Of a DNA stretch of 64,000 nt, positions 1 to 64,000 are shown piece after piece. The notes beneath the pieces were generated by a model that worked only from the letters and a program-made list of their open reading frames with translations, was not told the origin of the DNA and did not search any database. Where the stretch lies: positions 47,365-111,364 of the forward strand of contig JAAZEM010000139.1 in NCBI GenBank assembly GCA_012512265.1. The letters run 5' to 3'. The DNA comes from Armatimonadota bacterium (GTDB lineage: Bacteria; Armatimonadota; JAAZEB01). Numbering within the stretch: position 1 is the first letter of the stretch; each line of letters begins with the position of its first letter. A program made the translations under genes and the position numbers.

Positions 1-1
1 C

Positions 2-436
2 CTCTTCCAATCCAGCGCCGCCGCCTTCCTCGGGCGAGTTGCCGACCGCCGGGGCAACCGCGCGGTGATCCGCAGCCTCCTGTGGGTGGAGGCCATGACA
101 CCGGTGAGCACCGTGCTGACAGCGACGCTCTTTCCAGGTACCCCCGCTTACCTGCTGGTGTACTGCATGGTGGGCCTGCGCTTCCCCGTCTTCGACGTGA
201 TCACCAACTACCTGCTCGAGATCGTTCCTCAGGAAGACCATGCGCTCGCGCTCGGCACGGCAAACACAATTCTCCTGGTGACGGTGGGCTCGCCGCTCAT
301 CCTCGGCATGATCGCCGGATACGCGGGCTATCCCGTCATCATGCTCACCGCGGCCGCGATCTTGTGCGCCGCCGCCATCGCTGCCTTCTACTTGGGCGAG
401 CCGCGGGCGCGCGCCTCCGCGACAACGCGGCTGTAA
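2..436 (+). CDS. MFS transporter, C-terminal part (5' truncated by window edge)
   Basis: Frame open from base 2 (LFQSSAAAFLGRVADRRGNRAVIRSLLW...), MFS loop-like G-R-x-A-D-R-x-G-N-R motif followed by hydrophobic helices. Confidence 0.75.
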   Translation, partial: LFQSSAAAFLGRVADRRGNRAVIRSLLWVEAMTPVSTVLTATLFPGTPAYLLVYCMVGLRFPVFDVITNYLLEIVPQEDHALALGTANTILLVTVGSPLILGMIAGYAGYPVIMLTAAAILCAAAIAAFYLGEPRARASATTRL

Positions 437-490
437 TCGCGGCTTCGCGCGCCGGCAGGGGCGTTGTTCGACAGGCGTTCGGGGAGAGGG

Positions 491-2524
491 CTACTCGAAA
501 ACGCGCCCGGAGCGATACGCCTCCCAGGTGTTCTCGAACCAGAACTCCGACTCGGGAATGGGGCGCACGGGTACGGCGCGGGTGTGGAACTCGCCGTCCT
601 CACCGAGCCAGACCTCTAGAATCTCCTCGCGCAGGGCGGGGTTTTCCGGACCAAAGCGCCACTCGCTGCCCAACGCGGGGTGGGGGAGGATCCCTTTCGG
701 ATCGGCGACGAGGTGCGAGCCGCGGCTGCCGCTCCCGCGCGCAATCAGATCGCGAATGGCGGTCAGGTAGCCCAGATGCGCCACGCACATCGCCTCGACG
801 CGGAGCTGGCGCAGGAAATGCCGGCGCCGTTCGATCCGGAGGCCATCGCGGCGAATCTCGACCAGGAGGCGGCTGGCCGCATCCACCGCGCGCGCTGCCC
901 CCTCCAGGCTGCGCGAGACGCCGCCGAAGTCGGTCATGCGCTGCTGAATCTCTCGCTGCACTTCTTCAGCGCGGCGCGGGGCGCTTTCGGCGCGGCGGAT
1001 CCCGGCGCGGATCGCCTCCAGCTTGGCGGCTACGGTATCTCCAACGGCGCTCAGGAACTCGGAAACGGAGGGCACGCGGGGGCCATAGGCGTGCGCGATC
1101 CGCTGGGCGGCGCGCAGTCCGCCCACCTGCCCGGCGTTGAGCGCCGAGCCGCCGGGGCGCTTCACGCCGTGCGTGCCTGCCTGCTCACCGATGACGAAGA
1201 GGTGAGATACGTTGCTCTCCCACCAGCGGTCCACGGCAAACCCGCCATTGTTGTGCTGGGCGCAGACGGCAATCTCCAGCGGCTCTCGCGTCAGGTCCAC
1301 GCCGCGGTTGCGATACAGCTCGATGCTCGGCGGGTTCATCCGCTCCAGGCGCTGGATCGGTGTCTCTTGCAGGGCACCAGAGCGCTCCAGGTAGAGGCGG
1401 GCCTCGGGCTCCAGGTCCGAGAGGGAGAACGGTTCCAGCCGGCCCGTTGCCATCGGGTTGCGCGTGAAATCCATCCAGACGCGCCGGCCGAGGTCGCGGC
1501 GCTCGTGCTCCACCAGAATATCGATGAGCGAGGAGCCAAACCCGGCCACTTTGTCCGGATCGAACGGCCACTGGTAGCCCTTGAGGAAGATAGCGGTCGC
1601 CAGGGCGCGCATGCTAGGGAAGTAATCGTTGAGGAACTCGCGCGGGTTGCTCCCGTCCGGGTCGGTGCTGTAGTACCGCGGGATGACCTGCTGATAGGTG
1701 CCAGAGAGGTTCCAGCGCGGCGTGAGCGACGCCAGTCCGAACTGTGATTCAGTGAGGTTGTGCGCAACAGCCCCTGCTTCGAAGCAGATGCCGTGCGCGC
1801 CCATCTGATACCGCGGGTACACCGAAACGGCATACATCTCGCCTGGGCCGCCGGTGGCCATCACGACGTTCTCGGCGTTGAAGAGCGTGAGCCCAAAGCC
1901 CTCTTCTTCGGCATCTTTGTGGTTAACCGCCAGCACGCCGATGCAGCGCCTGGCCTTGCCTTCGCCCACGGTGAGGAGAGCAATCGCTTCGTAGGGCGCG
2001 AGGATGGGGATGCCGAAGCGGCGCACCTGCGCCAGCGACTTCTGCACCATGAAGCGCGAGGTCCATGGCCCGGCCGACGTGGCGCGCTGGCGCGGATCAT
2101 GGTCGGTCTTGTAGCCGACAAAGCCGCCGCGCTCGTTGTGCGGGAAGGGCACGCCCTTTTCAACGAGGTGGTAGAACTCGCGCAGCGAGTTCTCTCCCTC
2201 GATCAGGGCGAGGTCGCCGTGGGTGCATCCGCCCTGGGTGAGAGTCAGGGCAAAGTCGTGCGGCGTGTCCGGCGTCTTCCCCTGTATGCCCAGCTTGTAG
2301 TAAGTCTGCTTGTCGGAGCCAGAGCAGTTGGATGCGCCGGCGCCCAGACCGGCGGTGACGATGCAGAGGAGCTCCTCCGGGCGAGTCTCGCCACGCTCCT
2401 GGAAGAAGCGGTAGAGGTGCTCGGCGCAGTTGAGCGCCGCGGCGCCGGAGCCGACGATCACCGTGTTGGTGGAGTACACCGGGAGGGAGAGCTCCCCCAG
2501 ATGGAAAAGAGTTCGCTGCAGCAT
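491..2524 (-). CDS. FAD-dependent oxidoreductase, fumarate reductase/succinate dehydrogenase flavoprotein-like
   Basis: 677 aa; dinucleotide-binding VIVGSGAAALNCAEHL, later GGFAVD...GEQAGTHGVKRPGGSALNAGQVGG typical of this flavoprotein family. Confidence 0.8.
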   Translation of the reverse strand: MLQRTLFHLGELSLPVYSTNTVIVGSGAAALNCAEHLYRFFQERGETRPEELLCIVTAGLGAGASNCSGSDKQTYYKLGIQGKTPDTPHDFALTLTQGGCTHGDLALIEGENSLREFYHLVEKGVPFPHNERGGFVGYKTDHDPRQRATSAGPWTSRFMVQKSLAQVRRFGIPILAPYEAIALLTVGEGKARRCIGVLAVNHKDAEEEGFGLTLFNAENVVMATGGPGEMYAVSVYPRYQMGAHGICFEAGAVAHNLTESQFGLASLTPRWNLSGTYQQVIPRYYSTDPDGSNPREFLNDYFPSMRALATAIFLKGYQWPFDPDKVAGFGSSLIDILVEHERRDLGRRVWMDFTRNPMATGRLEPFSLSDLEPEARLYLERSGALQETPIQRLERMNPPSIELYRNRGVDLTREPLEIAVCAQHNNGGFAVDRWWESNVSHLFVIGEQAGTHGVKRPGGSALNAGQVGGLRAAQRIAHAYGPRVPSVSEFLSAVGDTVAAKLEAIRAGIRRAESAPRRAEEVQREIQQRMTDFGGVSRSLEGAARAVDAASRLLVEIRRDGLRIERRRHFLRQLRVEAMCVAHLGYLTAIRDLIARGSGSRGSHLVADPKGILPHPALGSEWRFGPENPALREEILEVWLGEDGEFHTRAVPVRPIPESEFWFENTWEAYRSGRVFE

Positions 2525-2641
2525 ACCCTCGGCTTCGCCACCCGCCGGCTATTCTCCTGGGTACCGAAGTCCATGGGATGCGCGGCCGAGGGAAGGAGAG
2601 CCAGGGGAAAGGGCCTCGTGCTATGGGCGCGTCGGGATCTC

Positions 2642-3112
2642 TTATCGGGATGTCTCCGGAGCAGAGATCACCGCGGTGCGCTCCTCCGGGAGCCAGTGCA
2701 CCTTCGCCCCGAGTGTCTCGGCGAGAGAGCGGAGCGGCACGAACATGCGGCCGGCACGCAGGATGGGGGCGGTCTCCATCGGGATCGCCGCCCGATCCAC
2801 CGTGGCCCAGGGCCGTCCGACTCTCAAACGGATGATGCGCTCCTCATAGGTGATGGCTGCGGTTTGGGTCTCCGGGTCCCAGCGCACCGCCTCGGCCCCG
2901 AGGCGCATCGCCACCTCGCGCAACGGGAGCATCACCCGGCCGGATAGGATCACCGGCTGCGCGCTCGTGAAGGTGACCTCCTCGCCATTCACGACAACGC
3001 GCACCGGCGCACCTGCCGCGCTCATCCCCATGCAGAGGCCGGCCAGCAGGACTGCTCCAAGCACCCAGCGCCACCGCTTCATCACCGCGCCTCCCGCCTT
3101 TGCTTTACCCAC
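2642..3112 (-). CDS. Secreted stalk-domain (copper amine oxidase N-terminal-like) protein
   Basis: Signal peptide then VVNGEEVTFTSAQPVILSGRVMLPLREVAMRLGAEAVRWDPETQTAAI and second repeat RAGRMFVPLRSLAETLGAKVHW. Confidence 0.8.
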   Translation of the reverse strand: MGKAKAGGAVMKRWRWVLGAVLLAGLCMGMSAAGAPVRVVVNGEEVTFTSAQPVILSGRVMLPLREVAMRLGAEAVRWDPETQTAAITYEERIIRLRVGRPWATVDRAAIPMETAPILRAGRMFVPLRSLAETLGAKVHWLPEERTAVISAPETSR

Positions 3113-3159
3113 GCTGCCCGCGAGAGAAACGCCGGGCGTGCCCCGCCGGCCGCGTGCTT

Positions 3160-3786
3160 TCAGGCTTGCTCGGGAGCGGCATCCGGGAGCATCGCCAGCA
3201 GGAGCTCGCGCGCCTGTCGGAGCGCCCGCCCGCGGTGCGAGATGCGGTTTTTCTCTTCTGGAGAGAGCTCGGCCATCGTGCGCCCAAGCTCGGGCACCAG
3301 GAAGAGGGGGTCGTAGCCGAAGCCGTTGGTGCCCCGAGGGGCCTCGGTGATCACGCCCTCGCAGGTGGCCACGGTGGAGCGCACCTCGCCCTCCGGGGAT
3401 GCGATGGTGATCGCGGCGACATAGCGCGCCATGCGCCTCTCGGGGGGGATTCCGGCGAGCATCTCGAGCAAGCGAGCGTTGCGCTCGGAATCCGTCGCGT
3501 TGGGGCCGGCAAAGCGCGCGGAGTAGACGCCGGGTGCCCCATCGAGGGCGTCCACCTCCAGACCAGAGTCATCCGCGAGGGCCAGCCGGCCAGTGGCCTT
3601 GGCGACGGCACACGCCTTTTGGATCGAGTTCTCCGTGAAGGTGACTCCCGTCTCCTCGATGGCGGGCACTTCCGGGTGGTCGAGGAGCGACTCCACTTCA
3701 ACCGGGAGATCGGCGAGCAACGCCCGGATCTCTCTCACCTTGCCAGGGTTGCGCGATGCCACGACAATGGGGAACTTCTGCGACAT
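3160..3786 (-). CDS. rdgB: Non-canonical purine NTP pyrophosphatase, RdgB/HAM1 family
   Basis: IVVASRNPGKVREIRALL, TFTENSIQKA, ADDSGLEVDALDGAPGVYSARFAG, GTNGFGYDPLF, SHRGRAL motifs. Confidence 0.93.
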   Translation of the reverse strand: MSQKFPIVVASRNPGKVREIRALLADLPVEVESLLDHPEVPAIEETGVTFTENSIQKACAVAKATGRLALADDSGLEVDALDGAPGVYSARFAGPNATDSERNARLLEMLAGIPPERRMARYVAAITIASPEGEVRSTVATCEGVITEAPRGTNGFGYDPLFLVPELGRTMAELSPEEKNRISHRGRALRQARELLLAMLPDAAPEQA

Positions 3787-3795
3787 GGGTACAAC

Positions 3796-4518
3796 CTACA
3801 CTGGCTCGGGGAACATCTCTTTGAGCCGGGCGATGAGCTCCTGGGTACCTTTCTCGGCCAGGCTGAGCAGGGCATTCATCTCGGAGCGGGTGAAGGGCAT
3901 GTGCTCGGCCGTTCCCTGTATTTCGATGAGCTTGCCGGAGGCGGTCATCACCACATTCATATCGACGGCGGCCTGCGAGTCTTCGGCGTAGTTGAGGTCG
4001 AGCATTGGCACGCCGCCGATGATCCCGACGCTCACGGCGGCCATCGGCTCGTACATCGCCAGGCGGGTGATCTGGCCGTTCTTTCGCAGGTGCGTGAGCG
4101 CGTCCATGAGCGCGACGTAGGCGCCCGTGACCGAAGCGGTGCGCGTGCCGCCATCGGCCTGAATCACGTCGCAGTCCAGCCAGATAGTGCGTTCGCCAAT
4201 CGCCTTGAGGTCCACGGCGGCGCGGAGCGCCCGTCCGACAAGGCGCTGGATCTCGGAGGTGCGTCCGCTGCTCCGATCGCGGGTGTCGCGCGGGTTGCGC
4301 GTCGAGCAAGCGCGCGGGAGCATGCCATACTCGGCGCTGATCCAGCCGCTGCCGGTGTTGCGCAGGAAGAGGGGAACACGCTCTTCAATCGAAGCCGTGC
4401 AGATCACTCGCGTGTCGCCCACCTCGATCAGGCAGGAACCCTCGGCGTACTTATTGCAGTGGCGCGTGAACTTTACTGGGCGCATCTGGTCGGGCGCCCG
4501 CCCGTCAATTCTCGGCAT
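3796..4518 (-). CDS. rph: Ribonuclease PH
   Basis: [83 protein letters not shown]. Start set at MPRIDGR, inside the longer listed ORF. Confidence 0.93.
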
Positions 4519-5329
4519 CGAATATATCCACCTTCTCCACGAGGATCTCGCGGTGCAACAATCGGTGTGCGGCAGCCACGAACGCAGCCGGATCGCCACT
4601 CACCAAGAACCGATGTGTCGGCGGGTCGGGGGAGCGGCGGCGCAGCCCCTTCTCGTCCAGAAGCCGTTCCAGCGCCTGGACTAACGCCTCGGCCGGGTCG
4701 ACCAGCACCACATTCGGGCCCACCACCTGCTGGATCGTGCCCGCGAGGTAGGGATAATGCGTGCAGCCCAGGACGAGCGTATCGATCCCCTGGGCGCTCA
4801 ACGGCGCGATGTACTGCTGGATCGCGGCCAACGCCTCGGGACTATCGGTCGCTCCACTCTCGACGAGCGGCACGAACTCGGGGCACGCCTGTTGCACCAC
4901 CTGAAGATCCTCCCGGACCGCCCGGAAGGCACGTTCGTAAGCGCCCGAGAGAACGGTTCCCTGGGTGGCAATCACGCCCACTTTGCCGTTACGCGCCACC
5001 GCCAGCGCGGCATGCACTCCATATTCCACCATCCCGAGCACGGGTACGGGAAGGTCCTCCTGGACGGCGTCGAATGCTGCCGACGTGGAGGTGTTGCACG
5101 CCATCACCACGATCTTGGCGCCCTGGGCGGCCAGATACCGCCCAATGCGGATGGCATAGTCGCGCACTTCCTCCAGGGGGCGTGGCCCATACGGCAGATG
5201 CGCCGTGTCGCCGAAGTACAGCACCGACTCCTCGGGGAGCCTCTGCAGGAGGTGTGCCACCACGGTCAGCCCGCCGACCCCAGAGTCGAACAGGCCAATA
5301 GGACCGTCGTCAGGATCTGCCGGGTTCAC
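4505..5329 (-). CDS. murI: Glutamate racemase
   Basis: [58 protein letters not shown]. Confidence 0.93.
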
Positions 5330-5916
5330 CGCTGGTTCCCGTGGAATACGATGTCGTCGTTGCGCTGGAGCGGCTCATCGGCGGCCAGGTGCCCTCCGAT
5401 GCTCTCCACCGGCTCGCCCTCAATCCGGATGCGCACCGAGCCCGCGTTCCCCGCCTCCACCAAAGTATTCACGATGGAGTAGAGAACAACCTCTTCCCAC
5501 TCGGCGCCTCCGTTGAAATTCTCTTGCAGTTCCCGGCTGAAGTTCGCGGTGATCACGCCGTCCTCCCGCTGGACGCCCAATACCCGCGTGCCATTCGGCA
5601 AGGTGGCAACGAGGCCGGCCTGTCGCTCCTCAGACGTCGGACCCGCGGCCAACGCCTCGAGAACGGCCTGCTCTGGAGACGCCGATGGCGCGACCGGACG
5701 TTGCACGGGCACCAAGACCCACCCCACGAACTCCGCGCTCGATACCTCGCGTGCGAAGTAGAGCGTGACCTCCTGCGAAGGCCCTTCGGGCGCATTCGCG
5801 GGCGGCGTCTCCGCCCGGGGCGGTTCCATCGGTGGCGTGCTGGTCCGACTCCACCACAGGAGCGCGCCCGCGGCGGCAATGAGCGCAAGGAGAGCAATCA
5901 GTGTGGTGCGGCGCAT
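5326..5916 (-). CDS. GerMN domain protein (membrane-anchored)
   Basis: N-terminal TM; VTLYFAR..., LAAGPTSEERQAGLVATLPNGTRVLGVQREDGVITANFSRELQENFNGGAEWEEVVLYSIVNTLVE; 4-nt overlap with murI. Confidence 0.82.
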   Translation of the reverse strand: MRRTTLIALLALIAAAGALLWWSRTSTPPMEPPRAETPPANAPEGPSQEVTLYFAREVSSAEFVGWVLVPVQRPVAPSASPEQAVLEALAAGPTSEERQAGLVATLPNGTRVLGVQREDGVITANFSRELQENFNGGAEWEEVVLYSIVNTLVEAGNAGSVRIRIEGEPVESIGGHLAADEPLQRNDDIVFHGNQR

Positions 5917-5917
5917 C

Positions 5918-7648
5918 TCAGTGCTGCTCCTCTCCAGCGAGCGATACGGTTAGCTCAATCGCGCCGACTTCGCTCTCCTCCGCCTGCGGGCTCCCTGCGT
6001 TGCGGCTATCGAGCGCCGCCTCACCGCCCATGTACTTGACAATGCCGTTGAAGATGGCCTTGGCCACCCGCTGCCGGTATTCGGGCAATCCCAGCAATCG
6101 ATCCTCTTCGCGATGGTTCATATACCCAATTTCCAGGAGGACGGAAGGCATTTTCGTCTCGCGGGTGACGACGAGTCCCGGGCGCTTGCGTACCCGGCGG
6201 TCAGGCGCGCCCAGTTCCTTGACGAGCTGTTGGTGGAGGGTGCGCGCGAGCCGGTAACTGCGGTCGTGACCGTAGTACGTCTCGATGCCGCGGGCGCTGT
6301 TGGGCCGTCCATTGGAGTTAGCATGAATGCTGATGAAGATGTGCGCTCCCTTGGCGTTGGCCATTGCCGGCCGGGCGTGGAGACTGACGGTGTCGTCTCC
6401 GAAGCGCGTCATCATCGGGCGTGCCTTGGCCTGTTCCAGCATCTTGTAGAGGCGGAGGGCCACATCCAGGTTGATATCCTGCTCGCGCCTTCCCGAAAGC
6501 CCGGTGGTGCCGTGCAGGCTGCCGCCGTGGCCCGGATCCAGCATGACCTTCAGCCCCTGGATGCCGCGGACCGGCTCCAGACCGAGGGCGCTGCGCAGGA
6601 TGAGCACCAGGGTGCCCGGATCGGCTCCCTTACTCAGAGTGTACTCCACTTCCTCGGCCAGATCCACCACCACGCGCGAGATTCTCTCCGTAAACTGGCC
6701 CAGGCGCACGCCCTGCACGAGCGGGGTCTCCGGTGGAACGTCGGGTTGCGGCGCGCGCAGCGTCGTATTCGGAATATCCAGCGCTAGGCGAGGCGGAGAC
6801 GAGAGGGGGTGAACGCTGCCATCGACCGGGGCAGTGGTGCGCACCACGATTCGCGTGCTTTTCTCATCCACGGGCTCTACTTGAACGCCCACGACTTCCC
6901 AGGCCGCCCCTTCGGAATCGGGAGAGTCGAGGAGTTGGTCGAGCAGGGTACACGCCTCTGGGGTGGGCGCCTCGGGTACTCCCATGCGCAGCCGGATTTG
7001 CGTGGTCTCCAGACCGCTGAGGACGCGGTATTGCGGCCGGCCCTCCACATCGACCACAATGCGCACCATCGGCGGCTCGTAGGAGTATTGAGCCGCGCGG
7101 ATGCGCGTGATCTCCCCCTGGCCAATCGGTATGGTCGTCGACTCGGTGAAGAGCTGTGCGTTGGGTACCTCGATCAGCAGCCGCCACGGATCGGAGACGA
7201 CCGACACTTTTGGGGTGACCGGGTAGCCGGCGGTGATGCGCAGCGTCAACATCCGGTCAAACACCTCCGGGCGGATCGAATCGATGCGCGGAGCGATGTA
7301 AAGCTTTTGCGTCTTCTCAACCCACCGGGCGCCGAGACGAATGCCCGTACATGCCGGCACGATGGGGTAGTAGATCATTCCCTGATGCATGACGAAGGGC
7401 ACGCGCGCTTCTGCTTCCCCCATGCCGCGGAGGACGACCTTTCCGTCTTCAGTTCGGACCAGCACGGACAGCCCTTCGTAGTGGAAGGAGACAGGCACGT
7501 AGACCTGCCCGTCTATCACCGCCGGCGATGGGGTGCAGGGAACCTCCCGGCCGCCGATGTAGATGTGAGGCGATGGCGCGGCCAGAAGCGGCCCACCCGC
7601 CAGGAGGATGATGCAGAGCAACGCGAGACGAATTGGTAGACGTGGAAT
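5918..7648 (-). CDS. N-acetylmuramoyl-L-alanine amidase with stalk/AMIN-like N-terminal domains
   Basis: GLKVMLDPGHGGSLHGTTGLSGRREQDINLDVALRLYKMLEQAKARPMMTR... FISIHANSNG...LLEIGYMNHREE (Amidase_3). Start uncertain: the ORF track uses TTG 7621; an ATT at 7648 has a better Shine-Dalgarno. Confidence 0.88.
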   Translation of the reverse strand: MPRLPIRLALLCIILLAGGPLLAAPSPHIYIGGREVPCTPSPAVIDGQVYVPVSFHYEGLSVLVRTEDGKVVLRGMGEAEARVPFVMHQGMIYYPIVPACTGIRLGARWVEKTQKLYIAPRIDSIRPEVFDRMLTLRITAGYPVTPKVSVVSDPWRLLIEVPNAQLFTESTTIPIGQGEITRIRAAQYSYEPPMVRIVVDVEGRPQYRVLSGLETTQIRLRMGVPEAPTPEACTLLDQLLDSPDSEGAAWEVVGVQVEPVDEKSTRIVVRTTAPVDGSVHPLSSPPRLALDIPNTTLRAPQPDVPPETPLVQGVRLGQFTERISRVVVDLAEEVEYTLSKGADPGTLVLILRSALGLEPVRGIQGLKVMLDPGHGGSLHGTTGLSGRREQDINLDVALRLYKMLEQAKARPMMTRFGDDTVSLHARPAMANAKGAHIFISIHANSNGRPNSARGIETYYGHDRSYRLARTLHQQLVKELGAPDRRVRKRPGLVVTRETKMPSVLLEIGYMNHREEDRLLGLPEYRQRVAKAIFNGIVKYMGGEAALDSRNAGSPQAEESEVGAIELTVSLAGEEQH

Positions 7649-8029
7649 CGTGACGGCACCTCCTTACACAAACGGTGACTCCTGTGACGAGCCTCCGGCC
7701 GATATTGTTCGATAAGGGAGCAGAGTCAATGCCTCTGCGCGTGTTCTGGTATGAAGGTACCGCCTCCGCGAGTGCCCAAAGTGAATTCAAAAGGAAGATG
7801 ATCGCGGTAAGGGCAGCGGCATGATATGATTCAGAGAAAGAATGTAATGGTCCACGCTGGCGATGCACGTGGAAGAGGAGGCGCTAGGGCAGGGAAGAAC
7901 GGCAGGCAAGCCGCGAGAAGCTCATCGCTCCTAATGGCCGCCAGCTGCCCCGTCGGCATGCCGTCTCGGTGACGGGGAACGCACCCGCACAGCGGCAGAC
8001 CAGCCCCTCGCGCCTTGATGCGTTGTCTT

Positions 8030-8378
8030 TGGTGGAGGCGGGCGGAGTTGAACCGCCGTCCAAAGGGAGATCGGCAGAGACCCCTACGAGCGTAGTCTGC
8101 GTTTTTCGTTTCGCCCCATCGGCTCCCGCAGACGGGATCCTCCGGCGCTAGGTCGCTAAATGTCCCTGGCAGCCCGCGTACCCTGACACGCCAGGTAATC
8201 CGGCTTTGGTAACACCCAGTACCGATCCCGCCGGATGGGGATCGGCCGGATGGCTGCCCTTAGGCAGCGAGTGCGAGTTGATTCTCGGCGTTTGTTTGTT
8301 TGCCGCTTTTTACGAGGCCAGCGGCGCCTCGGCTCGCATTCTCTGTCTCTCTCGCCCCTGTCGAAACCCGTCGCCCCC
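8030..8378 (-). ncRNA. ssrA: Transfer-messenger RNA (tmRNA)
   Basis: 5' GGGGGCGACGGGTTTCGAC, 3' TTCAACTCCGCCCGCCTCCACCA; acceptor GGGGGCG/CGCCTCC pairs; tag frame GKQTNAENQLALAA-stop. Confidence 0.96.
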
Positions 8379-8415
8379 ACGAATCGAATTGGCAACGGAC
8401 CAAACTCGCATCCTC

Positions 8416-8444
8416 ATTATACCATACGAGGCCATGTGACGCAA
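8416..8444 (-). promoter_or_regulatory. Sigma70-like promoter upstream of tmRNA
   Basis: On minus strand TTGCGT-N17-TATAAT, about 38 nt upstream of the tmRNA 5' end. Confidence 0.7.
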
Positions 8445-8582
8445 ACAGTGATAACGCGATTCTGAGCTTTCCCGTCGTCCGGCCCCTCCAGAGAGACTCT
8501 CGCACTCACTCGGGTCGCGAACCGGGGCGAGACGGCCCAGGGGAAGGTCAGGACGCTGCGGGTGAGGTGGCCTGCTGGCCGG

Positions 8583-9794
8583 CTAGAGGGCGTCCGTGAC
8601 GCGGAGCAATGAGAGCGAGCCATCGGCGCAGTGGACGAGGATGGAGAGCCCATCCGCCGAGGCGCAGGTGCGTACGATGGGATGTGCCATCTTGTGCCGC
8701 CAAAGGAGCTGTCCGGTGGGGCCGAAGAAGAAGATGCTCCGCTTCCCATCGTGGGTGGCCACGAAGGAGCCGTCGCCGGCAATGCAGACGAGGCGCGGGT
8801 CATAGAGCGGGCCGCCGTGCTGCCAGAGCTGGTCAGGGACGCTGGAGCCCGCGCTGCTCGTTCTGAAGAGCACCACCTTCCGCTCGTAGGTGGGTTCCGG
8901 GCTGGTGGAAACACTCTTGGTATAGGTTACCGCCGCCCACTTGCCATCGGTAGAGAGCGCCACCCGGGGATGTGAGGCGCGCAGTTTGGCGCCCCACTGC
9001 TGGCGACCACTGCGGCTGAGAACGACGAAGCGGCTGGTGTAGCTGCCCGAGCGAGCATCCTTGGGCATCGTGGCGCACGCCAGAAACTGCCCATCCGGAC
9101 TCGCGAAGATCTGCGCATCGCCCTTGGGATCACTGTTCGGCGCCTTCCAGAGGAAAACGCCCGCCGGCGTGTAGGCCCACACGCTGGGCGGATCGGCGGT
9201 GGCGACGAGCACGAGCGCCCCGTCGGGGGTGACATAGGTGCCGGTGGGATTGCCCACGCTGCGCCAGCGCCGGAAGCTGGGCGCCTCATCCAGCTGGTAC
9301 GAATAGACGTAGCCATCGGCGGTAACGCACGCGGCGCGCTGGCCAGATTGGGCGACTGCCACGTCCAGAATCGCCGTGCCGGGATCGTGCCGCCAGAGTA
9401 CCGAGCCATCGAGACGCATGAAAACGACCTCGGTATGGGATGCGTTGGCACGCGCGTAGGCAACGACGCGTTGGCCCTCGGGGGTGAAAGCGAAGGCGTC
9501 CGCGCCGGGAACCGAAACGTCCGTGAGGGGGTGGCCGGTCGCATCCAGGATGCGAATCTGGCCCGCCGGGCCGATGATGCCGATGTGGTTTGCCGAAGCA
9601 TCCAGGGCGATCTCGGAGGCGTGATCCGCGCGCACAGTGCAAAGCGGGCGCAGGAACGCCCCGGCCTGCCCATTGGCTGCCGGGAGCGTTCCTGCCTGCC
9701 AGCGCGTCAGATCAGTCTGCCACCAGATGCCCGCCCAGGTTGCCAGGGCGCTGATCGTGAACCATTTGAGGGCGCCACCGAGATGCACCGCCAT
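8583..9794 (-). CDS. Membrane-anchored WD40/PQQ-like beta-propeller protein
   Basis: N-terminal signal anchor; repeated ASPDGQFLACA, STDGKWAAVTY, SADGLSILVHC, GDGSFVATHDG blade motifs. Confidence 0.75.
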   Translation of the reverse strand: MAVHLGGALKWFTISALATWAGIWWQTDLTRWQAGTLPAANGQAGAFLRPLCTVRADHASEIALDASANHIGIIGPAGQIRILDATGHPLTDVSVPGADAFAFTPEGQRVVAYARANASHTEVVFMRLDGSVLWRHDPGTAILDVAVAQSGQRAACVTADGYVYSYQLDEAPSFRRWRSVGNPTGTYVTPDGALVLVATADPPSVWAYTPAGVFLWKAPNSDPKGDAQIFASPDGQFLACATMPKDARSGSYTSRFVVLSRSGRQQWGAKLRASHPRVALSTDGKWAAVTYTKSVSTSPEPTYERKVVLFRTSSAGSSVPDQLWQHGGPLYDPRLVCIAGDGSFVATHDGKRSIFFFGPTGQLLWRHKMAHPIVRTCASADGLSILVHCADGSLSLLRVTDAL

Positions 9795-10370
9795 CTATCT
9801 GCTACCGGCGATGAGGTCGAGGAAGAACTGGTGGATGCGCCGATCACTCGTCAGCTCCGGGTGAAAGGCAGCCCCCAGGATATTCTTCTGTCGGGCCAAC
9901 ACAACCCGACCCTCGAAGGTGGCCAGGACTTCGACGTTCTCGCCCACGCGCGTGATGTAGGGCGCGCGGATGAAGACCGCGCGGACGGGTGGCGGCGCGA
10001 AGCCCGCCACCTCCAGGTCACATTCGAAGGAGTCGACCTGCCGCCCGAAGGCGTTGCGGCGCACGGTCACATCCATGAGGCCGAGGCAGGGCTGATCGCT
10101 CCCCTCGATCTCGCGCGCTATGAGGATAAGCCCCATGCAGGTGCCGAAAACCGGCATTCCGCGGGCGACGCGCTCGCGGATCGCCGCATCCAGGCCGTAG
10201 CGGGCCATCAGCTTGCCCACGGTAGTGCTTTCGCCACCCGGGATGATCAGGCCATCCGTTGCCGCCAACTCCTCGACAGTGCGCACTTCGCTGCCCTGGA
10301 CGCCGCAGTGCGCCAGCATGGCGAGGTGCTCGCGGAAGTTTCCCTGCAGGGCGAGAACGCCGATTCTCAC
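9795..10370 (-). CDS. pdxT: Pyridoxal 5'-phosphate synthase glutaminase subunit
   Basis: MRIGVLALQGNFREHLAML; GLIIPGGESTTVGKLM; VFGTCMGLILIAREI; GAAFHPELTSDRRIHQFFL. Confidence 0.96.
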   Translation of the reverse strand: MRIGVLALQGNFREHLAMLAHCGVQGSEVRTVEELAATDGLIIPGGESTTVGKLMARYGLDAAIRERVARGMPVFGTCMGLILIAREIEGSDQPCLGLMDVTVRRNAFGRQVDSFECDLEVAGFAPPPVRAVFIRAPYITRVGENVEVLATFEGRVVLARQKNILGAAFHPELTSDRRIHQFFLDLIAGSR

Positions 10371-11276
10371 TTACCACCCCCGGGTCGCGAGCTGATCCTT
10401 CTCGTCGAGCTGGCGCACGTCGATGCCGGACATCGCGCGGCCGAGGCCCTCGGAGACCTTCGCCAGGATATCGGGGCGGCGGAAATTCGTGACCGCATCC
10501 ACGATCGCCTTCGCGCGCGGCGCGGGATCGTCGCTCTTGAAGATGCCCGAGCCGACGAAGACCGCCTCGGCGCCCAGCTGCATCACGAGCGCAGCGTCGG
10601 CGGGGGTCGCCACGCCGCCCGCGGAGAAGTTGGGCACCGGCAGCTTGCCATGCTCGTGGATATAGCGCACCAGATCATAGGGCGCTCCGAGGCTCTTGGC
10701 CTCGGCCATCAGCTCATCTTCCCGCAGCGTCTGAATGCGGCGGATACCGGACATGATGGCGCGCATGTGGCGCACGGCCTCGACGATATTGCCGCTGCCG
10801 GCCTCGCCCTTGGTGCGAATCATCGCCGCGCCCTCGCCGATGCGGCGCAGAGCCTCGCCCAGGTCGCGCGCGCCGCAGACGAAAGGCACCTTGAAGGCAA
10901 ACTTGTCTACGTGGAACTGCTCATCCGCAGGGGTGAGCACTTCGCTCTCATCAATGAAATCGACGCCGATCGCCTCCAGGATCTGCGCCTCGACGAAGTG
11001 GCCGATGCGGCACTTCGCCATCACGGGGATCGAGACGGCGTCCATGATCTTCTTGATGACCAACGGGTCGCTCATGCGGGCCACGCCGCCTTCGCGACGG
11101 ATATCGGCAGGAACGCGCTCCAGCGCCATGACCGCCACGGCACCGGCCTCTTCCGCGATCTTCGCCTGCTCCGGCGTGGTGACATCCATGATCACGCCGC
11201 CGCGCAGCATCTCGGCCAACCCCACCTTGGTGCGCCAGGTGGATTTCTCTGGCAAAGCAGCATTGCTATCGGACAT
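10371..11276 (-). CDS. pdxS: Pyridoxal 5'-phosphate synthase synthase subunit
   Basis: [44 protein letters not shown]...; [36 protein letters not shown]. Confidence 0.97.
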
Positions 11277-11407
11277 TGGTTGCTAACCCTCCCTGATTAG
11301 GAACACACAAGCATTGATTTGGGAAATAGGGGAGACACGCGACGAGGTGCCAGGCATCCCCCTTTCCGTATTTCAATGGCCCTACGATACCACACCCTGC
11401 CCGGCGC

Positions 11408-12004
11408 TCAGATCTCGCGCCGCCATTCCAGCGCCTGGATCAGCGTTGCCTGATCCGCGTAATCAAGGTCGCCGCCGACAGGCAGCCCGTGGGCGATGCG
11501 CGTGACGCGGATGCCCATAGGCTTGATCAACCGGGCGAGATAGAGCGCCGTGGCATCCCCCTCCACCGTTGGATTTGTCGCCAGGATCACCTCCTTCACC
11601 TGGCCATCCTCGAGGCGGCGGATCAACTCGCGGATCTTCAACAGCTCCGGGCCGATGCCATCCATCGGCGAAATCACGCCCTGCAACACGTGGTAGACAC
11701 CCTTATACTCGTTCGTCTTCTCCATCGCCACCAGGTCGCGCGTCTCTGCCACCACGCAGAGCAGAGAGCGGTCGCGCCGGGGATCCCGGTCGATGGCGCA
11801 GATCTCCTCGTCGGTGAAGTTGAAGCAGACGGGACAAAGGCGGATGCGCTCTTTCACTTCCAGGATCGCCTCTGCGAGGGCGGCGGCATCCTCGCGCGGG
11901 TGGCTCAGTATCCAAAACGCCATGCGCTGCGCGGATTTCGGGCCAACGCCCGGGAGGCGCTCTAGCTGCCCGATCAACCGCGCCAGTGATTTCGCGTACT
12001 CCAT
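11408..12004 (-). CDS. recR: Recombination protein RecR
   Basis: [42 protein letters not shown]-like zinc region; [29 protein letters not shown]. Confidence 0.95.
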
Positions 12005-12033
12005 CCGTCCCCCCCTCGCTTGTCTGTCGCGCC

Positions 12034-12396
12034 CTAGAAGGAGAGGCCGGGGATCTTCGGGAGGCCGGACATGAGCGAGCCGAGCTTCTCCTCGCGCACC
12101 TTTTGGGCCTTGGCGAGCGCGTCGCGAACGGCGGCCACCACCATATCCTCCAGCATCTCGACATCGTCGGGGTCGACGGCATCCGGGTCGATCTTGACCG
12201 CGACGAGATCGCCAGTGCCGGTCACCGTGGCGTTGACGACGCCGCCGCCGGCGCTACCCTGGACCTGCATCTCCTCGAGCTCGGCCATCAGGCGCTCCTG
12301 TTCCTCCTGGAACTTCTGCACCTGCTTCATAATCATGCCCTGCATGCCGCCGCCACCGAGCCCGCCCAGCCCGCCGAAACCACCCTTTCTAGACAT
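12034..12396 (-). CDS. YbaB/EbfC family nucleoid-associated protein
   Basis: Gly-rich N-terminus, [80 protein letters not shown]; between dnaX and recR. Confidence 0.92.
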
Positions 12397-12569
12397 CGGT
12401 TCCTCCCCTCCGGTTGCTCTCTACTGGATGTTCAAGGTGGCTGGGTTGGCTCGCGGCCCAACAGCCTCGCGCGGCTCGCCAAACCTTGAACCGAAGGGGA
12501 ATGCACGATTGCGCGGGCAAAACGGGCGCGCGGAGCGCCTCCTCGTGCCCACTCAACCGGCCCATTCCC

Positions 12570-14336
12570 CTAGTTGTCATCTTTGCTCTGGATCACCCGG
12601 CCATGAAAGAGATCCAGGACATCCTTCACGCTCATCGTCTCCGCGTCGAACGGGTCCGGTTCGGCCGCGTGCGCCGGCTGCCCGGAAGCGGGGGTGCCGC
12701 CTGCCGCCGGGCCAGGGGCCGCGGCGGTCTCCGGCGGGCTTTCGCGCCCGGCCGCCTCGCCCTCCATCACGACCCGCACGGCGAGTGGCACCCCAAGGGC
12801 GCGATGCACCGCTTCGGCGATCACTTTGATGTTCTCGGGCTTCTCCAGCTGCTCCTGATGGAAGACGTAGCCCTGGCGCACTTGTAGGACCAACTCGCGG
12901 GCGCTGACGCCGACAGGCCGCACATCGCTCAGGATTCCACGCAACCTCCCCCGGCCCACGTGCTCCATGACCAGCGCCCACCGGGCGAGCACCGAGTCCA
13001 GGTCGAGTTCCTGACCTTGCTGGACAGGCGATGGCTGGCTGGGCACAGCCACTGGCGGTGGCTCTGGAGCAGCCTCGGGCGCCGGCGCCGGCGACGGTGG
13101 CGATGGCGGTGACGGCGGTGGACTCGCCATCCGGCGCAGAGCTGGCTCGGCCGGCGTCTCGGTGGCTTGCCGGAGTTCCGTTGGCCTGGGCGCCATGGGC
13201 GCCGGTGGCACGGCGCTTTCCCGCGGCGCGGCGGGAGAGGCCGGGGCGTACCCCGAGACCATTCGCAGCAGGGCGATCTCCAGGAGTAGGCGGTGCTGGC
13301 TGTCGCGCCGCATCTCCTTCTCCGCGTCGGAGAGCGCCTCGATCGCGCGCAAACAGGTGCTTGGCGAGATGGCGGCTGCCTGCTCCTTCAAGAGGCGCGC
13401 CTCCTCCGCGGTGGCTCCGTCGGGCAGAACCGCGCCGCCGGACGCCCCGACGAGGAGCAGGTTGCGAAAATGGGCGAGCAGCCCGCGCAAGAAATCACGG
13501 ATATCTTTGCCCTCATCCGCCAGCTGTGCCACCACGCGCAAGGCGGCAGTTGCATCCTCCGCGGCGACGGCGCGCGCGCATTCAGCGAGAAGCTCCTCAT
13601 GCACCGTGCCGAGGATACTGCGGACCTCATCGGCGGTGATGTGCCGCTCGCCAAACGCGATGATCTGTTCAAGGATGCTCAGAGCATCCCGCCAGGATCC
13701 ATCCGCCGAGCGCGCGATCAGCGCCAGCGCATCCGGATCGGCCTTGATTCCCTCGCCGGCGACCACCACCTCCAGCCGGCTCACCAGGTCCGACACGGTG
13801 CCGCGGCGGAAATCCATCCGCTGGCAGCGCGACAGGATCGTGGCTGGCACCTTCTGGGGGTCGGTTGTGGCAAGAACGAAGAGGACGTGCGCCGGTGGCT
13901 CCTCAAGCGTCTTCAGCAGCGCGTTGAACGCCTCCGTGGTGAGCATGTGGCACTCGTCGACGACATAGACCTTGTGCCGCGCTTCCGCCGGGGCGTATTT
14001 CACCTTGTCGCGCAGTTCCCGGATGTCATCGATGCCGCGATTGGATGCCGCGTCGATCTCGATCACATCGAGCGCGGTGCCTGCGGCGATCCTCCGGCAC
14101 GATTCACACTCGTTACAGGGATCGCGCGTGGGACCGCGGCTGCAGTTGAGGGCCTTAGCCAGGAGGCGAGCGGTGGTCGTCTTGCCGGTGCCGCGGGGGC
14201 CGCAGAAGAGGTAGGCGTGCGCGACGCGGCCACCTTCGAGGGCGTTCTGCAGGGTGCGCGTGATGTGTGCCTGCCCCACCACGTCGGCGAACGTCTGCGG
14301 TCGGTACTTGCGATAGAGCGAAATGTACGTGGACAT
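12570..14336 (-). CDS. dnaX: DNA polymerase III subunit gamma/tau
   Basis: MSTYISLYRKYRPQTFADVVGQAHITRTLQNAL; FCGPRGTGKTTTARLLAKALNC; VIEIDAASNRGIDDIRELRDKV; VYVVDECHMLTTEAFNALLKTLEEPP. Start set at 14336, not at the listed upstream ORF start. Confidence 0.96.
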   Translation of the reverse strand: MSTYISLYRKYRPQTFADVVGQAHITRTLQNALEGGRVAHAYLFCGPRGTGKTTTARLLAKALNCSRGPTRDPCNECESCRRIAAGTALDVIEIDAASNRGIDDIRELRDKVKYAPAEARHKVYVVDECHMLTTEAFNALLKTLEEPPAHVLFVLATTDPQKVPATILSRCQRMDFRRGTVSDLVSRLEVVVAGEGIKADPDALALIARSADGSWRDALSILEQIIAFGERHITADEVRSILGTVHEELLAECARAVAAEDATAALRVVAQLADEGKDIRDFLRGLLAHFRNLLLVGASGGAVLPDGATAEEARLLKEQAAAISPSTCLRAIEALSDAEKEMRRDSQHRLLLEIALLRMVSGYAPASPAAPRESAVPPAPMAPRPTELRQATETPAEPALRRMASPPPSPPSPPSPAPAPEAAPEPPPVAVPSQPSPVQQGQELDLDSVLARWALVMEHVGRGRLRGILSDVRPVGVSARELVLQVRQGYVFHQEQLEKPENIKVIAEAVHRALGVPLAVRVVMEGEAAGRESPPETAAAPGPAAGGTPASGQPAHAAEPDPFDAETMSVKDVLDLFHGRVIQSKDDN

Positions 14337-14565
14337 CCCGGTACCACCCTGATGTCTCGGAAACCCAACGGCTGGCAGCAGCGTGCTGGAATCACGGCGT
14401 GGGGGAGTGGGAGAGAGACACCTGCCTGGCAAGCGCGTACTCCACTCCTCCCGAGTACATCCTCCTTGTCGTCGGCGTCCCCGAAAAGAGGTAGGGCCAA
14501 GAGCCCCCCGATCATCCCGGCGGCGCAAGCCAAAAGACGAGATCGAGAATGCTCTTGGCCCCAAA

Positions 14566-14846
14566 AAGTGATCGTGCACCCGCCCTCGAATCGCGGCCTC
14601 CAGGCGTTACCCGAGCAGCCAGCTCCGACCAGGCTTCCTCGCGGCACACACCCCTGATACCTTACCACTGCTTCCTTCCGGACCTGACGGGATTCGATAC
14701 CGGAATGTTGCGCGAGACCCAGTCATCCACACCGCTTACACGGGTCAGACCCCACAGGCCGGACCCTCAGGCCGGGAGTTCGACCCCGCTATAGCGGATT
14801 GCGGGTTACAGGGCACCGCTAGTTCCCCGTCTAGCACGACCAACTG
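14566..14846 (-). ncRNA. ffs: Signal recognition particle RNA, large (Alu-domain-containing) bacterial type
   Basis: Contains GTCAGGTCCGGAAGGAAGCAGTGGTAAG (helix 8 core), plus GTGCTAGACGGGGAACTAGCGGTGCCCTGTAACCCGCAATCCGCTATAGCGGGGTCGAA 5' domain and GGGTAACGCC...GGGTGCACGATC 3' domain like B. subtilis scRNA; GGTCGTGC/GCACGATC terminal helix. Ends approximate. Confidence 0.93.
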
Positions 14847-14888
14847 GCCCCTGGCTTCACGCCCTCTTCGCGCAAGCCGGGCTTTTTT

Positions 14889-14980
14889 TGGCGGAGAGAG
14901 TGGGATTCGAACCCACGGTGGGGTTGCCCCCACACCGCACCTCCAATGCGGCGCCCTAAACCAGACTAGGCGATCTCTCC
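14889..14980 (-). tRNA. tRNA-Ser (anticodon GGA)
   Basis: GGAGAGA/TCTCTCC acceptor, anticodon loop TTGGAGG, long variable arm GTGGGG-GCAA-CCCCAC, GGGTTCGAATCCC T arm, encoded CCA. Confidence 0.95.
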
Positions 14981-14996
14981 GTATTGGTGTAGCCCT

Positions 14997-15026
14997 ATTA
15001 TAACAGGGAGAGCATGACGATGTCAA
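14997..15026 (-). promoter_or_regulatory. Consensus sigma70 promoter for tRNA-Ser/SRP RNA
   Basis: Minus strand TTGACA-N18-TATAAT about 17 nt upstream of the tRNA 5' end. Confidence 0.85.
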
Positions 15027-15225
15027 TCAATCGATGGGCATTTCGGGCGTCCCGCGCGGCGCTTCATATTGGGGGCCTGGGCAGGAGAGCCCCTGCGGGC
15101 GCCCGAACGCAGAGTGCGGAAGGCTGCCTCCATGGGGTGCTGGACGGGCAGGGAAGCCTCCTGGAAGCGCGCCTGGGCACCTTTCATGGAGCAGCACCCA
15201 TCACGGCTTTGCAAGGAGACAAAGG

Positions 15226-16848
15226 ATGCCGGCATCTCTCGACCTTCGCTTCGATCGCTTCTATAGCTACCAGGAGCTCACGCGAGCCCTGGAGCAGCTG
15301 GCGGCTTTCGCGCCCGATCGCGTCCGGCGCCACTCGATTGGTCGCTCGCCCGAAGGACGCGAGCTGTGGATGCTGACGGTGACCGATTTCACCCGGGGCG
15401 ATCCCGATCGCAAGCCCGCCTACCTGATCCACGGCAACCTCCATGCCCAGGAGCTCTCCGGTACGACGGCGGCGCTCTACGTGGCCCACTACCTGGTCAC
15501 CGACGACACGCCCGAGCTGCAGCGGCTTCTGGGCGAAGTGGTGTTCTACATCGTGCCGCGCATCAACCCCGATGGCGCCGAGTATGCGCTCACCACGGGG
15601 GGCGCGATCCGCAGCCGGCTCGTGCCAGTGCCGGCGCGCAACGCGATCCGACCCGCAGATGTGAACGGCGATGGCCTCATCCTGCGAATGCGCATCCGCT
15701 GCGAGGATGGTGACCAGCGCCCGGATCGGCAGGACCCGCGCCTGATGGTGCCCCGGGAGCCGCACGACGACGAGGGGCCGTTCTACCGCGTCTTCACTGA
15801 GGGATTCATCGAGGATTGGGATGGCGGCGAGCCGCGCGAGGCGAGCTACCACAAAGATTTCAACCGCAACTGGGGTGCCAACTGGCGCCCGGAGCACCAG
15901 CAGTATGGCGCCGGCGACTTCCCCTTCTCTGAGCCGGAGATGCGGGCCGTTGCGGAGTTTGTTGCCGCGCACCCCAACATCTTTGGCGCGCTCGGCTTCC
16001 ACACCGGGTGCAACGGCGTCCTCCGGCCCCCGGCCTCCCGTCCGGATGAGGAGCTCAACGACCGCGACCTGGCGGTGTTGCGCGAGCTGGGCCGCAAGGG
16101 CGAGCAGGCAACCGGGTTCAAGCTGCGCGCCGTGACTCAGTACCGCCTCGATGAGAGCCGGCCGAACCGGCTTCAGGGCCACTTCACCGATTGGGCCTAC
16201 GAGCACCTCGGCATCTACCCCTTCGAGATCGAATTGGGCATGCTCTATCAGTCCGCCGGCATTACGACGGACCAGTACTTCGCCAGCAAGAGCGATGAAG
16301 AGCGCCGCGAGTTCGACCGGGCGATCCTTCGCTGGCACGATGCCCACCCCGAGGCCGGCGCCTTCGTCGACTGGCAGCCCTTCGAGCACCCTCAGTTGGG
16401 CCGGGTGGAGATCGGCGGGCTGCGCATGAATGCCTTCGCCAACCCGGACCCGCGCGAGTTGCCGGGCATCGCCGAGGGATGCACGCGCTTCATCCTGGAG
16501 CACGCAGGACGCTATCCCCACCTGCGGATCGTGGGCGTTCGCGTGGATGCCGTGGGCAGCGATATCTTCCGAATCCGGGCCACCGTGATGAACACGGGCG
16601 GCTTCCCCACCTACATCGCTGAAACGGGGCGGGATGTGCGCGCCAATCGGTCGCCTATGGCCCGGTTGGAGTTGGGCGATGGGATGGAGATGCTCTCGCG
16701 GGAAGCGGGAGTGGAGCTGGGTCACCTCGGCGCGCGGTCCGGCAAGCGCGACCTGGAGTGGTTCGTGAAGGGCCGTGGCACCGCCCGGCTGGTGGCGAGC
16801 GCTGTCAAGGCCGGCACTGCCGCCGTCGAGATTCCCATCGGCGGCTGA
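15226..16848 (+). CDS. M14 family zinc carboxypeptidase
   Basis: YQELTRALEQLAAFAPDRVRRHSIGRSPEGRELWMLTVTD...YLIHGNLHAQELSG (H-x2-E), VVFYIVPRINPDGAEYAL, GALGFHTGCNG, FEIELGML. AAGGAG Shine-Dalgarno about 8 nt upstream of ATG 15226. Confidence 0.9.
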   Translation: MPASLDLRFDRFYSYQELTRALEQLAAFAPDRVRRHSIGRSPEGRELWMLTVTDFTRGDPDRKPAYLIHGNLHAQELSGTTAALYVAHYLVTDDTPELQRLLGEVVFYIVPRINPDGAEYALTTGGAIRSRLVPVPARNAIRPADVNGDGLILRMRIRCEDGDQRPDRQDPRLMVPREPHDDEGPFYRVFTEGFIEDWDGGEPREASYHKDFNRNWGANWRPEHQQYGAGDFPFSEPEMRAVAEFVAAHPNIFGALGFHTGCNGVLRPPASRPDEELNDRDLAVLRELGRKGEQATGFKLRAVTQYRLDESRPNRLQGHFTDWAYEHLGIYPFEIELGMLYQSAGITTDQYFASKSDEERREFDRAILRWHDAHPEAGAFVDWQPFEHPQLGRVEIGGLRMNAFANPDPRELPGIAEGCTRFILEHAGRYPHLRIVGVRVDAVGSDIFRIRATVMNTGGFPTYIAETGRDVRANRSPMARLELGDGMEMLSREAGVELGHLGARSGKRDLEWFVKGRGTARLVASAVKAGTAAVEIPIGG

Positions 16849-16862
16849 GAGGGAGCGTTGCC

Positions 16863-16920
16863 CCGCCACAGAGGGCGCAGATCGTCTCGGCAGAAATCGG
16901 AGCTGCGTCCTCTGTGGCGG
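16863..16920. terminator. Long perfect hairpin between convergent genes (putative bidirectional terminator/dispersed hairpin)
   Basis: CCGCCACAGAGGGCGCAG / CTGCGTCCTCTGTGGCGG: 12 bp + G.T + 5 bp stem, 22-nt loop. Confidence 0.6.
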
Positions 16921-16934
16921 TTTGAGACGAGCTC

Positions 16935-17246
16935 CTACCGCTGGCGGAGGAGAATATCGCGGAAGCAGAGGCGATTGGGGTCGGCTTCCGGCCCCATCGC
17001 TTCCTTTGCCCAGAAGTCGATGATGTCACGCAGTTCAGGGGTGCCGGCAACTTTGCCGCTTGCATAGTAGCGCAGCGCCTCGTCGAGGCAGGCCAGGCGG
17101 TACATAAGCCGTGCCAGGCACTCCGCCTGGCGCTCCTCATCCTGCGGGCACTCTTGCAGCCGCTCGCCCTCCGCCACGGAGACGACGAGACGTCCGGAGC
17201 AGGCCCGACACAGGCTCTTTTCCACCACTTGGGACAATGCTGGCAT
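16935..17246 (-). CDS. Small Cys-containing conserved hypothetical protein
   Basis: MPALSQVVEKSLCRACSGRLVVSVAEGERLQECPQDEERQAECLARLMYRLACLDEALRYYASGKV...; good Shine-Dalgarno (GGAAAGGGAAGAG) before ATG 17246. Confidence 0.6.
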   Translation of the reverse strand: MPALSQVVEKSLCRACSGRLVVSVAEGERLQECPQDEERQAECLARLMYRLACLDEALRYYASGKVAGTPELRDIIDFWAKEAMGPEADPNRLCFRDILLRQR

Positions 17247-17508
17247 CTTCTCTTCCCTTTCCTTTTCGGCGCCCTTGCTGCCAGCCGAAACCGCCACGCG
17301 CGGGCATCCGGCGCGGAGTGTTCGCGCGGACGGATGCAAGCCCTCGGCTTACGCCTCATTGTAACCCCGCTCTTTGCCCGCGTCTATCGGGAGAAGGACG
17401 GCGTTTCCGTCAGCGCTTTCCCTGAAGGCCCCCCAGCTCGAAGGGCACCGGTCGCAGGTGCGGGAGAGGGCGGGCTGCGGCGCCCTCCTTCGAATTGCGG
17501 GCGCATCC

Positions 17509-18258
17509 TCACTCCCGAATCTCGATAGGGGTGCCGACGGGCAAGAGCTCCATCAGCTCCTCCATATCGCTGTTGCGGAGCGCCACGCACCCCTCGGTCC
17601 AGTCGCGCACGTGCACGAAGCGCTTCCCGTCCATGCGGACGATCTTGCCGACGCCGCCGCCGTGGATGTAGATGTCGCCGCCGAGGCGGGTATCCTGGGG
17701 GGGCGGGCTGCCGCGCTGGAGCGCCCGGCAGATGCGGGCGTGCGTCTTCTGGTCGATAATCCCGAGGGCCAGGCCACGGTCGGCATCCTGCCGGTTGGGG
17801 TAAGAGACACCAAGCGAGAGATAGAAGCGCGATTGCCGATTCTTGCGCCACAGGTAGTAGTGGCCCGCGGGCGTGCGTCCATCGCCGCGGCGCTCCTTGG
17901 CCCCTTTGGGGTTTCGGCCCAGTCCGATGAAATAGCCCTTCACCGGCTCGCCATCGCACCGGACGACCATCCGGCGCTTGCTCTTTTCGATGACGATGGA
18001 GAGAGCGCCGTGACACTGCCTGCCGCTGCGCGCGCGGTGCTCCTCCAGGCAGCGGTGCAAGGGACGGCCCCAGGTGGCCCAGAACCCCGATACGGCCATG
18101 CCCGGCGGAGTGGGGGGCAGGGGCGCCCGCGGGGCATCCACCGTCTTGGGAGCTGGCGGGGTCTTGCCCTTCTTGGGCGGCGTCTGGCGCCGGCACCCGG
18201 CGGCAACAACCAGTATGCCGGCGATGAGGATGAGTGCCACACGAACTTTCGAGCGCAT
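17509..18258 (-). CDS. L,D-transpeptidase (YkuD) lipoprotein
   Basis: Lipobox-like VVAAGCRR; GDGRTPAGHYYLWRKN; GGDIYIHGGG...DWTEGCVALRNSDMEELM catalytic H..C motif. Confidence 0.9.
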   Translation of the reverse strand: MRSKVRVALILIAGILVVAAGCRRQTPPKKGKTPPAPKTVDAPRAPLPPTPPGMAVSGFWATWGRPLHRCLEEHRARSGRQCHGALSIVIEKSKRRMVVRCDGEPVKGYFIGLGRNPKGAKERRGDGRTPAGHYYLWRKNRQSRFYLSLGVSYPNRQDADRGLALGIIDQKTHARICRALQRGSPPPQDTRLGGDIYIHGGGVGKIVRMDGKRFVHVRDWTEGCVALRNSDMEELMELLPVGTPIEIRE

Positions 18259-18332
18259 ACGCTTTCAAGAGTGTGCGTGATGCGGCGCTGGTTCCCTGTT
18301 GGGGCGTGAGGAAGCGAGCCCTGGAGGAAAAG

Positions 18333-18408
18333 TGGCGCCCCCGGCCCGACTCGAACGGGCGACCCACTGCTTAGAAGGCAGTTGCTCTCTCCACTGAGCT
18401 ACGGGGGC
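18333..18408 (-). tRNA. tRNA-Arg (anticodon UCU)
   Basis: GCCCCCG/CGGGGGC acceptor, anticodon stem-loop ACTGC-CTTCTAA-GCAGT, GTTCGAGTC T loop, encoded CCA. Confidence 0.96.
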
Positions 18409-18442
18409 ACGCTTGCCGGCGATCATAGACGCCGACATCCTC

Positions 18443-18471
18443 ATTATAGCAGAGGGAAGGTCTGCTGGCAA
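18443..18471 (-). promoter_or_regulatory. Sigma70-like promoter for tRNA-Arg
   Basis: Minus strand TTGCCA-N17-TATAAT upstream of the tRNA. Confidence 0.75.
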
Positions 18472-18609
18472 GAGATCCCACACGCCGAATCCACTCTCGG
18501 ACGCGCGGGGAGGGGGAGCGCAAGCCGTCATGGCGCGGGGGTAGAGATACCCACGCGCGCGGGCCAACTGGCTCGCGCCCCCACCCAAACAGTGATGCGC
18601 AAGCTGCGA

Positions 18610-19599
18610 TCAGGACGATTGCAGCGGGAGCGAGACCGGCTGGCCGGTGGCGCCCGATTGGAGCGCCGCCTGAGCGATCTCGACGGCGCTGCGGCCGTCC
18701 AGTGCCGTGACCAGCGGCTCCTTGCCGTAGAGGACCCACTCGACGAAGGAGTCGATCTCGCGCTGGACACCCGGGAGCATCGCCTTCATCTCCTCCTCCG
18801 GCACCGCCTGAGCTTCGCGGTCACGGAACTGGTAGGTGACGCTGCTCCAATCGCACCGAATGCTCCCCTTTTCAAGCGTGATCGCCACCTGGTATTGGCC
18901 CTGGGGAATGAGCGAGTTGGAGTTGAGCATACCGATGCCGCCCTCTTTGAAGCGCACCAGCACGTAGTTGATCCCAGGAATATCCGAGTCAGGACACGTC
19001 TCCGTGGAGATACACGCGTAGACGCTGGCTGCGTCTCCCAGGATGGCGCGCATGTAGTCGATTTCGTGGGCGTTGATCTCGAAGAGGACGCCGCCCGTCG
19101 GCCGATACTCCCGGCGCCATGCCCGCGGCTTCCAGAAGGAGGAGCGCTCGATGGCGATGGCCAGCGGCTTGCCAAACTCTCCCGACTCGACCAGTTCTCG
19201 CGCCTTGGCAAAGCCGGGGATGAGGCGCAACACCTGACCGACCATCAGTTTCACGCCTGCGTTCTGTGCGGCGGCGATCATCCGGTCGCAATCGGCGATG
19301 TTCAGTGCCATCGGCTTCTCGCAGAAGGCGTGCTTGCCAGCGGCGGTGGCGGCAAGCACCACCTCGCAGTGGGCGGCGTTCGGCGTTGCCACCAGAACAG
19401 CATCGAGATCGTTGCGCGCGAGCAGATCGGCATAGGAGGAGTACGCCTCCCCGCCCAGCTCCGCCGTCGCCTTCGAGGCCTGCTCGGCCACCGGATCCGC
19501 GACACCCACGAAGAGCACATCTTCACGCGTCTTTGCCGCCTTTGCCAGCGACATGCCCATGCCGCCGGCCCCGATGAGACCCAGTTTCAGTACTGCCAT
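18610..19599 (-). CDS. Gfo/Idh/MocA family oxidoreductase
   Basis: KLGLIGAGGMGMSLAKAAKTRED...AVLVATPNAAHCEVVLAATAAGKHAFCEKPMALNIADCDRMIAAA. Confidence 0.92.
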   Translation of the reverse strand: MAVLKLGLIGAGGMGMSLAKAAKTREDVLFVGVADPVAEQASKATAELGGEAYSSYADLLARNDLDAVLVATPNAAHCEVVLAATAAGKHAFCEKPMALNIADCDRMIAAAQNAGVKLMVGQVLRLIPGFAKARELVESGEFGKPLAIAIERSSFWKPRAWRREYRPTGGVLFEINAHEIDYMRAILGDAASVYACISTETCPDSDIPGINYVLVRFKEGGIGMLNSNSLIPQGQYQVAITLEKGSIRCDWSSVTYQFRDREAQAVPEEEMKAMLPGVQREIDSFVEWVLYGKEPLVTALDGRSAVEIAQAALQSGATGQPVSLPLQSS

Positions 19600-19732
19600 T
19601 TGATGCTCCTCCAGCCATGCGCTGCTTGGATCGAATGGGCACGCGAGTGTGGGGCAGCGCCGGCCGCTGCTGTATGCCCGGATCCGGAGAGCCGTCGTCC
19701 CGCCCTTCTGTCATTCCGCGAGAGGACGGCCT

Positions 19733-21463
19733 TCACTGTCGGCCTGCCGGGTGCCTCGAAGAACCTGAACGTCTCAGGAGCCGCGTCGCCTTACTGAAAA
19801 TCTTTCCCCATAGGTAGGCGGCTTCCTCTTCGCCCAACCGCACGGCGATTACCGCGAAGAGCGGTATCCCGATCCCCGCCACAATGCCGACCTCGAGCAG
19901 GGCGCCCGCGATGCTTCCGGATGCCGGAGCAAGGAGGGAGAGACGGGCCAGCGCGGCTTGCGCCGTGTCGCCCGTAGCCGGCAGAGTTGGAATAGCATGC
20001 AGCAGCTGCTGGACGCCCCAGCACACCAGGGCTGTGAGTCCAGCCGATACCATCATCCGCTTCAGCGAGCGCCCGATCGCGGGCGCGTGCAGGCCCCGAA
20101 GCTTCTTGCGCAGGGCGAGAAAGATCGCCAGACTCTGCAGCGAGATCCCCAGGGTCGTTGCCAGCGCCAGCCCCTCCGCGCCCATCGGGCGCATCAGCAG
20201 GATACTTAGCGGGATGATCAGCAACGTCGTCAGGGTACCCAGCACCGCCGGCGTGATCGTATCCTGCAACGAGTACATCCCCCGGGCGAGAACATAGTTC
20301 ACCGACCAGGCGTAGATGCCGAGAGCGTACCAGCGCAGCAAAGAGGCCACTCGCGCGGTATCGTCCGCGTCGAACTGGCCATGCTGGTAGAGGATGCGCA
20401 CCAGTGCCGGTGCTAGCACGATCATGACGGCGATGATCGGGAAGACCATCACCCCGACGCGGCCCATCGCCTCGCGGATCTGCTGGCGGAAACCTTGCAC
20501 GTCGTTCTCGGCTGCGAGACCGGCGAGCGTGCCGACTGCCGCGGTGGCGGCGGCCATGCCGATGATGCCCACTGGAACGAGCATCAGCCGGTAGGCGTTG
20601 TTCAGCGCCGCGATCGATCCGTCTGGCAGGCGTGCCCCAAGGATGCTCGCGATGATCTGATCGACGAAGGAATAGGAGACGGCCACCATCAGCGGCAGCG
20701 TGAGGAGGATGTAGCGCCGAATCCCGGGGTGGCGCAGGTTCAGGCTGAACCGGAACTGCGCGCCCGCGCGCTGGGCCGCCAGGGCCACCAGCAGGAAGGG
20801 TCCGACAAACGCGCCGACCAGGCCGCCCCAGGCGAAGCCGACGATCCCGTGCGAGTTCGCCAGCATCAGCCCGCCCGCGATGATGCCGACGTTGTAGATC
20901 AGCGCCCCGAACGTGGGCATCGCGACGTACCATTTGTCGTCGCCGCGGATGCTGAAGATCACGCCGTTGATCAGCCCGCCGATGACAAAGAAGATCTGCG
21001 CGGGCAGCACGATGCGGGTGATCCGCACCGCCAGTTCCAGCTGCTCCGGGCTGAGGCCCTTGATCCCCTTGTGCGGGCCGTACATGAAATGAACGAGCGG
21101 CTCCGCGAAGATCTCGAAGAGGATTACCAGGGTGACGATGAGTACCAGGATCAGGCTGGCAACGACGGCGAAAAAGGCCCAGGCCGCCGATTGGCGCTGG
21201 CGCTGCCAGTACTCCTTGAAAAGCGGGACGAAGGTACTGCTGAGGGTGCCTCCGGCCACGAGGTAGTTGAGAATATCCGGCACGTGGATGGCCGCATAGT
21301 AGGCGCTAGGCTCGCCCTCCAGGCCGAACTTGTAGGCGATGACCGCGTCACGCAGGTAGCCCAACACGCGGCTGATCAGGCCGACGAGGGTGATCAGCAG
21401 CGTTGCCTTGGTGAGGCGGTCACGAAGCGTCTCGCCCCTGGAATCACCCATTGTCATGCCCAC
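19733..21463 (-). CDS. murJ: MurJ/MviN lipid II flippase
   Basis: LISRVLGYLRDAVIAYKFG...AYYAAIHVPDILNYLVAGGTLSSTFVPLFKEYW; multiple TM segments. Confidence 0.93.
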   Translation of the reverse strand: MGMTMGDSRGETLRDRLTKATLLITLVGLISRVLGYLRDAVIAYKFGLEGEPSAYYAAIHVPDILNYLVAGGTLSSTFVPLFKEYWQRQRQSAAWAFFAVVASLILVLIVTLVILFEIFAEPLVHFMYGPHKGIKGLSPEQLELAVRITRIVLPAQIFFVIGGLINGVIFSIRGDDKWYVAMPTFGALIYNVGIIAGGLMLANSHGIVGFAWGGLVGAFVGPFLLVALAAQRAGAQFRFSLNLRHPGIRRYILLTLPLMVAVSYSFVDQIIASILGARLPDGSIAALNNAYRLMLVPVGIIGMAAATAAVGTLAGLAAENDVQGFRQQIREAMGRVGVMVFPIIAVMIVLAPALVRILYQHGQFDADDTARVASLLRWYALGIYAWSVNYVLARGMYSLQDTITPAVLGTLTTLLIIPLSILLMRPMGAEGLALATTLGISLQSLAIFLALRKKLRGLHAPAIGRSLKRMMVSAGLTALVCWGVQQLLHAIPTLPATGDTAQAALARLSLLAPASGSIAGALLEVGIVAGIGIPLFAVIAVRLGEEEAAYLWGKIFSKATRLLRRSGSSRHPAGRQ

Positions 21464-22407
21464 CAGTGCTCTGCTTTCTTGAAGAGGCGCGTTTCTCGCG
21501 GGGTTGCTTCATCCCCAGCAGGCAGCGGGCGCGCAGGAAGGCGGTCCTTGGATCATCACCAATCAGGCTCTGCGCTCTCTGCGCGTGTTCCCATGCCTGT
21601 GCATACTTGCCCCGCGCGCAGAGGATGTCACCCAGACGCTGGTGCACGCGGGCGCGGTGTTCCGGTGTCGAGGCCAGTTCCAGGGCGCGCCTATAAGCGA
21701 GCTCCGCGCGCCGCAGGTGCTCTTGCGAGGACGGAAAGCTGGTTGCGAAGCGGTCCTCGCGCAGCCGGCGCAGGGCGCGCTCTCCCTCGTGCTCGCGGGG
21801 GGGCCGAAGGGGAGGAGAGCGCCAATTCGCGAGCATAGAGCCAATAGCAATCTCCCGCGGCCACATTCCACCGGTAGGTATCGCGCTCACTCACAGGAGC
21901 GCTCTCCAATTCAAGGATCGAGCCTTGCAGCTCTGCCAGCACCGGGTTTTGCAGGGCCGGTTGTTGCGCGAGGACCGGCGGCTCTCCCGGCGTCTGGGTT
22001 GGGAACGAGCGCGCGAGCGATGAAGGCTCCGCGAGCGCCGGGGGCGCCTCGCCCGCATCCGGCCGGGCCGGCGCGGCTGGCGGCATCGTGACAGCCGATG
22101 GAATGCCGGAGACGGTTGTTTCTCCCGCGTGGTTGTGTTGCTCGGAGGGGGGCACATTGCGGAACCGCGCCTGTGGGCCCGAGATGGAGCGCGCGACAAG
22201 CAGGCCTGCGATAACGACCGCTACCGCGATGAGTGCGGTCGCGATCCGGCGAGAGCGTCTCTGCTGTGCCTGCTGCACCTCGCGGGGCACCAACGGCCAA
22301 CCGCAGCGCCCGCAGCCGAAGCGGCCTGTCTGTGGCAGAGAAAGATGCACCTGTCCGCAGCGTTCGCAACGCGGGCCTTCGGCCATGGCCGGCCAATCGG
22401 CATTCAT
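21444..22407 (-). pseudogene. Zinc-ribbon + TM + TPR-like protein, interrupted by apparent frameshift in a C7/G7 homopolymer
   Basis: N-terminal part in one frame (CERCGQVHLSLPQTGRFGCGRCGWPLVPRE...TM...ERDTYRWNVAAGDCYWLYARELA); TPR-like C-terminal part in the +1 frame (EHLRRAELAYRRALELASTPEHRARVHQRLGDILCARGKYAQAWEHAQRA). Switch fits G7 at 21797-21803 (plus strand). Confidence 0.7.
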
Positions 22408-22537
22408 AGCGCGCCTTCCCAAGCAACCCCATCGCGGCGTGTCCGGGGGAGGGCAGCAGCGGCGATGGGAGAGTGCGTGGCGGGTGATGGCGGTGTTTTA
22501 GGCGCGTCACCCGACCCAGCATCCCTACCGGAGGAAC

Positions 22538-22635
22538 TGGCGAGGGCGTGTGAGAATCGAACTCACCCAGGACAGCTCTCGCTGCCCCGCGCAGGGTTTG
22601 AAGCCCAGGCCCTTCACCAGAAGAGACCCGCCCTC
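22538..22635 (-). tRNA. selC: tRNA-Sec (anticodon UCA)
   Basis: GAGGGCGGGTCTCTTCTGGTGAAGGGCCTGGGCTTCAAACCCTG...GGGGCAGC-GAGA-GCTGTCCT long variable arm...GTGAGTTCGATTCTCACACGCCCTCGCCA; 98 nt, long D stem, loop CTTCAAA (UCA). Confidence 0.88.
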
Positions 22636-22752
22636 ATCCTGGAAGTGGCGCCGCGCGCCCAGCCAGACACGCGTGCGCTTCCATGACCATCCTACCACGA
22701 GACGCGGCGCGGGTCAAGAGACCTGAGCTAAGGCGGAGTGCCAGACGAAGGC

Positions 22753-23379
22753 TCAGCCGTCCAGGACGCCGTGAAGCGCGCGGCGAAGGCTATCACGCCC
22801 CCGGGAGAGGCGTGATTTCACCGTGCCTACCGGCACGCCCACCACCTGCGCGATGTGATCCACGGGCAGGCCCTGAAGGTGATGCATCACGACCACCTCC
22901 CGATGGTCGGGTGAGAGCGTGTCAATCGCTCTGCGGACCACCTCGGCGGTCGCCTGGATCTCGACGAGCCGGGCCGGTTCGTAGGAGCTATCAGCCACAT
23001 CCAAAGGGGTCGACTCGCCATCGCGGCAGTAGCCTTCTTCCAGGGAGAGATGCGGCGTGCTTGGGCGGCCACGCCGGAAATTGCGGCACAGGTTGACTGC
23101 GATCCGGCAGATCCATGCGAAGAACGCCTGGCCGTCACGAAGGCCCCCGATCGCCCGGTAGGCCTTGACGAAGGCTTCCTGCGCCAGGTCGGCGGCATCC
23201 TCGGGATTGGAGACCATGCCATAGACGATGTTGTAGATTCGGCCATGGTAGCGGTCGAAAAGCGTCTCGAACGCCTCCAAATCTCCTGCCTGTGCGCGCT
23301 GCACCAACGCAACGTCTCCCGCGTACTGGGATCGTTCGTCTGCTGCCGGCAATGCCTCGATCGTCGAAACCCCTGTCAT
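22753..23379 (-). CDS. ECF-type RNA polymerase sigma factor (sigma-70 family)
   Basis: FETLFDRYHGRIYNIVYGMVSNPEDAADLAQEAFVKAYRAIGGL...AIDTLSPDHREVVVMHHLQGLPVDHIAQVVGVPVGTVKSRLSRGRDSLRRAL. Confidence 0.94.
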   Translation of the reverse strand: MTGVSTIEALPAADERSQYAGDVALVQRAQAGDLEAFETLFDRYHGRIYNIVYGMVSNPEDAADLAQEAFVKAYRAIGGLRDGQAFFAWICRIAVNLCRNFRRGRPSTPHLSLEEGYCRDGESTPLDVADSSYEPARLVEIQATAEVVRRAIDTLSPDHREVVVMHHLQGLPVDHIAQVVGVPVGTVKSRLSRGRDSLRRALHGVLDG

Positions 23380-23913
23380 GCCCCCTCCTTCTCAGATCTG
23401 GCTGCCCGCGGTGCGCACGGAACGTGAGGCCAACACCGGGGGTCCTGATTCCCGTCACCTGCGCCTTGTCAGATGCGGAGGCCTGCCGCTCCCTGGAGCA
23501 CGTCCCGGCCTCATCTTCTCAGGAACCATCTGCCACGTCAGATCTGGCGACACTCCGAACTTCTGTCAGGTTCCGCCAAGCCTGCGTGTTACCGCCATTC
23601 TATCACGCCCGGCCGCAGATCGCTATACGGGAAAACCTGTATTACGCTCAGGGTATGCCCGTATCGCGCCCTCGGCGGGCGAGCAAGCTCTGATAGCCGC
23701 CGCAACGCTTCAGGCCCTATGGAAAAAGGGCGCGCCAGGGGCTCAATGCTGGGGTTGATGGACTGATGAGGAAGTGCAGGCCTTGTGGTCTCCCTACCTT
23801 CCGATCCCGGGCCGACACCGGGGAGGGGGAGCAACCGCGCGGCCCTCATCGGAGAATAAGGGGTCGAAGAACGCGCGATGGGTGTGGTGCGACCGCGTAG
23901 CGTCACCAGATTC

Positions 23914-23943
23914 TTGACATGATGCCAACTTCGGTCGTATGAT
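23914..23943 (+). promoter_or_regulatory. Sigma70-like promoter upstream of DtxR-family gene
   Basis: TTGACA-N18-TATGAT; followed by CAGCCCCGC-N8-GCGGGGCTG inverted repeat in the leader. Confidence 0.75.
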
Positions 23944-24014
23944 GGGAACGTTGAGAGCAGCCCCGCGCCTACTAGCGGGGCTGGCCTGTAGATCGGAGAG
24001 TCCGCGAGAGCACT

Positions 24015-24668
24015 ATGGCAAGTGAGTCCGTACAGGATTACCTAAAGACCATTTACAAGCTGAGCCGTGACCAAGAGAGCGTATCTACTTCGGCGATCGC
24101 CGCGCGCCTCGACGTGGCGCCGGCATCGGTAACAAAGATGATAAAGCGTCTCGCGGACGAGGGTTACGTGCGGCACATCCCCTATCAGGGTGTCGTGCTC
24201 ACCAAGGCGGGCGAGCAGGTGGCGCTGCGCACCATTCGGCACCATCGCCTCCTGGAGCTCTATTTGACCCAGGCGCTTGGATACCCGTGGGATTTGGTCG
24301 ATGCGGAGGCCGAGCGCCTCGAGCATGTGATCTCCGAGGAGATGGAATCGCGCATCGACGCGGTGTTGGGCTACCCGAAGGTGGATCCACATGGCCATGC
24401 CATTCCGTGCCGGGAGGGAAAGCTGGCAGTGGAGAAGTGCTCCTCGCTTGCCGAGACCGAGCCGGGAATGCGCGTGCGCGTTCGTCAGGTCGATGATGCC
24501 AGCCCGGAGGTGCTGCGCCACCTCGGACAGTTGGGTCTCTACCCGGGCGCTGTGGTGACGGTACATGAGCGCCTTCCCTTCGGTGGGCACCTGCGCATCG
24601 AGGTGCAGGGGCGCGAGGCGCACCTGGGAGTAGAACCCGCCGGACACGTCTTCGTGGCCCCGGAGTAA
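24015..24668 (+). CDS. DtxR/MntR family metal-dependent transcriptional regulator with FeoA-like C-terminus
   Basis: VQDYLKTIYKLSRDQESVSTSAIAARLDVAPASVTKMIKRLADEGYVRHIPYQGVVLTKAGEQVALRTIRHHRLLELYL...GYPWDLVDAEAERLEHVISEEMESRID. Confidence 0.94.
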   Translation: MASESVQDYLKTIYKLSRDQESVSTSAIAARLDVAPASVTKMIKRLADEGYVRHIPYQGVVLTKAGEQVALRTIRHHRLLELYLTQALGYPWDLVDAEAERLEHVISEEMESRIDAVLGYPKVDPHGHAIPCREGKLAVEKCSSLAETEPGMRVRVRQVDDASPEVLRHLGQLGLYPGAVVTVHERLPFGGHLRIEVQGREAHLGVEPAGHVFVAPE

Positions 24669-25058
24669 CTTCTCCCCGGGCTGTCTCGCGCGAGCGTCGC
24701 TCTCCCCCGTTGAGACGCGTGGGGACACCCGCCGCTTCTGCCTGCCACGGGCGTCCGGACCCGGCGAGGTGGATGGCCGATTGCACACCAGAATACCAGC
24801 GAATCGCACGAGAATACCAACGGCCGCCAGCAGGAAAGGCGCCCGGACGCCGGGAATAAAATGCGGTGGGAAGTCCGGCTGCGGCCGGCCAGGAGTTCGC
24901 TCGGGGGGCCAAACTCGCGCAGGATTCCCCGCGAACGGGGCGTGTCCCTCGCGGATGCGCTGTGTTATCGGTGGGAACCGCTGGAAACGGCGGCGTGGGA
25001 AGCACTGCGCTGGGTATGCGGGCCCGGCCAGTAACGAAGCAAACGAGGAGGAGACACT

Positions 25059-25703
25059 ATGCCGTCCCTGCTGGAGAACCTGGCGCAGTATGTCATCGAC
25101 GGCAACGCGCAGAAGGCCAAGGAGACGACTGACGAGGCGCTGGCGCAGAATGTGCCCGTGGCCGACATCATCAACAAGGGTCTGGTCGCCGGTATGCAGG
25201 TGGTAGGCCAGAAGTTCAAGTGTAACGAGTTCTACATCCCCGAAGTCCTCATTGCTGCACGCGCGATGAAGCAGTCGATGGAGAAGCTGCGCCCGCTCAT
25301 CGCCGAGTCCGGTATCCAGCCCATCGCCCGGGTTGCCATCGGCACGGTCCGCGGCGATCTCCATGATATCGGCAAGAATCTGGTGGGCATGATGCTCGAG
25401 GGCGCGGGCTTCGAGGTGATCGACCTGGGCACGGATGTCAGCCCGGAGAAGTTCGTCGAGGCGGTGCGAGAGCACAAGGCGGAAGCGATTGGGCTTTCGG
25501 CGTTGCTGACCACCACGATGCCGGCGATGAAGGAGACGATCGCCGCGCTTGAGGAAGCCGGCCTGCGCGATAAGGTCGCCGTGTTGGTGGGTGGTGCGCC
25601 GCTCACTCAGGCGTATGCCGACGAGATCGGTGCCGATGGCTATGCGCCGGATGCCGCGAGCGCCGTCGATACGGCCAAGCAGCTGCTCCGCATCACCGCC
25701 TGA
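25059..25703 (+). CDS. Corrinoid (B12-binding) methyltransferase protein, MtvC/MtbC-like
   Basis: B12-binding GTVRGDLHDIGKNLVGMMLEGAGFEVIDLGTDV (DxHxxG), IGLSALLTTTM, VLVGGAPLT; N-terminal cap domain. Confidence 0.95.
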   Translation: MPSLLENLAQYVIDGNAQKAKETTDEALAQNVPVADIINKGLVAGMQVVGQKFKCNEFYIPEVLIAARAMKQSMEKLRPLIAESGIQPIARVAIGTVRGDLHDIGKNLVGMMLEGAGFEVIDLGTDVSPEKFVEAVREHKAEAIGLSALLTTTMPAMKETIAALEEAGLRDKVAVLVGGAPLTQAYADEIGADGYAPDAASAVDTAKQLLRITA

Positions 25704-25834
25704 GCACGCTTTTTGGGGCGAGGCGTTTCGGACGAGCAAGAACGTTCCCTATCTCGGCGTCCCTGAACGCGCCGCCGCCTCCACGCGGGAGACGAGGGCG
25801 TGGCCTTTAGCAGTTCATGATGGGGCGCCCGCGA

Positions 25835-25878
25835 GATCTGAGGGCGTGTGTTCGCCCGGGCCTCGCCCTTTCTTTTTG
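25835..25878 (+). terminator. Possible intrinsic terminator after corrinoid gene
   Basis: AGGGCG...CGCCCT followed by TTCTTTTT. Confidence 0.45.
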
Positions 25879-26071
25879 GGAGAGCGAATCCTGATCCGCC
25901 TCTGCTTTCAAAGGGCCGGCGGTCGCGCATGCTGACGGCGCCGGCTCCAGAGAGGCCGCGATAGGGCACCGCTCTCCCTATCCCCTCATCTACCCCGCAG
26001 AGGATTCGCGCGCGCTGGTCGCGCCTCCTCATCCCGATGTGCCACGGCGGTGCGCCCCGGGAGGTAAGTCA

Positions 26072-26866
26072 ATGCTGATCATCGGTGAGCGGTTGAATAG
26101 CACCCGCAAGAGTGTCGGCGAGGCGGTGAAGGCACGCGATACGCAGTTCGTCCGCGAGGAAGCGGTGCGGCAGGCGGAAGCCGGCGCGCATTTCCTCGAC
26201 TGCAACGCTGCGGTCGTGGGCGTCGAAGCCGAGCCGGAGGCTCTCGTATGGCTGGTGGAGACGTGCCAGGAGGCTACCGGGTTGCCCTGTGCCATCGACT
26301 CGCCGAACTCGGCGGCGCTGGAGGCCGCGCTGAAAGTTCACAAGGGCCAGGCGGTCATCAACTCCATCACTGCCGAGCGCGAGAAATTCGCGCGCATTCT
26401 GCCGCTCGTGACGGAGCACCAGGCGAAGGTGGTGGCGCTCTGCATGGGGGATGAGGGCATCCCCCAGACGGCCCAGGCGCGGATTCAGGCGGCCGAGTTC
26501 CTGATGGAGAACCTCACGGCGGCAGGAGTGATGCCTGACCAGATCTATCTCGACCCGCTCGTCTACCCGGTGAGCACCAACAGCCACGCAGGACTGGATG
26601 TCTTGGAGACGATCCGCCATATCCACGCGACGCACCCAGGCGTCCACACGATCTGCGGTCTCAGCAACGTCTCCTATGGGCTGCCGGCGCGCAAGAACCT
26701 CAACCGCGCGTTTCTGGTGCTCTGCATGGGCGCGGGGCTGGATGCGGTGATTGCCGACCCGCTTGATGAGGCGCTGATGGCGCTTGTCTACGCGAGCGAA
26801 GCGCTCCTGGATCGGGATGAGTATTGCGCCAACTACCTTTCGCTGGCGCGCCAGGGAAAGCTTTAG
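26072..26866 (+). CDS. Methyltetrahydrofolate:corrinoid methyltransferase (pterin-binding/DHPS-fold, AcsE/MtvA-like)
   Basis: MLIIGERLNSTRKSVGEAV...GAHFLDCNAAVVGVEAEPEALVWLVETCQEATGLPCAIDSPNSAALEAAL...VINSITAE...GLSNVSYGLPARKNLNRAF. Start set at 26072 after GGGAGGT. Confidence 0.93.
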   Translation: MLIIGERLNSTRKSVGEAVKARDTQFVREEAVRQAEAGAHFLDCNAAVVGVEAEPEALVWLVETCQEATGLPCAIDSPNSAALEAALKVHKGQAVINSITAEREKFARILPLVTEHQAKVVALCMGDEGIPQTAQARIQAAEFLMENLTAAGVMPDQIYLDPLVYPVSTNSHAGLDVLETIRHIHATHPGVHTICGLSNVSYGLPARKNLNRAFLVLCMGAGLDAVIADPLDEALMALVYASEALLDRDEYCANYLSLARQGKL

Positions 26867-26891
26867 TCACACGCGACATCGGAGGAACACG

Positions 26892-28559
26892 ATGGCCGAT
26901 GATCTTTCCATCGCCCGGGCGGCCGTGCTGCGGCCGGTGACCGAGGTGGCTGCATGCCTGGGCTTGCGCCCGGACGAGCTGGAGCTCTACGGCGAGCACA
27001 AGGCGAAGATCAAACCGGAGGCGCTGGCGCGCCGCGCCGACGCGCCAATGGGCAAGCTGCTTCTCGTCACTGCCATGACGCCGACGCCCGCCGGGGAGGG
27101 AAAGACCACTCTCGCAATTGGCCTGGCCCAAGGCCTGGCGCGCATCGGGCAGCGCGCGTGTGTCGCCCTGCGCGAGCCCTCGCTCGGGCCGGTTTTTGGC
27201 GTGAAGGGCGGCGCCACGGGAGGGGGCTATGCCCAGGTGCTCCCGATGGAGGAGATCAACCTCCATTTCACCGGCGATATCCATGCCGTGACGACGGCGC
27301 ACAACCTTCTCGCCGCCCTGGCTGATAACGCCTTGCACCAGGGCACGGGGCCCGATCTGGACCCCCGACGCATCGCGTTCCCGCGTGTGCTCGACCTGTG
27401 TGATCGCGCCCTGCGTCATGTCGTGCTTGGACTGGGCGGTCCTGCCGACGGCGTGCCTCGCCAGGGGGGCTTCGAGATCACGGCGGCCTCGGAGGTGATG
27501 GCGATCCTGGCCCTGGCCAGCGGCTTGCAGGATCTGCGCGAGCGCCTGGGGCGGATCGTTATCGGCTACACCACCGCCGGCACGCCGGTCACCGCCGCTG
27601 AGATCGAGGCGACGGGTGCCATGCTCGCCGTCCTCCGCGATGCGCTCAAGCCGAACCTGGTGCAGACGATTGAGGGCGGGCCGGCGTTCATCCATGCCGG
27701 CCCCTTCGGCAACGTGGGCCCCGGGGTGAGCAGCCTGATGGCGACGCGCCTCGGCTTGCAGACCGCGGATTACTGTGTCACCGAGGCGGGCTTTGGATCC
27801 GAGTTGGGCGCGGAGAAGTTCTTCGATATCAAGTGCCGCTGCGGTGGGTTGACGCCGAACGCGGCGCTGGTCAGCGCCACCATCCGCGCCCTAAAGTACC
27901 AGGCGGGGAAGCCGCTTGCCGCGCTGGCGGAGCCGGATGTGGACGCGGTGAGAGCGGGCTTGGCCAACCTGGAAAAACACGTAGAGAACGTGCAGGCCTT
28001 CGGCGTTCCCGTGGGCGTGGCCCTCAATCGCTTCACCACTGATACGCGCGAGGAGATCGACGCGGTGTTCGAGGCGATGGCGCGCCGAGACGTGCCCGTC
28101 GCCCTCGCCGATGTGTGGGCCAGGGGCGGCGAGGGAGGACGCGACATTGCCAAGATGATGGTGGATCTCGCCGAGCAGCCGTCCGGCTACCGTCCTCTCT
28201 ACGACCTGGAGGAGCCCGTGCGCGCCAAGATCGAGAAGATCGTGACGCGCATGTATGGTGCCGACGGCGTGGAGTACTCGCGTGAAGCGGAGAAGCGCCT
28301 GCTGGAGATTGAGGCGCACGGCTACGGCAACCTCGCCATCTGCATGGCAAAGACGCAGAACTCCCTCTCGGATCAGGCGGCGCTGCGCGGGCGCCCGACC
28401 GGGTTCAAGGTGACCGTGCGCGATATGAAGGTGTTTGCCGGCGCCGGCTACATTGTCGTCTACGCGGGGAATATCCTGACGATGCCCGGCTTGCCACAGG
28501 TGCCCGCGGCTACCCGCATCAACGTGAACGAGGAGTGGGGCATCGAGGGGCTCTTCTGA
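26892..28559 (+). CDS. fhs: Formate-tetrahydrofolate ligase
   Basis: ELYGEHKAKIKPEAL; VTAMTPTPAGEGKTTLAIGLAQGL; REPSLGPVFGVKGGATGGGYAQVLPMEEINLHFTGD; TEAGFGSELGAEKFFDIKCR. Start at ATG 26892. Confidence 0.97.
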   Translation: MADDLSIARAAVLRPVTEVAACLGLRPDELELYGEHKAKIKPEALARRADAPMGKLLLVTAMTPTPAGEGKTTLAIGLAQGLARIGQRACVALREPSLGPVFGVKGGATGGGYAQVLPMEEINLHFTGDIHAVTTAHNLLAALADNALHQGTGPDLDPRRIAFPRVLDLCDRALRHVVLGLGGPADGVPRQGGFEITAASEVMAILALASGLQDLRERLGRIVIGYTTAGTPVTAAEIEATGAMLAVLRDALKPNLVQTIEGGPAFIHAGPFGNVGPGVSSLMATRLGLQTADYCVTEAGFGSELGAEKFFDIKCRCGGLTPNAALVSATIRALKYQAGKPLAALAEPDVDAVRAGLANLEKHVENVQAFGVPVGVALNRFTTDTREEIDAVFEAMARRDVPVALADVWARGGEGGRDIAKMMVDLAEQPSGYRPLYDLEEPVRAKIEKIVTRMYGADGVEYSREAEKRLLEIEAHGYGNLAICMAKTQNSLSDQAALRGRPTGFKVTVRDMKVFAGAGYIVVYAGNILTMPGLPQVPAATRINVNEEWGIEGLF

Positions 28560-28891
28560 CCGGCGTGTTCGCCTGAGACCCCGGCATACTTCCAGGGAAG
28601 GATGCTGAACCACAGGGTTGCGTGTCGGGTCCTCTGTGGTGTGGCGGGCGTTCGGGCCCGCGATGAATCGGGTGTTGAGCACCTTACCAGGGGTGTGACG
28701 CCTGGCCGTTGGTGCCCGTCGCTGCCATGCGCCTGGCGAGTTCCGGCAGGCGCACGTCACGATCACCACGACTGGAAGCATCGGAACAGGGGCGGAGTTT
28801 GAGCGTATCGCGTGAGGGGGACAAGCACGCAACACGGGTAGGCCGGCGGAAGCCTAGTACGAAGGGGCCGCTCGTCGGCATCAAGGGCGGG

Positions 28892-29749
28892 ATGAGCGAC
28901 TTCAACGATGCATCGGAGTGCCGGCTCTCGCTGCGCCTGCGGGCTCCGGAGGGCATGCTCTCGGCGGACCAGCTGATGGTCCTGGGCGATGTCGTTCGGC
29001 GGCACGGGATCGGTTTCGTCCGGATCGTGGGGCGCAGTGGCCTGGAGGTGCCTGGGATCGCCTGCGAGGAGATCCAGACAGCCAAGGCGCTTCTCGAGGC
29101 CAGCGGCCTGGGGACCGCGAGCGAGGGTGGGGCGGGGAGCTCGCTCTCCGTCTGCTCCGGGCAGGGCCGGTGTGTCAGCTACTTTGTGGATGCGGGCACC
29201 CTGGCGATGGCGCTAAGCGGGCTTCTCGAGAGCGAAGCGATGCCGATGCCCGTGCGCGTTGCAATCTCGGGGTGTGCCGAGGCATGCAGCTGCCCCCAGA
29301 CCGCCGACATTGGATTTGTCGGCATCGTCGAGCCGATCCTCGTCCGGGCGGAGTGCCTGGGGGATGGCGCGTGCGTCGGGGCATGCAAGGAGGGGGCGCT
29401 CATCATGCGCCGCGGCCTGCCACGGCGCGACCCCCAGCGGTGCAACTTCTGCGGCGATTGTGTAGCGGCGTGTGGTTTCAATGCGTTGCGCCCGGCTCGC
29501 GTCGGCTATACGGTTTACGTGGGCGGGAAGGCAGGCCGTCGGCCTTGCCTGGGGGCGGAGCTCGCGCGCTTTGTCCCTGAGGAGGATGCCCCCGAGGTGG
29601 CCGCGCGCGTGATCGGCTTTGTGAGCGAGCGAGCTCGGCCCCGCGAGACCTTTGGCGCTGTGCTTCGCCGCATTGGCCTCGACGCGCTCCGCAGTTACGC
29701 CATCACTCGCCCATCCCAGCGCACCCGCCCCCAGGAGATGACGCCATGA
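28892..29749 (+). CDS. Siroheme/4Fe-4S nitrite/sulfite reductase-like protein with fused ferredoxin domain
   Basis: SVCSGQGRC (C-x5-C) and SGCAEACSCPQTADIGFVG (C-x3-C) siroheme-cluster signature; ferredoxin motifs CLGDGACVGAC and CNFCGDCVAAC. Start uncertain (ORF open from 28709). Confidence 0.82.
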   Translation: MSDFNDASECRLSLRLRAPEGMLSADQLMVLGDVVRRHGIGFVRIVGRSGLEVPGIACEEIQTAKALLEASGLGTASEGGAGSSLSVCSGQGRCVSYFVDAGTLAMALSGLLESEAMPMPVRVAISGCAEACSCPQTADIGFVGIVEPILVRAECLGDGACVGACKEGALIMRRGLPRRDPQRCNFCGDCVAACGFNALRPARVGYTVYVGGKAGRRPCLGAELARFVPEEDAPEVAARVIGFVSERARPRETFGAVLRRIGLDALRSYAITRPSQRTRPQEMTP

Positions 29750-30897
29750 CATCCCGCGAGCGAATCCTGACTACCCTGCGGCACCAGGAGCCGGATCGCG
29801 TACCGTTTGATCTGGGCTCTACCAAGGTGACCGGAATCCACCGCATTGCCTATGAGCGCCTGCGTCCGGCTCTCGGCCTGGCGCCGCGCGAAGCGGCAAT
29901 CAGCGACCTTACCCAACAGCTTGCCGCTGTCGATGAAGACCTCCTTCAGGCCCTGCGCGTCGATACGCGCGGCGTGGCCAGTGGCGACCCTTCCGGCTGG
30001 AGACTGTGCATCCGGGAGGAGGGCCGCTACCGCACCTTCACCGACGCCTGGGGATTGCCCCGCCGCATGCCCCGCGACGGCTGGTATTACGATCTTTGCG
30101 GTCACCCCCTCGCCGAGGCCACGTCGCCCGAGGAGATCCGGCGCTATCCCTGGCCGGACCCGCAGGACCCGGCGCGGTTCGCGGGCCTGCGTGCGCGCGC
30201 CCAGGCGGCGCGCGACACCGGGTGCGCCGTGATCCTCGGTGGCGTCTGCGCGGGGCTTACCGAGATGTGCCTCTGGCTCCGTGGCTTCGAGCGCTTCTTC
30301 ACCGATCTCGTTGCCGACCGGCCGATGGCCGAAGCGATGCTCGATCTCATCCTGGAAACGAAGCTGCGCTATTGGGAGCGCGCCCTGGCCGAAGTGGGCG
30401 ACCTGGTGGATATCGCGATGGAGGGGGACGACCTGGGGATGCAACAGTGCCTGCTGATGAACCCGCGCGTTTACCGCGAGGTGGTGAAGCCCCGCCAGGC
30501 GCAGCTCTTCGCCCACATCAAGAAGCAGGCGCCCGTCTTCGTCTTCTACCACACCTGTGGTAGTGTCGTCGAGATTCTCCCGGACCTGATCGAGGTGGGC
30601 GTGGATATCCTCAACCCGGTGCAGGTGAGCGCGGCTGGCATGGACACCCGGCGGCTCAAGGCGGAGTTCGGGCGCGATATCGTCTTCTGGGGCGGTGGAG
30701 TGGATACCCAGCGTATTCTGCCACATGGCACGCCGCAGGAGGTTCGCGATGAGGTGCGCCGGCGCATCGATGACCTCGCTCCCGGCGGCGGTTTCGTCTT
30801 CAACACCGTCCACAACATCCAGGCCGATGTGCCCCCAGAGAACATCCTGGCGATGTGGGAGACGTTGCAGGAGTATGGCGTCGGGAAAGCCGAATGA
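29746..30897 (+). CDS. Uroporphyrinogen decarboxylase-family methyltransferase (MtaA/MtvB/CmuA-like)
   Basis: MTSRERILTTLRHQEPDRVPFDLG...FYHTCGSVVEILPDLIEVGVDILNPVQVSAAGMDTRRLKAEFGRDIVFWGGGVDTQRILPHGTPQEVRDEVRRRI; H-x-C Zn motif; ATGA overlap with upstream gene. Confidence 0.9.
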   Translation: MTSRERILTTLRHQEPDRVPFDLGSTKVTGIHRIAYERLRPALGLAPREAAISDLTQQLAAVDEDLLQALRVDTRGVASGDPSGWRLCIREEGRYRTFTDAWGLPRRMPRDGWYYDLCGHPLAEATSPEEIRRYPWPDPQDPARFAGLRARAQAARDTGCAVILGGVCAGLTEMCLWLRGFERFFTDLVADRPMAEAMLDLILETKLRYWERALAEVGDLVDIAMEGDDLGMQQCLLMNPRVYREVVKPRQAQLFAHIKKQAPVFVFYHTCGSVVEILPDLIEVGVDILNPVQVSAAGMDTRRLKAEFGRDIVFWGGGVDTQRILPHGTPQEVRDEVRRRIDDLAPGGGFVFNTVHNIQADVPPENILAMWETLQEYGVGKAE

Positions 30898-31103
30898 TCC
30901 TCCTGGAGCGGGGGCTGCGCCCTCCCCAATTGCGGGCTGCCCTCGCGGCGGCTATTCCACTCGGGAAGGCTGGAAGTGCCTTTGTACGAGAGGGATCCCG
31001 TCGAGCACCATGAGAGGAGGACGGGAGCTGCACGGATTCTCCATGCGCGCCCTCCCCGCAGGTGGGGGAGAGCGACGGGGTTCTCCTGCACCCCTGAATC
31101 TCT

Positions 31104-31583
31104 ATGAGCAAGCATTCCCTTCAGGTGCGCGCGCGGCGCGCCGGCATATGGCCATGCCTGCGGTGCGTGGCCGTTCTCATCGGAGCCCTGCTCGCCGGAT
31201 GTGGCGGGGGAGGGGGCGATGAGCAGAAGGCAGATTACGACCCGCCCCGGATCGTCTGGGCGCGGTTCGAGCCCTCCTCGTTGGGCGATATCGGGGGCAC
31301 GGCGCGGATCATCGCCCTGGTGACCGATGCCTCCGGCGTGGCGTGGGTCCGGGCAACGCTCACCCGCCCGGATGGGTCGCAGGCGGTCCATGACATGACC
31401 TGGAACCAGGCGGGCTACTACGAGGTCTCGATCCAGGTGCCCGCTAACCTCAGCAGTGCCGATCAACGCTATTATGCGTCGATTAGCGCCGCGGATACCA
31501 GGGGAATCGCCAGCCAGGCCGTGTCGATCAGCCCGCTCACCGTCCGTAGCGATTCCGCTCCGCCTCCGCCCCCGAAACTCTAG
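31104..31583 (+). CDS. Secreted lipoprotein, putative Ig-like fold
   Basis: Lipobox LIGALLAGCGGGGG; IVWARFEPSSLGDIGGTARIIALVTDASGVAWVRATLTRPDGSQ. Confidence 0.7.
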   Translation: MSKHSLQVRARRAGIWPCLRCVAVLIGALLAGCGGGGGDEQKADYDPPRIVWARFEPSSLGDIGGTARIIALVTDASGVAWVRATLTRPDGSQAVHDMTWNQAGYYEVSIQVPANLSSADQRYYASISAADTRGIASQAVSISPLTVRSDSAPPPPPKL

Positions 31584-31586
31584 CGG

Positions 31587-32327
31587 TCAGGTGGTGGCCC
31601 AGCGCGCGAACAGCTCTTCGAAGCGGGTGCAGCCGGCCGTGCGCGCGGCTTCGAGGAACTCAGCCGCGCGCTCCGAGACAGCCGCCCACCGCTCTGGCAC
31701 GGCGTCCACGGTGAAAGAATCGGTCGCCTCGTTCCAACGGCAGATCTGTTGGTGGCTCATGGCGCCCGGGGTGCCGGTGGCCGCATAGACGGCACAGACG
31801 CGGCGCCGGTAGCCCGTCAGGGTGCGGTCGAGGCGCAGGAACGCCACCAGGTCAATCGCGGCGAACTCCTTCTCTCCCAGGCCGATGGATGGCCCGCACA
31901 GCGTCATCCGTAGCTCTTCTAGCGTGTCGGCGTGGATGCACGAGGCTGCCTGCACGCCGGGGGCGGCTGCGGCCTCGAAAAAGCCTCGCGCCGCGCCTCC
32001 CCAAAGGTAGGCATACCAGGGACCGGAGCCGATCTCGTGCGCCAGAAGGCACGTGTCCGGCGGCACGCTCCGGGGCGGGCCATCTGGCACGGTGACAATG
32101 CGCCTGCCCGGCGGGATGAAGGAGAGAAGCGCGGCCAGCACCGTCGTCTTCCCGGCGTTGCCAGGCCGGGCCGCGGTGAGCAGGGATGCGCCCGATGCCA
32201 CCGCGCCCGCCAGAAGCGAGGCCACCGGCAGATCCACGGTGTTGGCATCCACCAGGTCGAGCAGGCTGAGCATTCGGCCTCCCCGCTGGCTGAGCCCTAG
32301 GATCTCTCTCAAGTTGTGGTTGCGCAT
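31587..32327 (-). CDS. Divergent TadA/CpaF/VirB11-like secretion ATPase (orphan, short)
   Basis: ASLLTAARPGNAGKTTVLAALLSFIPPGRRIVTVPDG resembles VirB11/TadA Walker A region; ASCIHADTLEEL resembles the His box. No pilus/secretion genes adjacent. Confidence 0.6.
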   Translation of the reverse strand: MRNHNLREILGLSQRGGRMLSLLDLVDANTVDLPVASLLAGAVASGASLLTAARPGNAGKTTVLAALLSFIPPGRRIVTVPDGPPRSVPPDTCLLAHEIGSGPWYAYLWGGAARGFFEAAAAPGVQAASCIHADTLEELRMTLCGPSIGLGEKEFAAIDLVAFLRLDRTLTGYRRRVCAVYAATGTPGAMSHQQICRWNEATDSFTVDAVPERWAAVSERAAEFLEAARTAGCTRFEELFARWATT

Positions 32328-32432
32328 GGCTGCGGGTGGAGCGCGGGAGCCGCGGAAACGGTTTTCTCGCCGCGGCCTCCCGCGACTCCCGGCCTCCTCT
32401 CGGAAATCATCTTGATAGGGGACGCGCTCGCG

Positions 32433-33791
32433 CTATGAGCCCGGCGCGCAGGTGGCCGCGACCTTCGCGGCTTCTTCCTTCCACTTCTCGGGCGCCGCGG
32501 CAAACGGAACCGTCACAATCCGGTAGCGCAGCTCCTCATCCGCCGGAACGGTGCCCTTCATGAACGTCCTCAGGTAGTGCTTCCGGTAGCGCTCAGGCTG
32601 GTCCCAATAGAGGGTGGACCAGGGCTGGGCCTCCGGCACTTCGAGGACGTAGGTCACCGCGCCCTTCCCGCTCAGGGGATCGTAGATAGCGGACCACTTC
32701 GTGGGCTTGTCGAGCAACAGCTTCTTGCTGTCCGTGAAGGCGCCTTCCACCCGGGTGCCATCCGGCAGCTCGGCCAGGTATTCAGTGGCGGTGTGCGTCC
32801 ACGGGTGCATGAAGTGGTAGATGAGGTCGACCTTCGTCGGCTCGTCCGCCTTCATGACCACTTCTTCCCAGATGCGGTTGTTCGCAACGGTAATCGTCGT
32901 CTTGTAGCGGAGCGCGCGCACCTTCGATTCCTTGCGGAGGACGATCTCGCGACACCGGTAGGAAGCCTTGGGCTCGGCGATTGGCTTGCCATCCACCTCC
33001 AGCGCGAGAGAAAGCACCTCTTCGTTTTCGTTCTCGGTGTGCCCGCTGCCGATGAAGCCAACCCCCGGGAAGGACGCGACTGTGCCGTAGTGGGAACCCC
33101 ACCGGTCATGGCAGAGGCGGGTGCCCTGGTAATCGATTCGGTAGAGCGTCCAGAAGGAGCGGCTCTCGAAGCGCACCTGGAGGTCGCCGACATCGGCCAC
33201 TACCTCGGCCGGCCAGTCGTTTTTCACGGCCGGCTGATGTTTCTTCAGGATCACGTCATCCACCAGAACCTTTGCCTGGCAATTGCCGCTCTTTTCGTAG
33301 AAGGAGAAGCGAATGCAGATACTCGCCGTGCCTTCCGGAAGCGGATTGGCCGAGCCTTTGCCAAACTCGCCCCGGACTCGCTTCCAATCGTGCGGCGCCG
33401 ATTTGGTGTTGAGGCCGTAGAAGGCAATCTGGCGCAGCGCCTTCCCGGCGGCGTCGTAGCAGTACATGGAGAAAGCGAAGACGCCGTTCTTGATCTCCTC
33501 GTTCTTCAGGAGGGCGGTCACCTCATAGGCGGCATCGGCCTCCAGCGCCTTGCCAAGCTCCAGCTTCTCGGTTTCGACGCCGAGGATCTTCCCGTCCGGG
33601 TGCAGCTCGAGCACCTTGCCGCGCTCGCCGCCTGCATCCACGATGGCCGCCAGCGAGGGATCCCCAGGGCGAAAGACCCAACCCGACATCTCCTTATCAA
33701 AGCCGGGGTTGGGAAGCAGGCCGGCATCCTTCTCAGCGGCGCCAGCCGCGGTGGTCGTGATGGCCAAAAGGAATAGAAGCAGCACTCGCAT
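32433..33791 (-). CDS. Secreted protein with N-terminal CBM-like domain
   Basis: Signal peptide; LLPNPGFDKEMSGWVFRPGD...CIRFSFYEKSGNCQAKVLVDDVILKK typical of carbohydrate-binding jellyroll; C-terminal beta-rich region of unknown function. Confidence 0.6.
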   Translation of the reverse strand: MRVLLLFLLAITTTAAGAAEKDAGLLPNPGFDKEMSGWVFRPGDPSLAAIVDAGGERGKVLELHPDGKILGVETEKLELGKALEADAAYEVTALLKNEEIKNGVFAFSMYCYDAAGKALRQIAFYGLNTKSAPHDWKRVRGEFGKGSANPLPEGTASICIRFSFYEKSGNCQAKVLVDDVILKKHQPAVKNDWPAEVVADVGDLQVRFESRSFWTLYRIDYQGTRLCHDRWGSHYGTVASFPGVGFIGSGHTENENEEVLSLALEVDGKPIAEPKASYRCREIVLRKESKVRALRYKTTITVANNRIWEEVVMKADEPTKVDLIYHFMHPWTHTATEYLAELPDGTRVEGAFTDSKKLLLDKPTKWSAIYDPLSGKGAVTYVLEVPEAQPWSTLYWDQPERYRKHYLRTFMKGTVPADEELRYRIVTVPFAAAPEKWKEEAAKVAATCAPGS

Positions 33792-33924
33792 GGTGTCTCT
33801 CTCTGTGAAAACGGCGCCGAATGGCGCTCTCTTGGCGAGTCTATTCCAGGCTGGCCTGGCGAACTCCTCGTGGGATGCCGTCTGTGGAAGAGGCGAGCGC
33901 GAGGGGTTCGTAAGGGAAACGCCG

Positions 33925-35379
33925 CTATGGCTGGCCGGCGTGCGCCGGCGGAGGCGCCGGGAGGAGATGCTTCTCCCGATTCATGGTACCGTTGAGCATG
34001 TGGCGTTGGAGGACGAACTCGCCTTCGGGGCCGTGCACTTGAAGCAGATCTGCCGCCAGGAGGTGCCCCGGCTCCTCGCGGGAGAAGTGGAGGACGACGG
34101 CGGAGTAGGGCACGCCGTTGCGCGCCTCGAAGTAGCGGGCGCCGGCGCCTCCGGTCGTGCCGGCGTTGATGAAGGTGCTTCGGGGCGTGCGGCGTACCGA
34201 CGGGCGGTGGTTGTGCCCGTAAAGGATCACCGGAGCTACGCCACCGAGTTGCTCGGCAACGCGGTGGTTATGGACCAGGAGCACATGTGGGCGGTCGGGC
34301 AGGGCGGCGACGCCCTCGCGTATCTCTTTCTGAAGGCGATCCAGGTCTTCGCTGGAGGGGTTCACGCTGCCATAGCCCTGGCGCTTCGACACCAGATCCG
34401 GCCAGCCCGCGAAGCGGATCCCGTGCACCACCACGCTCTCGCCATCCAGCACGCGCACCTCGGCCTCGCGATCCAGCGTACGGAGGGTGGTCTGCGAATC
34501 GTGGTTGCCGGCGACCAGGAGCTGAGGTACCGGTAGCTGGCGCAGGCGCTGGATGAACGCCTCTTCCACTTCGGTTCCATAGTCGGTGATATCGCCGGTG
34601 TTCACGATCAGATCTACCTGAAAGTGGCGCGCTAGGCGCTCCACGAAATCGATCGCGACCGGGTTGTTGTGGAGATCGCTGATATGGAGCACGCGTAGGT
34701 CGGTCTGGGCGGGCACCCGGGGGCCGGAGTCGCCCAGGGAGGCGTAGAAACGCGCCAGGCTAGCGGCGATGGTGTCCATGCGCCCGCGAAGCCGGCTGAG
34801 GCGGGCGAGGCCATCGCGCGCGAAGCGGATTGCCCCGGGCGCCTCGGCCAGCGGCCCGGTATAGCGCGGGCTCGCGAATCCGCCGCGATCGTAGGTGCCC
34901 ACTGTGGCGACGAGCACCAGTGAGGTGGCGGCGAGGCCGACAAAGCCGGAGAAGAGGTGCCAGGGACCGGATCCGCGCAGCAGCATGAGGCTGGCGAGCG
35001 TGCCCCCGGCAAGGGCCAGGAGCAGCAGGCGGAATGCATACCGACCAATGCTGCGGCAGGCGCGCTGTTCCAGCTCGGCGAGCACTTCGCTGGCGTCGGG
35101 GATCTCCTTGGCCATGCGACGCACAGCGCCCAGATGGAGCCGGTCGAGCTGCACGGTGAGGCGCACGGGGGCGCGATGCGTGCGCGCGGTGATCTCGCCG
35201 ATGGGGGTGAGCACAATCGCGGTGTCGCCATGGCGCGCTGGGGCCACGGAAACACGTACCCGAACAAGCCCCCACGAATAGGCGGCGTGCCCGAAGATCC
35301 AGACAGCCAGCACGGCGCCAAGGATGCCGACGGTCCCGTGCAGTATCCACTCCATCCCTCGCCTCTGCTTCCTGAACAC
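33925..35379 (-). CDS. Membrane-anchored metallophosphoesterase
   Basis: VLHISDLHNNP, IVNTGDITDYG, VAGNHDS, VLLVHNHRV, ILYGHNHRPS; N-terminal TM helices. Confidence 0.9.
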   Translation of the reverse strand: MFRKQRRGMEWILHGTVGILGAVLAVWIFGHAAYSWGLVRVRVSVAPARHGDTAIVLTPIGEITARTHRAPVRLTVQLDRLHLGAVRRMAKEIPDASEVLAELEQRACRSIGRYAFRLLLLALAGGTLASLMLLRGSGPWHLFSGFVGLAATSLVLVATVGTYDRGGFASPRYTGPLAEAPGAIRFARDGLARLSRLRGRMDTIAASLARFYASLGDSGPRVPAQTDLRVLHISDLHNNPVAIDFVERLARHFQVDLIVNTGDITDYGTEVEEAFIQRLRQLPVPQLLVAGNHDSQTTLRTLDREAEVRVLDGESVVVHGIRFAGWPDLVSKRQGYGSVNPSSEDLDRLQKEIREGVAALPDRPHVLLVHNHRVAEQLGGVAPVILYGHNHRPSVRRTPRSTFINAGTTGGAGARYFEARNGVPYSAVVLHFSREEPGHLLAADLLQVHGPEGEFVLQRHMLNGTMNREKHLLPAPPPAHAGQP

Positions 35380-35478
35380 CAGACCACCTTCCGCACACCA
35401 CGTCCCGCGGAATCCTCACGACTGAGGACAGAACGAGGGGCACTCGGTTCCGCATCATCGCGCGTTGAGCTGCCGATC

Positions 35479-35508
35479 TTGACAAGGAAGCGGCTACCCC
35501 CATATAAT
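35479..35508 (+). promoter_or_regulatory. Consensus sigma70 promoter
   Basis: TTGACA-N18-TATAAT, not followed by a plausible CDS for about 600 nt. Confidence 0.85.
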
Positions 35509-35514
35509 GAACAA

Positions 35515-35712
35515 AAGGGGGGATACCCCTGCTCTTTGGATGCAGAAAAGCCCGACTGCGCGTGATAGTGCGCTCTCACTTTGCCCGGGCTACCCGGTGG
35601 CGAACGGGGTGTCGCCGGGGCTACCTGGAGGGGGACGTTCCCTTGGGCGCTCTGATTTTTGAAGGGTCCAGGTCAGCGCGGGATCTTCTCGTGGCCTGGA
35701 CCCTTTGCTTTA
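35515..35712 (+). ncRNA. Candidate structured non-coding RNA / leader RNA (family unknown)
   Basis: Consensus promoter upstream; local hairpins CTGC..GCAG, AGCCCG..CGGGCT, GGCGA..TCGCC; 3' hairpin AAGGGTCCAGG-N22-CCTGGACCCTT then TGCTTT. Confidence 0.5.
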
Positions 35713-36113
35713 CCGGGGAGAACGCAGCCAGAACCCTCGGGCGCAGCAACTTCCGCCAGACGATGGGGGGAGAAGGCTGGTGCGCATCGAAAAGAGAATA
35801 CACGTTGAACGGCACGCGTGGATGGGACGGAGGGTTTTCCCTATCGACCCGGAAGCTTGCACATCCGCGAGAGCGGGCCTCCGGGCCAGGCTCAACCAGG
35901 ATGTGAGCCGAAGCCTGCCCCAGAAGGCGCTGCGTTGCCTGCAGAGCCGATCCTTGCGAGGAAATGGTTGGTTGACTTGCTCTTCGCCCAGGAGGCCGCC
36001 GTGCGGCTGCCTGCGGTGAAGTGGGGTCAGTGTATGGAAACGAGCGGGTGGCCCGGGCGTCCCTGCTTCCGTGATCTCCATACCCGGAGGGCACTTGCTG
36101 AAGGAGATGGATA

Positions 36114-38201
36114 TTGATGAAACCGTATGAACCTGGCCAAATCAGGAATGTCGCCCTGATCTCCCATGGGGGAGCGGGCAAGACCTCGCTTGCAGAGGCC
36201 ATGCTCTTCGACGCCGGCGTCACCACTCGCATGGGACGAGTCGAAGAGGGCAACACGGTCACCGACTACGAAGAGGATGAGACCAAACGACAAATCTCCG
36301 TAAGCGCGGCACTCGCTCCCCTGGAGTGGAAGGACCACAAGCTCAACATCATCGATACGCCGGGCTTCATGGACTTCCAGGCGGATGTTCGCAGCGCCCT
36401 GAGTGTTGTTGAAGGGGCGATCGTGCTCGTGGATGCCGTGGCCGGAGTGGAAGTGGGCACCGAGCTCTACTGGCGCCTGGCAGAACAGAACAACCTGGCG
36501 CGCATCTTCTTCATCAACAAGATGCGCCGCGAGAACGCCAACTTTGAGGGCGTGGTGGAGGGCATCCGCACGCGCTTCGGCAAGGCGGCCGTGGCCGTGC
36601 AGGTGCCGGTGGGCTCCGAGCTGAACTTCCGCGGCGTCGTCGACATCGTCAGCGACAAGGCCTACACCTGGAACGAGGGCAAGGAGCCCCAGGAAGGCCC
36701 CGTGCCGGCTGAACTGGCCGATACCGTCGCGGAATACCGCAACACCCTGATTGAGGCGCTGGCGGATGTGGATGAGGAGCTGGGCGACAAGTTCCTCATG
36801 GAGGAGGAGATCACCCGCGAGGACATCATCCGCGGCATTCGGAAGGGCGTTCGCGAGCGCACCCTCTTCCCGATCCTCCTGGGCGCAGGCGCCGACAATA
36901 TCGGCGTTCAACCGCTGCTCGATCTGATCGTCGAGTGCGTCCCCAGCCCCCTCGACCGCGGGACGGTGACAGGGAAGCACCCGGATACCGGGGAGGAAGA
37001 GAAGCGCCAGACGGGCATGGACGCCCCATTCTCCGCCTACGTCTTCAAGTCCACCGCCGATCCCTACGTGGGGAAGCTCAACTTCTTCCGTGTCTGGTCC
37101 GGCACGCTGCGCGCCGATTCCAGCGTCTACGATGCCACGCGCAAGCACGACGAGCGCATCGGCCAGATCCTCATCATGCGCGGCAAGCACCAGGAGCCGG
37201 TGCCGCAGGTGAACGCGGGCGACATCGCCGCGGTGGCGAAGCTGCAGCATGTGCATACCGGAGATACCCTCGCCGATAAGTCCAAGCCGATCGTCTATCC
37301 GCAGGTGGAGTATCCCGAGCCGGTCATGTTCTACGCGGTGGAGCCGAAGACCAAGGGCGATGAGGACAAGCTGGGCGCTGGCCTTGCTCGCCTGGCCGAT
37401 GCCGACCCGGCGTTCCGCACCTATCGCGACACGGTGACCAAGGAGACGATTATCGCCGGCATGGGCGACCAGCACCTGGCGGTGGTCGTGGATCGCCTCC
37501 AGCGCATGGGCGTTGCTGTCCAGACGCGCGAGCCGCGCGTGGCCTATCAGGAGATCATCAAGAAGACCGTCGAGCAAGAGTATAAGCACAAGAAGCAGAC
37601 CGGCGGTCGCGGCCAGTACGGGCACGTCGTTCTGCGCATCTCGCCGGCGCCCGGCGAGGGCTTCAAGTTCGGCGATGAGATCGTGGGTGGCGTCGTGCCG
37701 AAGCAGTTCATCCCCGCCGTCCAGAAGGGCGTCGAGGAAGCGCTCGCTGAAGGCGTTCTGGCCGGCTATCCCGTGACCGACGTCGAAGTGGTGCTTACCT
37801 TCGGCTCCTACCACACGGTGGACTCCTCGGAGCTCGCGTTCAAGATCGCCGCTTCGCAGGCGTTCAAGGAAGGCGTGCTCAAGGCGAACCCAAGCATCCA
37901 GGAGCCGATCTACGATGTCGAGATCACCGTTCCCGAGGAGAATATGGGCGACGTGATCTCTGACCTCAATGGAAAGCGCGGTCGGGTTCAGGGCATGGAC
38001 CAGATCGCCCCGGGCACGCAGCTCATTCGCGCTCAGGTGCCCCTGGGCGAGCTGCATCGTTATAGCATCGACCTGCGCTCCATTACGCGCGGTCGTGCCA
38101 CCTACACGATGAAGTTCTCCCACTACGAGGAAGCCCCCGCGAACGTGGTCCAGCAGATCATCGAGGAGGCCAAGCGGGCGAAGGAAGAGGAGAAGAAGTA
38201 G
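36114..38201 (+). CDS. Elongation factor G-like translational GTPase
   Basis: G1 SHGGAGKTSLAEAML, G2/G3 TDYEEDETKRQISV..IIDTPGFMDF, C-terminal GRGQYGHVVLRISP...YPVTDVEVVLTFGSYHTVDSSELAFKIAASQAFKEG; G4 reads NKMR instead of NKMD. Confidence 0.92.
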   Translation: MMKPYEPGQIRNVALISHGGAGKTSLAEAMLFDAGVTTRMGRVEEGNTVTDYEEDETKRQISVSAALAPLEWKDHKLNIIDTPGFMDFQADVRSALSVVEGAIVLVDAVAGVEVGTELYWRLAEQNNLARIFFINKMRRENANFEGVVEGIRTRFGKAAVAVQVPVGSELNFRGVVDIVSDKAYTWNEGKEPQEGPVPAELADTVAEYRNTLIEALADVDEELGDKFLMEEEITREDIIRGIRKGVRERTLFPILLGAGADNIGVQPLLDLIVECVPSPLDRGTVTGKHPDTGEEEKRQTGMDAPFSAYVFKSTADPYVGKLNFFRVWSGTLRADSSVYDATRKHDERIGQILIMRGKHQEPVPQVNAGDIAAVAKLQHVHTGDTLADKSKPIVYPQVEYPEPVMFYAVEPKTKGDEDKLGAGLARLADADPAFRTYRDTVTKETIIAGMGDQHLAVVVDRLQRMGVAVQTREPRVAYQEIIKKTVEQEYKHKKQTGGRGQYGHVVLRISPAPGEGFKFGDEIVGGVVPKQFIPAVQKGVEEALAEGVLAGYPVTDVEVVLTFGSYHTVDSSELAFKIAASQAFKEGVLKANPSIQEPIYDVEITVPEENMGDVISDLNGKRGRVQGMDQIAPGTQLIRAQVPLGELHRYSIDLRSITRGRATYTMKFSHYEEAPANVVQQIIEEAKRAKEEEKK

Positions 38202-38213
38202 TCTTGCTACTTC

Positions 38214-38254
38214 AGCGAAGGGGGTGGGCCGCGGGGCGGCCCACCCCCTTCGCT
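38214..38254 (+). terminator. Strong hairpin after EF-G-like gene
   Basis: AGCGAAGGGGGTGGGCCG-CGGGG-CGGCCCACCCCCTTCGCT: 18-bp perfect stem, 5-nt loop. Confidence 0.7.
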
Positions 38255-38498
38255 CTTCCCGAGGCGGCGTTCCGTATCGCCCCGCACTGTATTGCTTCGC
38301 GCTTCCGGCCCCAGCGGGCGGGAGATCCGCGAGGCCTGCACCTTCCCATCCGCGTCTGTTCCCTTCATCCGTAGTATCGCCGCCAGCTCGGGCTGCGGCG
38401 TGGGAGAGCTGGCCCCTGCGTCCCACTGGAGACCCTGGGCGCGACGATCTCGCACGGGGGCTTCCGTCCCCCGCGTGAATATGTTATAATGACGCCTG

Positions 38499-39380
38499 GT
38501 GTACACAAGCAACCTCGATCTACAGACAACCGTGCGGGACTCCTTCACCCTGCGTGGCGTGGGCATCCATTCCGGCGAAGCGGTGGCGGTCACAGTTCAG
38601 CCGGCGTGCGAAGGGGGCATCCGCTTCCATCGTGCCGACCAGCCAGCCGTCAGCATCCCGGCGCATCTTTCGTCACTGCAGGCGACGCCTCGCTGTACGG
38701 TGCTCGCTGCCGGCGAGATCCGCGTGGCGACGACGGAGCATCTCCTGAGCGCTCTTTGGGCGTTGGGGGTCGATCACGCCCGCGTCCTGGTAGAGGGCGA
38801 TGAGCTTCCGGCCTTGGATGGAAGCGCCCTCGAGTATGTGCAGGCGTTACAGCGCGTCGGCCTGCGAGATCTGGATCAGCCGCGAGAGTGGCTCGATCTG
38901 GCGCAGCCGGTGTGGGTGCGCCAGGGAGATGCGAGCATCCTGGCGTTGCCGGCGCCGGCGTTCAAGGTGACCTACGTGCTCGAGTATGACCACCCGATGG
39001 TGGGCACCCAGGTCGTGAGCGCCGACGTGGATCCTGGCACCTTCGCCGAACAGGTGGCGCCCGCGCGCACTTTCGGCTTCCTGGAATGGGCTGAGGAGCT
39101 CCGTAAGCGTGGCCTGGCACGGGGAGCCTCGCTGGAAAACACCGTCGTCATTGCCCCGGATCGGATCCTATCGCCGTTGCGCTTTGCCGATGAGTTTGCT
39201 CGCCACAAGATATTGGATATGATTGGAGATCTGGCGCTTCTCGGGCGTCGCCTGCGCGCGCACGTGATCGCGGTGCGTGGTGGGCACGCGCTGAACGCGT
39301 CACTGGTGGGCCGGATCCTGGAGTTGTGTCAGTTGGACGGGGCAACTCGATCCGGTTCCTCGCACGAGTCTGCCGGGTGA
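38499..39380 (+). CDS. lpxC: UDP-3-O-acyl-N-acetylglucosamine deacetylase
   Basis: SFTLRGVGIHSGEAVAVTVQPA; VATTEHLLSALWALGVDHARV; ARTFGFLEWAEELRKRGLARGASLENTVVI; DEFARHKILDMIGDLALLGRRLRAHVIAVRGGHALN. GTG start. Confidence 0.95.
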   Translation: MYTSNLDLQTTVRDSFTLRGVGIHSGEAVAVTVQPACEGGIRFHRADQPAVSIPAHLSSLQATPRCTVLAAGEIRVATTEHLLSALWALGVDHARVLVEGDELPALDGSALEYVQALQRVGLRDLDQPREWLDLAQPVWVRQGDASILALPAPAFKVTYVLEYDHPMVGTQVVSADVDPGTFAEQVAPARTFGFLEWAEELRKRGLARGASLENTVVIAPDRILSPLRFADEFARHKILDMIGDLALLGRRLRAHVIAVRGGHALNASLVGRILELCQLDGATRSGSSHESAG

Positions 39381-39431
39381 AGTCGGCCCGGCTGGGCGAT
39401 TCGCGCTCGTAAGAATGGAGGCCCTGTTGCG

Positions 39432-39893
39432 ATGAACGTCGTGCAAATCCAGAACGTCATCCCACACCGCTACCCCTTCCTCTTAGTGGATCGCATGGAG
39501 GAAGTCGTCGTCGGTGAACGCGCCGTCGGGATCAAGAACGTGACGATGAATGAGGCCCATTTCCAGGGCCATTTTCCCGGTGCGCCTGTCATGCCGGGGG
39601 TGCTGATCCTCGAGGCGATGGCTCAGGTGGGCGCCGTGCTCCTGCTCTCGGATCCGCGCAACAAGGGCCAGCTCGCCATGTTCGCCGGTATCGATAATGT
39701 CCGCTTCCGCAAGCCGGTGGTTCCGGGCGACACTCTCCGCATCGAGGTGAATATGCTCCGCAACCGCGGCCGCTTCGTGAAGGTGGAGATCACCGCGAGC
39801 GTGCAAGGCCAGGTTGCGGTATCGGGCGAGTTTACTTGTGCTGTGGTAGACCCAGCGGCGATCGCGAATGAAGGGGCCGCGGAGACTTCCTGA
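39432..39893 (+). CDS. fabZ: 3-hydroxyacyl-ACP dehydratase FabZ
   Basis: IPHRYPFLLVDRMEEVVVGERAVGIKNVTMNEAHFQGHFPGAPVMPGVLILEAMAQVGAVLL. Confidence 0.97.
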   Translation: MNVVQIQNVIPHRYPFLLVDRMEEVVVGERAVGIKNVTMNEAHFQGHFPGAPVMPGVLILEAMAQVGAVLLLSDPRNKGQLAMFAGIDNVRFRKPVVPGDTLRIEVNMLRNRGRFVKVEITASVQGQVAVSGEFTCAVVDPAAIANEGAAETS

Positions 39894-39894
39894 G

Positions 39895-40686
39895 ATGGCA
39901 ATCCATGAGACCGCTATTATCGACCCCGATGCAGAGATCGGCGTCGATGTCGAGATCGGGCCCTACACCGTGATCGGGCCCGCCGTCCGGATTGGCGATC
40001 GCTCGCGCCTGGGGGCGCACGTCGTCATCGAGCGAGGTACGACGCTCGGCGCGGAGTGCCAGGTGGCGAGCGGCGCCATTCTTGGTGGCGCGCCGCAAGA
40101 CACCAAGTACCAGGGTGAAGAAACTTTCCTGTTGATCGGCGAGCGTAACATCATTCGGGAAGGCGTTACCATTCACCGCGCCACCGGCGAAGGCAACGCG
40201 ACCATCGTCGGCAACGAGAATATGATCATGGCCTACGCTCATGTCGGCCACAACGCGCGTCTGGGGAACAACATCACCATCGCCAGCTACGTGGGCATCA
40301 GCGGGCATGCCACTGTGGAAGACCGCGTCGTCTTCGGTGGCTTCGTTGGCGTGCATCAATTCGTGCGCATCGGCAAGATGACCATGATCGGCGGGATGTC
40401 GCGCGTCGTGCAGGACGTGCCCCCGTTCATGCTCGTCCAGGGAGAGCAGCTCCAGCCCCACGGCCTGAACGTGGTTGGCTTGCGCCGCGCAGGTGTCACC
40501 GCGGAGGTGCGCGAGCAGCTCAAGGAGGCGTACCGACTTCTCTACCGCGCCGGGCTCAACCTCCAGCAGGCGGTCGAACGGATCCAGGCCGAGGTGCCCC
40601 CCAGCGAAGAGCGCGACTACCTGGTGAGCTTCCTCCTAGCCGTGCCGACGGGCCGGCACGGGCGCCAGCTCGATAAGCCCAAGTGA
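39895..40686 (+). CDS. lpxA: Acyl-ACP--UDP-N-acetylglucosamine O-acyltransferase
   Basis: IHETAIIDPDAEIGVDVEIGPYTVIGPAVRIGDRSRLGAHVVIERGTTLG hexapeptide repeats; GGAPQDTKYQGEETFLLIGERNIIREGVTIHRAT; NVVGLRRAG. Confidence 0.96.
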   Translation: MAIHETAIIDPDAEIGVDVEIGPYTVIGPAVRIGDRSRLGAHVVIERGTTLGAECQVASGAILGGAPQDTKYQGEETFLLIGERNIIREGVTIHRATGEGNATIVGNENMIMAYAHVGHNARLGNNITIASYVGISGHATVEDRVVFGGFVGVHQFVRIGKMTMIGGMSRVVQDVPPFMLVQGEQLQPHGLNVVGLRRAGVTAEVREQLKEAYRLLYRAGLNLQQAVERIQAEVPPSEERDYLVSFLLAVPTGRHGRQLDKPK

Positions 40687-40693
40687 TAGTGCC

Positions 40694-41923
40694 GTGAGAA
40701 TCGTCATCACGGCCGGTGAAGCCTCGGGCGACCTATTCGGCGCCGAACTGGCGCGGGCCCTCCGAGACCTGGACCCGAACATCGTGGTATCCGGGATCGG
40801 GGGGCCGCGCATGCGCCGGGCAGGGGTGACCCTCGTTCGTGATTCCAGCACCTGGGGCTCCATCGGCGTCGTCAACGCGCTCAAGGTCCTGCATCGTGCC
40901 CTCGCGGGCTATGCCGCTCTACGCCGGCACCTGCGCGCGCACCCGCCTGCCGTCCTGGTGCCGATCGATTTCGGCGCCTTCAATGTGCGCGTCGGACGTT
41001 TCGCTCGCTCTCTCGGTATCCCAGTTTACTATTTCATCGTCCCTGGATCGTGGCGCCGATCCGGGCCGATCAGTCCCTCGCTCCTCGAGGCCGCAGACTA
41101 TTTCTGCACGCAGTTGCCCTGGCATGCCGACCGCCTCCGAGCGGCCGGAGCGCGCGCCGAATTCTATGGGCATCCCCTCCTGGACCTAGCATTTCCCTCA
41201 CGTCCCGCCGAGGCAATACGCCAGGCGTGGGGATTGGAAGTGGATGCCCCGGTGGTTTGCCTTTTCCCTGGAAGCCGGCGGCACGAGGTGGAGCATATTC
41301 TCCCGGCATTCCTCGACGCAGCCGCGCTCATCCGCGAGAGGGTTCCCCGGGCACGTTTCGTCCTGGGTTTGGCAGAAGTCGTGGATCGACGCCAGGTGGG
41401 GCGGATTCTGCGTACGCGGGGCTGGAGCGCGCGAGAGCCCGCGGAGGACCAGGGCGGTCCGGGGCGCGGGGCGTTTCCGTTCGCGGCCTCTTCGCCAGGA
41501 TCGCACACGCCGGAGGTGATCATGGTCACCGGGCGCACCTATGACTGCCTGGCCGTGGCGAACGCGGCGCTGTGTGCCTCTGGCACGGTGACGCTGGAAT
41601 CGGCGATCCTGGGAGTGCCCCACTTGATCGTTTACCGCGGCTCGTTCGGGATGCGCCTGCAGTATCAGCTTGTGAAGCACAAGATCGGGTATATCGGGTT
41701 GCCCAATCTGCTCCTGGATGCGTCCATCTGCCCCGAGCTTCTGGATACAGCAGCGACACCGGAACGCATCGCGGACGAGTGCACCGCACTGCTTCTCGAT
41801 GAGGAGCGCGCGCGCGCGCAAAAGGATGGCTTTGCCCGCCTGATGGAGCTGCTTGGACAACCGGGCGTGATTCGCCGGGCCGCGGAGAGGATCCTGGATG
41901 TCGCGAGAAGAACGCAAGCCTGA
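40694..41923 (+). CDS. lpxB: Lipid-A-disaccharide synthase
   Basis: RIVITAGEASGDLFGAELARAL; VLVPIDFGAFNVRVGRFARSLGIPVYYFIVPGSWRR; VCLFPGSRRHEVEHILPAFLDAA; CASGTVTLESAILGVPHLIVYRGS. Confidence 0.94.
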   Translation: MRIVITAGEASGDLFGAELARALRDLDPNIVVSGIGGPRMRRAGVTLVRDSSTWGSIGVVNALKVLHRALAGYAALRRHLRAHPPAVLVPIDFGAFNVRVGRFARSLGIPVYYFIVPGSWRRSGPISPSLLEAADYFCTQLPWHADRLRAAGARAEFYGHPLLDLAFPSRPAEAIRQAWGLEVDAPVVCLFPGSRRHEVEHILPAFLDAAALIRERVPRARFVLGLAEVVDRRQVGRILRTRGWSAREPAEDQGGPGRGAFPFAASSPGSHTPEVIMVTGRTYDCLAVANAALCASGTVTLESAILGVPHLIVYRGSFGMRLQYQLVKHKIGYIGLPNLLLDASICPELLDTAATPERIADECTALLLDEERARAQKDGFARLMELLGQPGVIRRAAERILDVARRTQA

Positions 41924-42461
41924 GCGACTGCTGAACGCGGTGGCGCGCCGACGCACGCTCCTGCTCGTTATTCTCCCCCTGATTGGGATGCTGGTGGCCG
42001 AGCCGCGCCCGGCTCTCTATTTGGTGGGGGTGCTAGCTGTGGTGGCCGGACAGGCCGTGCGCTTCTGGGCAGCCGGGTACATTGTGAAGGCAACGCAACT
42101 CACGACGACAGGTCCCTACGCGCATGTAAGGAACCCTTTGTATCTGGGAAGCCTCCTGATCACGCTGGGCTGGGGAACGATGTCGGGGCGCCTGGTGGTG
42201 GCGGTGCTCCTGCTCGCGGTGTTCGCGTTGACCCACGCGCTGGCGATCCGCTCGGAAGAGAGCTACCTGGGCGAGCGTTTCGGCGAGGAGTTCCACGCCT
42301 ACTGCCGGCAGGTGCCGCGGCTTTTTCCCCGGTTGCGCCCGGGGACGAGCGGCTCAGGAGACTACTCCTGGCGGCGCGCCCTCCAATGTGATGGGGAGGG
42401 GTGGACCTCCCTCGGAGTGGCTGCGCTGGCGGGGCTCTATGCGACACGGTTCTGGTGGTGA
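41898..42461 (+). CDS. Isoprenylcysteine carboxyl methyltransferase / PEMT-family membrane methyltransferase
   Basis: ATQLTTTGPYAHVRNPLYLGSLLITLGWG...SEESYLGERFGEEFHAYCRQVPRLFPRL. Confidence 0.85.
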   Translation: MSREERKPERLLNAVARRRTLLLVILPLIGMLVAEPRPALYLVGVLAVVAGQAVRFWAAGYIVKATQLTTTGPYAHVRNPLYLGSLLITLGWGTMSGRLVVAVLLLAVFALTHALAIRSEESYLGERFGEEFHAYCRQVPRLFPRLRPGTSGSGDYSWRRALQCDGEGWTSLGVAALAGLYATRFWW

Positions 42462-42476
42462 TGGAGGTTCGGGGAG

Positions 42477-44324
42477 ATGAGGTCTGCGACCGGCGCCGGA
42501 TGGGGCGCGCACGGTGCGAAGCCCTGCAAGAAGGGGAGCTGGTTCCAGCGCATGTTGGGCCGGCTGCGCCTTCTCGTGCTCCCCGAGTCGCACGACTCCG
42601 TCTGGCGCCTGTGGGAGTATACACGCGTCGACCTGCGCCGGATCGTTTTCGGGTGCCTGTGCGGCATCGGATACGTTCTTCTGACGCTCGCGACCGCCTA
42701 TCTGATCAGGGCGATGCTAGGGGCATTGGTGGATGCGAACCCGCGCAAGATCGCGCTCTGCGCCGCCGCGACCCCGCTCCTCTACCTGATCAAGGGATGC
42801 TTTTACTACGGGCAGGTTTACCTCCTCTCGAGTGCCGCCGAACGCCTGGCGCAGCGCCTCCGCAACCGCCTCTACGAGCACATGCAGACGCTCTCCCTCT
42901 CCTTCTTTGAGAACCAGAAGACCGGGGGACTGATGGCCACGATCGCCAGCGATGTGCCGGTGATCCAGCAGACGTTCACGGTTGCTATCCTCGAAGGGGT
43001 GATCGGCCCGGCGATGGTCGTCGGCGGCCTCCTCGTGATGTTCTACATGAACTGGCGGATGGCGATCGTGACGATCGTCTCGCTGGTCGCTATCGGGAGC
43101 GTCATCTCCAAGGCAAGCCTGCGGATGCGCCGGGCGAGCGAGGCGATCCAGAAGAGCATTGGAGCGACATCAGGGTTGGCGACAGAGTCGCTGTCGGCCA
43201 TCCGTGTGGTGCAATCGTTCTGCATGGAGGAGCGCGAGGCGGAGCGCTTCCGTGATGAGAGCCAGCGCACCTACCGCAGCGGAATGCGGATCGTGCGCAT
43301 CAACGGGATCCTCCGGCCCACCATGGAGCTCTTGGGCGCCACTTCGGTGGCGTTCATCCTCTGGTATGGCGGCATGGAGATTGTGCAGGGGCGGCTGACG
43401 GTCGCCGGGGTCACAATGATCTTCTACGTCGCCCTCGAGATCACCAAGGGAATCCAGCAGGTCGGCCGGCTGAGGATGTATGTCGACCGCGTCCACGGCG
43501 CGGCAGAGCGGATCTACACCGTTCTGGACATGCAGCCGGAAGTCCGCAATGCCCCCGACGCTCTCACCCTCGAAGAGGTGCAGGGCGACATTGCCTTCGA
43601 GGATGTCCACTTCGCGTATGCGGATGGCGACCCGGTGCTGCGGGGCGTCAGCTTCAAGGTGCGCCCAGGTGAAGCGCTCGCGGTGGTCGGTCCGAGCGGC
43701 GCGGGGAAGTCCACCATCGCCAATCTGATCCCCCGGTTCTATGACGTGACCTCGGGGAGCGTCCGTGTCGATGGGCATGATGTGCGCGCGATCACGACTC
43801 AATCGCTGCGCGCGCATATCGGTATCGTCGCACAGGAAACCGTGCTCTTTTCGGGCACCATTCGCGAGAATATCGCCTACGGGCGCCCGGATGCCACGGA
43901 AGAGGAGATCATCGAGGCCGCCCGGGCCGCGAACGCGCATGACTTCATCTCGCAGATGCTCCCCGATGGGTATGAGACGGTGGTAGGCGAGCGGGGCGTG
44001 AAGCTCTCGGGCGGGCAGCGCCAGCGCATCGCAATCGCGCGCGCTCTGCTGAAGGATCCCCGCATTTTGATCCTGGACGAGGCCACCTCTGCGCTCGACA
44101 CCGAGTCGGAAGCTCTTGTTCAGGAAGCCCTCGACAAGCTGATGCAGGGGCGCACGACGATTATCATCGCGCACCGCCTCTCCACGGTGCGCAAGGCAGA
44201 CCGGATACTGGTGCTCGCGCAGGGTCGGATTCAGGAGCAGGGCACGCACGCCGATCTGCTTCAGATGAATGGGCTGTATGCCCGGCTCTACGAGGTGGGC
44301 GCCGGGCTGGAAGCGGTGAAGTAA
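42477..44324 (+). CDS. msbA: Lipid A exporter-type ABC transporter (MsbA-like)
   Basis: TM domain + [53 protein letters not shown]; position in lipid A operon. Start may be 42552. Confidence 0.88.
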   Translation: MRSATGAGWGAHGAKPCKKGSWFQRMLGRLRLLVLPESHDSVWRLWEYTRVDLRRIVFGCLCGIGYVLLTLATAYLIRAMLGALVDANPRKIALCAAATPLLYLIKGCFYYGQVYLLSSAAERLAQRLRNRLYEHMQTLSLSFFENQKTGGLMATIASDVPVIQQTFTVAILEGVIGPAMVVGGLLVMFYMNWRMAIVTIVSLVAIGSVISKASLRMRRASEAIQKSIGATSGLATESLSAIRVVQSFCMEEREAERFRDESQRTYRSGMRIVRINGILRPTMELLGATSVAFILWYGGMEIVQGRLTVAGVTMIFYVALEITKGIQQVGRLRMYVDRVHGAAERIYTVLDMQPEVRNAPDALTLEEVQGDIAFEDVHFAYADGDPVLRGVSFKVRPGEALAVVGPSGAGKSTIANLIPRFYDVTSGSVRVDGHDVRAITTQSLRAHIGIVAQETVLFSGTIRENIAYGRPDATEEEIIEAARAANAHDFISQMLPDGYETVVGERGVKLSGGQRQRIAIARALLKDPRILILDEATSALDTESEALVQEALDKLMQGRTTIIIAHRLSTVRKADRILVLAQGRIQEQGTHADLLQMNGLYARLYEVGAGLEAVK

Positions 44325-44471
44325 GCGCGCGATAGCGATGAGGTGGCTGATGGATCCTCTAACGGGCCGCCGGGAGCGCCGCGCATCTCCTCTGCATAGA
44401 AGAGCGCCTCGCCGCGGGATCGGGGCGTGAGACAGGAGAGTTCAGTGAGTGTAGCGAGACGTTGGCGGGTG

Positions 44472-45803
44472 ATGCATCTGCTCTATAACACGTTGATCAT
44501 CCTTGCGTTGCCCGCGTTGCCCGTCTACTTTGGCTATCGGTGGTTGCGGGGCAAGTCGCGCGAGGGATGGGCGGAGCGGATGGGTTACCTCCCCGTCTTC
44601 ACGGGCGAGCATCCTATCTGGGTGCATGCGGTATCGGCCGGCGAGGCCGTGGCGGCAGAGGCGGTGGTGCGTGCCCTGCGCGAGCGGCTGCCCGACGTGC
44701 CGATCCTCTATACCGCGGGCACGCCGGAGGGCCGGGCGACGGCGCGTAAGCGCATGGGAAGCCTGCTAACCCATGTGGCGTATGCGCCCCACGACCTTCC
44801 CTGGGCGGTGGCCCGCGCCATGGATCGGGTTCGCCCGCGGCTTTACCTGCTGGTAGAGTCGGACCTTTGGCCAAACTTGCTGCAAGCGGCGGCGGTGCGC
44901 GGGGTGCCGGCGATGCTGGCCAATGGCTACATCTCCGAGCGAACGCTCCGGCGCGGCCGTCTGGTGCCTGCGCTCTACCGCTGGATCTTTGGCAATTTGT
45001 GCTCGATCTGCGTGCAGACGGAGGCGGTGCGCCGGCGCGCGTTGGCGCTGCATGCTGTGCCAGAGCGCGTGTGCGTGGTCGGCAACGTGAAGTATGATCA
45101 GGCGACCGCGCCGCTCACTGATGAGCAGGCGAGCCGCTGGCGTGCCCTGTTTCGCTTGCGGCCGGACGAGCCGGTCCTGGTGGCGGGCAGCACCCACCCG
45201 GGCGAAGAGGAGAAGGTCCTCGCGGCCTACTCGGCGATGCGCGCGAGTGGGATCGCGCCGCGTCTTATCCTGGCGCCTCGGCATCCGCAACGTGCCGAGG
45301 AAGTGGAGACACTGGTGCGTCACGCGGGATTTGCCTGTGTGCGCCGGAGCCACCTGGGCGAAGGGGATGGACCCGCGCCAGAGCCGGATGCGGTGATTCT
45401 GCTCGATACCATGGGGGAGCTGGCCGGCGTCTTCTCGCTTGCCACAGTAGTTTTCCTGGGGGGCAGCCTGGTGCCGGTGGGCGGGCACGACATTCTGCAG
45501 CCCCTGATCGCCGGAAAGCCGGTCCTGCTCGGCCCCTACACTCATCGCCAGCGGGAGATCGTGGAGGACGCCCTGGATGCCGGGGTGGTGTGGGTCGTTA
45601 CCACTCCTCAAGAGTTGGCACGTCGGTCGCTTGAACTGATGAAGGACGCCGGTAGTGGCGACGGTTATGCGGCGAACGCAGTCAGCTTCGTATCAGGCCG
45701 ACGCGGTGCTTCCCAGCGCTGCGCGGAGGAGGCGGCGCGTCTTTTGGGAGAGATGCAGCCGTTACGCACCCATGGGGTTGGGAAGGCGGTCGGTAAGAGT
45801 TGA
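44472..45803 (+). CDS. kdtA: 3-deoxy-D-manno-octulosonic acid transferase
   Basis: REGWAERMGYLPVF...IWVHAVSAGEAVAAEAVVRALRERLPDVPILYTAGTPEGRATARK; SDLWPNLLQAA; GNVKYD; FLGGSLVPVGGHDILQPLIAGKPVLLGPYTHRQREI. Confidence 0.95.
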   Translation: MHLLYNTLIILALPALPVYFGYRWLRGKSREGWAERMGYLPVFTGEHPIWVHAVSAGEAVAAEAVVRALRERLPDVPILYTAGTPEGRATARKRMGSLLTHVAYAPHDLPWAVARAMDRVRPRLYLLVESDLWPNLLQAAAVRGVPAMLANGYISERTLRRGRLVPALYRWIFGNLCSICVQTEAVRRRALALHAVPERVCVVGNVKYDQATAPLTDEQASRWRALFRLRPDEPVLVAGSTHPGEEEKVLAAYSAMRASGIAPRLILAPRHPQRAEEVETLVRHAGFACVRRSHLGEGDGPAPEPDAVILLDTMGELAGVFSLATVVFLGGSLVPVGGHDILQPLIAGKPVLLGPYTHRQREIVEDALDAGVVWVVTTPQELARRSLELMKDAGSGDGYAANAVSFVSGRRGASQRCAEEAARLLGEMQPLRTHGVGKAVGKS

Positions 45804-47068
45804 GAGGCGAGGTCAGCGCTGGATGCGAGAACAGGGAGCGCCTGGCGGTGCGTTTCCCATTTTCTGCTTCTCTCCCGACGCCTTACTTGCTGCGCGTCGC
45901 CGATGGGGAGGCCACGGGTCCGCTCGCGTTCGGGATCCGCGCCGGGCTGCGCGCCCTCTCCTGGCTCTATCTGGCCGGCGTCGGTGCCTCGGTGCTGGCG
46001 CATCGATCGGGGCTACTTCGCTGCGAGCGCGCGCCTTGCCCGGTGATCGGCGTTGGAAATCTCACCGTTGGGGGAACGGGCAAGAGCACGGCGACCGCTG
46101 AGTTCGCCCGCTGGCTACTGGAAGCCGGTCTCCGCCCCGCCGTGCTCAGCCGGGGCTATGGGGTGCAGGGCAGCCCGCCGGTGCGCGTCGTCTCGGATGG
46201 CAAAAACGTCTTGCTGGGCCCGGAGGAGGGGGGCGACGAGCCGGTGATGCTGGCGCATCACCTGGCCGGAGTTCCCGTGCTCATCGGTCGGCGCAGGCCG
46301 CACACCGCGCGCGCGGCCGTCGAGCGCTTCTCTGCCGACGCCTGCCTGCTGGATGATGGCTTCCAGGTATGGAACCTGCGTAAGGATCTGGAAGTCGTCC
46401 TCCTGGATAGCCGCCGCCCCTTCGATAACGGCTATGTGCTCCCTCGCGGCATGTTGCGCGAGCCGCCGTCGCATCTGGGTCGTGCGGATGCCGTGGTACT
46501 GATGGAACCGGATCGGGTGGAGCGGGAGGCGCTGGCACGTCTGCGTAAGCAGGTGGAGGCGCTCGCGCCCGGGGCGCTTGTTGCCGAAGCCGGCCGTGTT
46601 CCAGAACGCCTCTGGGATCTTGCCACAGGCCAGGATTACCCCCTCTCTGCCCTGAACGGCCTTCCCATCGTGGCCCTTTCCGCCATTGGCAACCCGCAGG
46701 GCTTTGAGGACCTGCTGGGCAGTTTGGGCGCGCGAATCTATCCTGCGCGCCTGCCGGACCACCATCCGTATACCCCCGATGATGTGGAGTGGGTCCAGCG
46801 CCTGGCGAAGCAGAAAGGCGCCGCCGCCATCATTACGACGGAGAAGGACGCGGTGAAGCTCGATGAATGCGGCGGGGCGCGAGGCCGCCGGGGCGAGGCG
46901 GGCGCCTGGGGCAGGGCGCTGGCCACGGAGGCTTCCCAGGAGAGCGTGATTTCGGCGGCTCCCGATGGGAAGGCCCCGGTGCTGGTCTTCTCCGTCCGCT
47001 TGCGCTTTACCGCGGGCGGCGACGCGCTGCGCGAGCGCGTGCTGGCGACCGTGAGGGAGAAGCGTTGA
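45800..47068 (+). CDS. lpxK: Tetraacyldisaccharide 4'-kinase
   Basis: PCPVIGVGNLTVGGTGKSTATAEFARWLLEAGLRPAVLSRGYG; GDEPVMLAHHL; LDDGFQVWNLRKDLEVVLLD; ITTEKDAVKL. Confidence 0.94.
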   Translation: MRGEVSAGCENRERLAVRFPFSASLPTPYLLRVADGEATGPLAFGIRAGLRALSWLYLAGVGASVLAHRSGLLRCERAPCPVIGVGNLTVGGTGKSTATAEFARWLLEAGLRPAVLSRGYGVQGSPPVRVVSDGKNVLLGPEEGGDEPVMLAHHLAGVPVLIGRRRPHTARAAVERFSADACLLDDGFQVWNLRKDLEVVLLDSRRPFDNGYVLPRGMLREPPSHLGRADAVVLMEPDRVEREALARLRKQVEALAPGALVAEAGRVPERLWDLATGQDYPLSALNGLPIVALSAIGNPQGFEDLLGSLGARIYPARLPDHHPYTPDDVEWVQRLAKQKGAAAIITTEKDAVKLDECGGARGRRGEAGAWGRALATEASQESVISAAPDGKAPVLVFSVRLRFTAGGDALRERVLATVREKR

Positions 47069-47094
47069 ATACGCGTTTCGGAAAACGGTTGAAG

Positions 47095-48132
47095 ATGAAG
47101 GAGCCGCGCCGGATTCTGGTCGTGAAGATGAGCTCTATCGGGGATGTGCTCTTCGCGACGCCCGTCTCGCGAGCCCTGCGCGAGGCGTTTCCGAAGGCGC
47201 ACATCGCCTGGGCGGTGGACCGGCGGTGCGCGCCAGTCGTCGAGGGGAATCCCTACCTCGATGAACTGGTGGTGATGCAGCGCGACTCCGGGCGGGTGAG
47301 AGATCTGCTTGGCTACTGGCACACCACGCGCGCCTATCCGGCCTTCGATTGGGCGCTCGACCTGCACGGCCTGGCGCGCAGCGCGCTCGTCATGTGGGCC
47401 TCGCGCGCACCGTTCCGCGCCGGGCTGGCCGGCACGCGCGAGGGAAGCCGGTTCTCCTATAATCACATCGTGAGCGTGCCGGATGCCGGCGTACATCGCG
47501 TGGACTACTATGCGTCGTTCCTCGAGGCGCTTGGGATCCCCGTGCCCCATCGTGAGATGCTGTTCTACACCTTGCCCGAGCACGCGGAGGAAGCCCAGGC
47601 GTTGCTGAGCGAGCTCGCGCCCGGCCACGGCCCGCTCGTGGTCGTCTCGCTCACTGCCGGCAGGATGCAGAAGTGCTGGATGCCGGAGCGATTTGGCGCG
47701 GTGGCCGACCGGCTGATCGAGCGCCACGGCTGTCGCGTCGCCGTGATCGGGAGCAAGACCGACCGGCCGTACGTGGAGCAGATGAAAGCAGCGATGTCGC
47801 ACGCTCCTGCCGACCTGTGCGGGCGCATCGGCCTGAAAACCCTGGGCGAAGTGCTTCGGGCGGCCAATCTCTTCCTCAGCGCCGACACGGGCCCGATGCA
47901 CATCGCTGCCGCGATGAAGACGCCGGTGGTGGCGCTTTTTGGTCCCACCGAGCCGGAGCTTTACGGCCCGTGGCGGACGGATTCCACCGTGATCCGCAAG
48001 CACTGCCGGTGCGCACCGCGCTGGCGCCATCCCGTATGCGAGGACCGCGAGTGCATGCGCGCCATTACCGTTGACGAGGTCGAAGAAGCCGTCGTTGCAC
48101 TGCTCGTTCGCACCGGCGCGCTGGTGGGGTAG
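47095..48132 (+). CDS. Glycosyltransferase family 9 (heptosyltransferase-like)
   Basis: RRILVVKMSSIGDVLFATPVSRALREAFPKAHIAWAVDRRCAPVVEGNPYLDE...LKTLGEVLRAANLFLSADTGPMHIAAAMKTPVVALFGPTEPELYGPW. Confidence 0.92.
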   Translation: MKEPRRILVVKMSSIGDVLFATPVSRALREAFPKAHIAWAVDRRCAPVVEGNPYLDELVVMQRDSGRVRDLLGYWHTTRAYPAFDWALDLHGLARSALVMWASRAPFRAGLAGTREGSRFSYNHIVSVPDAGVHRVDYYASFLEALGIPVPHREMLFYTLPEHAEEAQALLSELAPGHGPLVVVSLTAGRMQKCWMPERFGAVADRLIERHGCRVAVIGSKTDRPYVEQMKAAMSHAPADLCGRIGLKTLGEVLRAANLFLSADTGPMHIAAAMKTPVVALFGPTEPELYGPWRTDSTVIRKHCRCAPRWRHPVCEDRECMRAITVDEVEEAVVALLVRTGALVG

Positions 48133-48248
48133 CCCTCGGACAGCTCGCTACCCGGGTTAGTCTCGAAGGGCTCCCGCGCTGTCTTTCGTGCGGGGGGCAT
48201 TCAGTCGGCCTGGACCAGCTCGCTCAGCTGGTTCCATCTGAAAGACGG

Positions 48249-48653
48249 GTGCCGCCGGCGGGTAGCTTTGGTGGGTCAACGGGTAACCCCAGCGGACCTG
48301 CATCAGGCGGGTTCGGCGGGCCAGTGAGTGGCTTCGGAGGATCGCCCCCGCAGCCGTCCTACCACCGCCCTGCATCGCAGCGATCGCACGGAGACCTAAT
48401 CCAGGTACGCCCTGGAACCCACTCGCCCGTCAAGGCGCTGCTCCTCAGTCTCTTGTGTTGCTGTATCTTGGGACAGGTCTACAACAAGCAACTTCTAAAG
48501 GCGATTGTGCTATTCGTTGCCGTTACGGTACTTGGGTTCGCGACCAACGGCGCGATAGTGCTCGCGGCCTATATTCTGTTGCCGCTCGATGCCTACTTCG
48601 TGGCGGCACGCCTCAATCGGGGCGAAGCTGTTAGCCAGTGGCAGTGGTTCTGA
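48249..48653 (+). CDS. Gly/Phe/Ser-rich N-terminus with TM2-like membrane domain, small protein
   Basis: GGFGGPVSGFGGSPPQPSYH... then SPVKALLLSLLCCCILGQVYNKQLLKAIVLFVAVTVLGF...AAYILLPLDAYFVAARLNRGE. Confidence 0.6.
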   Translation: MPPAGSFGGSTGNPSGPASGGFGGPVSGFGGSPPQPSYHRPASQRSHGDLIQVRPGTHSPVKALLLSLLCCCILGQVYNKQLLKAIVLFVAVTVLGFATNGAIVLAAYILLPLDAYFVAARLNRGEAVSQWQWF

Positions 48654-48945
48654 CAAGCGCGAGAGAGTGCAGGAGTCGGGTGCGCAGCGGTCGCGAGCTG
48701 TGCATGCGTGGATAGGACCTACGAGTGCTGCCCCCGCTCGGGTTTGGTGGATAGCACTAGCCGGGCTCTCGCACCCCTGCCGTCGTCGGTTTCCTCTCGT
48801 GATCCGTTTTGTGGTATAATGCTCTCGCGCCAGGCATGAATTCTCTTGGGATGCGACGGCGTTGCGCTCGCATGGCGCGATGCAAGGGGGCGAGTACCGC
48901 ACCCTAACACTCTGATTACGGGATTGGACACGATCACTGGACGGC

Positions 48946-50766
48946 GTGAAGAAAGCGACTCTTGCCCGCGGCCTGCCGGCCGGGCTTCGTGCGACCGTTG
49001 AGCCCCTGAAGCGCCTGCTCCCCTACCTGGGGAAGCACCGCGGAGTGGCCGCGGCGGCGCTCATCTGCTCCGTGCTCAGCCAGGGGGCGACTCTCATCGG
49101 ACCGAAGATCCTCCAGCAGATCGTGGCCGTGGTCCTCGAAGCCGGGCAGCGCGACCAGCTCCCCTTGCTCGCGGGCGCCATCGTGGCTGTGGCCGCTATC
49201 AAAGGCGCGCTCTCCTTCGCCGAGATCGTTCTTGGCGCGCGCGCCGGCCTCTCGGTGGTCACCTCTATGCGCGCCGACCTCTATGCCCACCTCACGCGCC
49301 TCTCCTTCGGCTACTTCGACCGGGTGCGCACCGGCCAGCTCCTCTCGCGGATCACCAGCGACCTGGAGCCGGTCGGCGGGTTCTGCACCTGGGGTTTCCG
49401 GATGATCTTCCGGAGCGTCATCCTCTTCGCCGGCGTGCTGGCCGTCTGCATATGGATGAACCCGCGGCTGGCGCTTCTCTCGCTGTCGACGATGCCGCTG
49501 CTGACGGCGACGGCCTACTTCGTGGGCGAGCGGATCCGGCCCGCTTTCGAGCGAGCGCGCGAGCAGCTGGGCGTGGTGACGACGCGGCTCCAGGAGAACC
49601 TCTCCGGCATCCGCATTGTCAAGCTCTACGTGCGCGAGCCCCTGGAGCGCGAGCGATACAGGGCGGCCTCCGAGGTGTTGCGCGATCGAAACTACGAGGC
49701 GCAGCGGATCGATGCCGCCTACTACCCGCTGACCGGTTTCTGGGCCGGGCTGAGCGGCCTGCTCGTTCTCTGGATCGGCGGGATGGAGGTCCTGCACGGC
49801 CGGCTCACGCTTCCGGAATATGTCGCGTTCGAGGCTTACCTGCTGCTGCTCCTCCTCCCGATGCGCATGCTCGGCTACATGGTCTCCGGGATGCAGCGCG
49901 CGGCTGCGGCGATCAACCGGCTCACCGCCATCCTCGACGAAGTTCCCGATGTGCGCGACCCGGAGCGTCCGGTCCGCCTGGGCCGCATCGAGGGCGCCGT
50001 CCGCTTCGAGAACGTCACCTTTGGCTACACCCGCGACACGCCCGTCCTGCGTGGCGTGAGCTTCAGCGTCCGCCCGGGCGAGACGGTTGGCATCCTGGGC
50101 GCGACCGGCTCCGGCAAGAGCACGCTCGTGGCGCTTATCCCGCGCTTCTACGACCCGCAAGAAGGCGTGGTCCGCATCGATGGCCATGACGTGCGCGCGC
50201 TCGACCGGCGCGAGTTGCGCCGGCAGATCGGGATCGTCTTCCAGGAGAGCTTCCTCTTCACCGGCACCATCCGCGAGAATATCGCCTTCGGCCACCCGGA
50301 TGCGACGGACGCGGAGGTGGAAGAGGCCGCCCGGAAGGCTGATATCCATGACTTCGTCGCATCCCTGGAGCTTGGCTACCAGACGCCCGTTGGCGAGCGC
50401 GGGCTGACGCTATCCGGCGGCCAGCAGCAGCGCGTCGCCCTCGCGCGCGCCTTGCTCACCGACCCGCGCATCCTCATCCTGGATGATTGCACCTCGAGCC
50501 TCGACACGCGCACCGAGCACCGCATCCAGACGCGCCTGGCCTCCTACATGGCGGGGCGCACTACCTTCATCATCGCCCAGCGCGCCTCTTCCGTGGCACG
50601 CGCCGACCGAATCTTCGTCCTCGAAAACGGCGCCATCGTTGAGGAAGGCGCGCCTGACGATCTCCTGCGGAATCCGGAGAGCCTCTTCGCCCGCCTCTAC
50701 CAGCTGCAAGAGCAGGCGGGAAGCCGCGCCGGCGAATCCGGTTTGCCTGCGCCCGCCTCCGGGTAA
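48946..50766 (+). CDS. ABC transporter, fused permease/ATPase
   Basis: TM domain; [101 protein letters not shown] start. Confidence 0.93.
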
Positions 50767-50798
50767 GTCTACCAAGAATACCCCTCGGAGGTGGAGCG

Positions 50799-51437
50799 TT
50801 GACCGAGGCACACCATCCTTCCCTCGATACGGGCCTCATCGAGAGCCTGACCGACCTGGAGCGCGCGAGAGAGATTGCCGCCGGCTGCGTGCGGTGCCCG
50901 CTGAAGGAGACGCGCACCCTGGTGGTCTTTGGCGAAGGCAATCCAGGGGCCAGCCTGATGCTTGTCGGTGAAGGCCCCGGTGAGGAAGAGGACGCGCGGG
51001 GCCGGCCCTTCGTGGGGCGTGCCGGACAGCTCCTGGATAGTGCACTCGCGGAGGCGGGGATCCCGCGCGACGCGGTGTGGGTGACGAACACGGTGCGCTG
51101 CCGGCCGACGAAGATTGAGGCCGGGCGGGTAGCCAACCGGCCGCCGCGTGTCGGGGAGATCCGCGCGTGTGCCGTCTGGATGGAGACGGAGCTGCGTCTC
51201 GTTGCCCCGCGCGTTGTTGTCTGTCTCGGCGCGGTCGCCGCCAAGGCGCTCATCGGCAAGGAGTTTCGCCTCACCCAGGAGCGTGGCCAGCTCTTCCCCG
51301 GACCGGCGGGCACGGAGGCCGTGGCGACGCTCCACCCCTCCTACATCATCCGCCAGCGCGACTCGGAATCGCGCGCGCGGGCGCGGGAGATGCTCGTGGA
51401 GGACCTGCGCCTGGCGATCCGCCGAGCAGGCGCGTAG
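50799..51437 (+). CDS. Family 4 uracil-DNA glycosylase (Fe-S)
   Basis: CVRCPLKETRTLVVFGEGNPGASLMLVGEGPGEEEDARGRPFVGRAGQLLDSALAEAGI; VWVTNTVRCRPT; TLHPSYIIRQ. TTG start. Confidence 0.93.
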   Translation: MTEAHHPSLDTGLIESLTDLERAREIAAGCVRCPLKETRTLVVFGEGNPGASLMLVGEGPGEEEDARGRPFVGRAGQLLDSALAEAGIPRDAVWVTNTVRCRPTKIEAGRVANRPPRVGEIRACAVWMETELRLVAPRVVVCLGAVAAKALIGKEFRLTQERGQLFPGPAGTEAVATLHPSYIIRQRDSESRARAREMLVEDLRLAIRRAGA

Positions 51438-51588
51438 CGGTCCACACGCCAGCGGCCAGTCGGTTGATCCCCACCGGCTGAGGCCGGCGGCGCCGCGGCC
51501 GGCGCAGGAGGAACGGCCTGAGAGCGGCGCGAATCGGTGATTGCGAGCACGCCACGCAGGTGGCTGCAGGCAGAGGATGAGAGGAGCG

Positions 51589-52719
51589 ATGATGACTGGA
51601 CCCCGAGCGTGTGCCCCGAGTGAGTTGCCACAGCTGGCGCGCCTAGCGGATGCTGTCTTCCGCTCGAAAGGCGGCAGCATGCAGGCGGAGTATCCCCTGG
51701 TGTTCGGCGAGGAGAACCTCAACTTTTGCCGCGTGATTGAGGAGGATGGCCGCATCGTCTCGCACGTGGGCGTCTCGATCCGCGATGCTTCTCTCCTCGG
51801 ATGCAGCCTGCGGGTTGCTTCCATCGGCGCGGTGTGCACCGATGCTGCCTACCGTGGCAGGGGATACGCCAGTCTCCTCATGGAGGACGCACGCACGCTG
51901 GCCCTGGGCGAGGGGGCGTCGCTCATGCTCATCTCCGGTGGCCGCGGGTTGTATCATCGCCTTGGCTATGTCAACGTGGGCAGCTTTCGCTCCTTCACCG
52001 CTCGTGCGGAGATACTGCCGGTGCCAGCGGAGGGCTTGCGCGTGGAGCCCTGCGGCGCAGCGCAGATTCCGGGGCTCATCGCTTTGCACCAGCGCCTCCC
52101 CGTGCGCTTCGTGCGCCCTGCGGATGATTGGGAGAAGCTATTGGCCGCCGGGATGATCATGAACCAGCGTGGGGATTGCCTCGGCGTGTGGGAAGAAGGC
52201 CGGTTGGTGGCCTATGCCGCGGTGCAGCGCCCGCGAGATGGCGCGCCGGCGCGCGTAAGGGAGTATGCGGGTTCGGAGACGGCGCTTTTCGCGGCTCTTG
52301 GCGCAGTCGCCCGCTACTACGAGGCGTCCGGCGTTGAGGTCGTGGCGATGCCGGGAACGGAGGATCTCGCCCGGTTGCTGCGAAACGCCGGCGCCGAGGA
52401 GAAGGAGCTCGCCTTCACGGGCACGCTGGGGATCCTCGATGTGGATGGCTTCTTTGCCTGCATCCATCCCTACGTGCGCGAGTGTTTGGGTGCTCCCACC
52501 GACGCGCTCTTCCTCGACCCCCGCCAGACGAATAGCATCAGCTTCGAGTACGCGGGCGAGCGGTATGCACTCGCCAATCGTGGTCAGCTCACCGCGCTCG
52601 TCTTCGGCGGGTCCACCGAGGAGGCACGGAGCATCCCCGAAGCACCGCCAGGCGTCGGGGAGATCCTGAAGCGCATCTTCCCCATGCCGCTCCTCTGGTA
52701 TGGCTACAACTACGTCTAA
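51589..52719 (+). CDS. GNAT family N-acetyltransferase (two-domain, Eis-like)
   Basis: VSHVGVSIRDASLLGCSLRVASIGAVCTDAAYRGRGYASLLMEDARTLALGEGASLMLISGGRGLYHRLGYV. Confidence 0.85.
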   Translation: MMTGPRACAPSELPQLARLADAVFRSKGGSMQAEYPLVFGEENLNFCRVIEEDGRIVSHVGVSIRDASLLGCSLRVASIGAVCTDAAYRGRGYASLLMEDARTLALGEGASLMLISGGRGLYHRLGYVNVGSFRSFTARAEILPVPAEGLRVEPCGAAQIPGLIALHQRLPVRFVRPADDWEKLLAAGMIMNQRGDCLGVWEEGRLVAYAAVQRPRDGAPARVREYAGSETALFAALGAVARYYEASGVEVVAMPGTEDLARLLRNAGAEEKELAFTGTLGILDVDGFFACIHPYVRECLGAPTDALFLDPRQTNSISFEYAGERYALANRGQLTALVFGGSTEEARSIPEAPPGVGEILKRIFPMPLLWYGYNYV

Positions 52720-52822
52720 TCACGCGCCCTGAGAACCGGCGCGTTCAGGGATCAGCCTTCGGCGGGGAAGTTGCGGCGGGAGAGCTGAGGGAGAAGGTGC
52801 TGGTGGGGGAGAGTAGTATCAG

Positions 52823-52864
52823 CGCGAGCGCGTTGCTGGAACGGGTCGCTGCAACGCGCTCGCG
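52823..52864. terminator. Hairpin between convergent genes
   Basis: CGCGAGCGCGTTG / CAACGCGCTCGCG 13-bp perfect inverted repeat, 16-nt loop. Confidence 0.5.
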
Positions 52865-52872
52865 TGCTTAGT

Positions 52873-53865
52873 CTACTTGCGCCACTCGCCGTAGCCGGTG
52901 AGGTGGTAGCCGATGCCGACGTAATCGAGGACGCGGCAGAGCGAGCGCAACGCGGCGCCGAAGCCATCCGGCCCGGAGTAGCCGCCAAACTGCCCGCCGC
53001 CCTTGACGTGGGGCTCCAGATCCAGGAAGACGCCCGGCACGCCGCGGCTCTGCAGCTCCGCGGTCAGCTCCGGGAGGCGATCCTTGAAGTCGCGCAGGAT
53101 CCGCTCGTGGCCGGAGTCGCCCTGGTCGGCGGGCACCATGCGGTTGAGCTGCTCCTCGTTGACATAGCCCTGCCACTCCTCGCCGGGCGCGCGCTCATAA
53201 TCCTTGATGTGCATCCAGCCGATATACGGCTTCATCGCCGTGTACTCGTGATAGGTCTCTTCGGTATCGTAGCCCTGGCAGACGATGTTTGCCCCGTCGA
53301 AGATCAGGTAGAGGTGGTCGTTGTTGATCCGATCGCGAATGGCGCGCAGGAGCGTGCCGTTGCGCCCGACCAGGTTGGCTTCCACCTCGAGGCCGTAGAA
53401 AACGCCCTCCGCCTTGCACTTTTCCACGACACGGCCCACATAGTCAGCGGCCTGGTCGACGTACTGCCACGGATCCGCGTCCTTGGGCGGGTAGAAGGAG
53501 AAGCCCCGAATCAGCTTCGTACCGAAAGAATGCGCCAGGGAGATGGCGCGCGGCACTTCCTTCTCCAGATACTCGTCGATCGGCATGTAGACGTTGTGCG
53601 TGCCGTCTTCCTGGTCGACCAGTTTGATCTTGCCGATGGGCGAGCCGATGGAGGAGACCTGAACCTCGAACTGGTCATGCAGCTCGCAGAGGCGTTTGAT
53701 CTCGGCGTCGCTCAGCTTCATGACGTTCTTGACGCCCTCGCCTACGTCCACGAACCGGATGGAGTAGTAGGACATCCCGAGCGCCCGAAGCATGGTAAAC
53801 TGCTCTTCGGCGCGCTTGCTCCCTTCGTCTGCAAAGCCGCTCAGTATGACTTGTGGTGCGCTCAC
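52873..53865 (-). CDS. Sugar phosphate isomerase/epimerase (xylose isomerase-like TIM barrel)
   Basis: VILSGFADEGSKRAEEQFTMLRALGMSYYSIRFVDVG...GVFYGLEVEANLVGRNGTLLRAIRDRINNDHLYLIFDGANIV...YIGWMHIKDY. Confidence 0.85.
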   Translation of the reverse strand: MSAPQVILSGFADEGSKRAEEQFTMLRALGMSYYSIRFVDVGEGVKNVMKLSDAEIKRLCELHDQFEVQVSSIGSPIGKIKLVDQEDGTHNVYMPIDEYLEKEVPRAISLAHSFGTKLIRGFSFYPPKDADPWQYVDQAADYVGRVVEKCKAEGVFYGLEVEANLVGRNGTLLRAIRDRINNDHLYLIFDGANIVCQGYDTEETYHEYTAMKPYIGWMHIKDYERAPGEEWQGYVNEEQLNRMVPADQGDSGHERILRDFKDRLPELTAELQSRGVPGVFLDLEPHVKGGGQFGGYSGPDGFGAALRSLCRVLDYVGIGYHLTGYGEWRK

Positions 53866-54069
53866 TCGTGTTTCCTCCCAAGGCGATGAGAAAGGGCGAG
53901 AGACGCGGGTCGAAGTCGGCGATGGCCGTCGCCCCGTCTTCGCCGGCTTGAGTATCCTTCCACCCAGATCCTTCGGGCCTCGGGCCCTGGAGTCCTTGGC
54001 GGATCTCCTCTCAACAAGGGCTGGGTGAGCCAGATGCTCGCGGCAGCGGCGCTCGTGGCTGCGGCGGGG

Positions 54070-55341
54070 TTACTCCGCGCGCTCTGCGTTCAGGGCCTCC
54101 CATCGCAGTGCCATTCGGATTCGGTTGCCAATAGAGGGATGGGTATAGAGGAGCGCCTCGATCAGGGCCGAGGGCGCCGGATCGGCGAGGTTTTGGGCAG
54201 CGAGCTTGCGCATGACTCCGATGAAGGCGTCCGGCTGACGCGTCATGTCGAGCGCGAAGCGGTCGCACTGGCGCTCCCACACGCGGGAGAGGGCATTCCC
54301 TGCGGGCATCAGCACGGTGCTTGCCAGGCCTAGAAAAAGGGCCAGTGACGGCAGCGTGGCGATATCGCCCTTCCCGGTGTAGCCAGGTCGCGATCCGGCA
54401 CGGGTCAACACGCCGTCGGCGATGGCGAAACCGGCGAGCGTGCCCAGGCCCCCCAGGACGATTCCCGTCCGCAGGTGCCCGAAGCGGTGATGGCCCAGCT
54501 CATGCGCCAGGATCACGGCGATCTCATCGTGCGTGTAGCCCTGGAGGAGGGTGTCGGTGAGGACAATGCGGCGCGTGCTGCCTACCCCTGTCAGATAGGC
54601 GTTCGCTTTGGTGGTCTTCCGGCTGTAATCCGCCTCAAAGGCACCTACCACCGGCACCCCGGCTCGACGGGCAAGCCCGACCAAGCGCTCGCTGAGGGCT
54701 TCATCGCGCAGAGGCCTATACCGGAAGAAGAGGGGATCGATCACGACCGGCGCGATGTGGGTGAGCGCGACCGTCAGCAGCGAGGACGCCCCGGCGCCCC
54801 AGAGCCACCACGCCTGCGGCGACCGCCGGATGATGGCGTAGAGGCCCGCGGTGGCGGGCACGGCGATCCCCAGCGAGACCGCCAGGCTCTTGGCGGCATC
54901 CGCCATCCACGAGAGCGCGCTTTGCCGCGACAGACCAAAGGCACGTTCCACCAGGTGCCCGCTCACGAAGGAGAAGGGGAGGGTGATCGCGCTCGAGAGT
55001 GCCAGCAGGCTGCTGGTGAAGAGGGCATCGCGCAGCCCAGGGCTCTTCGCATGGCGTTCTGCCCACTCGCGCAAACGGATCGGACGTTCGTGGCGCTGCA
55101 TCGCCAGGAGCAGGCCCAGGCCGAGCGCCTCATCCAGAAAGAAAGTGGCGTAGCGTATTTGCGTGTAGGCGACCGCTTTCGCCTCCCGCTCCGGCATCGC
55201 TTCGCGAAGGCGCTCCGGGTCAATTCGGGGAGCGCGCGCCCGCTCCCGGCGCTGGCGCAGCGTCCACGTGGCGAGGCCGCTCGCCGTGGCTCCCAGCAGA
55301 ATCGCCCACGGCAGAGCCCGCTTGCAGGATCCCTGTGGCAT
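54070..55341 (-). CDS. M48 family metallopeptidase (Ste24/HtpX-like membrane protease)
   Basis: ILAHELGHHRFGHLRTGIVLGG (HExxH), KTTKANAYLTGVGSTRRIVLTDTLLQGYTHDEIAVILAHE, RVWERQCDRFALDMTRQPDAFI. Confidence 0.92.
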   Translation of the reverse strand: MPQGSCKRALPWAILLGATASGLATWTLRQRRERARAPRIDPERLREAMPEREAKAVAYTQIRYATFFLDEALGLGLLLAMQRHERPIRLREWAERHAKSPGLRDALFTSSLLALSSAITLPFSFVSGHLVERAFGLSRQSALSWMADAAKSLAVSLGIAVPATAGLYAIIRRSPQAWWLWGAGASSLLTVALTHIAPVVIDPLFFRYRPLRDEALSERLVGLARRAGVPVVGAFEADYSRKTTKANAYLTGVGSTRRIVLTDTLLQGYTHDEIAVILAHELGHHRFGHLRTGIVLGGLGTLAGFAIADGVLTRAGSRPGYTGKGDIATLPSLALFLGLASTVLMPAGNALSRVWERQCDRFALDMTRQPDAFIGVMRKLAAQNLADPAPSALIEALLYTHPSIGNRIRMALRWEALNAERAE

Positions 55342-55628
55342 GGCGCCCTCCTCCCCGCCGTTCCCAGCATGATCCAGGCCACGTCCCTATACCACGGATC
55401 GCCGCGACATCCTTTTGAACGCTCGCGTATGCCACGTGGTTTCGCGATTCCGGGGGGGCCGGACGCGCCGCATTCTGCATGAAAACCGCGCGATTCGGAT
55501 GCATCACCTCTTGCCCCGCGCGCCACCGCGCCGGCCCCCATCTGATGGAGATTCGCCCTGTTTGAGCGTTCCCAACGGTAGGACTCTCTCTCTAGCAGAA
55601 CGAACCGGGTTGTGATATATTAGTGTAG

Positions 55629-56981
55629 TTGGAGGTTATAGTGCCAGAACTAATCTCGTGTCTGATTTGTGGGAGAAAATTCACCTCGCCGGAGCCGCTG
55701 GGCAAGATGGTGCCCGGCTTGGGATATGTGTGTGCCATGGACTGGCCGGGCTTCGCGGCCGGGTTTGAGGTGGGGCGCACAGGGATGCTGCAGGGCGATG
55801 CCGGCCTGGAAGATCCCGCGGTGGCGGCGCGTGACCGGAACTTGCAGAAGCTGGAGCGCCTGCTCCAGTTCGATGTCACCCCGCGCGAGATCGCGGCGTA
55901 CCTGGAGGAGTATGTTATCGGCCAGGCGCATGCCAAGCGGGCGACGGCTGTGGCGGTCTACAACCATCATCGCTCGCGTCAGATTCGGGACGTCGAGGTG
56001 AGCAAGAGCAACATGCTCTTCATCGGCCCAACCGGAGTGGGGAAAACGGAGGTGGGGCGCACGCTCGCTCGCTTCCTCGATGTACCCTTTACTATCGCGG
56101 ATGCAACGAACTTCACTCCGGCCGGCTATGTCGGTGACGACGTCGAGAATATGCTGATGGGCCTGCTGATGAGCGCCGACGGCGACGAGCAATGGGCCGC
56201 CCACGGCGTCGTCTTTATTGACGAGATTGACAAGACGCGGCGCACGAGCGCGGGCAACCCATCAATCACGCGCGATATTGGCGGCGAGTGCGTGCAGCAG
56301 GCGATGCTGAAAATCCTGGAGGGCACCGAGGCGCGGCTTCCCTTCTTCGGGGGGCGCAAGCATCCCCAGGGGAAGAACATCACGATCAACACGAAGGATA
56401 TCCTTTTCATCGGCAGCGGTGCCTTCGAGGGCCTGCCTGAGATCGTGGCGAAACTGATGCGCCAGGGCCAGACGAACCTCGGCTTCCGTGCGGCTCCGCG
56501 CAGCAGTGCCAAGGAAGCCGACTACCGCGTGCTTCTGGAAGCGCCCTACCACATCTTGCAGGACGCCCTCCTCGAATACGGGTTTATCCCGGAGTTCGTT
56601 GGCCGCTTCCCGGTGATCGTGCCGTTCGAGGCGTTGGAGCGCGAGGAGTATCGCGCGATCATGACGCGCACGCGTCACTCCATCCTGCGCCAGCAGATCG
56701 CGCTCTTCGCCCTCGATGGGGTGCATCTGGAGTTCACCGAGGACGCCATCGATGCCATCATTACCCAGGCGGTCCAGATGAAGAGTGGCGCGCGCGCCCT
56801 GCGCAGTCTCGTGGAGCGGGCGGTTTCGAAGGCGCGCTTCGAGCTTCCGGAGCGGGGCCGCGAGCGGGTCCGCTGCATCATCACTGCCGAGTCGGTGGAG
56901 AGTGGCAATTACCGGGTGGAGCCACTCACCGCCGGACATGAGGGTCAGGACGAGACCCTGCAGACGGCCGGCGGCGAGTAG
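55629..56981 (+). CDS. ClpX-like AAA+ unfoldase with atypical zinc-binding domain
   Basis: CLICG...YVCAMD N-terminus; FIGPTGVGKTEVGRTLARFLDVPFTIADATNFTPAGYVGDDVENMLMGLL; VVFIDEIDKTRR; FIGSGAFEGLPEIV; TNLGFRAA. Confidence 0.9.
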   Translation: MEVIVPELISCLICGRKFTSPEPLGKMVPGLGYVCAMDWPGFAAGFEVGRTGMLQGDAGLEDPAVAARDRNLQKLERLLQFDVTPREIAAYLEEYVIGQAHAKRATAVAVYNHHRSRQIRDVEVSKSNMLFIGPTGVGKTEVGRTLARFLDVPFTIADATNFTPAGYVGDDVENMLMGLLMSADGDEQWAAHGVVFIDEIDKTRRTSAGNPSITRDIGGECVQQAMLKILEGTEARLPFFGGRKHPQGKNITINTKDILFIGSGAFEGLPEIVAKLMRQGQTNLGFRAAPRSSAKEADYRVLLEAPYHILQDALLEYGFIPEFVGRFPVIVPFEALEREEYRAIMTRTRHSILRQQIALFALDGVHLEFTEDAIDAIITQAVQMKSGARALRSLVERAVSKARFELPERGRERVRCIITAESVESGNYRVEPLTAGHEGQDETLQTAGGE

Positions 56982-57059
56982 GTCCTCCCGCGATGTGGGG
57001 ATGATCTAAGGGTAGCCGTTTGCGCCTGCCGCGGCAGGCGCAAGCGGGTGCCACGCGGA

Positions 57060-57701
57060 TCAGTCGTTATCGGCCAGCGTGTACATGCCCGGTGAGGACT
57101 TCTTCAGCCACTTCACGTGACCATCGGCGAAGAGGAAGTTGTTCCCATCCGAATGGCAGTCGGCCGTGCTGTGGTTACCGTTCGCATCGCCCGGCCCGTA
57201 ATCGGCCTGCCAGCCGCTGTTGCCGATGTAGTAGCAGCGGGCATCCCCCGCCCACAGGGTGCCCGAGGGATCGACCACCTCGGCGGCTGTCCGAGGGGTG
57301 CGCATCGCCCCAGCCAGGCCATACCCCGACCACCACGCCTTCGTCGTTCGCCCTGACTCGGGATAGGTGATCGAGGAAGCAAAGCAGCCGCACCCGCGAA
57401 AGGCGCCGGCGCGCCAGCGGTTGCTTGGGCAGATCTGAATCTTGGTGTTCTTCGTGTAGGGTTGGATTACGTCTGTCCACCAGTAGTCGCCGACCAGCTC
57501 ACCACAGGTCGTCTCGTCATAGTCCTGCATGTACATCAGCAATCCGTTTCCGATCTGTTTCAGATTGCTCTGGCAGGTGGACTTGCGCGCGTTCTCTCGG
57601 GCGCGCGCGAAGACCGGGAAGAGAATGGCTGCAAGGATGGCGATAATCGCTATCACGACCAGCAGCTCGATGAGCGTGAACCCTTCTTTGCGCTGTCGCA
57701 T
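57060..57701 (-). CDS. DUF1559-type prepilin-like protein (pseudopilin)
   Basis: [64 protein letters not shown]-terminal [13 protein letters not shown]. Confidence 0.93.
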
Positions 57702-57776
57702 GTGACGCCTCCCTCCGTGGGCATGGCCGCACACTCCGCATTGTGCAATGGACGAGACGAGATGCCGGCCGCGTTC

Positions 57777-57806
57777 ATTCTAGCAGGCCGGCCGAGTGGA
57801 AGTCAA
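57777..57806 (-). promoter_or_regulatory. Sigma70-like promoter for pseudopilin gene
   Basis: Minus strand TTGACT-N18-TAGAAT. Confidence 0.65.
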
Positions 57807-58126
57807 GCGTGTGTTGAGGTGGATGAAGCTGCCGGGCCTCCCCGTGCGGCGAGGGCCGTGCGACGGCTGGATGCCTGGAGCAGGGGACCGGGCGACGATG
57901 AAGAACCATGAGTACGATGCGGAGCGCCGCGGGCTTGGCAGGCGCTTCTTGTGGGTATGATGATGAACAGGGGCTGTTGGGTATGGCCTGAGTGGGAGCG
58001 AGTGATGGTCAGGCGCTCCTTGGAACGGCTACCGATGGGGCGTGGGTTGACCCAGGCCTTTGCCAGGCGCATTGATTGGGTTCCGGCCAAGTCCTTGCCC
58101 TTTCGGCGAGAGAAAGGCCAGACGGC

Positions 58127-60460
58127 ATGAGTAGCGGCGTTCGCCTCCCAACGGAGGGGGAGATAGAAGAGCCACCCCATGAGCCGTTGATGGAGAACCC
58201 GCCCGAGGCTATCCGGGCGCTGATGGCGCAATACCTCGATCCGGGTGAGACGCCTGAAGTGATAGTGGCCGCCGATATGACCCCTGATGGGCGCTACGGC
58301 GAGGCGTGGATGATGGTGACCGAGAAGCGCGTCGTCATCATCAACCCGAATCACGGGGTTCCGGAAGGGTGGCATGCTCGCCTCGCGGATCTCGAGCGCA
58401 TCGAGAAGCAGGACTTCGTGGGGAGCAGCTCGCTCCGCCTGGTGGGAGGGGGTGGCGTCTGCGAACTGCGCTTCTCCCTGACCAACGCGGAGAAGTTCGC
58501 CGATGTACACGAGATCATCGAGGCACTCCTTCATCAGTCTGACGAGGGTGAGGGTGGGAATGGCCGGCGCCCCCCGCAGATCCTGAATCGCGAGACGCTT
58601 CGCAAACGCGCGGAAGCACGGGCGAGGGAGAAGGGAATCTGCCCCAAGTGTGGGCGCACGCTCCCGCGCTGGAGTCGAGTCTGCCCTGTCTGCCTGCAGA
58701 CTAAGCAGCTCCTGTTGCGTCTGGTGCCCTTCGTCCGTCCCTATTGGCTCCTCATTGTGCTGAACCTCGCGCTAATGCTCTTCACCACGAGCTTGGCCCT
58801 GGCGCCCCCGTACCTCACGAAGGTGCTGCTGGATGATGTTCTGCCACGTCGGGAGCTGCGCGGGCTTTTCATCGTGCTGGCGGCGCTGCTCGCGATCAGC
58901 GTGACCAATGCGATCGTCACCGCCATGCGTCGCTACCTCGCCACCTGGCTGGAGCAGCGCGTGGTGCTCCGCCTGCGCATGGATCTCTACGAACACCTGC
59001 ACCGACTCTCCTTGGGCTTCTACGACCGGCAGGGCAGCGGGCACGTCATCCAGCGGATCATGTCCGATACCACCACCCTGCAGACCTTCATGGCGACCGG
59101 GTTGGAGGAGTTGACGGAGCACGTGATGACGATCCTCGTCATCGCCGTGATCATGCTTCGGATGGACCCAGGGCTGGCGTTGATCACCCTCGGCCCGGTG
59201 CCGCTGATCGTGTGGGGCAACCACTGGTTCGCGCATAAAGTGCACCGCCTCTACCGCCGCGCCTGGCGGCAATCGGCGAAGCTCAACTCCATTCTCACGG
59301 ATACGCTCCCCGGCATGCGCGTTGTCAAGGCGTTCGGCCAGGAGGGGCGGGAGGTGAATCGCTTTGTCGTCACGAATCGCGAGTTGCAGGCGACGAACCT
59401 GCGCGCCGCACGCCTCGGCCGCACCTTCTACCCCCTGATGGGCTTCCTCTCCACCCTGGGCACCATGAGCATCTGGGCCTATGGGGGCTACCTGGTGATC
59501 CAGACGGGCGAGCTCACCGCGGGCGTACTCATCGCCTTCATTCAGTACCTCGGGCGCTTCTATCAGCCGATGCACCAGCTCAGCCACATGAATGACCGCA
59601 TCCAGCGCGTGGCGGCCTCTGCCGAGCGCGTCTTCGAGCTGATCGATACCAAGCCCGACGTCGCCGATGCAGACGATGCTATCGAGATGCCCCGGATTGA
59701 GGGACATGTGTGCTTCGAGCATGTCTCCTTCTCCTACGAGATGGGCAAGAGGGTTCTGGAGGATATCTGCCTGGAGGTGCAGCCGGGCGAGATGATCGGT
59801 CTCGTCGGCCACAGCGGCGCCGGCAAGTCTACGCTGATCAACCTGATCTGCCGCTTCTACGACGTGGGCGAGGGGGCCATCTACATCGATGGGCACGATC
59901 TCCGGCGCGTGCGCCTGAAGAGCCTCCGCGATCAGATCGGCGTGGTGCTACAGGAGCCCTACCTCTTCCGGGGCACCATCGCCGAGAATATCGCCTACGG
60001 TCATCCCCACGCCACTCTGGAGGAGATCGTGGCCGCCGCCATTGCCGCGAATGCCCACGAGTTTATCTGCCAGCAGCCGGATGGCTACGACACCATGGTC
60101 GGCGAGCGCGGCGCGGGCCTCTCTGGTGGCGAGCGCCAGCGCATCTCCATCGCCCGCGCGATCCTGCGAAACCCGCGCATTCTGATCCTCGATGAGGCGA
60201 CCGCCTCCGTCGATACCCAGACCGAGGCGAAGATCCGTGAAGCGATTGAACGCCTGGTTCAGGGGCGGACCACCTTCGCCATTGCCCACCGCCTCTCCAC
60301 CCTGCGCAACGCGAACCGCTTGGTCGTTCTGGAGAAAGGGCGGATCGTCGAAGTAGGAACGCATGCGGAGCTGCTCGCCAAAGAGGGGGGCGCGTTCCGA
60401 AAGCTGTGGGACATGCAGGTCGATATGCAAAAGCAGCGCGCGGAGATGATGGCGGTCTAG
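58127..60460 (+). CDS. ABC transporter (permease/ATPase) with N-terminal PH-like domain and zinc ribbon
   Basis: VTEKRVVIINPNHGVPEGWHARLADLERIEKQDFVGSSSLRLVGGGG; CPKCGRTLPRWSRVCPVC; TM domain; VGHSGAGKSTLINLICRFYDVGEGAIYIDG; LSGGERQRISIARAILRNPRILILDEATASVD. Confidence 0.93.
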   Translation: MSSGVRLPTEGEIEEPPHEPLMENPPEAIRALMAQYLDPGETPEVIVAADMTPDGRYGEAWMMVTEKRVVIINPNHGVPEGWHARLADLERIEKQDFVGSSSLRLVGGGGVCELRFSLTNAEKFADVHEIIEALLHQSDEGEGGNGRRPPQILNRETLRKRAEARAREKGICPKCGRTLPRWSRVCPVCLQTKQLLLRLVPFVRPYWLLIVLNLALMLFTTSLALAPPYLTKVLLDDVLPRRELRGLFIVLAALLAISVTNAIVTAMRRYLATWLEQRVVLRLRMDLYEHLHRLSLGFYDRQGSGHVIQRIMSDTTTLQTFMATGLEELTEHVMTILVIAVIMLRMDPGLALITLGPVPLIVWGNHWFAHKVHRLYRRAWRQSAKLNSILTDTLPGMRVVKAFGQEGREVNRFVVTNRELQATNLRAARLGRTFYPLMGFLSTLGTMSIWAYGGYLVIQTGELTAGVLIAFIQYLGRFYQPMHQLSHMNDRIQRVAASAERVFELIDTKPDVADADDAIEMPRIEGHVCFEHVSFSYEMGKRVLEDICLEVQPGEMIGLVGHSGAGKSTLINLICRFYDVGEGAIYIDGHDLRRVRLKSLRDQIGVVLQEPYLFRGTIAENIAYGHPHATLEEIVAAAIAANAHEFICQQPDGYDTMVGERGAGLSGGERQRISIARAILRNPRILILDEATASVDTQTEAKIREAIERLVQGRTTFAIAHRLSTLRNANRLVVLEKGRIVEVGTHAELLAKEGGAFRKLWDMQVDMQKQRAEMMAV

Positions 60461-60461
60461 A

Positions 60462-60980
60462 ATGGATATCGCGGGCACCAAGTCGATTCTCAAGATCCTG
60501 GATCCACAGGCCATACGTCTGTGGCGCGACGCCGTGGGGGATCTTCACCTCGAGCTGCGTACGGAGGAGGGGGAGACGGTCCACCACGAGCGCGTGCGCC
60601 CGCTACGTGCCTTCCCGTTGACCGCCCCCGATACCTACATCACCTTCTTTAGCGAGCGGAACGACTACCTGGGCGTGCTGGAGAGCCTGGATGACGTGGA
60701 CGAGCGCACCGAGGAGTTGCTGCGCGATGAGATGGAGCGGCGCTACTTCCTCCCGCAGATCATCCAGATTCACTACCTGCGGATTCATGCCGGCATCATC
60801 TCGTGGCGGGTGGAGACAGACCGCGGGCCGCGCCGCTTCGATGTGCGTGACCGCGACGACATTCGCTTCATTCCGCCGCGTCGGATGGTGATCAAAGACG
60901 TGGATGGCAACCGCTTTGAGATTCAGGACTATATGGAGCTGGATGACCGCAGCCTCACGCTCCTTGAGCAGCTCCTGTAG
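60462..60980 (+). CDS. DUF1854-like protein
   Basis: DPQAIRLWRDAVGDLHLELRTEEGETVHHERVRPLRAFPLTAPDTYITFFSERNDYLGVLESLDDVDERTEELLRDEMERRYFLPQIIQIHYLR; immediately after the ABC gene. Confidence 0.85.
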   Translation: MDIAGTKSILKILDPQAIRLWRDAVGDLHLELRTEEGETVHHERVRPLRAFPLTAPDTYITFFSERNDYLGVLESLDDVDERTEELLRDEMERRYFLPQIIQIHYLRIHAGIISWRVETDRGPRRFDVRDRDDIRFIPPRRMVIKDVDGNRFEIQDYMELDDRSLTLLEQLL

Positions 60981-61372
60981 CCCCTGCTTCGTGCCTTCCG
61001 CGCCGTTCCCACCTAACAGGGTTTTGTTCTGGACGGTCGCGCACCTCCTTGAAGCTGGTGGCCTTGCGTTCGAGCGACGCGGTGACGCCGGCCACGCGCG
61101 CGGGTTTCAGAGAGGGTACAGCCGCACGGCGTCGAATCCAGGCCGTGCAGGGGTGAGGCTGGGCCTCCATGCCCGAGGGAAGCGGGCCCTGGATGGGAGC
61201 AGTGCCACTGGGGCCTGGGCAGGCCGGCAGACTCACCACGAGGAGCGGCTTCGCGGCAGAAGCACGCCCTCGATGCGAGAGAGTATTAAGGGAAAGGAGG
61301 GGTCGTCCCTGGCGGGCGACAGGCGTCTTCCCCCACCGCGGATGCGTGTGGGCCTCGGACGTCACTAATCCT

Positions 61373-62836
61373 ATGAGATTCCTACTGGTTCTGGTCGTGG
61401 GCGCCGCCCTGGCCATCACGATGGCAGGGGGCGCGAACGCTCAGGAAGGCAGGCGCATGACACAGGCAGAGCTGATTCAGACGGTCCTCCAGGTGACGCA
61501 GCCACTGGAGCATCCGAGGGGCAACCGACTCCCCCTCTATCTGTGGTCGACCATGGGCCCGGGCACGACGGACGATGCCGAGACCGAGAAGATCATCCGC
61601 AGCCTGGATGCTCGGGGCATCGCGCTCCTCGCCTCGTGGAACCCCCGGAATCGGGATGCCACTTTGGCGGAGGGACTGCGCATCGGGGCGATTCAGAAGC
61701 GGCTGGGGCTCCCGGCACACATCAATGCCAACGCCTGCCTCTACTCCTTCTTCAACGGCGACGAGCGGACGGCGCATGTGACGGAGAGCGGGGAGCCGTT
61801 CTTCGATTCCTCCTTCGGCGAGCGCTACAAGATGGGCTGTCCTTTCGCCCTTGAGCACCGCGTGCCGGCCATGCGCGAGCAGGTGGAGTTCTTTGTGCGC
61901 GCCTACAAGGAGCGTGACATCGAGATCGCCTTTGCCTTCGCCGATTGGGAGATCGACGGCCCCATCGAGTGGAATGGCGCCTGGGATGCTTCGAAGCGGT
62001 GCGCGCGCTGCCGCAAGGAGATCCCGCGGATCGACGATTTCCACTCCTTCCAGACGACGCTTCGGAAGATACGCGCGGATTTGCAGCGGCGCGTCTTTGC
62101 CGAGCCGGTGAAGCAGGCGTTCCCCAAAGCGCTCGTGGGCAACTACGCCGTCTATCCAAACAACGGCAAGCGCTATTGGTACGATTACTTCGAGCTGGAG
62201 CCCGGCGAGGGCATCCCCTACGAGATGGACCAGAAGGCGAAGGTCCGCCCGTGGTTTGCCGATGAGTTCCGGCTTTCGGGCTACTCCTTCGCTATGCCGG
62301 TCGTCTACACCTGGTACCGCATCTTCCACTGGTACGACTTCGAGAACACCGACTATCGCTGGTTCTACAACATGCTCCAGGTCGGCAGCAACGCCGGCGA
62401 GCACACGCCCGCGGAAGTGCCGATCATCACGTTCGTCCACTGGCACACTACCGCTCTTCCGAAGGATGCCGAGCCGGTGAAGCAGTTCAGCGAGGAGAAG
62501 TATCAGGAGCTACTCTGGCACCTGCTGCTCCGAGGGCACGACACCTTCTTCTCCTGGTGCCCTCGCGCGGAGACGGCCGTGGAAGTGCGCCTGCTCCATC
62601 AGGTATGGGCTGCGGCGCTGGAGTATCGCGACTTCCTGGATCGGGGCACCCCGGTCACCTTCCACGTGCCGCCGAAACCCGGTCCCGTCGTCTCCGGGCT
62701 GCGCCTGGGCAACCGGGTGCTTGTGCGCCGGACGGAGTTTGACGACACGCCCGGCCCGGTCTCGCTGAAGATCGATGGGAAGACGCTCGCGGTGCCCCGC
62801 GCGCCCGGCCGGTGCCAGGTCCTCACCTTGCGGTGA
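61373..62836 (+). CDS. Secreted protein, probable TIM-barrel glycoside-hydrolase-like
   Basis: Signal peptide MRFLLVLVVGAALAITMAGGANAQ; NRLPLYLWSTMGPGTTDDAETEKIIRSLDARGIALLASWNP; IAFAFADWEIDGPIEWNGAWD. Start at ATG 61373. Confidence 0.65.
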   Translation: MRFLLVLVVGAALAITMAGGANAQEGRRMTQAELIQTVLQVTQPLEHPRGNRLPLYLWSTMGPGTTDDAETEKIIRSLDARGIALLASWNPRNRDATLAEGLRIGAIQKRLGLPAHINANACLYSFFNGDERTAHVTESGEPFFDSSFGERYKMGCPFALEHRVPAMREQVEFFVRAYKERDIEIAFAFADWEIDGPIEWNGAWDASKRCARCRKEIPRIDDFHSFQTTLRKIRADLQRRVFAEPVKQAFPKALVGNYAVYPNNGKRYWYDYFELEPGEGIPYEMDQKAKVRPWFADEFRLSGYSFAMPVVYTWYRIFHWYDFENTDYRWFYNMLQVGSNAGEHTPAEVPIITFVHWHTTALPKDAEPVKQFSEEKYQELLWHLLLRGHDTFFSWCPRAETAVEVRLLHQVWAAALEYRDFLDRGTPVTFHVPPKPGPVVSGLRLGNRVLVRRTEFDDTPGPVSLKIDGKTLAVPRAPGRCQVLTLR

Positions 62837-62858
62837 GCATGCGGTTCTAGAATAGCTT

Positions 62859-62894
62859 GAGGGATGCCTGCGCGGGCATCCCTCGGGTGTTTTG
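62859..62894 (+). terminator. Intrinsic terminator
   Basis: GAGGGATGCC-TGCGCG-GGCATCCCTC (10 bp) followed by GGGTGTTTT. Confidence 0.75.
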
Positions 62895-63063
62895 CCGCCC
62901 CGCACGATAGGTTTCTTGTGGGTGCGGGGCCATCAGACCGCCGACCTTGCCCCCATCCGGATGGGGAGCGGAGATGCCTGCCCCGGATTAGGGCAAGCCT
63001 CTTCCGCGGGCTCCTGGCGGAGCGAGGCGCGGCGCGGCCACCAAGCTTCCGGATAGGTTCGTG

Positions 63064-63738
63064 CTACCAGTTATGGATGCGGGGGTTGAAGGAGAGCGAC
63101 TTGTCCAGGATCCCCTGCTTCATCTTACCGTCGGTGATCCACTTGCTATGCCCATCCAGGAAGAGCATGTTCGAGCCGTCCATGTGCCGTTTGGCGGAGG
63201 AGAGCCACGGGCGGTAGGAAGTGGCTTCCAGACTCGTATCGTTCTCGGGATACCAGTAAGAGTAGTAACTCTCCGAGTCCCAAGCGAAAGCGTACTGCGC
63301 CGGCTGGGTGAGCTGCGCCATTTGCAGGAGGTTGAACTGCTCAAAGCACATGTTGGCGCAATAGCTCAGCTGCTTGTTGCCCCAGGGTGTACTCATCGTC
63401 GGGGAGCTGTCGCTCGGGCAGACAAACATCTGCGTGTTCTTGGAGTAGGGCTGGAGAAGATCGCTCCAGATCTGCGGATCGGTTCGTGAGCCGGAGCCGC
63501 CGCCGCCTGGCGCCCACCAGTAGCTACAGCCAGTAGGCAGGCTCTCGTCATAGTCCTGGACATACATTAGCAGCCCGGAACCAATCTGCTTGAGGTTGCT
63601 GAGGCACGTAGTCTTGCGCGCATTTTCCCGTGCCCGCGCGAACACGGGGAAGAGGATCGCCGCAAGAATGGCGATAATGGCGATAACCACGAGCAGCTCG
63701 ATAAGCGTGAAGCCTTTGCGTGCGGATGGGGGAGTCAT
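63064..63738 (-). CDS. DUF1559-type prepilin-like protein (pseudopilin)
   Basis: [62 protein letters not shown]-terminal [15 protein letters not shown]. Confidence 0.93.
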
Positions 63739-63771
63739 GGTCGTCTCCTTTCCTGCTGGCCAACTAGCGTA

Positions 63772-63800
63772 AGTTTAGCATAGCTCCCCCCACCTGTCAA
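63772..63800 (-). promoter_or_regulatory. Sigma70-like promoter for pseudopilin gene
   Basis: Minus strand TTGACA-N17-TAAACT. Confidence 0.75.
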
Positions 63801-64000
63801 CGCCGCGCGACACTCTTGCGGTAGCTCCCGCCGGTGGGCCGGTGGGTACGGAAGGAGACGGAGAGCTAGCGCGCGCCCAGGGTCATTTCATTCAGCGGTC
63901 TCGGGGCCGCCCGGCGGTCAGCACGATGGTGACTGCCTGCTTGTACCGACCGGCGTACGTGCGGAGAGCCGCCGCGATGTTGTGTGCTCCGGCACGTCGC

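Follow-up and report, generated by a model that had tools for sequence, protein, structure and literature searches.

The gene at positions 22538 to 22635 of the window (the whole 64-kb stretch of DNA analysed in this study) codes, with a probability of about 0.96, for the selenocysteine tRNA (tRNA-Sec) in a complete bacterial selenocysteine system, whose clearest target in the genome is a thioredoxin/NHL-propeller protein encoded on contig C203 with the motif YGUINC. The first-pass annotation had proposed that this genome decodes UGA as selenocysteine, a proposal supported by the tRNA-Sec itself, by selA, selB and selD, and by a UGA-containing gene with a conserved hairpin. Following the established pathway, seryl-tRNA synthetase would be expected to load serine onto the tRNA, SelD would make selenophosphate, SelA would use the selenophosphate to turn Ser-tRNA into Sec-tRNA, and SelB would bring the Sec-tRNA to UGA codons that have a bSECIS hairpin downstream.

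ARAGORN, run on the window, reports exactly 22538–22635 as a complete tRNA-SeC(tca) on the minus strand, the strand having gone unstated in the first-pass annotation. The Rfam covariance model RF01852 matches 22542–22635 over 91 of 91 model positions with 71.7 bits (E 1.1e-12), well above its gathering score of 47 bits, and the earlier identification of a tRNA-Sec with a UCA anticodon is therefore borne out. The earlier description holds for the CTTCAAA loop, the 8-bp variable arm with its GAGA loop, the 5-bp T stem with 8 nt after it and the encoded CCA, but the D stem, which had been given as 5 bp (CTCTT/AAGGG), is actually 6 bp with a 4-nt loop and forms a normal tRNA-Sec D arm. The features of the gene are as follows:

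22538..22635, minus strand: tRNA-Sec (selC) gene, anticodon UCA, G73, encoded CCA, 98 nt (ARAGORN; Rfam RF01852; conserved in G001 and G002)
22628..22635, minus strand: 5' acceptor strand GAGGGCGG, 7 standard pairs with 22542–22548, 8th position G.A with 22549
22610..22625, minus strand: D arm, 6-bp stem CTCTTC/GAAGGG, 4-nt loop TGGT
22592..22608, minus strand: anticodon arm CTGGG-CTTCAAA-CCCTG with one U.U mismatch, anticodon UCA
22569..22588, minus strand: variable arm, 8 bp GGGGCAGC/GCTGTCCT, GAGA loop; across three genera one pair is changed on both sides and two on one side
22550..22566, minus strand: T arm, 5-bp stem GTGAG/CTCAC, loop TTCGATT

tRNA-Sec, unlike tRNA-Ser, typically has a D stem of 6 bp and a D loop of 4 nt, which are involved in SelA recognition (PMC7609411). 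The gene combines this D arm with a score above the RF01852 cut-off, the UCA anticodon, the long variable arm and G73, all of them marks of a tRNA-Sec. Compared with the canonical 8/5 bacterial tRNA-Sec (RF01852), it agrees in the UCA anticodon, the D arm, the 8-nt 3' acceptor side and 5-bp T stem, the variable arm, G73 and CCA, but its eighth acceptor pair is G.A and its anticodon stem holds a single U.U. By length the acceptor and T branch is 8+5, with 12 standard pairs and the G.A at position 8, like that of most relatives read from the phylum. In 7/5 tRNA-Sec, which have a 12-bp acceptor-T stem, 7 nt lie between the T stem and G73 (Secmarker paper, PMC5330540); the present gene likewise has 7 standard acceptor pairs, but because 8 nt separate its T stem from G73 it is read as an 8/5 layout with a non-standard eighth pair rather than as 7/5.

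One tRNA-Sec over the cut-off was found in each of the three genomes of the class (G000, which is the source genome, G001 and G002, one genome per genus); for the phylum as a whole the figure is at least 200 of 292 genomes. Apart from the G.A and U.U the structure has 30 pairs; every one of them is preserved across the three genera and three are changed on both sides, which rules out chance as the origin of the structure; slid controls were 43–59% paired and showed no two-sided change.

The gene does have both non-standard pairs that had been pointed out earlier: G.A as the eighth acceptor pair, and U.U within CTGGG/CCCTG. When 30 other tRNA-Sec of the phylum (L114–L143) were read with ARAGORN, position 8:66 was non-standard in 24: two of these (L135 and L140) have A.G, and the other 22 have G.A, A.A or C.A. 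L115 and L125 are counted as paired in this tally, being G-C by eye, as ARAGORN had dropped the end of the CCA and shifted the column by one. The U.U at 28:42 occurs in none of these 30, and a pattern search through 291 genomes found it in nine other tRNA-Sec of the phylum (G223, G224, G225, G229, G230, G234, G235, G236 and G244), which belong to families f32, f34 and f35, with ARAGORN confirming the mismatch in the two that were drawn in full. The idea that the U.U is a class-specific trait was dropped on the strength of this search. Since both pairs recur in tRNA-Sec of the phylum, they are regarded as ordinary phylum variation and not as decay, and the tRNA itself is another example of the known bacterial tRNA-Sec, ordinary for its phylum.

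No match to selA, selB or selD exceeds the cut-off within the 64-kb window, as the first-pass annotation had observed in placing the rest of the system elsewhere, and the genome-wide search found all three on other contigs of the same assembly, above the NCBI curated values used as cut-offs. The machinery genes and the candidate target are located as follows:

contig C183: selB, 347.3 bits for the main stretch and 381.9 with the neighbour in frame (cut-off 242)
contig C86: selA, 569.5 bits (cut-off 268)
contig C110: selD, 379.9 bits (cut-off 125)
contig C110, directly upstream of selD: selenium-specific yedF (YedF), 218 bits (cut-off 110)
G000:C203:1144-2622 (L222): candidate selenoprotein gene for a thioredoxin/NHL-propeller protein, 493 residues read through UGA, motif YGUINC

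The SelD protein is encoded without an in-frame UGA and has a cysteine near its N terminus (MSRAAGCAAK). The tRNA, selA, selB, selD and the C203 target lie on five different contigs of an assembly of 219 contigs with 5.98% estimated contamination, and given this fragmentation and contamination it is likely, but not proven, that they all belong to one genome.

The in-frame TGA of C203 surfaced in an AhpC/TSA search of the genome. The protein carries the Pfam domains Thioredoxin_8 and NHL, and over residues 10–490 it matches human NHLRC2 (PDB 6GC1) and plant SOQ1 (PDB 7DJJ) with E values of 5e-122 and 9e-124, thus sharing with them a thioredoxin-like domain and an NHL propeller over almost its whole length; it differs in that selenocysteine stands in for the second cysteine of CCINC (GUINC) in the bacterial protein. 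The orthologs read comprise four of the Sec type (C203, G001, G063 and G064) and 26 with CCINC, G040 and a G065 fragment (one TGA each) being left out. The C203 UGA aligns with the second cysteine of CCINC in the 26 Cys-type orthologs, and the other Sec-type members read FGUINC in G001 (68% identity to C203, with the UGA at the same position), FCUINC in G063 and YCUINC in G064. In a tree built with U written as C, the four Sec-type proteins fall on one side of a 100/99 branch. The end of a 137-kb contig (G000:C209:137210-137518) repeats some of the C-terminal portion of the C203 protein at 94% identity, which may reflect strain variation or a break in the assembly.

An in-frame-UGA gene with a bSECIS hairpin had been predicted to exist in the genome, and C203 provides one, with a hairpin that covaries. 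On the 3' side of the UGA, all four Sec-type genes read have a hairpin with a 7-bp stem and an AGUU loop (CUCCCUC-AGUU-GAGGGAG or CUGCCGC-AGUU-GCGGCAG), whose stem is 100% paired in each. From one of the two families to the other, two of the stem's seven pairs have both bases exchanged (C-G becoming G-C, U-A becoming G-C); pairing is lost in slid controls. Folding energies for the homologous 33 nt range from −12.0 to −14.8 kcal/mol in the three Sec genes that were measured, versus −0.8 to −10.6, with other shapes, in the Cys genes. G064 forms the same 7-bp stem, and the hairpin is not formed in the Cys-type orthologs (n = 26). The distance to the loop and the G within it agree with the published bSECIS model. 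Folding of the region in single sequences goes only modestly beyond shuffles (z −1.05 to −2.03), so the case for the hairpin is built on conservation and covariation. Taken with its UGA, this makes C203 probably a selenoprotein gene.

A look-alike of the selC*-type tRNA-Cys or allo-tRNA kind, charged with cysteine, serine or alanine, would have UGA read as an ordinary amino acid, and the UCA anticodon with a long variable arm does also occur in some selC* tRNA-Cys (PMC7609411). However, selC* tRNAs have U73 and an 8/4 fold with an A51a bulge, and allo-tRNAs an 8/4 or 9/3 fold and mostly other anticodons (PMC7609411), whereas the gene described here, with G73, an unbulged 5-bp T stem and 8 nt on the 3' acceptor side, falls outside both groups. 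The full selA/selB/selD set in the assembly argues against such a tRNA as well, making it very unlikely. The chance of a degraded or unusual tRNA-Ser or tRNA-Leu, suggested by the long variable arm, is practically nil, being refuted by the covariance-model scores that had been named earlier as the check on this point: the gene is scored as a tRNA-Sec above the RF01852 gathering score and has the UCA anticodon, the 6-bp D stem with its 4-nt loop and the 8-nt acceptor side, while the window's own tRNA-Ser (14889–14980) is reported under RF00005 instead.

It might also be proposed that the G.A and U.U mark a decaying tRNA-Sec in a lineage that is losing selenocysteine, and the genome is indeed without a Sec-type formate dehydrogenase. 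Against this, the non-standard pair 8 and the U.U are common to the three genera, whose other pairs change only in pair-preserving ways, and both mismatches recur across the phylum; selA, selB and selD are all intact, and the genome contains a UGA gene whose hairpin is conserved. Decay is accordingly given very little credence, and the gene is best read as the tRNA of a complete selenocysteine system. The sequence itself shows the genes for the tRNA, SelA, SelB, SelD and YedF as well as the UGA gene and the covarying hairpin that follows its UGA; from these we infer charging, selenocysteine insertion and a redox role for selenocysteine in the C203 protein.

The C203 protein reaches the cut-off of none of the curated NCBIfam selenoprotein models. 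No NHL, NHLRC2 or SOQ1 type is named among the 119 prokaryotic selenoprotein families of a 2026 inventory (PMC13188914); closest to the C203 protein there are a PF08534 redoxin UxxC family and a cd02966 UxxC family, whose representative sequences may or may not share its architecture. A full-text literature search, with most subscription journals outside its coverage, returned nothing relevant on selenoproteins with an NHL repeat or SOQ1, or on selenocysteine with NHLRC2 or UINC. On balance, the tRNA would seem to serve a type of selenoprotein not described before: a thioredoxin-propeller protein resembling NHLRC2/SOQ1, with selenocysteine for the second cysteine of CCINC, present in at least two families of the phylum and having its own covarying bSECIS hairpin.

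That UGA means selenocysteine in this lineage appears settled as far as sequence allows, and annotation that stops at UGA will consequently truncate some redox genes; in C203, a conserved active-site UGA would be annotated as a stop. Since selenocysteine tends to occupy the attacking position, an NHLRC2/SOQ1-like protein in its Sec form might help in pinpointing the catalytic cysteine of CCINC.

C203 encodes the one probable selenoprotein found in the source genome, and this low number is a point against the complete-system reading. Formate dehydrogenase had been suggested as a likely selenoprotein, but no formate dehydrogenase-like match in the genome has an in-frame UGA. FlpD/MvhD was rejected as a candidate, with no TGA in the three class genomes, as was CMD/AhpD, which is without a match in the source genome, and C203 alone among the AhpC-TSA proteins found in that genome has an in-frame TGA. 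Across about 1.92 Mb of sequence (38% of the genome, the window among it), a six-frame scan for TGA inside coding-like sequence turned up just same-frame neighbouring genes and noise. As a control, the upstream half of C203 scores 0.05 against the strict threshold of 0.1, so that the strict setting would have missed it; a relaxed motif scan (threshold −0.15) would admit it. Because the assumption-free scan covered about 38% of the genome, further selenoproteins may be present in it.

Also in favour of the selenocysteine reading, four distinct Sec-type peroxiredoxin-like genes (L207, L209, L213 and L215) were seen in the sister genomes G001 and G002. G001 encodes a PrxU-type peroxiredoxin (FTFVUPTE; 371.6 bits to NCBIfam NF040737), which like PrxU has selenocysteine at the peroxidatic position, and a Prx-like protein with KGMWUPNC, and G002 encodes proteins with MTGGUTRE and RGEYUHST. 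Both peroxiredoxins and Prx-like proteins with selenocysteine are established kinds of selenoprotein (PMC13188914).

Elsewhere in the window, positions 26039–30894 hold a pterin-binding methyltransferase-like ORF and a formate--tetrahydrofolate ligase, both 3–6 kb from the tRNA, followed at 28709–30894 by sulfite-reductase-like and URO-D-like ORFs, which suggests genes of a one-carbon or acetyl-CoA pathway. A lipid A cluster at 38499–48129 (LpxC, an LpxA-like acyltransferase, LpxB, an ABC transporter, Kdo transferase, LpxK and a heptosyltransferase) points to an outer-membrane envelope, and alongside these envelope genes the window carries a large-type SRP RNA at 14572–14839. A tmRNA with the tag AENQLALAA is located at 8030–8378.
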